From a virus: DNA of 28,753 nucleotides. The notes under the pieces were generated by a model. That model saw only the letters and a list, made by a program, of their open reading frames with translations. It was not told the origin of the DNA and made no database searches. Each line of letters opens with the position of its first letter. Position 1 is the first letter of the stretch. The stretch spans positions 1 to 28,753 of the IMG/VR virus record IMGVR_UViG_3300032287_000961. One strand, 5' to 3'. Positions 1 through 28,753 of this stretch are shown piece after piece. Made by a program: the position numbers and the translations under genes.

Positions 1-2478
1 TTCATACCAAAAAGAAATAGTAATAGGACGTTGACCTGATTTACCTTGTGCAAACCATTCATGTGCAGCAACTTTATATTCTGGATCAGATAAAAGTTTA
101 TCTTCAATCTCAGCATCACGAGCAGCGTTCTTGGCTGCTTCATCAGCAGCATCTACTTCTTGTTTAGTACGAGCCATTCTTAATTGCTCATCTCTAACTG
201 CATCATATTCACGAACACGCTGATAAGTAGCATAGTTTGTTTTATCAATCTCACTAACAACATCAGCAATAGGTTTTGTACGAGTAGGATCATTTAATAC
301 AGCAGCAACTTCATCAAAGATAGTACGTTCTACTTTAGTAGGAGCAGGTCCCATTAACTCAAGTTTAGCAGTTAACTGTTCATAAGTAAGTTTACGTTCA
401 ACATTAACTGCTTCAAGTTCCGTAGCCTTTGCCGCTATCTCTTCCTTAGTAAGTTTAGGTTGATCAATTCTTTTAAAAGGTTCAAGTCTTGTAGCCTCTA
501 TTTGTGCACGTCTATATTGTTCTTCTAAAACAAAATTACCATACAATTCATTTTGTCTATGAGCAGTAGCAATATCAATAATACTACCATCATAACCAAT
601 AGTAAAGATTTGATCATCTATTGTTCTAATAAGTGGGGCAGACGGAAACAAAAGTTTACCTGCATTCTCTGCAACAACTTCAGATGAAGGTGAAAGAACT
701 GACATGTTTGCGGGGATCCATGCTTGTTGAAGTTCACCAAACTGGTCTCTATAACGGTATGAATACGCTAAACCATATTGTTCAATATTGCTTTTATCCA
801 TTGGATACCAACGCTTCTCAGCAACCGCACCAACAGTAGGAACATCTACAGAAACATCTTCAAGTTGCATTCCTTCAGGAACAAAGTTAGAAGAGTATTC
901 AATTGTAGGATCATCACCTAAGTGTTCGTCAGTAACATCCATCTCATTATAAAAATCATCTACTTGACTATCAGCAAAATCATCTTCAATATCTTCAGCA
1001 TTAATATAACCATCACGTTTTTCGTTAAGACGTGTTTCTAATTCTAATTGTTTATTGCTATCTTTAACTTTAGGTACACGAACTCTGGTCCATTTAGAAT
1101 TTTCTGAATCCCATTTAAGAAAGTTTTTATTAGATCTAGCATAAATATTATCTTCAATTTCAAAATATTTTGCTGAACGATCAAGATTAAATCCTTCGTT
1201 TTCACTTGTAAATAATGCAGGATTTTCATTATAAAAATTACTAGCAGACATAAATTGATTATTTGTATATGCATAATCTAAAGTATCATATAATGCAGAA
1301 TCATAAGCAGAAACATCTTCAATAATATTACTATCATCTAGAAGATACTTCTCTTGTATAGGCTTATCAGATAAAGCCCAGTATTCATTCTTTACAGAAT
1401 CCCAAGCAATATACTGTTCTGTACCATCATCAAAACGCCAGATACCAAACTTTAAATCTTTAGGAAGAGAAGAATCATCCCAAGATTTAATGCGTCTAAC
1501 TTTTGAATAATCTTGTACAGATTCAAAACCTCTAGTAGAAACATTATTTAAATCAACAAAACCTGAATGACTAAACTGTTCTCTAGCAACCTGAGCAACT
1601 TGTGGTGAAAGAACAGGTTCAACATTCCAATCAGCATTCTTCATATCATAAGTAAAGAATTTATTACCATCAACAGCACGAATTAACGTACCATCAAAAA
1701 GATAACTAGCACTATCAGATAGTGGAGTAATATCAATATTGCCAGAAGAGTTTTTAAATTCGTCAAATCCCTTAAAGTATGGTTGAAGTCGCAAGACTTC
1801 CTCAGCATATGCTGGAGTACCTACACGCAAACCATTAACTGCATTAGGTGAAATAACAAATTCTTCTTGTGTACGTTTAAAATAATCTGTAACACTATTA
1901 AAGTTTCTAGCAGATAAAGATTCTAGACGTGCAAGATCTGCTACACCATCAAGTGATTTAACTTTACCAAAAACAAAACCAGCACCAGCCACAGCACCGC
2001 TAACTGCACCAGCACCTTTAACAGCAGCAAATGCCTTAGCACCAAGACCAACACCAACATAGTTAAGTGGATCTAAAACAAGACCAGTAATAGCATCAAT
2101 ACCACCAGAAAGAAATTGTTGTCCGCCACTAGAGAAAAACTTTTGAACTTCTTTAGTATTGCTCCAGTCAATAGGAACACCAGTAGAAGCACCATAGATT
2201 GATTGACCAAGAGTTACAGGAGCATTGCCTGCTTCATACCATTCTTTGCCAGTACGATTACCAGTAGCAAGTTTGTATGCTTCATCATTGCTTAAAGTAG
2301 AATCTTGTGCACGTAAAAATAAAGATGTTAAACCTTCAGCACCCCAACGAAAAGGAGTGGTTAATGCTTCAATACCTTTTTCAAAGAAACTAGTATCGCC
2401 CTGTTCGTATGCACCACGACCTTGCGTACGTTTTTCTCGAAGGTACTGTTCTGCAGCGTTGTTTACTTTATTAGACAC
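1..2478 (-). CDS. Large virion protein, probable internal/ejection protein (C-terminus missing)
   Basis: An uninterrupted minus-strand frame runs from a GTG at 2478 to the left edge, giving 826 codons with no stop, so the C-terminus is missing. The GTG lies four bases after the TAA of the DUF6321 gene; no good Shine-Dalgarno is visible, so translational coupling is likely. Residues about 35-60 are amphipathic, and residues 125-142 carry the motif GGIDAITGLVLDPLNYVG followed by a Gly/Ala-rich segment. The rest is mostly soluble and charged, with long Glu/Lys/Arg-rich stretches near the visible end (about residues 690-800) that look helical. The motif recurs in the 1740-aa protein at 9299-14521, so the two probably share an N-terminal domain. 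Its place in the late operon and its size suggest a minor virion protein, perhaps ejected with the DNA. No enzymatic motif was recognised, and the specific role is inference. Confidence 0.75.
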   Translation of the reverse strand, partial: MSNKVNNAAEQYLREKRTQGRGAYEQGDTSFFEKGIEALTTPFRWGAEGLTSLFLRAQDSTLSNDEAYKLATGNRTGKEWYEAGNAPVTLGQSIYGASTGVPIDWSNTKEVQKFFSSGGQQFLSGGIDAITGLVLDPLNYVGVGLGAKAFAAVKGAGAVSGAVAGAGFVFGKVKSLDGVADLARLESLSARNFNSVTDYFKRTQEEFVISPNAVNGLRVGTPAYAEEVLRLQPYFKGFDEFKNSSGNIDITPLSDSASYLFDGTLIRAVDGNKFFTYDMKNADWNVEPVLSPQVAQVAREQFSHSGFVDLNNVSTRGFESVQDYSKVRRIKSWDDSSLPKDLKFGIWRFDDGTEQYIAWDSVKNEYWALSDKPIQEKYLLDDSNIIEDVSAYDSALYDTLDYAYTNNQFMSASNFYNENPALFTSENEGFNLDRSAKYFEIEDNIYARSNKNFLKWDSENSKWTRVRVPKVKDSNKQLELETRLNEKRDGYINAEDIEDDFADSQVDDFYNEMDVTDEHLGDDPTIEYSSNFVPEGMQLEDVSVDVPTVGAVAEKRWYPMDKSNIEQYGLAYSYRYRDQFGELQQAWIPANMSVLSPSSEVVAENAGKLLFPSAPLIRTIDDQIFTIGYDGSIIDIATAHRQNELYGNFVLEEQYRRAQIEATRLEPFKRIDQPKLTKEEIAAKATELEAVNVERKLTYEQLTAKLELMGPAPTKVERTIFDEVAAVLNDPTRTKPIADVVSEIDKTNYATYQRVREYDAVRDEQLRMARTKQEVDAADEAAKNAARDAEIEDKLLSDPEYKVAAHEWFAQGKSGQRPITISFWYE

Positions 2479-2481
2479 AAT

Positions 2482-2757
2482 TTACCATTTCACTTTGTTA
2501 GCCCAGTATGCGGCTGATAGTTTACCTTTGGCAATATTCTTTGCATGTCGTGCCTGAAAAGATTCACGACGTTTACGGTAGGAAGCGGACTCTCCTGTTT
2601 TACGAGGAGAGCCGCTAACACCTTGCTGACCAAAACGAATAGTCTTAATAGTGTTGCCTTCTTTGGCAACAACAACATGAGACTTCTTAGGATGTGTAGG
2701 TGTACGCTTAGGTTTATTATAACCTGACACTCCTGCTCGTTTTAATCTGCTATCCAT
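2482..2757 (-). CDS. DUF6321-like small basic virion-region protein
   Basis: This 91-aa, strongly basic protein has highly recognisable sequence: GYNKPKRTPTHPKKSH near the N-terminus, then an IRFGQQGV segment, then KRRESFQARHAKNIAKGKLS and a C-terminal AAYWANKVKW. These blocks match a small conserved family (DUF6321) found in structural regions of many phages that infect unrelated bacteria. The function is not established. The high Lys/Arg/His content suggests contact with nucleic acid or packing inside the virion, but that is inference. The ATG at 2757 follows the stop of the Ala/Lys-rich gene by two bases, and the gene is followed by the giant gene at 2478. There is only a weak purine stretch as ribosome binding site. 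Confidence 0.85.
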   Translation of the reverse strand: MDSRLKRAGVSGYNKPKRTPTHPKKSHVVVAKEGNTIKTIRFGQQGVSGSPRKTGESASYRKRRESFQARHAKNIAKGKLSAAYWANKVKW

Positions 2758-2759
2758 AA

Positions 2760-3356
2760 TTATTTCTTAAAGGAAATTCCACCAATGCTAACTGTACCTT
2801 TAGGTGCAGTAGCCTTTGGTGTCTTTGAAGTAGTCTTCTTCTTTGCAGCGGCAGCAGCAGCCTTCTTTTTAGCGGCAGCAGCAACTGCTTTCTTAGCAAC
2901 TACATTTGCTTTAGCAGCAGCAGATCCTTTTGCAATAACAGTTGTTCCTGAAAACTTAGTATTGTTTTTAATCTTGGCTGGAGTACCTGCTACTGTAAGT
3001 GGTTTGATTTTTGTGCCATCCCAATTACGACCAAGGTATCCACCAATAGAAGTGATAGGTGATTTCTTTTTTGCTTTAGTTGCTTTAGTTGCTTCCATTG
3101 TACGTGCACCATATGGAAGTGCTTTACGATTATCCTGTAACGCATTCTTTGGAAGTGGAACAACTTTGCCATTAACTTTAGTAATAGCCTTTGGACGTGA
3201 AACAACCATACGACCACTAGCAGCACCAGTCACATGCTTATATCCTGTACCACTAGCAGCATAAGGATTAACTGATGTTGATCCACCACTAACTGGTTTA
3301 ATTTTTGATGGCTTCTTTTTAGGAGCAGCCGCTTTCTTCATTGGTTTCATTGCCAT
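2760..3356 (-). CDS. Lys/Ala-rich histone-H1-like basic protein
   Basis: A 198-aa protein with an extremely basic, low-complexity composition. Residues 1-20 are Lys/Pro/Ala-rich. The middle (about 25-140) has more varied sequence, including a GGYLGRNWDGTKIKPLTV segment. Residues about 145-185 are alternating Ala and Lys blocks that resemble histone H1 tails and bacterial H1-like proteins. The C-terminus ends in GTVSIGGISFKK. It probably binds DNA non-specifically, either in the packaged genome or after injection, but this rests on composition only. The start is uncertain: ATGs occur at codons 1, 3 and 6 and none has a strong Shine-Dalgarno. Long antisense frames over this gene are a by-product of the GCA/AAG-rich codons. 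Confidence 0.75.
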   Translation of the reverse strand: MAMKPMKKAAAPKKKPSKIKPVSGGSTSVNPYAASGTGYKHVTGAASGRMVVSRPKAITKVNGKVVPLPKNALQDNRKALPYGARTMEATKATKAKKKSPITSIGGYLGRNWDGTKIKPLTVAGTPAKIKNNTKFSGTTVIAKGSAAAKANVVAKKAVAAAAKKKAAAAAAKKKTTSKTPKATAPKGTVSIGGISFKK

Positions 3357-3374
3357 GTTATTTAACTTTCTTTT

Positions 3375-3662
3375 TTATAGTGGTAATCCATTATTCGGTT
3401 TAGATGTATCAACAGGTTTTCCAACCTTGTCACTCAACTTAACAGCCTCTTGAATATCTTTCATCTTAGTACTCTTAGGTTGAATTCCATTTGCTCTAGC
3501 ATCTTTATATGCTTTGAGTTCCGCATCCCATTTACGTTGTGTATATCCGTTATCAATAAAACCGCTTTTAGCGTCACCAGCATTGAGTGATAGGTTTGAT
3601 GCACGTAGGCATTCTCCCCAGTTTTCATGATCTTGTGTCGGACATCCTGTTCTACACGCCAT
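3375..3662 (-). CDS. Conserved hypothetical actinophage protein (MACRTGCPTQDH family)
   Basis: From the ATG at 3662 this is 95 aa, beginning MACRTGCPTQDHENWGECLR. Small proteins with this Cys/His-containing N-terminus (C3, C7, H12, C18) recur in actinobacteriophage structural regions, as far as I recall; no function is known to me. The remainder is a charged helical stretch. I chose 3662 over the upstream in-frame ATG at 3689 because GAGGA lies eight bases before it and because the conserved sequence begins there. It overlaps the end of the 38-aa gene by 11 nt, consistent with coupled translation. The three or four cysteines could bind a metal. Confidence 0.75.
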   Translation of the reverse strand: MACRTGCPTQDHENWGECLRASNLSLNAGDAKSGFIDNGYTQRKWDAELKAYKDARANGIQPKSTKMKDIQEAVKLSDKVGKPVDTSKPNNGLPL

Positions 3663-3768
3663 CTTCAGGTTCCTCAACGATAGAAACAATATTGTTTAGC
3701 GGATGGTCGTGTGACGAGTCACAGTTATCGCAATGTCCACCTATACCGTATGTAACTGTAAATCCCAT
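3652..3768 (-). CDS. 38-aa hypothetical protein with Cys/His cluster
   Basis: A very small gene between the fibre gene and the MACRTGC gene. Its ATG shares the final A of the fibre gene's TAA (TAATG), and GGAAATC lies a few bases upstream, inside the fibre gene. The protein begins [17 protein letters not shown], continues SSHDH, and ends in an acidic tail. The CxxC plus His pattern could bind one metal ion. The tight overlaps on both sides (1 nt upstream, 11 nt downstream) argue that it is real and translated. No family was recognised. Confidence 0.6.
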   Translation of the reverse strand: MGFTVTYGIGGHCDNCDSSHDHPLNNIVSIVEEPEDGV

Positions 3769-5006
3769 TATGATTTCCTTAATGCGGTTAAGGGTGAGTT
3801 GGTACCTGCAGAAAGGGTTCCAGCAGTTGCAAAAGCACCTGTGACACCTGTTTGAGTCCAAGTAGTGTTATTACTTAGTGTGCTGCTTAGCACGGACATA
3901 AGACCAACGGGACCATTTAGTCCTGCATTGAAGTTGTTAGTTGATGCAGGACTTTGTGGATTCCATGCAAACCAGTACCATCCTTTTGTCAAAGTATGAC
4001 TGATAGTAATTTCATAGGTCGCGTTAGCAGCCAGACAGGTAACTGAACCAGCATCTAAGTTTACGGTTGAAGGTCGGTAGCCACTATTATTGTAGATGCC
4101 TAATCTAACAACCCCTGTCCCTGAAAAAGTTCCGCCTGTTCTAGTAGCAATTCTGTCAAAAGTAGTATCTTCAGGAACATAAAACAGCGTGTAGTTGGTT
4201 CTACCAGAAACTGTGTAGTTAGCGGAAGTAAAACTGTTGTACGGAGAGGTATAGTAATCTCCTGAAGTAAATCCAAAACTTTGAACTACACCCGTCGCAC
4301 CCGTAGGTCCAGTTGCGCCAGTTGCACCATTTGTTCCATTGGTGCCGTTTGTACCATTTGTACCTGCAGGTCCAGTCGGACCTGTAGCACCAGTTAATCC
4401 TGTTAATCCTGTAGCGCCTGTAGGTCCAGATGGACCAGTCGGTCCAGGAACTCCTTGAATACCTTGAATACCTTGAGAACCTGTAGCGCCAGTCAAACCA
4501 GTTGATCCAGCGGGACCAGTAGGTCCTGTAGCACCCGTTAATCCCGTAGCACCAGTAGGACCTGCGGGTCCTGTAGGACCTATTGCTCCTGTAGTACCAG
4601 TTGCGCCAGTATCACCTTTAGGTAAAACTAAATTAAGTGTTTGGCTAGGTGCAGTACCAGTGATCGTTGCAGATGCAGTTCCGCTACTAGTTACAGTTCC
4701 AATAGAAAGACTATTAGCAGGTCCAGTAGGACCTGTCGGTCCAGGTACCGTAGAAGCCGCACCAGCGGCTCCTGTAGCCCCAGATGGACCAGTAGGTCCA
4801 GTAGGACCAGGAACTGTAGAAGCGGCTCCAGCAGGTCCTGTAGGTCCTGTTGCACCAGCCGCACCTGCTACACCTTGAATACCCTGTGGTCCCTGTGCGT
4901 TACTGACTTCTACCTCAGTAATAAGATTTTCAATAATAACATCTGTTAATTCATTATTTACTATTACATCATATTTTGTTGTATAAACAATAATCTCAGT
5001 TGTCAC
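3768..5006 (-). CDS. Collagen-like tail fibre / receptor-binding protein
   Basis: A 412-aa fibre. Residues 1-37 are a short N-terminal region rich in Val/Ile/Thr that probably attaches to the virion. Residues about 38-96 and 131-240 are Gly-X-Y triplets dominated by GPTGPTG and GATG, which should form a collagen-type triple helix. The interruption at about 97-130 ([19 protein letters not shown] and following) is a module commonly seen in phage fibres beside collagen repeats. Residues about 241-412 form a non-repetitive, Tyr/Trp/Thr/Asn-rich, beta-predicted C-terminal domain, the likely receptor-binding tip. The start is a GTG that shares its first G with the upstream TAG (TAGTG). The segment [14 protein letters not shown] occurs twice in the first block, a sign of internal duplication. 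Confidence 0.88.
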
Positions 5007-5341
5007 TATGCATTCACCACAAATACGCCTTGCAGGATCGTAGTAACAATTCCACTACCAGATGTTAATTTAATTTCATAATCTAACCTTCCAGTAGGAA
5101 GGTTAGATATTACAGTACTATTAATAGTAATATTAATATTACCACTACTATCTATTATAATGCTACTCGTAGCACTACTAATATCAACTAACGACACGCC
5201 GCTAGTGGCAAAACTTTTTACTTGCATAGTACAAACGTATCCTGTAAGATTCCAACCAACACCAGTTTCCTTATTACGAATCTGGAATTGAAGATTGAAG
5301 GTATCGCCTTGTTCAACTGTAAGAGAGTATTTGCCAGCCAT
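5006..5341 (-). CDS. Ig-like beta-sandwich tail/fibre-adaptor protein
   Basis: A 111-aa all-beta protein beginning [19 protein letters not shown], with a WNLTGY turn and an alternating Thr/Ser/Ile pattern, ending LQGVFVVNA. The pattern (opening strand, QGDTF, WNLTGY, then a final LQG-F-V strand) resembles small Ig-like domains found at the base of tail fibres or in BppU-type baseplate proteins. It lies immediately upstream of the collagen-like fibre, so an adaptor linking fibre to tail is a reasonable inference. The ATG at 5341 overlaps the previous stop (TAATG), and its own stop overlaps the fibre start, so three genes are coupled in a row. Confidence 0.7.
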
Positions 5342-5595
5342 TATAACTCCGTAAGGTATTCTTCGAAGCCAGCAGCAATAAGATCTGCGGCTTCATCATT
5401 GTCAACTGTGTACACATGTCCACCGACATAAGCAATATCGGCATCAATAATTTGATTACTTAAAGGGTAACGCTCAAGAGCATATACGCCATTGTTTTTG
5501 AGTACAGTAATACCACGCTCTAGTTGATAGAATTGATCTAGACGAGTAGGACCAACTGGTCCTTCTTTTACTGTAGGTGTTCTGAATTCGTACAT
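5341..5595 (-). CDS. Hypothetical protein downstream of capsid gene
   Basis: An 84-aa protein starting MYEFRTPTVKEGPVG at 5595. AGGAG sits five bases upstream, so I prefer this start to the in-frame extension to 5754, which would run into the capsid gene. It contains RYPLSNQIIDADIAYVGGH and a Glu/Asp-rich C-terminus that looks helical. It sits between the major capsid gene and the fibre-adaptor gene, where head-tail connector or head-decoration proteins are often encoded. No family was recognised with confidence. A strong small hairpin (5620-5635) separates it from the capsid gene. Confidence 0.7.
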   Translation of the reverse strand: MYEFRTPTVKEGPVGPTRLDQFYQLERGITVLKNNGVYALERYPLSNQIIDADIAYVGGHVYTVDNDEAADLIAAGFEEYLTEL

Positions 5596-5619
5596 GAGTC
5601 TCCTAACCCAAGAATGCCC

Positions 5620-5635
5620 ACCCCCCGAAGGGGAT
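5620..5635 (-). terminator. UUCG-tetraloop hairpin after major capsid gene
   Basis: On the minus strand the sequence ATCCCC-TTCG-GGGGGT folds into a 6-bp stem (one G-U pair) closed by a UUCG tetraloop, an exceptionally stable loop. It lies 18 nt past the capsid stop codon and 24 nt before the next ATG. There is no clear T-tract after it, so it may be a partial terminator or a 3'-end stabiliser that adjusts capsid mRNA relative to the genes downstream. Confidence 0.45.
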
Positions 5636-5653
5636 GAACAAACTTGAATTACC

Positions 5654-6622
5654 TTATGCAATAGAAGATGAGGATTCAATACGCCATAGAGCCTGTTGGC
5701 GGTAGATCTCGTGACCGAGAGCACCGTACCAGCCGACCTTATGGAAGCGACCAAAGTTGTCAGTCACAGGAGCCACAACTGAATGTGGTTCTTCTGCTAC
5801 TGCTTCAGCCAATGCTTGCTGTCCAGCCAATAGTGTTTGGTAAACCTTAACAGAACCGCTATTGGTGACAGTTGGCATGCGTGGTGATTCAACGAAGTAT
5901 GCACCTTCAAAGGTACCGATTTCGCCAGCCCACAACTTATCAGTTGCTTGGTAGTTCTGAGGTGTACGCCATGCTGCTGCATCAGTTGCAATGCGGAAGT
6001 CATGAGATACTTCTGGGTGAATACCACACCAGTATAGGCTGCCTTTACGAGGTGCAACCTTGTCTTTGCGCATCTTAGCGACAGCGCGTCGAACTGATGC
6101 TGCAGTAATGGTATCTTCTGCTTGAACAGTATTACGAGTGGTAGGCAAAGTTGCTCCACCTGCACCGTAAAGTACGTTAGTACCTGTGATCAATTTGTTA
6201 GCAACAAGGGTATCAATGCTATCAATCATGTTGTAAGCAACAATGTTTGCAATTGCTGGATCTACATCTGTGAATGAGAATAGTTTGAGTGCCTTAGTGC
6301 GTGCAACCATATTGCCGTATTCTTTCATAAGAACAGCGATATAGTCAGGGGTAGCAAGACCTAGTAGATCAGGATCAGTTGATTCATCTAGTGGATCAAT
6401 TTCGACATCCAAATCTTGGTGGATTTGGAAGATTACTTGGTTGCTGTTATTTGTTAGAGCGCCTGGCTTCTTATCCGCAATAGAACGCAACATTGGTTCT
6501 GTACGAAGTTTGAAGTCAATAGCCTTGTCGTAGGCTTTCTGTAGTAAACCAGCAGTACCGTAGGCATTAGTGCCCGCGTTGTAGTTACCTAGAGAGCCAA
6601 CACCAGTATTAATGTTTGCCAT
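5654..6622 (-). CDS. Major capsid protein (N4-gp56-like, HK97 fold)
   Basis: A 322-aa protein resembling the N4-gp56 family of major capsid proteins. Supporting segments are an N-terminal arm with FKLRTEPMLRSIADKK, a GNMVARTKALKLFSF segment followed by DVDPAIANIVAYNMIDSID, a WCGIHPEVSHDFR segment, and a C-terminal FGRFHKVGWYGALGHEIYR. The length fits the family. It would form the icosahedral shell. It lies 30 nt downstream of the predicted scaffold gene and is followed by a UUCG hairpin, as expected for the most abundant late product. The ribosome binding site (AAGAAAG) is moderate. The position after portal, protease and scaffold supports the call. Confidence 0.9.
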   Translation of the reverse strand: MANINTGVGSLGNYNAGTNAYGTAGLLQKAYDKAIDFKLRTEPMLRSIADKKPGALTNNSNQVIFQIHQDLDVEIDPLDESTDPDLLGLATPDYIAVLMKEYGNMVARTKALKLFSFTDVDPAIANIVAYNMIDSIDTLVANKLITGTNVLYGAGGATLPTTRNTVQAEDTITAASVRRAVAKMRKDKVAPRKGSLYWCGIHPEVSHDFRIATDAAAWRTPQNYQATDKLWAGEIGTFEGAYFVESPRMPTVTNSGSVKVYQTLLAGQQALAEAVAEEPHSVVAPVTDNFGRFHKVGWYGALGHEIYRQQALWRIESSSSIA

Positions 6623-6652
6623 TTTAGACTTTCTTGTTTGTGTGAATTACGA

Positions 6653-7135
6653 TTATCCGAGTTGCTGTAAGATTTGATACAGTTCTTCCTCGGACTGCGC
6701 ACTATCAATTAGAGCGTCAATATCATCTGCTCCAGTCATTTGCGCAGCATTTGCAGTCGCAGAGTTAATACGTTGCAGACCTGTAAGGTCTGGCTTCTCA
6801 CCCTGCGGAATGCCAAACGCATCTCCATATTCGTCTAGCCATTCATTTAGCGCGTCCGCGTTAGTGGCATCAACATCTAGTGGAATAAGTTTGGCGATCT
6901 TAGGATTAACTCCTTTAGATTCCAAAACTTGTTTGATAACGTCTTCACGGCGCTTTGAAGTATATTCAGAAACTTGAGTCTCAAGTTCTTTATTACGCTT
7001 CTCTGCATCCCGTAATGTTTTACGAAGTTGCTTGATCAATGTAGACGGATCTTTCGCATTTCGCTGCGTGGGCTGATCATCATCTTCTAAATCGAAGTCG
7101 TCATCATCTTCCCAGTTTTGGTAATTGTTGCTCAT
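6653..7135 (-). CDS. Capsid scaffolding protein
   Basis: A 160-aa acidic protein directly upstream of the capsid gene. The first 25 residues are very acidic (WEDDDDFDLEDDDQ). Residues about 33-75 form a predicted coiled coil (LRKTLRDAEKRNKELETQV). The rest is helical with a Gln/Glu-rich C-terminal helix ending YQILQQLG. Acidic head, coiled coil, helical tail, and position just before the major capsid gene are typical of phage scaffolds, although sequence conservation is low in this class. AGGGAG is found upstream of the ATG at 7135, and a structured 127-nt leader precedes it. If the proteasome-like enzyme is the prohead protease, this protein is a likely substrate (inference). Confidence 0.8.
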   Translation of the reverse strand: MSNNYQNWEDDDDFDLEDDDQPTQRNAKDPSTLIKQLRKTLRDAEKRNKELETQVSEYTSKRREDVIKQVLESKGVNPKIAKLIPLDVDATNADALNEWLDEYGDAFGIPQGEKPDLTGLQRINSATANAAQMTGADDIDALIDSAQSEEELYQILQQLG

Positions 7136-7262
7136 GTCGCAACTCTCCCTATCTTTTCTCTAAGTTGTCGCAGACCGCGTATCCACAAGGGGAAGTGGTA
7201 CGGCTTCTACTACCAGTTACTTTTACACCTACAGGGGCTGGTCGGTCCTGTAAGGAACTTAA
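7136..7262 (-). promoter_or_regulatory. Structured leader of scaffold-capsid genes
   Basis: This 127-nt gap is the only sizeable non-coding stretch in the late operon. On the minus strand it holds two hairpins: TACAGG...CCTGTA (7230-7252, extendable by 2 bp past a bulged base) and GTACCAC...GTGG-A-TAC (7179-7201, one bulge). They are followed by the ribosome binding site of the scaffold gene. No convincing -10/-35 pair was found. It could be an mRNA processing or stabilisation site, or hold a late promoter that boosts scaffold and capsid expression. Confidence 0.4.
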
Positions 7263-8111
7263 TTAAATGGAACCTAATGCACTTTTGTTAAGTGAAGTTT
7301 GCATTGTTCCAGATGTACCACTAAAGGTAGATTTGCCAGACTGTTGAAGTTTCTTTCGGCGCTGAGATGCAAGACCAAGAACATTTTCTTTTTCCAATTC
7401 AGATTGAATTGTTGTAGCATCTTGACCTTGACGCGTTGCTTCAGCAGCATAACCAGGAAGTTGCATCTTAGTAATAGATAAACCTTGTGCTGCTTCACTA
7501 CGACTAATGCCCTGACGTGCAAGTTCTTGTGCTCCAAGCAAAGACTTGATACCTGCATCAACTTCTGCTGCTCGAACATTTGCTGTTTTAATCTTATCTT
7601 CAAGTTGAACAGCACCTTCTTTGCCTGTAAGCAAAGCCTTAGCAAGATCTTTATCACTTAAACCAAGATCACCAAGTTGTTGTTTAAGAGTAAGGTCAGC
7701 ATTTTGAATTGCTTGATACGCTATAGACATACGAGATTGTGCTTCAATAACTGAAACATTGTTTTCAAGGAATTTATCAACATTGTCATTAGTTGCTAGT
7801 TCACTTAAACCATATGATGAAAAGATATCTTTATATGATTGACGTGCGTTCATAAAATCAGCAAGAGTAGTAATACCAGTTACATCATCAGGATTACTTT
7901 TAATTTTAAGATATCCAGCATACTCTTTATTAAATAACGGAGTATCTTTACTACCAACAAGAAGATCAGGAACAAGATCCAACGATACATTTGTATCAAT
8001 ATATTTATTATAGTAGTTAGACCAAAGTTCATTAAGAACTTTTTGATCTATCATACCACCAAGTAAAAGATTTAAGGTATCTTTAAATTCTGTTTGATTA
8101 GTTTTTGCCAT
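7263..8111 (-). CDS. Helical virion protein (282 aa)
   Basis: A 282-aa, almost entirely helical protein. The N-terminus contains LNLLLGGMIDQKVLNELW. Residues about 85-115 (LADFMNARQSYKDIF) resemble the WDFERSLKKDDRYSYTK region near the C-terminus of the neighbouring 391-aa protein. The C-terminal third is Gln/Ser/Gly-rich. It starts within the stop of the 391-aa gene (TAATG), so the two are coupled and may form a complex. Between the giant 1740-aa gene and the scaffold gene, an internal core/ejection protein is the best guess. No known domain was recognised. Confidence 0.7.
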   Translation of the reverse strand: MAKTNQTEFKDTLNLLLGGMIDQKVLNELWSNYYNKYIDTNVSLDLVPDLLVGSKDTPLFNKEYAGYLKIKSNPDDVTGITTLADFMNARQSYKDIFSSYGLSELATNDNVDKFLENNVSVIEAQSRMSIAYQAIQNADLTLKQQLGDLGLSDKDLAKALLTGKEGAVQLEDKIKTANVRAAEVDAGIKSLLGAQELARQGISRSEAAQGLSITKMQLPGYAAEATRQGQDATTIQSELEKENVLGLASQRRKKLQQSGKSTFSGTSGTMQTSLNKSALGSI

Positions 8112-9286
8112 TAGACATTAACTCCAAATGCTCTAGCGAATGAACGAGCAAGATCTTGTGCTTCAGAAGCCGCTTGCTTTGTATATGAATAACGATCATC
8201 CTTTTTAAGACTACGTTCAAAATCCCACAGACCAATCTTTTTAGCATCTTGACCAGTAGCCATCTTTGCAACCTCAGCGTAATCAACTGAACCAGCATCT
8301 AATTCAAGATAAGCAGAGTAACGTTGAGTGTAAGGATCAAGAATATCTTTAACAGTAAGACCAGGCTTGCCTTCAATATCATCAGCGAATGCTGAGTAAA
8401 CAGATGCAGCCTTTTGACGAAGAATGTTATTAACATCATTCTCGGTCATTTGACCTTTAGCCAACTGTTTAAGATATTTAGCCTGTGCATCTGCACTAAC
8501 TTTTCCAGCAAGACCACTCTCATCAATCATACGTTGAATAGCAATCTGATTCTCACCAAGTTTACCCTTAAGGTTACCCTCAAGTTCAACATTGTTAATT
8601 AAGTAACGTAGAGTAAAATCATTGATATCTAATTGACCACCAGTACTTACAGTATTACCGTTAGCCCTAGTACCAGTATTAACAAACTTGCCTTCTTCTT
8701 TATGAAGTTTGTCATAGTATTCATCAAACAAATTAGAGTTTGCTTTGCGACCAGTAAGTTGTTCGTAAGAACTACGATAAAGATTCCATGCTGCTTCTTT
8801 TAAAGTATAACTAACTGATGTGCTAGTCTTACTTCCACCGCCTGTACCAGTAGGATTCTTTTTAAGATAATCTAAAAGACTAAGTGTTTTGCCTTGACCA
8901 TTAGGATCTGAATGTGTTTGTTGAAAGTTGTATGAAGATGCTTCAGCAATAGCAGCATTAAAGTATCGTCTATATGTTTGATCGCCAACAACAGCATTTT
9001 TTAATGCTGGATATTTTGCAATAAGATATTTAGTAATTGCTGGAAGTTGTTTTACACTAGCATAGTAATCATAAATTTCTTGTGATCTACTTTGAACTTC
9101 TGCTGTTGCTCTATCAATTTGCTGACCACTAGTTTCTGGAACCCATGCCATGATTGTAACATCACCAGTTACATCATTAACCTCAGTAACATAACCATCT
9201 GAGTCTAGAATAACTGCACTATTTGAATCCTTTTTGGGTTTCTTTGGATCTTTAGGTGAACCACCACTTTGATTATCGGTTGCCAT
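8111..9286 (-). CDS. Virion protein, probable internal/ejection-complex component (391 aa)
   Basis: A 391-aa protein with a Lys/Pro/Ser-rich, disordered N-terminus (residues 1-25), a small region with Trp (IMAWVPETSG), and then helical blocks. One block is LKEAAWNLYRSSYEQLTG followed by NLFDEYYDKLHKEEGKF. Further on are MIDESGLAG and MTENDVNNILRQKAAS, and the C-terminus is WDFERSLKKDDRYSYTKQAA. Its start has a good AATAGGAAG ribosome binding site, and it begins 12 nt after the stop of the 1740-aa gene. The layout of a giant protein followed by smaller helical partners resembles podovirus internal-protein operons. No enzymatic motif is visible and the function is inferred from context. Confidence 0.7.
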   Translation of the reverse strand: MATDNQSGGSPKDPKKPKKDSNSAVILDSDGYVTEVNDVTGDVTIMAWVPETSGQQIDRATAEVQSRSQEIYDYYASVKQLPAITKYLIAKYPALKNAVVGDQTYRRYFNAAIAEASSYNFQQTHSDPNGQGKTLSLLDYLKKNPTGTGGGSKTSTSVSYTLKEAAWNLYRSSYEQLTGRKANSNLFDEYYDKLHKEEGKFVNTGTRANGNTVSTGGQLDINDFTLRYLINNVELEGNLKGKLGENQIAIQRMIDESGLAGKVSADAQAKYLKQLAKGQMTENDVNNILRQKAASVYSAFADDIEGKPGLTVKDILDPYTQRYSAYLELDAGSVDYAEVAKMATGQDAKKIGLWDFERSLKKDDRYSYTKQAASEAQDLARSFARAFGVNV

Positions 9287-9298
9287 TAGTACTTCCTA

Positions 9299-12200
9299 TT
9301 AGAATGATGTTGATAGATTTCCAAATTCTGCATTAGTTGGACCTGCAGAATGTGAATCACGGGCATAGTATTTAAGAATTGGTTTAAATACTGAAGAATA
9401 AATTTGACGAATAAATGGATCAGTAGAAGCAAGTTTCTCTAACTCATCCATAGCGCGATTGCGCATACCTAACTTCAATGAAGTGTATCCACCAACACTA
9501 CTTAATTCAGGATTCTGAATATAGTTATGTGCCTTATCAAAGATAAGCATTGCATATTTTAAACGCTTACGTTGATCTGAAGAAATAGGAGAAGACTTAT
9601 CTTGCAAGATAGATTTAACTCCATCAAGTAGACCCTCTTCGCTAGTAACAGTAAAGTCACCTGAACCAAGTTCAGTTTCAAGCAAAGGATTATTACTCTT
9701 TAAAGCAGAACGGAAATATTCTGCATTATTAATAAGAGTTTTACGTTCCTGATAGTTAGCAGTTTTGCCAAGATCTATTTCTAGTTGCTCACCAATATCA
9801 AAGTATGTTTGTTTATCTCGAATAACCTGTACGCGTGAAAGGAAGTCTTCATCACCAATAGTTTCAATGAGACCAGCAGCCTTCATCCAGTTATAGACAC
9901 CAAGATTATGTTCTCCTGTGCGTGGGGCAAACAGGTAGGATGCTTCACCATATTGTTCAACAAAGTTATTATTACGGAGTAACCAGTCTTGCGTTTCAGC
10001 AGTACTATTAAGAATCTTCTTAACACCCGCTGCCTCACGAGATACCGTATAGGCTAGTTTGCCAGGATTATTACCAACAAAGATAGCAGCAGCAACTTCG
10101 TATGGATCAGAAATATCATCACCATACTTTGTAAATACAGTATCTAGAATGTCATAGTATTCTGAACTGATACTTGTAATACCAGAATCACGAATATAAT
10201 CTGGAAGACCTACTGACTCCTGTGTGCTAGGAGAAGCAGGAAGAATCAATCCAAACAATGAGCGGATAGCAACAAGATTGTGACCAGAGATACGAATGTT
10301 CTTTATGTAATGTAAACGTTCCTGTGGAGTTGCATCTGCAGGAAGTATATACATACCAGTTTCAAGAAGTTTTTCACGCTTTGCTTTAGAGATACCAATC
10401 GGCAATGGAGCAGCGTTTGCTTGCATGTATGCAATAGCAGATAGAGTAGCCGTAGAGTTTGCAATGTTCTTTTCATCAGTATCAAGCATCTTCCAGATGC
10501 GATCAAGGGATGCAGGAACAATTGCTTTACGAATATCTAAGTTATCACCAATGTCACCAAGAAGCATATTGTCTAGATCTTCAGCAAAAGCCTTACCATC
10601 ATCACCAAAGTGACCAACAAGACCTTTTAATCCCATTACACCTACTGATGCAATTGGACCTGAAAGATAAGGAAGACCAGCATCATCTTGGAAAGATGGA
10701 TTCAAACCCGTCATACGGAATGTAAATTTATTAAATAGTGGTTGCTTAAAGGATAGGTTACCACCACTAAGGGTACGGAGTACTGGATCAAGACCAGCAA
10801 AGATAATGTTATCCATTGGCATAACAAGATATTCATTACCTTGTTCGTCTTTTTCAACTATACCTGCACCATTCAGTCCTGAATGTGTAAGTCGTAGACG
10901 GTAGATAGCACGTGATGATACATCTTTTACACGGTAAATACGGCGATAGAAGTCTTCAATTGCACGATAAAAACGGTTAACGTTTCTTATGCTACCTACA
11001 AGGTTAGTACGAACATGTGGATTGTCAACAAACTTAAGCGTATTGTTTACTGCACTTTTCATTGCTACTTCAGTATAGTAACTCTTAGCAGTATTACTTG
11101 AGCGATTAAATAATCTTACAGTTTCATCAGAGAATAACTCTGGATTTTTCATTACTGCATCATAGGTAGGTACTTTGATTTGAAAGTTATCACCAGATGC
11201 AACGCGTTCAATATCTCCACCAAGATCTTTGCCACTACGCTGTATTGATTTAACCGTATCATCAAAGTCTTTTCTAGCCATACCTTGTTCAAATGCTCTA
11301 AAGAATTTGCGGTAGTGTAGATAGTAGGACATTACTGCAGGTTGACGAAGTAGTGCTGTTGCTGTGCGGTCCATCATGTCCCACATGCCATCACCAAATT
11401 TGTCGTACCATCCACCAGCACCAAGATCCATATCATCAATTTTAATAATATCAGTAACAATTTCATCTTTAGTTAGGTTGTCACCAACAAGTTTAGTATA
11501 ATCTTCATATGATAGATTCTTAATTACTTCATCATACTTGTCTGATTGACTCTTAAACATCTTGCTAGGATAACTTGCTACACGAGAAAGAACTTCATCT
11601 ACAAACTGTTGATTAAAACCTTCACCATGAAAGGCTTTACGCATATCAAGTAATTGATTAATGATAATTTCATCAAGAAGTTCCTCTTCAGTTGCGCCTT
11701 TGCGCGCTGATGCAACAGTACCTGCATAGTTATTAATAATTTTTTTACGAAGAAGTGCACCTTCTTGACCAGCCATTTTACCTTTAACAGATCTAAGAGC
11801 CATGTCAATTGCTTCATCTGTTAGAAGACCATTAAACTGAAAGAACTCTTCAGTTAAGTTAATTTTGCCACCAAGTTTATTATTAACAAAGCGCATATAA
11901 AAGTTTTTAAACATTGAGTAACGGGTACCCTCTGCGCCTAGAACTCTAGGACTTAAAAGACGGTAATCTCCACCAGTAAGAATCTTTAACTCTGCTTCGG
12001 TACGGGTAAGAGTACTCATACTCATAGTATGTACCCGAACCATATCATCAATCTTGCCAGCACCTGTGTATTTTGCTACACCAGACTCAGCAGAAGAAAT
12101 AATATGTGGATTAGTACGCATAGCATCAATGATGTCATTACGAATTTGTGGATTCTTTGCAAGTTTATCAAAGATCGCTACAGAACGAGATGCAAGAGCA

Positions 12201-14521
12201 TCTAAGTAAGCATTATTGATAGCGTCCATTGGAATGTTCTTACCTTTAGCAGCATCAACAATAGCCTTGTACATTGCTACACGTTCTTCAAGAGAAATTG
12301 CTCCAACTAGATCAATATCTTTTGCAAACCTGCCACCAAATTTTTTAGCAATCTTCCGAACGGTATTACTAATTGGACCAATTGCTCGGTTAGATCCCGT
12401 AAAGGCAGTCAATGCTTTACCAGCAGCACGACCTTTAAGAAAGTTCATTAGAACTTCACGAGGTGCAGTTAAGCCAAACATAAAGGCTTCATCAATAGAT
12501 GAACGAATACCAAGTTTAGGTGCAAGAGTAAACAAAGACCAAGTATTGGTCATGTTAGTTGCAAGACTGCTATTTAAAGCACCACCAATTGTATGAAGAA
12601 CAGAAATTTTTCCATCTTTACTGGCACTCTTACCTGCAGACTTAAATGCTAAGTTACCCGCTGCTTCTAAAACATCTTGCCAAGGCAAATGCCCAATAGC
12701 CTGTGTTGTTTGGAAGTTATGTACAGCACCATTAATTGTTCGTTTAGATCCATACTTTGTAAGACCATTAGCACTAATGTCTCGAACGACAGTCATGCCT
12801 TCATCTGCAGCACCAAACTTCTCACGAAGGATGCGCTCAATTGTTTCTTGTCCACCAGGAGTTTTATCTAAACCGACAGACTCCATAATTGCACGATATG
12901 TACCACGTAGTTGTACTAGTCGTTCTGCTGGAGTTGAACGTAAGAATAGTTCTGTAGCAACTCCTGCGGCTTCTTTACCAACAATCACCTGTAGAAGTAA
13001 ACGAACTTGACCTAAAGTTTTCTCTACACCCTCACCAATAATAATTGCTTCATCACCAGCAGACTGAGACAAAAGATTAATTAAACGTTGTCCAACCTTT
13101 TTTTGTTCATTCTGCAGTTTCTTAAGTACTGGAGTTTCTATTCTAGCAGCATTATCAATTTCAGCACCTAGACCAGTAAACTCATCACGAATGTCGTTAG
13201 ACATTGCTCGAAGTTCATCATCTGTATAAGTTCCTGTGCCAAGTTTGTTCCACTTTTGACGCAGTATTTGTGTACCAAAACGATTGCGTCTTGCGTGCAT
13301 AACGCTTGTTCTAAAGAATGTTGTGTCTGATGTACGACCAACAAAAAGTTTATGTATATTAGAAAAGTCACTAAAGAATTTTTCTGCATCATCAGCATTA
13401 AAAATTTTGGCTTGTGACATAAGAAGAATATCTTCATCAGTACCATGTTCAGGAAAGTTTATTCTTAAGTCTTCACGAATTCTGGCTGCAACAACAGGAT
13501 CTTTATCTTTAGTTGCTTTAACTAATGCTTCAATTCTAGAACCATAATCATCCCACTTTGTTTTAACTGCAGGGAATGCAAATATCTTTGATACGTCAGC
13601 AGTACCTTCACCAGTTTTTGCAGCGTGATTTGCTATCTTAGCAACGTTTGATGCTTCCTTAGAAATCTTTGCAGTTTCGTTAAGTGCTTTACCCATAAAG
13701 CGTATACCTGTTGATGCACCAAAAGTCATGTATGTTAATGGATCTGCAAAGACAGTAAATGCTGCATCAACGGTACCAGAGATGCCAGTAAACCAAGTAT
13801 CTTCAGGATCACCTTTACCTGAGCGTGCTCCTAAAATTGCACGTGCAACTGTGCGACCAACACTAAGTGATGCTTGTTCATAATCTTCTAAAACACCATT
13901 AGACCATTTGTTTCCATCATTCATATATGATTCAAGTTCTTTAAGGAACTCTGGACTTAATGTGCCATAGGCTGCTGCAATTTCACCAGGAGTTTTTCCC
14001 ATAAGCGATTGCTTAGCAATAAATGATTTTACTTTGCCATAACGTTTTGTAAGTTCTTTATCAATATTATTATCATAAAGATCTTTTTCATTCCAACCAT
14101 TGTACCAAGTATCTTTATCAAAAACATTATCACCATTAACAATGTTCTGAAGACCAACATTGTATACCGTGTTTATGGCTTTTGAGTATGTTTCAATTCC
14201 ACGCCATGCCCAAGTAATAGGGTTAACGTTAATAAAAGTATTTTTAGCACCTTCCCAGAATGCACCCCAACCACTCTGTGGTTCTTGCATATAGGACTTG
14301 TCGCCACCATAGAAACTATAGAGCATACTTTTAGTATCATCATTAAGTTTGTTAAATTTATCCCAACCAGCGTCACCTGATTTAGATAATTTTTTATCTA
14401 GTTTAACTAGTTTATTAACATTACTAATCTGATTCTTTTCAGCAGAATTAAAAGCGTTGCCGTAAGTATGCGAATAATAACTATTGGTAACTAAAGAATT
14501 ACCAAAATCTTTATCTGCCAT
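9299..14521 (-). CDS. Giant virion protein (1740 aa), probable internal/ejection protein
   Basis: At 1740 aa this is the largest gene in the window. The first 245 residues are charged. Residues 249-269 hold GTVDAAFTVFADPLTYMTFG, followed by a short Gly/Ala segment that could interact with membrane. A related motif occurs at the N-terminus of the partial giant protein at 1-2478. The rest is helical and Lys/Glu/Arg-rich with many short Ala/Gly hydrophobic patches, and it has no Walker, protease, lysozyme or polymerase motif that I recognise. Its size, lone large exon-free frame and late-operon location fit an ejected internal protein or a very large minor structural protein. Encoding it between the protease/portal block and the scaffold/capsid block is unusual. 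The ATG overlaps the upstream stop (TAATG). Confidence 0.78.
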   Translation of the reverse strand: MADKDFGNSLVTNSYYSHTYGNAFNSAEKNQISNVNKLVKLDKKLSKSGDAGWDKFNKLNDDTKSMLYSFYGGDKSYMQEPQSGWGAFWEGAKNTFINVNPITWAWRGIETYSKAINTVYNVGLQNIVNGDNVFDKDTWYNGWNEKDLYDNNIDKELTKRYGKVKSFIAKQSLMGKTPGEIAAAYGTLSPEFLKELESYMNDGNKWSNGVLEDYEQASLSVGRTVARAILGARSGKGDPEDTWFTGISGTVDAAFTVFADPLTYMTFGASTGIRFMGKALNETAKISKEASNVAKIANHAAKTGEGTADVSKIFAFPAVKTKWDDYGSRIEALVKATKDKDPVVAARIREDLRINFPEHGTDEDILLMSQAKIFNADDAEKFFSDFSNIHKLFVGRTSDTTFFRTSVMHARRNRFGTQILRQKWNKLGTGTYTDDELRAMSNDIRDEFTGLGAEIDNAARIETPVLKKLQNEQKKVGQRLINLLSQSAGDEAIIIGEGVEKTLGQVRLLLQVIVGKEAAGVATELFLRSTPAERLVQLRGTYRAIMESVGLDKTPGGQETIERILREKFGAADEGMTVVRDISANGLTKYGSKRTINGAVHNFQTTQAIGHLPWQDVLEAAGNLAFKSAGKSASKDGKISVLHTIGGALNSSLATNMTNTWSLFTLAPKLGIRSSIDEAFMFGLTAPREVLMNFLKGRAAGKALTAFTGSNRAIGPISNTVRKIAKKFGGRFAKDIDLVGAISLEERVAMYKAIVDAAKGKNIPMDAINNAYLDALASRSVAIFDKLAKNPQIRNDIIDAMRTNPHIISSAESGVAKYTGAGKIDDMVRVHTMSMSTLTRTEAELKILTGGDYRLLSPRVLGAEGTRYSMFKNFYMRFVNNKLGGKINLTEEFFQFNGLLTDEAIDMALRSVKGKMAGQEGALLRKKIINNYAGTVASARKGATEEELLDEIIINQLLDMRKAFHGEGFNQQFVDEVLSRVASYPSKMFKSQSDKYDEVIKNLSYEDYTKLVGDNLTKDEIVTDIIKIDDMDLGAGGWYDKFGDGMWDMMDRTATALLRQPAVMSYYLHYRKFFRAFEQGMARKDFDDTVKSIQRSGKDLGGDIERVASGDNFQIKVPTYDAVMKNPELFSDETVRLFNRSSNTAKSYYTEVAMKSAVNNTLKFVDNPHVRTNLVGSIRNVNRFYRAIEDFYRRIYRVKDVSSRAIYRLRLTHSGLNGAGIVEKDEQGNEYLVMPMDNIIFAGLDPVLRTLSGGNLSFKQPLFNKFTFRMTGLNPSFQDDAGLPYLSGPIASVGVMGLKGLVGHFGDDGKAFAEDLDNMLLGDIGDNLDIRKAIVPASLDRIWKMLDTDEKNIANSTATLSAIAYMQANAAPLPIGISKAKREKLLETGMYILPADATPQERLHYIKNIRISGHNLVAIRSLFGLILPASPSTQESVGLPDYIRDSGITSISSEYYDILDTVFTKYGDDISDPYEVAAAIFVGNNPGKLAYTVSREAAGVKKILNSTAETQDWLLRNNNFVEQYGEASYLFAPRTGEHNLGVYNWMKAAGLIETIGDEDFLSRVQVIRDKQTYFDIGEQLEIDLGKTANYQERKTLINNAEYFRSALKSNNPLLETELGSGDFTVTSEEGLLDGVKSILQDKSSPISSDQRKRLKYAMLIFDKAHNYIQNPELSSVGGYTSLKLGMRNRAMDELEKLASTDPFIRQIYSSVFKPILKYYARDSHSAGPTNAEFGNLSTSF

Positions 14522-14913
14522 TAAAGTTCTCCACGTGCCTGAAGTTCACTATAGATTTGTTCTAGATCTGGATCATCACTAAACTGCAATGCACGTTGAA
14601 GTGTTTGTGCAAGATTAGGTCGCATGTTTGGTGGAGTAGTTTCAAGACTATTTGGTCCTGCACCAAAGGGCATGCCAGCAGTAACTGGTTCATTTGGTCT
14701 TTGAGTTGGTGCAAAAATATCGGTAACAGGAACAGCAGACTGTATTTGTGACATAGGTGCTGAACCTTGCATTTCGCGAAGTGCTTTATTCTCACCATAT
14801 TTACCACCAGTCATATTCATTACTGGTTGCTTACCATCAGTACGGCGAGCAAGTTTTCCTGGTCCTGAAACAGGAGCAGGGTTTGTTGGCTTTCTATATC
14901 CACCACTTGCCAT
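14521..14913 (-). CDS. Pro/Gly-rich conserved hypothetical protein next to portal
   Basis: A 130-aa protein, mostly disordered. It begins MASGGYRKPTNPAPVSGPGK with LARRTDGKQP next, has a central Met/Pro/Gln-rich part, and ends in a short amphipathic helix (DPDLEQIYSELQARGEL). Small proteins with the same ASGGxRxPxNPAPVSGPG opening and RRTDG motif are, as far as I recall, found beside portal genes in other phages; no function is known to me. AAGGAG precedes the ATG at 14913, within the 3' end of the protease gene. A flexible linker or minor head component is possible. Confidence 0.7.
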   Translation of the reverse strand: MASGGYRKPTNPAPVSGPGKLARRTDGKQPVMNMTGGKYGENKALREMQGSAPMSQIQSAVPVTDIFAPTQRPNEPVTAGMPFGAGPNSLETTPPNMRPNLAQTLQRALQFSDDPDLEQIYSELQARGEL

Positions 14914-14914
14914 G

Positions 14915-15427
14915 TTAATCTCCTTGTTTTACGATTTGTATTTTGCCACCAGAGTTAACATCTAACTTGATAGCGATTTTCATTGCGTCTTCAATTCCAG
15001 CACCAGCGGCTAACGCACCTAAACCATAGGGTGCTCCAGTTCCAATTCCATAATGATTTGTATTACTCATTAGAACCGTGTAATCTTCTGTAATATAAAA
15101 GATTTTGTTTTCTAAACCAATTAAGAATAGAAAGATTTCATCTTCTTTAAGTGTATATCCCGTTTTCTCATGCGCTTCACGCATAGAGTTAATAACTTTA
15201 CTAACCATAAATGTATATAGATTAGTTCCATCATACTTAGGTGGAACCCAATCATATGCAACTACATCACAGTAGCGAGCATTGCCCGCACCAGCAATTG
15301 TGTACTCACCTACAGTTACGATCTTTGTTATATCTGAATGATAAAATGGTTGATCACCAACCGATATTTGACTATCCGCCGCCATTGTAAAACCATTCTT
15401 GTGCTGAACGCCAAGAATTGTTGTCAT
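14915..15427 (-). CDS. Proteasome/HslV-like Ntn-hydrolase, candidate prohead protease
   Basis: From the ATG at 15427 the protein is 170 aa and starts MTTILGVQHKNGFTMAADSQ. Removing Met exposes a Thr, as in HslV (TTI) and proteasome beta subunits. Counting that Thr as 1, an Asp falls at 17 and a Lys at 34 (in SDITKIV), matching the Thr1/Asp17/Lys33 catalytic set. Residues YTIAGAGNARYCD and YGIGTGAPYGLGALAAG match the Gly-rich strand and the GSGGPYA helix start of the family. The ATG at 15427 is preferred over the GTG at 15442 because only the former places Thr at the N-terminus after Met removal. It lies one base after the portal stop, where phages usually encode the maturation protease, so capsid maturation is the inferred role. 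Self-assembly into a ring is expected for the fold. Confidence 0.85.
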   Translation of the reverse strand: MTTILGVQHKNGFTMAADSQISVGDQPFYHSDITKIVTVGEYTIAGAGNARYCDVVAYDWVPPKYDGTNLYTFMVSKVINSMREAHEKTGYTLKEDEIFLFLIGLENKIFYITEDYTVLMSNTNHYGIGTGAPYGLGALAAGAGIEDAMKIAIKLDVNSGGKIQIVKQGD

Positions 15428-15428
15428 G

Positions 15429-17189
15429 CTATGCCTGTCCACCCATCTGTTGTAGCATGCTCATTATATCAGGTGATGCTCCTTGCGGTGCTCCACCTTG
15501 AGGGGGTGCACCTGCAGCCATCTGTTCAGGACCAGGAGCGGCTGGGACGGTAGCGGCTTCGACTGGTTGTGGACCTGCAGGTGCAACTTCGGGAGCAACT
15601 TGTTGTTGCGGTTCTGGAGCAAAGACTTTAGCAACTGCTTCTTCAATGCTAATACCAGATTTACGTGCCTGAATAACATCAGAAATTTGCATAATAATTT
15701 TAGATGGATCGCCACCTTGGGCTGCCATCTGTGGAATTGCACCCACAACAGAAGTGAAAGCACCAGCAAGTGCTTCACGCATCTTCTCAATTTCAATCTG
15801 CTTTTGAACATCTGTCACATTCATTTCGAATGGCATCTCGTTCATAGCGAATTCTTTAGACATCAGACCTGCACCCATTGCTTGCAATGAGAAGATCAAA
15901 GCACGTGATGGATCAAGACCTGACATTAAGCCGTAGCGAACCTGTACAGAGTAGTCACCCTTGATGGCTGTGCTTGGCTTGTAATCAAACTTATATGGTG
16001 CACCTTGGTATAGACCTGATGCTGTCTTTTTAAAGTTAAATAATGTTTCGTCCATCTCAAAGCAGAGTGATACTGCTTCTTCTAGGACTCTTGATACGAT
16101 TTGCTGTGCTGATTTAACCTGAGTATCAAACCCACCAAGCAAGGCTTGAACGCCTTGACCTGTGATGATGTTTGCATCAATTTGACCTGAGCGACCTTCA
16201 GGGTAGCGAGAACCCATCCGCATTTCACCTTCGAGCACTTGTTGCTCTGTGAATGCACCTGTTGGTAGTTCAAGACCAACACGGCGAATGGATTGGGGAT
16301 TCTGCGATCTAAGGATAGCGTCAGGACCAAAGGCAAATTCTTGCACATCATTTGGTACTGCAATTGGTGCCTGTACTGACTTCTCTGCTGCTTCCATTGC
16401 AAGGAATGCAAAACGAGCACGAGCGAGTTGTACCCACACTACATCATCAAACTGACCACGTGGGTTATCTGGGTTGATGTGTGGTCGACGACCAATGCGA
16501 ACAAGTATCTTACCAATTGGATTTGGTACACTTGCTAGGAGAAGTTTAGTATCATGTACATAAAGTACAGTTTGATCTTTATCTTCCCAACGTACAACTT
16601 CCCATTCTTTGTTCCAGTTTATAGGAGCACCATCAAACATTCTAGAGATTTCAAATTCATACTCTGGAAATTCAATAGTTAGTTCACGTGTAGTTTTCTT
16701 AAACCTTTTAGCATACGCCACCACTCTGCCAAACCGATCATATTCTGGGTAGGCATTTAATGGATTATCAATCCGAATTCGTGGCATTTGTGCTTCAAAG
16801 TCTGGTTCAACTACAACGTTATATGTTGAATAGGTATTGTACCAGTCCATACCGACATAGTTTTGTGTCTCTAAGTCGGAGAATTGTATATAGTGATTTG
16901 CTAACTGAGTCTTACGATCAGCAAGTTTCTTTGCAGAATCTTCAAGAGATGAAGTTCCACAGTTAATGGTAGGAAGCGGAGACATAACTTCAGCAATGTC
17001 GCGAGCGGCGACATCAATAAAGTTGGCAACCATAGGATGGTCCATGCCTTCTGGGAAGAAGTCAATACCAACTGATGCCATATTGCCCTCGCGTACAGCA
17101 AGAACAGTTTGCATGCGGTTATCGCGTTCAGCGTATTTGTTTTTTAACGCCTCTACACGTTCCGCAATCTGTTTTACGTTCAATGCCAT
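15429..17189 (-). CDS. Portal protein
   Basis: A 586-aa protein located directly after the large terminase, beginning with a helical segment (IAERVEALKNKYAERDNRMQ). A central mixed alpha/beta region includes RIRIDNPLNAYPEYDRFGRV and WVQLARARFAFLAMEAAEKS. The C-terminal 70 residues are Pro/Gln/Ala/Gly-rich (APEPQQQVAPEVAPAGPQ and PPQGGAPQGA), as in many phage portals with a flexible tail. Its length and position fit. The portal forms the dodecameric DNA channel at one capsid vertex and docks the terminase. AGGAATC lies six bases before the ATG at 17189. The identification rests on architecture, context and general resemblance rather than a catalytic motif. Confidence 0.85.
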   Translation of the reverse strand: MALNVKQIAERVEALKNKYAERDNRMQTVLAVREGNMASVGIDFFPEGMDHPMVANFIDVAARDIAEVMSPLPTINCGTSSLEDSAKKLADRKTQLANHYIQFSDLETQNYVGMDWYNTYSTYNVVVEPDFEAQMPRIRIDNPLNAYPEYDRFGRVVAYAKRFKKTTRELTIEFPEYEFEISRMFDGAPINWNKEWEVVRWEDKDQTVLYVHDTKLLLASVPNPIGKILVRIGRRPHINPDNPRGQFDDVVWVQLARARFAFLAMEAAEKSVQAPIAVPNDVQEFAFGPDAILRSQNPQSIRRVGLELPTGAFTEQQVLEGEMRMGSRYPEGRSGQIDANIITGQGVQALLGGFDTQVKSAQQIVSRVLEEAVSLCFEMDETLFNFKKTASGLYQGAPYKFDYKPSTAIKGDYSVQVRYGLMSGLDPSRALIFSLQAMGAGLMSKEFAMNEMPFEMNVTDVQKQIEIEKMREALAGAFTSVVGAIPQMAAQGGDPSKIIMQISDVIQARKSGISIEEAVAKVFAPEPQQQVAPEVAPAGPQPVEAATVPAAPGPEQMAAGAPPQGGAPQGASPDIMSMLQQMGGQA

Positions 17190-17198
17190 ATTTGATTC

Positions 17199-19064
17199 CT
17201 ATAAATATTGTGTATGTTGTTCAGCAGCAAGATCATCTAGATTAACTACTGTGCGATTGTATAGCGACCTACGGGTCGCCCAACGGTTTGTCGAATGTTT
17301 CTGAGAGTAATTGCCGTTACGCATCATCTCTTGTGCTCGGATCTCACAGAACCAGAGAGCCATAACAAGGTCGGTTGCGTTCTTAGTGTCAGGCTTCCAA
17401 GTAATCAACTGATTGATTAGAGCCTTAACGTGTTCATTTGATTCATGGTTTGGTAGAGAGATTAGGTTATCTCCATTGTGTTTGCCGTCACGCATACTAC
17501 CAAATAGACCTGACATGGATGCCACACCAAAGTTCGTGTCCCATTTGTTACGACCTGTGAAGTGTTCTCGTAACTGGGTTCCTCGTGAGGAAAGCCATTG
17601 TTTAAGTTCTTCATCTAAGGCGAAAGCCTTCTGGAAGGCGTTAATCTCGATACGCAGTTCCATTGGTACATACTTCAAAACCCAGTCTTCAATCAAAGCG
17701 CGGATTTTTTGAGGGGTAGGATCCACCATGTTATAAGCATCTATGACTAGCCTATTGCCAGATTGACGATCTAAAGCATACATTATTGCTGCGGTCTTGC
17801 CAGACATGGCTGGATCCAGCCCCATTAGGTACACCCACTCGCCAGAGTCAGGATGTCCAGGGGAACCTGGGTTGATAGGTCCCACTTTCCTTGATCGGTT
17901 GATGCAAGCACCAATTGTTCCGATAGGGAAAATTGCGTCTTCTTCTACGTCCTGCTGCTGATAGACCAAAGCCCAAGTTGAGGCTGAGACTTCTCCGCGT
18001 CTAGTATAAAGAGTTGGTCCATCCCATTTAGGATATAGACCATCTTCATCTGGTTCATCTTCACTTCCGTCCCAAGGACGGTCTGCCTTTGCCCAAAGAG
18101 TAACCCAGTCGTTTGCGTTATCGGCAAACTCTAGAACGGCTGGCATAGCCAAGTATGTAAAAGGGGACTTGCCTGAAGTCCAATGGTCAGGGCTTCGGAG
18201 TTCCTTGTAGAAATCTACAGACGATACGCGGGTTCCACAGATGATTAGACTACCCGCACCCAAGCGGGTGATAACCATTTTCTGTAGCCACTCTATCTGG
18301 TCTTCCCACATATGAGCGTTACTAGTTGAAACAACGTCGTCCAAAATAATAAGATCAGCACGAGTACCATAGATTTGTTGACCGACACCCAGCGCCTGAA
18401 CCGTAGGGTCTTTGGCTTCAGAGTCACGTTTAAGATAGATTTGATGTTGGGTCCATTGCTCGGATGATTCTCGCCAGCCTTCAGGTGGACCGTAGATCTG
18501 CTGAAGTTTAGCCCAGCGTGGTTCAGTCAAACGCTGCTTGATGGCGAAAAGAAACTCCATTGCCCGCTTGCGGGTTTGAGACACAATAGCAATCTTGATG
18601 GACGGATCCATACAGATACGGTAAAGGGCATAGTTCACAGTAATGACGGTGGACTTAGCATGCTCAGGTGGCACATTAACTAAAAGGCGTTTCTGGCTAG
18701 AAGGCTCGTAAGTCATGTTGGGGTGCAGCCAAGAAGGCTCGCGCCCCTCAAGAACATCAATCCAAGACTGGTGATGAGGAAAGACCTTAGACTCCAAGAA
18801 CATCTCAGACCACTCGGCAAAAGGCATCTTACCGCCGCCCATAGTGGCTTGGTTCACAATCTGCCCAGCAAGCCGAGAACCCTCAAGATCCGCAGCAAAC
18901 TTCTTATCCCGATACATCCAGTCACGCAAAGTTTGCGGGTTAACCCCAACCACTTTAGCAGCCGAAGGCGCATCCAACCCAGACTCAACCTTCGCTAAAA
19001 TCTGTTCCTTCTGCTCCCTAGTTTGCTTAGCCTTCCAATGCTCAGAACCTTCTTTAAAAGCCAT
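17199..19064 (-). CDS. terL: Terminase large subunit with N-terminal helix-turn-helix
   Basis: A 621-aa packaging motor. Residues about 15-60 form a helix-turn-helix (EQILAKVESGLDAPSAAKVV then GVNPQTLRDWMYRDKKF) like those of small terminases. The ATPase follows: Walker A VPPEHAKST at 131-139, Walker B LIILDD at 238-243, coupling motif CGTR at 276-279. The nuclease domain has acidic residues at D417 (LMGLDPAMSG), E473 (RIEIN) and D565 (TDLVMALWF). No separate small terminase gene was found, so the fused HTH may recognise the packaging site. It is the first gene of the leftward operon, and its promoter must lie in the divergent region. TAGGG lies upstream of the ATG. Confidence 0.95.
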   Translation of the reverse strand: MAFKEGSEHWKAKQTREQKEQILAKVESGLDAPSAAKVVGVNPQTLRDWMYRDKKFAADLEGSRLAGQIVNQATMGGGKMPFAEWSEMFLESKVFPHHQSWIDVLEGREPSWLHPNMTYEPSSQKRLLVNVPPEHAKSTVITVNYALYRICMDPSIKIAIVSQTRKRAMEFLFAIKQRLTEPRWAKLQQIYGPPEGWRESSEQWTQHQIYLKRDSEAKDPTVQALGVGQQIYGTRADLIILDDVVSTSNAHMWEDQIEWLQKMVITRLGAGSLIICGTRVSSVDFYKELRSPDHWTSGKSPFTYLAMPAVLEFADNANDWVTLWAKADRPWDGSEDEPDEDGLYPKWDGPTLYTRRGEVSASTWALVYQQQDVEEDAIFPIGTIGACINRSRKVGPINPGSPGHPDSGEWVYLMGLDPAMSGKTAAIMYALDRQSGNRLVIDAYNMVDPTPQKIRALIEDWVLKYVPMELRIEINAFQKAFALDEELKQWLSSRGTQLREHFTGRNKWDTNFGVASMSGLFGSMRDGKHNGDNLISLPNHESNEHVKALINQLITWKPDTKNATDLVMALWFCEIRAQEMMRNGNYSQKHSTNRWATRRSLYNRTVVNLDDLAAEQHTQYL

Positions 19065-19151
19065 ATACTACATCCCTATAAAACAATCAATAAAACATAC
19101 AAAATAATCATTAATACCCCACCCACTATAGTATTAATAATTATATTATGA

Positions 19152-19170
19152 ACACACCCCAAAGGTGTGT
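19152..19170. repeat. 7-bp inverted repeat ACACACC/GGTGTGT
   Basis: A perfect 7-bp inverted repeat with a 5-nt spacer lies about 90 nt upstream of the terminase start. There is no T-run on either side, so it is more likely an operator or a leader hairpin than an intrinsic terminator. Confidence 0.5.
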
Positions 19171-19298
19171 GAATAATAATAATACATTACACTTAATACT
19201 AATCCGTCCAAGAATAAGTAAACGGACACAATAATAGTAAAATACTTATAAATGTCTGATATAACCCAAAAAAATATAGAATAGACTATACGATAGTA

Positions 19299-19366
19299 CT
19301 TACGCTCCGCATTAAGCACCTAGGGTCAAAGAGCGACCCTGAAGGTGCAATGCTCCGCTCCGTAAG
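19299..19366. other. 68-nt nested stem-loop
   Basis: Four helices nest symmetrically around a 7-nt loop. CTTACG (19299-19304) pairs with CGTAAG (19361-19366), GCATT (19309-19313) with AATGC (19349-19353), GCACC (19316-19320) with GGTGC (19344-19348), and AGGGTC (19322-19327) with GACCCT (19335-19340). That gives 22 Watson-Crick pairs with small internal loops. It is clearly GC-richer than its surroundings and lies between the divergent operons. It could be a small RNA, a leader structure for the rightward transcript, or a replication/packaging signal. Confidence 0.65.
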
Positions 19367-19448
19367 GAACCGCTAAGATTATTTTATGGCTGAGAATAGA
19401 TTCCAATTTACATAACACAATGACCCCATAGTTTATTTAATTAATAGT

Positions 19449-19465
19449 CTCACAGTCTGTTCGCC
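19449..19465 (+). promoter_or_regulatory. Shared upstream motif CTCACAG-N3-GTTCGCC (copy 1)
   Basis: CTCACAG, three bases, then GTTCGCC lies 86 nt before the first early start (19535). The same two half-motifs, with a 4-nt spacer, occur 79 nt before the GTG at 20258. The equal placement suggests a common regulatory or promoter element, but only two copies were seen. Confidence 0.35.
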
Positions 19466-19534
19466 CCATTACTATTTATTGAATCCTTTATCATAGAAGG
19501 GTTCTGAGATTCAGAGTTGAAAGGATATCTCACC

Positions 19535-19819
19535 ATGAGCAATACAACTATTCTAGACCCGTCTATTCAGATTTTCTTGAATGTGTTCGGTACTTTATTG
19601 GTAGCCTTCGGGTGTGTGGGTCTGCTTGCCCTGTACCTTGATTACCGCGCAGGTGTGTTTGTTGAAGTGTCTGTCTGTGAGTCTTGTGCCTTTGAGCCTA
19701 GCCTTCCTGATAGCATCTTCTGTGTTGAGTGTGACGCAGTCGCAAATGATTCTATGGTGTACTGCAGAAACTGCGGTGATACCATTAATGTAGTTGACCC
19801 TTGCTCTTGCTTCTACTAA
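19535..19819 (+). CDS. Membrane-anchored double zinc-ribbon small protein
   Basis: A 94-aa protein that begins MSNTTILDPSIQIFLNVFG, with a single hydrophobic helix at about residues 11-34. After a short linker comes a Cys-rich region containing CESC, CVEC, CRNC and CSC. The paired CxxC units suggest one or two zinc ribbons facing the cytoplasm (orientation inferred). AAAGGA nine bases before the ATG at 19535 selects this start over the in-frame TTG at 19517. It is the first gene of the rightward arm and forms a unit with the next Cys-rich gene, ending at the terminator at 20133. No family was recognised. A role at the host membrane early in infection is possible. Confidence 0.7.
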   Translation: MSNTTILDPSIQIFLNVFGTLLVAFGCVGLLALYLDYRAGVFVEVSVCESCAFEPSLPDSIFCVECDAVANDSMVYCRNCGDTINVVDPCSCFY

Positions 19820-19849
19820 ACAAAGCCTTGTTCACAGAAAGGAACTAAA

Positions 19850-20125
19850 ATGGCTGAATCAGAAACAATGTACTGTTCCAACCGCATCTTCATATGTGGT
19901 CAGGAAGTAGAACACAAAGGGTTATGCAAAGACTGCTTTAGCGAAGTCCCACGCTATGCACTCTATGAATTGCTCGATTCCTTGTTCACTCAGTTTGAAG
20001 CATGGGCTGAGTACCCAGCAAGAACTTGCCCTATCTGTGCAAACAGTACTAGACTTCCTATTTGCAAGGATTGCTACGACACCATCCAATCTATCGGTTC
20101 TAGCAACATCATAGTTACCCGATAA
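19850..20125 (+). CDS. Cys-rich zinc-finger-like small protein
   Basis: A 91-aa protein with two halves. The first contains YCSNRIFICG and GLCKDCF; the second contains RTCPICAN and PICKDCYDTI. Each half supplies four cysteines in a zinc-finger-like spacing. Between them is a helix with aromatic residues (YALYELLDSLFTQFEAWAEY). The ribosome binding site (GAAAGGAAC) is strong. It lies 30 nt after the membrane-anchored zinc-ribbon gene and is followed within 8 nt by an intrinsic terminator. The two Cys-rich neighbours may act together. No family was recognised. Confidence 0.7.
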   Translation: MAESETMYCSNRIFICGQEVEHKGLCKDCFSEVPRYALYELLDSLFTQFEAWAEYPARTCPICANSTRLPICKDCYDTIQSIGSSNIIVTR

Positions 20126-20132
20126 CATCAAG

Positions 20133-20169
20133 TCCCCTTGTGCTTAACTGCACAGGGGGATTTTCTTTT
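20133..20169 (+). terminator. Intrinsic terminator
   Basis: TCCCCTTGTGC pairs with GCACAGGGGGA across a 6-nt loop (11 bp, one G-U), followed by TTTTCTTTT. This is a textbook rho-independent terminator, located 8 nt after the stop of the Cys-rich gene. Confidence 0.92.
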
Positions 20170-20178
20170 GAACCTTCT

Positions 20179-20223
20179 CTCACAGAAGCGTTCGCCGAGT
20201 GCGTCCAACTAGGGACTCGCTCG
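20179..20223 (+). promoter_or_regulatory. Shared upstream motif (copy 2) plus leader hairpin
   Basis: CTCACAG, four bases, then GTTCGCC (20179-20196) repeats the motif at 19449. It runs directly into a hairpin at 20196-20223: an 11-position stem with one mismatch and one G-U, and a 6-nt loop. The unit sits between a terminator and the 20258 gene, so a promoter must be close. The hairpin could be an operator or a 5' mRNA stabiliser. Confidence 0.4.
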
Positions 20224-20257
20224 TTCCAACCTCACAGTTCTATTGAAAGGAAATATC

Positions 20258-20590
20258 GTGAGCGCAAATAATACAATGGTTGCCTTTGGTAAGGTAACAG
20301 CAAATAAGTCAGGCGTTAAGTCTCGTTTGATTCCAGGTACCACCGTTTGGTCAGGTTGGTCAGTTACAGTTCGCGATAGCGAAGTCGCTGAAGGTAAGGA
20401 CGGTTCAGTATATAATCCATTCATCACTCGTATGCTTGTTAAGACTCTTGACAAGAATATCGCAGACAAGTTGATTGAAACTACCGATTCAGACGCTGAG
20501 TTAGTCGGTTACCTTAAGTCAGAAAACTTGGCTAAGAAAGACGAAGCACCTAACTTTGTTCAGTTCTTCTATGTGGTTGATGTAAAATAA
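20258..20590 (+). CDS. Hypothetical early protein in its own transcription unit
   Basis: A 110-aa protein starting at GTG 20258, with GAAAGGAAATATC immediately upstream. An ATG at 20276 is an alternative start without a good ribosome binding site. It has an N-terminal basic part (FGKVTANKSGVKSR), a Trp-containing middle (TTVWSGWSVTVRD), and an acidic helical C-terminal half ending FVQFFYVVDVK. It is flanked by strong terminators on both sides and uses more C-ending codons (TTC, ATC, GAC) and AAG than its neighbours, which hints at high expression. No family was recognised. A small DNA- or host-factor-binding early protein is one possibility. Confidence 0.7.
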   Translation: MSANNTMVAFGKVTANKSGVKSRLIPGTTVWSGWSVTVRDSEVAEGKDGSVYNPFITRMLVKTLDKNIADKLIETTDSDAELVGYLKSENLAKKDEAPNFVQFFYVVDVK

Positions 20591-20596
20591 TTAGTC

Positions 20597-20640
20597 GGGA
20601 GAGAGCCTCTGCCTCGCAGTCAGGCTCTCTCCCTTATTTA
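20597..20640 (+). terminator. Intrinsic terminator
   Basis: GGGAGAGAGCCT pairs perfectly with AGGCTCTCTCCC (12 bp). An inner CTGC/GCAG helix within the loop extends the fold, and TTATTTAT follows. It closes the single-gene unit ahead of it. Confidence 0.9.
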
Positions 20641-20655
20641 TAGATTGGATATGAT

Positions 20656-21078
20656 ATGGAAAAAAATGAGTGGATACCTGACGGATTTCAGGTAGTCGAG
20701 TTGCTAAGAGAACATAGACAAAATCAACAGCAGCAAGGCATATTGTTTGATGATGATGAAACAGCAGAAGCATATGATAAGTTAATCTCTGAAGGTGACC
20801 GTGAGATTATACCAGCAGTTATGCTTGTGTGTGATTTGTTTGGTAATGTAAGGGTGTTAAGCATTACTAAGGTTACTGAGTTAATTGAGTTAGACTTAGT
20901 GCCAGACGGTAGCAATAGTGTTACTGAGAATGAAGGTAGAGACGCTTGGGAATGGTCAAGCAGTCTAGCCGATAGAAGTATTTGGTTAGATAGTAACTAC
21001 GATAAGTTAGATGTAGTTAGTAATAGTTGTACTGAATGCTACATAGAATATAGTTATTCAGGTAAGTGTAATTGCTAG
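20656..21078 (+). CDS. Hypothetical acidic protein with Cys-rich C-terminus
   Basis: A 140-aa acidic protein starting MEKNEWIPDGFQVVELLR, with a GGA ribosome binding site about nine bases upstream. It includes a Gln-rich stretch (HRQNQQQQG), an acidic helical part, a beta-like segment (VMLVCDLFGNVRVLSI), and a C-terminal tail containing CTECYIEYSYSGKCNC. The four C-terminal cysteines could form a small metal site. It is a single-gene unit between two terminators. No family was recognised. Confidence 0.65.
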   Translation: MEKNEWIPDGFQVVELLREHRQNQQQQGILFDDDETAEAYDKLISEGDREIIPAVMLVCDLFGNVRVLSITKVTELIELDLVPDGSNSVTENEGRDAWEWSSSLADRSIWLDSNYDKLDVVSNSCTECYIEYSYSGKCNC

Positions 21079-21082
21079 ACAG

Positions 21083-21119
21083 AAAAGCCCAGGCAACAAG
21101 TTGCTTGGGCTTTTCTTTT
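21083..21119 (+). terminator. Intrinsic terminator
   Basis: AAAAGCCCAGGCAAC pairs with GTTGCTTGGGCTTTT (up to 15 bp with one G-U and a very short loop), followed by CTTTTG. The flanking A and T runs mean it could act in both directions. Confidence 0.92.
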
Positions 21120-21183
21120 GTTGATTGGGGAAGCGTACTACACGCGGTATGAACTATGTCGAATCATTTATGTATAGAGCAGA

Positions 21184-21215
21184 CACGCCCCTTCTTCGTG
21201 CGGGTGCGTGCCCGC
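21184..21215 (+). promoter_or_regulatory. Possible mutually exclusive hairpins in leader
   Basis: CACGCCCC (from 21184) can pair with GGG-T-GCGTG (21202-21210). Alternatively, GCGGG (21200-21204) can pair with CCCGC (21211-21215). The two helices share bases and cannot form together. They lie in a 185-nt gap with no ORF between a terminator and the next gene cluster, upstream of the candidate promoter at 21257. It may be a switch, a remnant, or chance in a GC-rich patch. Confidence 0.3.
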
Positions 21216-21256
21216 TTTAAGATTCTGGTCATTCCCCCCGTATGATCAGATGTACC

Positions 21257-21286
21257 TGGACATGTAGTTAAACTGTCTACTATTAT
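21257..21286 (+). promoter_or_regulatory. Candidate sigma70-type promoter
   Basis: TGGACA (21257-21262) and TATTAT (21281-21286) are separated by 18 nt. Each matches the vegetative consensus at five of six positions. The pair lies right after a terminator-bounded unit and 19 nt before the first ATG of the next cluster, where a promoter is required. Confidence 0.5.
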
Positions 21287-21304
21287 ATATTGAAAGGAAA
21301 AGAT

Positions 21305-21451
21305 ATGTTAAATATGTATAGAGTTGATTTCATTATCAATAAGCGTACATTTTCAACAAGAGCATTAGGTAATGATGAGTTGCTTGTTTTACTTAATGGT
21401 CTTTCAGATAACAAGATTGAGTTCACCGCTAGAAAGGAATACTCAGTATGA
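21305..21451 (+). CDS. 48-aa hypothetical protein
   Basis: A small gene starting MLNMYRVDFIINKRTFSTR and ending with IEFTARKEYSV. GAAAGGAAAAG precedes the ATG, and the stop overlaps the next ATG (ATGA). It looks like a short beta-beta-alpha-beta peptide. It is the first gene of the cluster behind the candidate promoter. No family was recognised. Confidence 0.65.
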   Translation: MLNMYRVDFIINKRTFSTRALGNDELLVLLNGLSDNKIEFTARKEYSV

Positions 21452-21708
21452 GTAAAGCAATTAAAACTACAGTCTATCTACCTATTGAAGTGTATGTTCC
21501 TGAGTCCAGTTATATTGCTGGTATGATTGATGAACATAAGGTTCCAATAGATGTGTTTCAGAAGATGGCTTTAAGTTCTATGCTAGATGTAAGTGTTATT
21601 ACTGATGGCATTCAGGCTGCTTTAGATGTTGCCTGTGCTAGTACTAAGACTGGCAAGGTTGAAGAACATAATGTCCGTTATACTCTAGTCACTAAGGATC
21701 GTGTATGA
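21448..21708 (+). CDS. Hypothetical protein (86 aa)
   Basis: A protein starting MSKAIKTTVYLPIEVYVPES, with a helical middle (DVFQKMALSSMLDVS) and a basic C-terminus (YTLVTKDRV). The ATG overlaps the previous stop (ATGA), with AGAAAGGAA just upstream, and its own stop overlaps the next ATG. Fold and function are unknown. Confidence 0.65.
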   Translation: MSKAIKTTVYLPIEVYVPESSYIAGMIDEHKVPIDVFQKMALSSMLDVSVITDGIQAALDVACASTKTGKVEEHNVRYTLVTKDRV

Positions 21709-21875
21709 TTGAGCAGTGTACTGAGATTGTGTTTAATGGTTTCCATCTGGCAGCGTTGATGTTGTCAGGTGGTATTGGTATCCTATTTGGTATCGTGATT
21801 GGTATCAATAAGGAATATGAAAGGCAAAAAGCCTTAGGCAAAGTTGAAGATATCGAAATCCCAGATTGGTTGTAA
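21705..21875 (+). CDS. 56-aa single-span membrane protein
   Basis: This peptide begins MIEQCTEIVFNGF. A hydrophobic segment at about residues 13-34 (HLAALMLSGGIGILFGIVIG) is followed by a charged tail that ends EIPDWL. A GxxxG-like pattern in the membrane helix could drive dimerisation. It shares ATGA with the preceding stop. A holin is possible by topology, but the early-region location does not support it. Confidence 0.6.
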   Translation: MIEQCTEIVFNGFHLAALMLSGGIGILFGIVIGINKEYERQKALGKVEDIEIPDWL

Positions 21876-21876
21876 T

Positions 21877-22317
21877 ATGTTTGAAGTTAATATGTCTAGT
21901 TTTAAAACTAAAGGTGATATGCAAGGTTGCCCTGCTGAAGGTCCACGTCAGTTGACTCAGGCTTTCTTTGATGTGCCTGGTCGTGTGATTATTATTGGTA
22001 TTAATATGGCTACCGATACTGTTAGTAATTATTATAATCATCATATAGATAATGGTGTTCTTATTGGTATGGGTAAGGATGAGATTGTTGATGTGATAGA
22101 TAATCTTAGAGAAGATATTCATACTGATTGCGTTATGATTCTTGTTCGTAGTAATGATTGGCTAGGTAAGGCTGAGTCTATTGGTATCTTTGACCCTAAG
22201 ACTAAGCATTATATTATTGATGAGATCAATGAAGTTGATGGTCGTGGTAAGTCTATGCTATGTGATAGTGAAGCATGCTGCGGTGAAGATGGCTGGGATA
22301 TTAAGTCGTGGATGTAG
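21877..22317 (+). CDS. Small DUF4192-like protein
   Basis: A 146-aa protein. The N-terminal half carries AFFDVPGRVIIIGINMATD. The middle holds alternating helix and strand (DEIVDVIDNLREDIHTDC, VMILVRSN). The C-terminus has DGRGKSMLCDSEACCGEDGW. The DGR...LC-D-x-x-CC...G signature matches the end of DUF4192 proteins, a family largely confined to Actinobacteria. This copy is much shorter than host homologues. Function is unknown. It starts two bases after the membrane-protein stop; an ATG five codons downstream is the alternative. The match is from memory of the motif and has not been searched. Confidence 0.6.
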   Translation: MFEVNMSSFKTKGDMQGCPAEGPRQLTQAFFDVPGRVIIIGINMATDTVSNYYNHHIDNGVLIGMGKDEIVDVIDNLREDIHTDCVMILVRSNDWLGKAESIGIFDPKTKHYIIDEINEVDGRGKSMLCDSEACCGEDGWDIKSWM

Positions 22318-22538
22318 ATAGAAAACCTTTAGGTGTATACGCATATGTATTTAAAGAGAAGACTGATGTTCAGTTTCCTCTTAACGTATACTACTCTGCT
22401 TATGACAAACAAACTGGTGAGTATCTTTATGGTGCATTTAATTTTAGAGATATGTCAATGTATTTAATGAATAACTATTCATCTGTAGTGTATATGAGTG
22501 ATAATGATAGGTGGGTTTCAAGTGTTGGACATAAATAA
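22308..22538 (+). CDS. Hypothetical protein (76 aa)
   Basis: A GTG start overlaps the end of the DUF4192-like gene. The protein begins (V)DVDRKPLGVYAYVFKEK and is rich in Tyr, Asp and Asn (NVYYSAYDKQTGEYLYG), probably beta-rich. No ATG in frame is available near the start. No family was recognised. Confidence 0.55.
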   Translation: MDVDRKPLGVYAYVFKEKTDVQFPLNVYYSAYDKQTGEYLYGAFNFRDMSMYLMNNYSSVVYMSDNDRWVSSVGHK

Positions 22539-22665
22539 GTTTATTCTTGGTGCTCTTATGGAATATAATAAAGAGAGTGACCCTGTCAAGAAGACAGAGT
22601 TATATCAACAAACAATGAGCGTGCTCCGCGCTAGCGGGAGCGCACGCTCTCAAGAAGGGAAATAA
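22522..22665 (+). CDS. Possible 47-aa peptide
   Basis: A frame with GTG at 22522 or TTG at 22525 reads (VL)DINKFILGALMEYNKES and continues to TAA at 22663. It begins inside the previous gene and fills a gap that would otherwise be empty. The C-terminal part is encoded by a GC-rich hairpin (22617-22649) and reads LRASGSARSQEGK, which is unlike its neighbours. The gene is plausible because GGTGGG lies upstream, but the hairpin could mean the region is regulatory RNA. Confidence 0.35.
   Translation: MLDINKFILGALMEYNKESDPVKKTELYQQTMSVLRASGSARSQEGK
22617..22649 (+). other. GC-rich hairpin in AT-rich surroundings
   Basis: GAGCGTGC pairs with GCACGCTC (8 bp), and inside it TCCGC pairs with GCGGGA around a GCTA loop with a bulge. 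No T-run follows. It lies 19 nt before the ATG of the next gene, so it may stabilise or insulate the downstream message. Confidence 0.55.
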
Positions 22666-22667
22666 AT

Positions 22668-22892
22668 ATGTATACAGATTCTACATTTAGTACTAGTAAA
22701 GATGATAAGGCTAGTGACTATAACGTTCATATTGATATGACAAGTGATGGTGGAAAAATGTTTATTCAATTAAAGAATAAAGATTATAGTCATTCACTTA
22801 ATCTTTTTCTTAGCAAAGATGTTGCTGATGATTTGGCTTGGCGTATACAAAATGTATTACGTGGCATAGAAATTGAGACAACTAATGAGTAA
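22668..22892 (+). CDS. Hypothetical protein (74 aa)
   Basis: A protein starting MYTDSTFSTSKDDKASDYNV with GAAGGGA upstream. The core, FIQLKNKDYSHSLNLFLS then DVADDLAWRIQNVLRG, reads as two strands followed by a helix. The stop overlaps the next gene's start region by 8 nt. No family was recognised. Confidence 0.65.
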   Translation: MYTDSTFSTSKDDKASDYNVHIDMTSDGGKMFIQLKNKDYSHSLNLFLSKDVADDLAWRIQNVLRGIEIETTNE

Positions 22893-23115
22893 TACATATC
22901 ATGTAAGTGTTGATGTTGTTATTGTTGCTGATTCTTTTGAAGAAGCAGTTGCTAAGTATGATGCTAGTGATTTCTTTATTGATGGACATTCATTTGATGC
23001 GGCTAATGGTGATACTTTGTATGACCAAGAACAGTATGTTCGTGATTGCTGGGTGCTAAATCAAACACCTGATTGGACAGAGATTAAAGATCCAGATGGA
23101 GATGATTATAAGTGA
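22885..23115 (+). CDS. Hypothetical acidic protein (76 aa)
   Basis: A protein starting MSNTYHVSVDVVIVADSFEE. The opening strands and the EEAVAKYDAS helix suggest a small alpha/beta fold similar to the C-terminal half of the 28385 gene product (IVEADSLDHAREAFDNY). The acidic C-terminus ends with DPDGDDYK. The ATG at 22885 is preferred over the upstream in-frame TTG at 22873. The gene overlaps both neighbours by a few bases. Confidence 0.65.
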   Translation: MSNTYHVSVDVVIVADSFEEAVAKYDASDFFIDGHSFDAANGDTLYDQEQYVRDCWVLNQTPDWTEIKDPDGDDYK

Positions 23116-23396
23116 TTATTACTAGAATATTAGAACGTAAGTATGATGTAATTCAATGCGTTAAGATGCGTGAAGATGAACTCCAAGCGTTTCTTATGCG
23201 ACAAAAGGTTGAGCGAGTAGATCAATTAACTAAAAAAGATTGGGAAGATATCTGGGCATCATTAGAAGAGTCAGAAGAAGACGACTTTACTGAACGAGTA
23301 TATGATCCAACTCTTGATGATTGGTTTGGTAACTATGATTATAAAGATAATGTTAAAGAATATCGATATAAAGAAAAGGAAAATAATAATGAGTGA
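23112..23396 (+). CDS. Hypothetical acidic helical protein (94 aa)
   Basis: A GTG at 23112 overlaps the previous TGA (GTGA). The protein has a basic N-terminus (IITRILERKYDVIQCVKMRE), a helical middle, and an acidic stretch (LEESEEDDFTERVYDPTLDD) with many aromatic residues. The last bases overlap the next gene's ATG. No family was recognised. Confidence 0.6.
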   Translation: MIITRILERKYDVIQCVKMREDELQAFLMRQKVERVDQLTKKDWEDIWASLEESEEDDFTERVYDPTLDDWFGNYDYKDNVKEYRYKEKENNNE

Positions 23397-23802
23397 AGAA
23401 GTATACAATCCAGAAGCACAAGTAATACTAAACAATAATCCATATGGTTTAAATAGTAGTGCTTATGTATCAAGTGCTGATAGTATCTCTAAAAAGTTAC
23501 GCTATCAAGAGAATCAAATCAATGTACTTAATGGTCATATGTCATACATTCGAGAGTTTCTTGAAGAGAAACTTACTGAAGGTAATGGTGCTACTCATGA
23601 AGAACTATGTGAGTTGGCTAAAGAAATAGACGTAGAAATTAATAAGTCCGTTAATCTTAGAGTTGATATGCAGTTTGAAATTGATGTAGACATTCCTGTC
23701 TGGGAAGATGGTCGTAACTGGGCAGAAAACAATCTAGAGTTTGATTTATCTAGTGATGGTAGTATTACCTATGCTAGTATACAAGATGTAGAAGAGATGT
23801 AG
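23389..23802 (+). CDS. Hypothetical acidic protein (137 aa)
   Basis: A protein starting MSEEVYNPEAQVILNNNPYG at 23389, with AAAAGGAAAA as a good ribosome binding site; an upstream in-frame start at 23302 lacks one. It has a helical central section (KKLRYQENQINVLNGHMS) and later NWAENNLEFDLSSDGS. It is Asp/Glu-rich throughout. No family was recognised. Confidence 0.65.
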   Translation: MSEEVYNPEAQVILNNNPYGLNSSAYVSSADSISKKLRYQENQINVLNGHMSYIREFLEEKLTEGNGATHEELCELAKEIDVEINKSVNLRVDMQFEIDVDIPVWEDGRNWAENNLEFDLSSDGSITYASIQDVEEM

Positions 23803-23803
23803 T

Positions 23804-23989
23804 ATGGGATATGTAAGTAAGTATGGTAACTGGGGTGCTGAAGATGTTCTTGTATTTGATGATGCAGAACTTAGTACTGCACAATGGGAAATCCTTGACA
23901 TGTTACCTGACTCAGAGAAATTAAATTATGTTCAAGCAATTATAGATGGCTTGGATCTTAGCGAATGGGAAGAAGGATGGGATGCCTAA
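23804..23989 (+). CDS. Hypothetical acidic protein (61 aa)
   Basis: A protein starting MGYVSKYGNWGAEDVLVFDD and ending LSEWEEGWDA. Very acidic with five Trp, possibly a small nucleic-acid-mimic-like peptide, although composition alone cannot show that. The ATG follows the previous stop by one base. Its 3' end carries the ribosome binding site and start of the next gene. Confidence 0.6.
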   Translation: MGYVSKYGNWGAEDVLVFDDAELSTAQWEILDMLPDSEKLNYVQAIIDGLDLSEWEEGWDA

Positions 23990-24629
23990 CTGGGTAAGTA
24001 ATACATTAAGAGTTATTGCAGAGAATGAAGAAGAGTATAATGATATAGTTAATACTCTTGCCACTCCTATTATATCTAAGAATCATGAAGGCAAATTCGT
24101 TGATGAGCCTACAGAATTCTCGTTTCAAAATATATTATTTGTATCTCGTGATAAGTATGAAGAATACTTTACTACTCATGGATACAGTCCTGAGAAAGGC
24201 AAGACAGGTGATACACATTACAATTGGTACAATTGGAATGTAATGTATTGGGGTTGCAAGTGGGATGCAGCAGATGTTGAAGTTGAGAAAGACCCTAGAG
24301 ACTTTAGTGTTATCTATCGTTTCAATACTCCTTGGTCTCCACCTACTCATGTAATGGTTGCATTATCGGAACAGTTTCCTAATGCAATAGTTAATTTAGA
24401 GTATGAAGAAGAACAAGGCTGGGGTGGAGAGATGTGTTTCCAGCATGGTTCATGCGTTCAAGACGATAGATATGATATACCTAATTCACATCAAGAACAT
24501 TTAGACCGTGGTCAAGAATGTGTTTGTGAATGGGCAACAAGTAGTGATGGTTCAGGATACTATGATGATTGTCCCGCACCCGTGTCCGTTACCGCAGGTG
24601 CGGACCAACAACAGAAGGAAAAAGTATGA
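23982..24629 (+). CDS. DUF1281/Api92-like protein with ferredoxin-like fold
   Basis: From the ATG at 23982 (AAGGATGGG upstream) this is 215 aa. It opens MPNWVSNTLRVIAENEEEY, and includes NWYNWNVMYWGCKWDAADVE, then FNTPWSPPTHVMVALSEQFP and an EEEQGWGGEM segment. The MPNWV start, the W-G-x-KWD motif and the W-S-P-P motif are characteristic of the DUF1281/Api92 (YubB ferredoxin-like) family of plasmids and phages. Its function is not established. An extra Cys-containing C-terminal tail (about residues 150-215) goes beyond the usual core. The stop overlaps the next ATG (ATGA). Confidence 0.8.
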   Translation: MPNWVSNTLRVIAENEEEYNDIVNTLATPIISKNHEGKFVDEPTEFSFQNILFVSRDKYEEYFTTHGYSPEKGKTGDTHYNWYNWNVMYWGCKWDAADVEVEKDPRDFSVIYRFNTPWSPPTHVMVALSEQFPNAIVNLEYEEEQGWGGEMCFQHGSCVQDDRYDIPNSHQEHLDRGQECVCEWATSSDGSGYYDDCPAPVSVTAGADQQQKEKV

Positions 24630-25600
24630 CAACTACATTCGCTGGTAGAGTACCAGCATTTAGGCAAATCGGTACAGTCTTTACTGAAGACTTGAACACA
24701 CGGCAGATGCTACGTGAAGCCAAGTTAGATATGTGGGACGTTGAAAAAATTAAGTTAGATAATATAGTTAATGGTTATTCTGTTAAGGATAACCTTTGGG
24801 CTACAGTTCGTAATGATACTAACCATGTGTTAGGTGTAGTGCGTGATCGTTATGAAGTCATGCAGAATGAAGATGCATTTGCTTTTGCTGATGGCATCTT
24901 AGATGGTGGTGGTACATGGGATACTGCTGGTTCATTCAATGATGGTACCAAAGTATTTGGTAGCATGCTAATTGATAAGGCTAGTATTGCTATTGATCCT
25001 AATGGATTGAATGATAAGGTTAATACGTTTCTATTGGTATCTACTAGTCATGATGGTTCTATCCCATTGCAAGCAAGCATCACACCTATCCGTGTTATAT
25101 GTCAGAACACTTTGAACCTAGCCTTGCAGAAGGCTGGTCGTTCTGCTACTCCACAAACGTTTAAGGTTCGACATACTGTTACTGCTCAAGCAAGGGCTGA
25201 TGTAGCGCGTGAAGCGCTAGGTCTAACCTTCAAGTATGCTGATGAGTTTAGTCAGATGGCTAACAAGATGTATCAAACTGAGATTACTGATAACCAATTC
25301 GATCAGATGATTAAGAACTTATATCCTAAACCTGATGCACCAGTTGAAGGTAAAGGATCGGGTGCATTTACTCGTTGGGATAATACATATAATCTTTTGT
25401 GGGAATTGCGTGATGCTCCAACTAACCGTGACATTAAGAACACGGCATGGGGTGCATTGAATACTTTAACGGAGCGACTAGATTGGTTCCGTCAAGGTGA
25501 AGATTCAGATCAAAAGGCTTTGGCTGCGTCAGGGTTCTCTGCTAATGTTAATGCTGAGAAGCAACGCATTCTATCTACCGTGTTAGCGGTGTCTAGTTAA
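24626..25600 (+). CDS. DUF932 domain protein (phage/plasmid-like TIGR03299)
   Basis: A 324-aa protein with typical DUF932 features: LGVVRDRYEVMQNEDAFAFA near residues 70-90, KVFGSMLIDKASI, then STSHDGSIPLQASITPIRVI followed by CQNTLNLAL, and a helical C-terminal half. The family is widespread in phages and plasmids; its function is poorly defined. The length fits. The ATG at 24626 overlaps the Api92-like stop and has AGAAGGAAAAA upstream; an in-frame extension to 24569 overlaps the previous gene and lacks support. The DUF1281-DUF932 pair suggests a joint DNA-metabolism or defence-related role (inference). Confidence 0.85.
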   Translation: MTTTFAGRVPAFRQIGTVFTEDLNTRQMLREAKLDMWDVEKIKLDNIVNGYSVKDNLWATVRNDTNHVLGVVRDRYEVMQNEDAFAFADGILDGGGTWDTAGSFNDGTKVFGSMLIDKASIAIDPNGLNDKVNTFLLVSTSHDGSIPLQASITPIRVICQNTLNLALQKAGRSATPQTFKVRHTVTAQARADVAREALGLTFKYADEFSQMANKMYQTEITDNQFDQMIKNLYPKPDAPVEGKGSGAFTRWDNTYNLLWELRDAPTNRDIKNTAWGALNTLTERLDWFRQGEDSDQKALAASGFSANVNAEKQRILSTVLAVSS

Positions 25601-25824
25601 TGTCAGATGATTTTTATACTGAATATTATAAACAACTGGTAGGTGCAACAATCTTGCACTATCGTGGGATGCAACAAGAAGAACATGATCTTGCACCATT
25701 CCCTGTATTCCTAGTTAAGTTTGCTGATGGATCTGTTGGTAACATTGCTGCATCTATGGATGAAGAAGGTAATGGCGGTGGATTTATTTTCATTGAACAA
25801 GTAAGCGTGTCGCCCACTACATAG
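25600..25824 (+). CDS. Hypothetical protein (74 aa)
   Basis: A protein starting MSDDFYTEYYKQLVGATILH. The middle (PFPVFLVKFADGSVGNIAAS) is beta-rich, and the end is acidic then FIEQVSVSPTT. It is coupled to the DUF932 gene by TAATG. The stop codon lies inside the first hairpin of the structured block that follows. No family was recognised. Confidence 0.65.
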   Translation: MSDDFYTEYYKQLVGATILHYRGMQQEEHDLAPFPVFLVKFADGSVGNIAASMDEEGNGGGFIFIEQVSVSPTT

Positions 25825-25984
25825 TGGTGCGATATGGTAGGTTTCTGATCCTACCAAAGCGGTAAGGTTTCTTGCATTACCTTACTGCACCTCTATAGCA
25901 TGGCAGTTTTTCACGGGTATGTTTAACTGCTATGCTATACTAGGGGGCAGGGGTTTGTTTATTCCTTTCGTGGCTCCTGCCCTC
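25811..25984 (+). ncRNA. Block of five hairpins, candidate structured RNA or control region
   Basis: Five adjacent hairpins occupy the gap before the nuclease gene: CCACT/AGTGG with an outer CGC/GCG (25811-25830, over the stop codon); TGGTAGG/CCTACCA (25835-25856); a 10-bp stem with one G-U (25859-25888); a 15-bp stem with one G-U and a 16-nt loop (25894-25939); and GGGGGCAGG/CCTGCCCTC (25943-25984). GGTGC (25826) can also pair with GCACC (25887-25891), and ATGGTAG with CTACCAT near the end. None has a proper T-run. It may be a regulatory RNA, a leader or an operator array. Confidence 0.5.
25934..25941 (+). promoter_or_regulatory. Extended -10 promoter TGCTATACT
   Basis: TGCTATACT (25933-25941) matches the extended -10 consensus with five of six -10 positions. 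No good -35 is present, as is usual for extended -10 promoters. It overlaps the right arm of the 15-bp inverted repeat, which could act as an operator. Transcription would begin near the GGGGGCAGG arm and read into the nuclease gene. Confidence 0.5.
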
Positions 25985-26006
25985 TACCATTTTAGAAAGG
26001 TTACTA

Positions 26007-26213
26007 ATGATTATAATCGGTGAAGATGATGTTCTACCTGAACACATTTCATATTCAGCACTTAATGATTACATTGCGTGTGGTTGGATGTACTATTTGA
26101 ATAGGATAAAGAATGCCAAAGAAATCCCTGCCTGGTGGCTCTATGGTGGAGTCGCAGTCCACGAAGCAACTGAAGCCTACGACAAAAAAGGTTACGTCCA
26201 AGCGGACAAGTAA
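26007..26213 (+). CDS. RecB/Cas4-like nuclease, N-terminal part (frameshifted)
   Basis: A 68-aa frame starting MIIIGEDDVLPEHISYSALN with AGAAAGG upstream. It contains the N-terminal signature of the Cas4/RecB-type PD-(D/E)XK nucleases: SYSALNDYIACGWMYYL with Cys25 (first Fe-S ligand in Cas4-like proteins), then PAWWLYGGVAVHEATEAYD with His52. It stops at 26213, but the rest of the enzyme continues one base out of phase in the frame ending at 26853. A six-A run at 26184-26189 lies between the last conserved residue and the stop. The gene is either broken, read by +1 frameshifting, or affected by a sequence error. Confidence 0.75.
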   Translation: MIIIGEDDVLPEHISYSALNDYIACGWMYYLNRIKNAKEIPAWWLYGGVAVHEATEAYDKKGYVQADK

Positions 26214-26853
26214 AGCAGCAAAAGAGTCCGTTAAAGATCAAGCGTACTATGATGCTGTAACATATTGGGACCAAGTTAAAGAGTCAGTACTCTCTGATAC
26301 TATTACATCACGCGGGTCCGCCGTTCCACCTCGGTCAGCGAACCCTCGTTCACCTGAAGGTAAAGAGTGGTGGGACAAGAATGGTATTGAGATGGTTGCT
26401 AACTGGATTCGTTTCCGTGAGTATGGCAACTGGAAGGTAGCCATGATCAATGGTATACCTGCAGTTGAAATAGTATTAGAAGTTCCAGTAGGCAATACGT
26501 TTATCAAGATGGCTATTGACCGCGTTATGGTTGATGGTGATGGTAACTATTGTATCGTTGACCTTAAGACAGGACGTAGAGTTCCTGAATCCACTCTACA
26601 ATTAGGCTTCTACAGATACGGTCTGAAGAAGGTATACGGTATTGACGTTAATATCGGATACTACTGGATGGCAAGGCAAGCAACTATGACTGATGTTGTA
26701 GACTTGACTGGTTATACAGAAGAAAAAATAGAATATCTAGTAACCGCCTTTGACAATGCTCGAAAGGCTCACTCGTATCTTCCTAATACGAGCAATTGTA
26801 AGATGTGTGGTTACACAATGCATTGTATATGGTACAAAGGAGAAAAGAAATAG
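26113..26853 (+). CDS. RecB/Cas4-like nuclease, C-terminal part (frameshifted)
   Basis: This frame (up to 246 aa) carries the catalytic core. AVEIVLEVPVG with E119 and IDRV with D136 are followed by CIVDLKTG with D150 and K152, then QLGFYRYGL. Near the end NCKMCGYTMHC supplies three cysteines (229, 232, 238). With Cys25 of the upstream frame they make the four-cysteine Fe-S set of Cas4-like nucleases. An ATG at 26113 has AGGATAAAG upstream and could start this frame alone. However, the first 35 residues (Lys/Ser/Thr-rich) look like an out-of-phase reading of the N-terminal part and the conserved sequence begins only at about KDQAYYDAV. The enzyme probably trims or degrades DNA during replication or recombination. 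Confidence 0.75.
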   Translation: MPKKSLPGGSMVESQSTKQLKPTTKKVTSKRTSKAAKESVKDQAYYDAVTYWDQVKESVLSDTITSRGSAVPPRSANPRSPEGKEWWDKNGIEMVANWIRFREYGNWKVAMINGIPAVEIVLEVPVGNTFIKMAIDRVMVDGDGNYCIVDLKTGRRVPESTLQLGFYRYGLKKVYGIDVNIGYYWMARQATMTDVVDLTGYTEEKIEYLVTAFDNARKAHSYLPNTSNCKMCGYTMHCIWYKGEKK

Positions 26854-27296
26854 TGAGTAGTGAATCTAATTTTTCATTTACAACTAAGATCAATGGGCAA
26901 GATCTGTTCACCGTACGCGGTGATGATTATGATATGTTCCTAAAAAACGTAGCATTAGCAGGTTCTGTTCCAGCAATATCTCATCTAATCAATTTACTTG
27001 ATGGGTCTGCACCTATTACTGAGCAAGCGATTAATACTATCCAATCAGTATTTCCTGGCTCAACTGTAATTACTCCAGCACCAGTTGCTGCGACTGCTAA
27101 CAATGTAGTTGCACCAAGTCTTGGTGGTGGTAAAACTTGTGCTCATGGTCGTATGACTGCGAAGCAAGGTACTGGTAATGACGGTAAGACGTGGCGTGGA
27201 TACATGTGTCCAGCGCCACAGGGTGCGACAGATAAATGTAAGAATGCTTACATCTATCCGAACATGCCTGAATGGCATACATTCGTAGTAGGTTAA
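26853..27296 (+). CDS. Zinc-ribbon-like hypothetical protein before helicase
   Basis: A 147-aa protein starting at GTG 26853, which overlaps the nuclease TAG; AAAGGAGAAAAG is a strong ribosome binding site. The N-terminal half (FSFTTKINGQDLFTVRGDDY) appears alpha/beta, a Pro/Ala/Val linker follows, and the C-terminal third holds C-x-HG...W-GYMCPAP...DKCKNAY, a probable single zinc site. Similar C-terminal modules occur in actinophage replication-region proteins, as far as I recall. Its place between nuclease and helicase suggests a role in ssDNA handling, but this is inference. Confidence 0.65.
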   Translation: MSSESNFSFTTKINGQDLFTVRGDDYDMFLKNVALAGSVPAISHLINLLDGSAPITEQAINTIQSVFPGSTVITPAPVAATANNVVAPSLGGGKTCAHGRMTAKQGTGNDGKTWRGYMCPAPQGATDKCKNAYIYPNMPEWHTFVVG

Positions 27297-27297
27297 A

Positions 27298-28089
27298 TTG
27301 AAAACATTACAGCGTACTGCTGTAAGACCTGAAGCGGGTGGCGAACCATTGCCACCTGCTTTTAAGGTTTTCCAGAATAACAATATTATTTTCCGAAGAG
27401 GAGAAGTTAATCTAATTGCTGCAGCGCCAGGTGCAGGTAAGTCTTCACTTGCGTTAGCAATTGCTGTTAGATTAAATGTTCCTACTTTATATATCTCTGC
27501 AGATACTAATGCGCATACTATGGCTATGCGTGTTGGTGCTATGGTTGGTGGATTTACACAGTCACAAGCAGAGTATATGATGCAAGCACAGCCCGAACAG
27601 TTCGGTGAGATCCTTGCATCTAATAGCCATTTGTTTTGGTCATTTGATTCAACACCTACATTAAAAGATTTGGATGATGAAGTCGCTGCGTTCGAAACGC
27701 AATGGGGTACTAGTCCAACTCTTATTATTGTAGATAATCTTATGGACATTGCAATGGATGGGCATGAAGAGTTTGCTGGTATGCGTGCAGTTATGAAAGA
27801 ATTAAAGTATCTTGCACGTGATACTAATGCAGCGCTCTTGGTATTACATCATACAAAAGAATCGTTTGCTGGTAATCCTTGCCAACCTAGGTCTGCTATT
27901 CAAGGTATGGTTAATCAGTTACCTGCAATGATTTGTACTGTAGCACAGGAACAAATAGGTGATGATAATTATCTATGTGTTGCTCCTGTAAAGAATCGTT
28001 ATGGTAAGGCTGACCCATCAGGTCAGACTTATATGCGATTGCTATTTCATCCAGAGTCTATGCAGATTATAGATGTTCCGACACGATAA
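27298..28089 (+). CDS. DnaB-like RecA-fold replicative helicase ATPase
   Basis: A 263-aa RecA-fold ATPase starting at TTG 27298, one base after the previous stop. Walker A is AAPGAGKSSLA (about 42-52). YISADTNAHTMAMRVGAM corresponds to the helicase segment after it. Walker B is LIIVDNL with D146. A sensor segment LLVLHHTKE follows, and VKNRYGKADPSGQTYMRL corresponds to the DnaB K-x-RNG motif. It has only the C-terminal motor domain and lacks the DnaB N-terminal domain, as in other short phage helicases. A TTG start is supported because no other in-frame start precedes Walker A. RadA/KaiC-type ATPases are the alternative. Confidence 0.85.
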   Translation: MKTLQRTAVRPEAGGEPLPPAFKVFQNNNIIFRRGEVNLIAAAPGAGKSSLALAIAVRLNVPTLYISADTNAHTMAMRVGAMVGGFTQSQAEYMMQAQPEQFGEILASNSHLFWSFDSTPTLKDLDDEVAAFETQWGTSPTLIIVDNLMDIAMDGHEEFAGMRAVMKELKYLARDTNAALLVLHHTKESFAGNPCQPRSAIQGMVNQLPAMICTVAQEQIGDDNYLCVAPVKNRYGKADPSGQTYMRLLFHPESMQIIDVPTR

Positions 28090-28098
28090 GGAAAAGAA

Positions 28099-28410
28099 AT
28101 GGATTTGAAATATCCTGAGTTTAATAATACTCCATGCCAAGAAATGGGCGTGGAACTTTTTTATACTGTACCAGTTAAGGGCAAGAAGTTAGTAAAGAAT
28201 CGTAAGACTGATCGTATATACTATGATTACATTAATAAGAAGTCTGCTCTTGATGCATGCAAACGTTGTCATATGATTGATGAATGTTTAACGTGGGCAT
28301 TGCATAAAGAACAGTATGGTATCTGGGGTGGTGTTGATGAACGTGATCGCCGTGAACTCAGAAAGAAACTAGGGATAAGAATCAATGAGCCACACACTAG
28401 GGACAAGTAA
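28099..28410 (+). CDS. whiB: WhiB-family transcriptional regulator
   Basis: A 103-aa protein with the WhiB layout: Cys13, then Cys54, Cys57 and Cys63 (ACKRCHMIDEC) to bind a [4Fe-4S] cluster, the GIWGG turn at 74-78, and a basic C-terminal helix (ERDRRELRKKLGIR) for DNA or sigma-factor contact. WhiB proteins occur only in Actinobacteria and their phages, which sets the host. Phage WhiB copies are known to modify host regulation, for example by antagonising host WhiB2 in mycobacteriophage TM4. The start has AAGGAAAAGAA just upstream of the ATG. Confidence 0.93.
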   Translation: MDLKYPEFNNTPCQEMGVELFYTVPVKGKKLVKNRKTDRIYYDYINKKSALDACKRCHMIDECLTWALHKEQYGIWGGVDERDRRELRKKLGIRINEPHTRDK

Positions 28411-28744
28411 GTTTGGTTGGTGTACAACAGGACATCATGATAAATGTCGCGTGTCTTTCTTCTCGTCTTTCGACCAGAAAGAACACGCTTGTAAATGCGA
28501 TTGTCATAAGGAGAATGAAATGAAATATAAAATTAGTTTTACAGAAGAAACAAGATATGAAACAATTGTCGAAGCAGATAGTTTAGATCATGCTAGAGAA
28601 GCATTCGATAACTATTCTGATACTGATGAATGGATTATGCGTGATAGTGCTATCACTTGGTTTGAAGTAGAAGAAGTAGATGATCGTGCTGCTTTAGCAG
28701 CCGATATAGATGATATGTTATACACTAGAATGAAGGAAGAATGA
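28385..28744 (+). CDS. Small protein with Zn-binding N-terminus and possible internal start
   Basis: A 119-aa frame starting MSHTLGTSKFGWCTTGHHDK and overlapping whiB by 26 nt. The first 45 residues contain C13, H17, H18, C21 and HACKCDCH, a likely zinc site. After that comes a second module, MKYKISFTEETRYETIVEAD, with a helix (SLDHAREAFDNY) and an acidic end. A near-perfect AAGGAG lies before Met46 (28520) in the same frame, so a second 74-aa protein might also be made. Either a fused two-module protein or two products from one gene. Confidence 0.65.
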   Translation: MSHTLGTSKFGWCTTGHHDKCRVSFFSSFDQKEHACKCDCHKENEMKYKISFTEETRYETIVEADSLDHAREAFDNYSDTDEWIMRDSAITWFEVEEVDDRAALAADIDDMLYTRMKEE

Positions 28745-28753
28745 AGATCGGAA
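28741..28753 (+). CDS. Start of next gene (truncated by window)
   Basis: ATGAAGATCGG overlaps the previous stop as ATGA, with AAGGAAGA just upstream. Only four codons are visible, so nothing can be said about the product. Confidence 0.5.

Follow-up and report, generated by a model that had tools for sequence, protein, structure and literature searches.

In the 28,753-base virus record analyzed here (the window), the two halves of one Cas4/RecB-like nuclease are encoded by overlapping genes on the + strand, in reading frames that differ by +1. The N gene (26007-26213, 68 aa) encodes the N-terminal part of the nuclease, including the Fe-S ligand Cys25 (codon 26079-26081) and the motif-I sequence GGxAxHxxxExxD (His52 codon 26160-26162); its translation begins with MIIIGEDDVLPEHISYSALNDYIACG, includes GGVAVHEATEAYD and ends in GGVAVHEATEAYDKKGYVQADK at the stop codon. 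The C gene (26113-26853, 246 aa), in the +1 frame with respect to the N gene, encodes the PD-(D/E)XK core. A stretch of 101 nt (26113-26213) belongs to both genes and is read in both frames. The best explanation of this arrangement, and a very probable one, is a naturally split two-gene nuclease whose N and C products assemble into one enzyme.

Chance is ruled out as the origin of the resemblance, because the N and C parts separately match one family. The C part aligns to positions 110-246 of PDDEXK_1 (E-value 4.1e-9) and 111-292 of phrog_1870 (4.5e-36), and the N part to positions 1-50 (0.017) and 12-69 (1.1e-6) of the same models. Relative to the curated PDDEXK_1 cut-off of 22 bits, the window C part scores above (37.2 bits) and the N part alone below (15.5 bits); in several relatives the N part alone exceeds it. 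Together with the open reading frames, these matches bear out the preliminary description of the pair as nuclease halves in frames differing by +1. All RecB motifs are found across the pair, with H52 (motif I) in the N product and D136 (motif II), D150-x-K152 (motif III) and Q163xxxY167 in the C product. The Cas4-type cysteine pattern is likewise complete, consisting of one N-terminal cysteine (C25) from the N gene and CxxC-x5-C (C229, C232, C238) from the C gene, so that all four cysteines are, as first described, intact and divided between the frames.

These residues are strongly conserved. P11, H13, S15, Y16, S17, C25, G26, Y29, Y30, G47, G48, H52, E56 and D59 are identical in 100 of 100 distinct split-locus N-halves; the catalytic D and K, C229 and C232 occur in all 127 distinct C-halves, and C238 in 126 of them. 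In a later set of 185 pairs a single triad is missing, in a row truncated where the locus stops. The near invariance of the key residues among relatives agrees with the earlier suggestion that two conserved halves make a working protein likely. The Cas4 protein Pcal_0546 binds its cluster through C64 and C200/C203/C209, with His94 proposed as a further metal ligand (PMC4176176). The CxxC-x5-C of the split C genes corresponds to C200/203/209, and both C64 and H94 are N-terminal in Pcal_0546 (PMC4176176); the split thus parts a single cluster ligand, along with the motif-I His, from the remaining residues. We infer that the window pair is a two-gene Cas4/RecB-like 'iron-staple' (pfam12705) nuclease, with predicted nuclease activity and, because of its cysteine pattern and homology, a predicted Fe-S cluster. 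A single polypeptide is usual for such enzymes without defining them, and here there are two genes. No cas genes were found beside the pair, its neighbors being DUF932, gp49-like, DnaB-like helicase and WhiB genes.

The N- and C-halves align to complementary parts of the single-chain relatives, and the break falls in the loop directly after the GGxAxHxxxExxD helix. The predicted model of one single-chain relative, L323 (pLDDT 91.5), matches ACE1, AdnA, Dna2, AddB and SSO0001 by structure comparison, and the Cas4/AdnA/AddB nuclease-domain fold is recovered in both this model and that of the window C-half. When the window C-half is modelled alone its core is confident, and its first 42 residues and cysteine region are uncertain; the cysteine region scores 63-71, versus 83-85 in the single chain, these being different proteins.

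In order to survey relatives, viral contigs were scanned with C, N and single-chain alignments, yielding some 320 loci. These comprise 266 distinct N+C sets, namely 185 split sets, 71 single ORFs and 10 C-halves cut by a contig end, proportions that reflect the choice of queries and should not be read as frequencies in the population. Among the split sets the C frame is offset by +2 in 87, by +1 in 48 and by 0 in one, and an unrelated ORF lies between the halves in the remaining 49; the commonest junction is a 4-nt ATGA overlap (77 sets). The N part is present in 268 of 268 loci where the sequence extends 1 kb or more ahead of the C part, and the 10 C-only cases and one N-only case all lie at contig or locus ends. 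At one locus (L003), the C ORF begins with an ATG of its own, the adjoining upstream ORF is unrelated and is not an N-half, and the contig ends there. No second PDDEXK_1 gene was found in 12 records examined, and a scan of bacterial genome contigs recovered no relatives. A large phage clade thus holds N and C as separate, co-occurring, adjacent genes, and that the two are separate genes is almost certain. The preliminary description had named homologues in which the parts are always separate proteins, each with its own start, as the observation that would speak against a joined gene; this is what the 185 distinct split sets contain, for this clade only, because in the 71 sampled single-ORF relatives, which are mycobacteriophages and one environmental clade, the gene is undivided.

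Where an ORF is inserted (49 distinct sets), the N-to-C gap measures 90-501 nt. BLAST sorts the intervening ORFs into 15 groups; two have phrog_18407 in common, and some are short and doubtful. Those that could be recognised include an SLT transglycosylase, DUF7004, phrog_18407 and zinc-ribbon-like proteins. Most overlap their neighbors by a few nucleotides. Since whole unrelated genes separate the halves, no frameshift could join them at these loci. The SLT-type transglycosylase, found between nuclease halves in L315, L322, L325 and L327, occupies an odd site for a lysis/entry-type enzyme.

The split also exists in cultured, lytic phages of freshwater actinobacterial hosts, as it is carried by E7 and F5 (OX376640/OX376641), isolated on 'Ca. 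Planktophila landstejnensis' LanE-43 (PMC10202952). In both, LanE43AprE7 and LanE43AprF5, a 61-aa N ORF ending in ELYDYDN at its stop overlaps a C ORF with its own ATG. The offset is +1, as in the window; unlike the window, the overlap is 17 nt and the Lys-rich extension is absent. The main text of PMC10202952 makes no mention of the gene pair.

The C gene's own ATG at 26113, which the preliminary description left unweighed, is kept in L088, L089 and L090, and a Shine-Dalgarno-like AGGA (26103-26106, + strand) lies 6 nt upstream. A match of at least 4 nt to AGGAGG precedes 54% of C starts, versus 11% of other ATGs within the C gene. After the GTG at 26146, the window C frame offers no further ATG, GTG or TTG before the first conserved Trp. 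If translation begins at a codon of one of these three kinds, the C start must fall within the N gene, and some of the overlap is then read in two frames. In the overlap region the excess of third-position conservation is weak. L088 and L089 are the closest relatives of the window (support 100), and in all three the C protein begins with a Lys/Thr-rich stretch.

An alternative to separate expression is that programmed +1 frameshifting, or slippage at the A6 run (26184-26189, + strand) named in the preliminary description, fuses the frames into one protein. That account had placed the join between 26181 and 26213; the region open in both frames is wider (26110-26210), and this openness together with the +1 offset speaks for a fusion. 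However, relatives lie at +1, +2 or 0 or have a whole unrelated gene between the halves, and neither a conserved slip site nor a constant offset is found among them. Conservation of the A6 run breaks down already in L088, where its counterpart is AAAGAAAAC, and in L089 it is A7; the run is also not needed. Taken with the conserved C ATG (L088-L090) and the enrichment of Shine-Dalgarno matches at C starts, these observations make frameshifting a very unlikely explanation. A minor +1 fusion product may be made in the window's own small subclade, because ORFs there overlap by about 86-101 nt rather than the usual 4. A sequencing or assembly error, or a recently broken gene, had also been proposed, and would fit a homopolymer at the junction of a metagenomic contig. 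Yet the same kind of split recurs in the two cultured, sequenced phages E7 and F5 and in numerous other distinct sets, for a total of 185 including the window, with key residues invariant in both halves. Error in one contig would not explain the pattern of the clade, for which this reading is already refuted, and we regard it as extremely improbable.

It is also conceivable, if unlikely, that C is the nuclease by itself and that N is a separate factor (a regulator, a decoy or a DNA-binding piece) that does not complete the C fold. The C core models well on its own, so C might act without N, and the activity of Pcal_0546 survives loss of its cluster cysteines (PMC4176176). Against this, N retains precisely the Cys and His that C is missing, always accompanies it, and aligns residue by residue with the N-terminus of single-chain relatives; the lower confidence of the cysteine region in the C-half model than in that of the single chain, a different protein, points the same way.

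The two-gene reading would entail that N and C are separate translation products, with C initiated at its own Shine-Dalgarno/ATG and, in most relatives, via ATGA coupling, and that they then assemble 1:1. The N subunit would give the first Cys of the Fe-S cluster and the metal-binding motif-I His, and the C subunit motifs II and III, QxxxY and the other three Cys. Assembly of the two products into one nuclease is very probable. The wider proposal, of an obligate heterodimeric Cas4-like nuclease in a widespread actinobacterial-phage clade, with Fe-S cluster and metal site each built from two chains, which arose by gene fission (perhaps once) and received unrelated genes repeatedly afterwards, is probable.

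The history of the split was examined in a tree of 74 rows built on N+C columns; L167 (Streptomyces phage Fabian) proved too divergent for this tree, and both it and L168 were excluded from a second one. The free tree requires three changes of the split label, not one, yet a topology uniting every split gene in one clade is not rejected (p-AU 0.19). Within the split genes, the adjacent/inserted state changes 11 times and the offset 7 times. On these grounds, the simplest reading, although it is not proven, is one fission, after which the junction drifted and insertions occurred repeatedly. L323 sits among the split sequences on a long branch and may be either an unsplit remnant or a re-fusion.

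Downstream of the pair, all on the + strand, are a Phage_gp49-like small protein (26853-27296; PF25690, 5.8e-7), whose start overlaps the C-gene stop (TAGTG), a DnaB-like helicase/AAA_25 ATPase (27298-28089; phrog_243, 8.1e-74) and a WhiB-like regulator (28099-28410; PF02467, 8.1e-13). The WhiB gene and the cultured relatives suggest that the host of the window phage is an actinobacterium. Because a DnaB-like helicase is nearby both in the window and in single-ORF actinophages, the rebuilt enzyme would presumably be a ssDNA exonuclease or resection enzyme of a replication/recombination module, a role that in its details stands at about even chances. Elsewhere in the window, on the - strand, the structural region contains a 1740-aa ORF (9299-14521) with no Pfam or PHROG match, and a 412-aa tail-fibre-like protein (3768-5006) matches collagen-like and tail-fibre PHROGs.

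In Cas4/AddB-type nucleases the Fe-S cluster holds a single chain together by stapling its N-terminal end to its C-terminal end. A naturally occurring, stable split allows one to test whether the staple alone holds two chains together, and provides a ready-made split nuclease. It also explains why annotation of such phages would call a broken or partial gene. As a probable case in which a gene underwent fission and its interior then repeatedly received unrelated genes, it is testable in the cultured phages E7 and F5.

No description of a two-gene Cas4-like nuclease was found in the literature searched, which comprised papers open without subscription. The closest known counterparts are the single-ORF Cas4-family/RecB-like exonucleases of actinobacteriophages (phrog_1870/phrog_69), such as gp62 of mycobacteriophage Bxb1, gp69 of Timshel and gp37 of Propionibacterium phage PA6, which have the same residues, order and domain as the pair and, as in the window, a DnaB-like helicase within a few genes downstream. 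They are one polypeptide, whereas in the window there are two genes, cut after the motif-I helix. Partial copies occur in this group: gp70 of mycobacteriophage Et2Brutus (L007, 4352-4708), a separate protein of 118 aa, repeats the N-terminal part of the phage's full-length Cas4 exonuclease (gp75) fused to a phrog_642-like tail, a partial duplication. In mycobacteriophage McGuire (gp72-gp71; L008, 1842-2517), an intact Cas4 exonuclease is preceded by an HNH endonuclease gene and by a short fragment matching the exonuclease N-terminus. HNH/intein insertion was considered as the origin of the split; the N domain is still part of the McGuire nuclease ORF, and gp72 is no more than a short piece of the N-terminus, so this is not the same split. 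The single-ORF environmental clade (L137, L122, L159 and others) and L323 belong to the same family and are fully collinear with the pair, but unsplit. Cas4 (SSO0001, Pcal_0546) and the iron-staple domains of AddB, AdnA and Dna2 have in common with it the 1+3 Cys arrangement, RecB motifs I-III, QhXXY and the fold; all of these are single-chain, whereas in the window, which lacks CRISPR genes, the cluster and the active site would span two chains.
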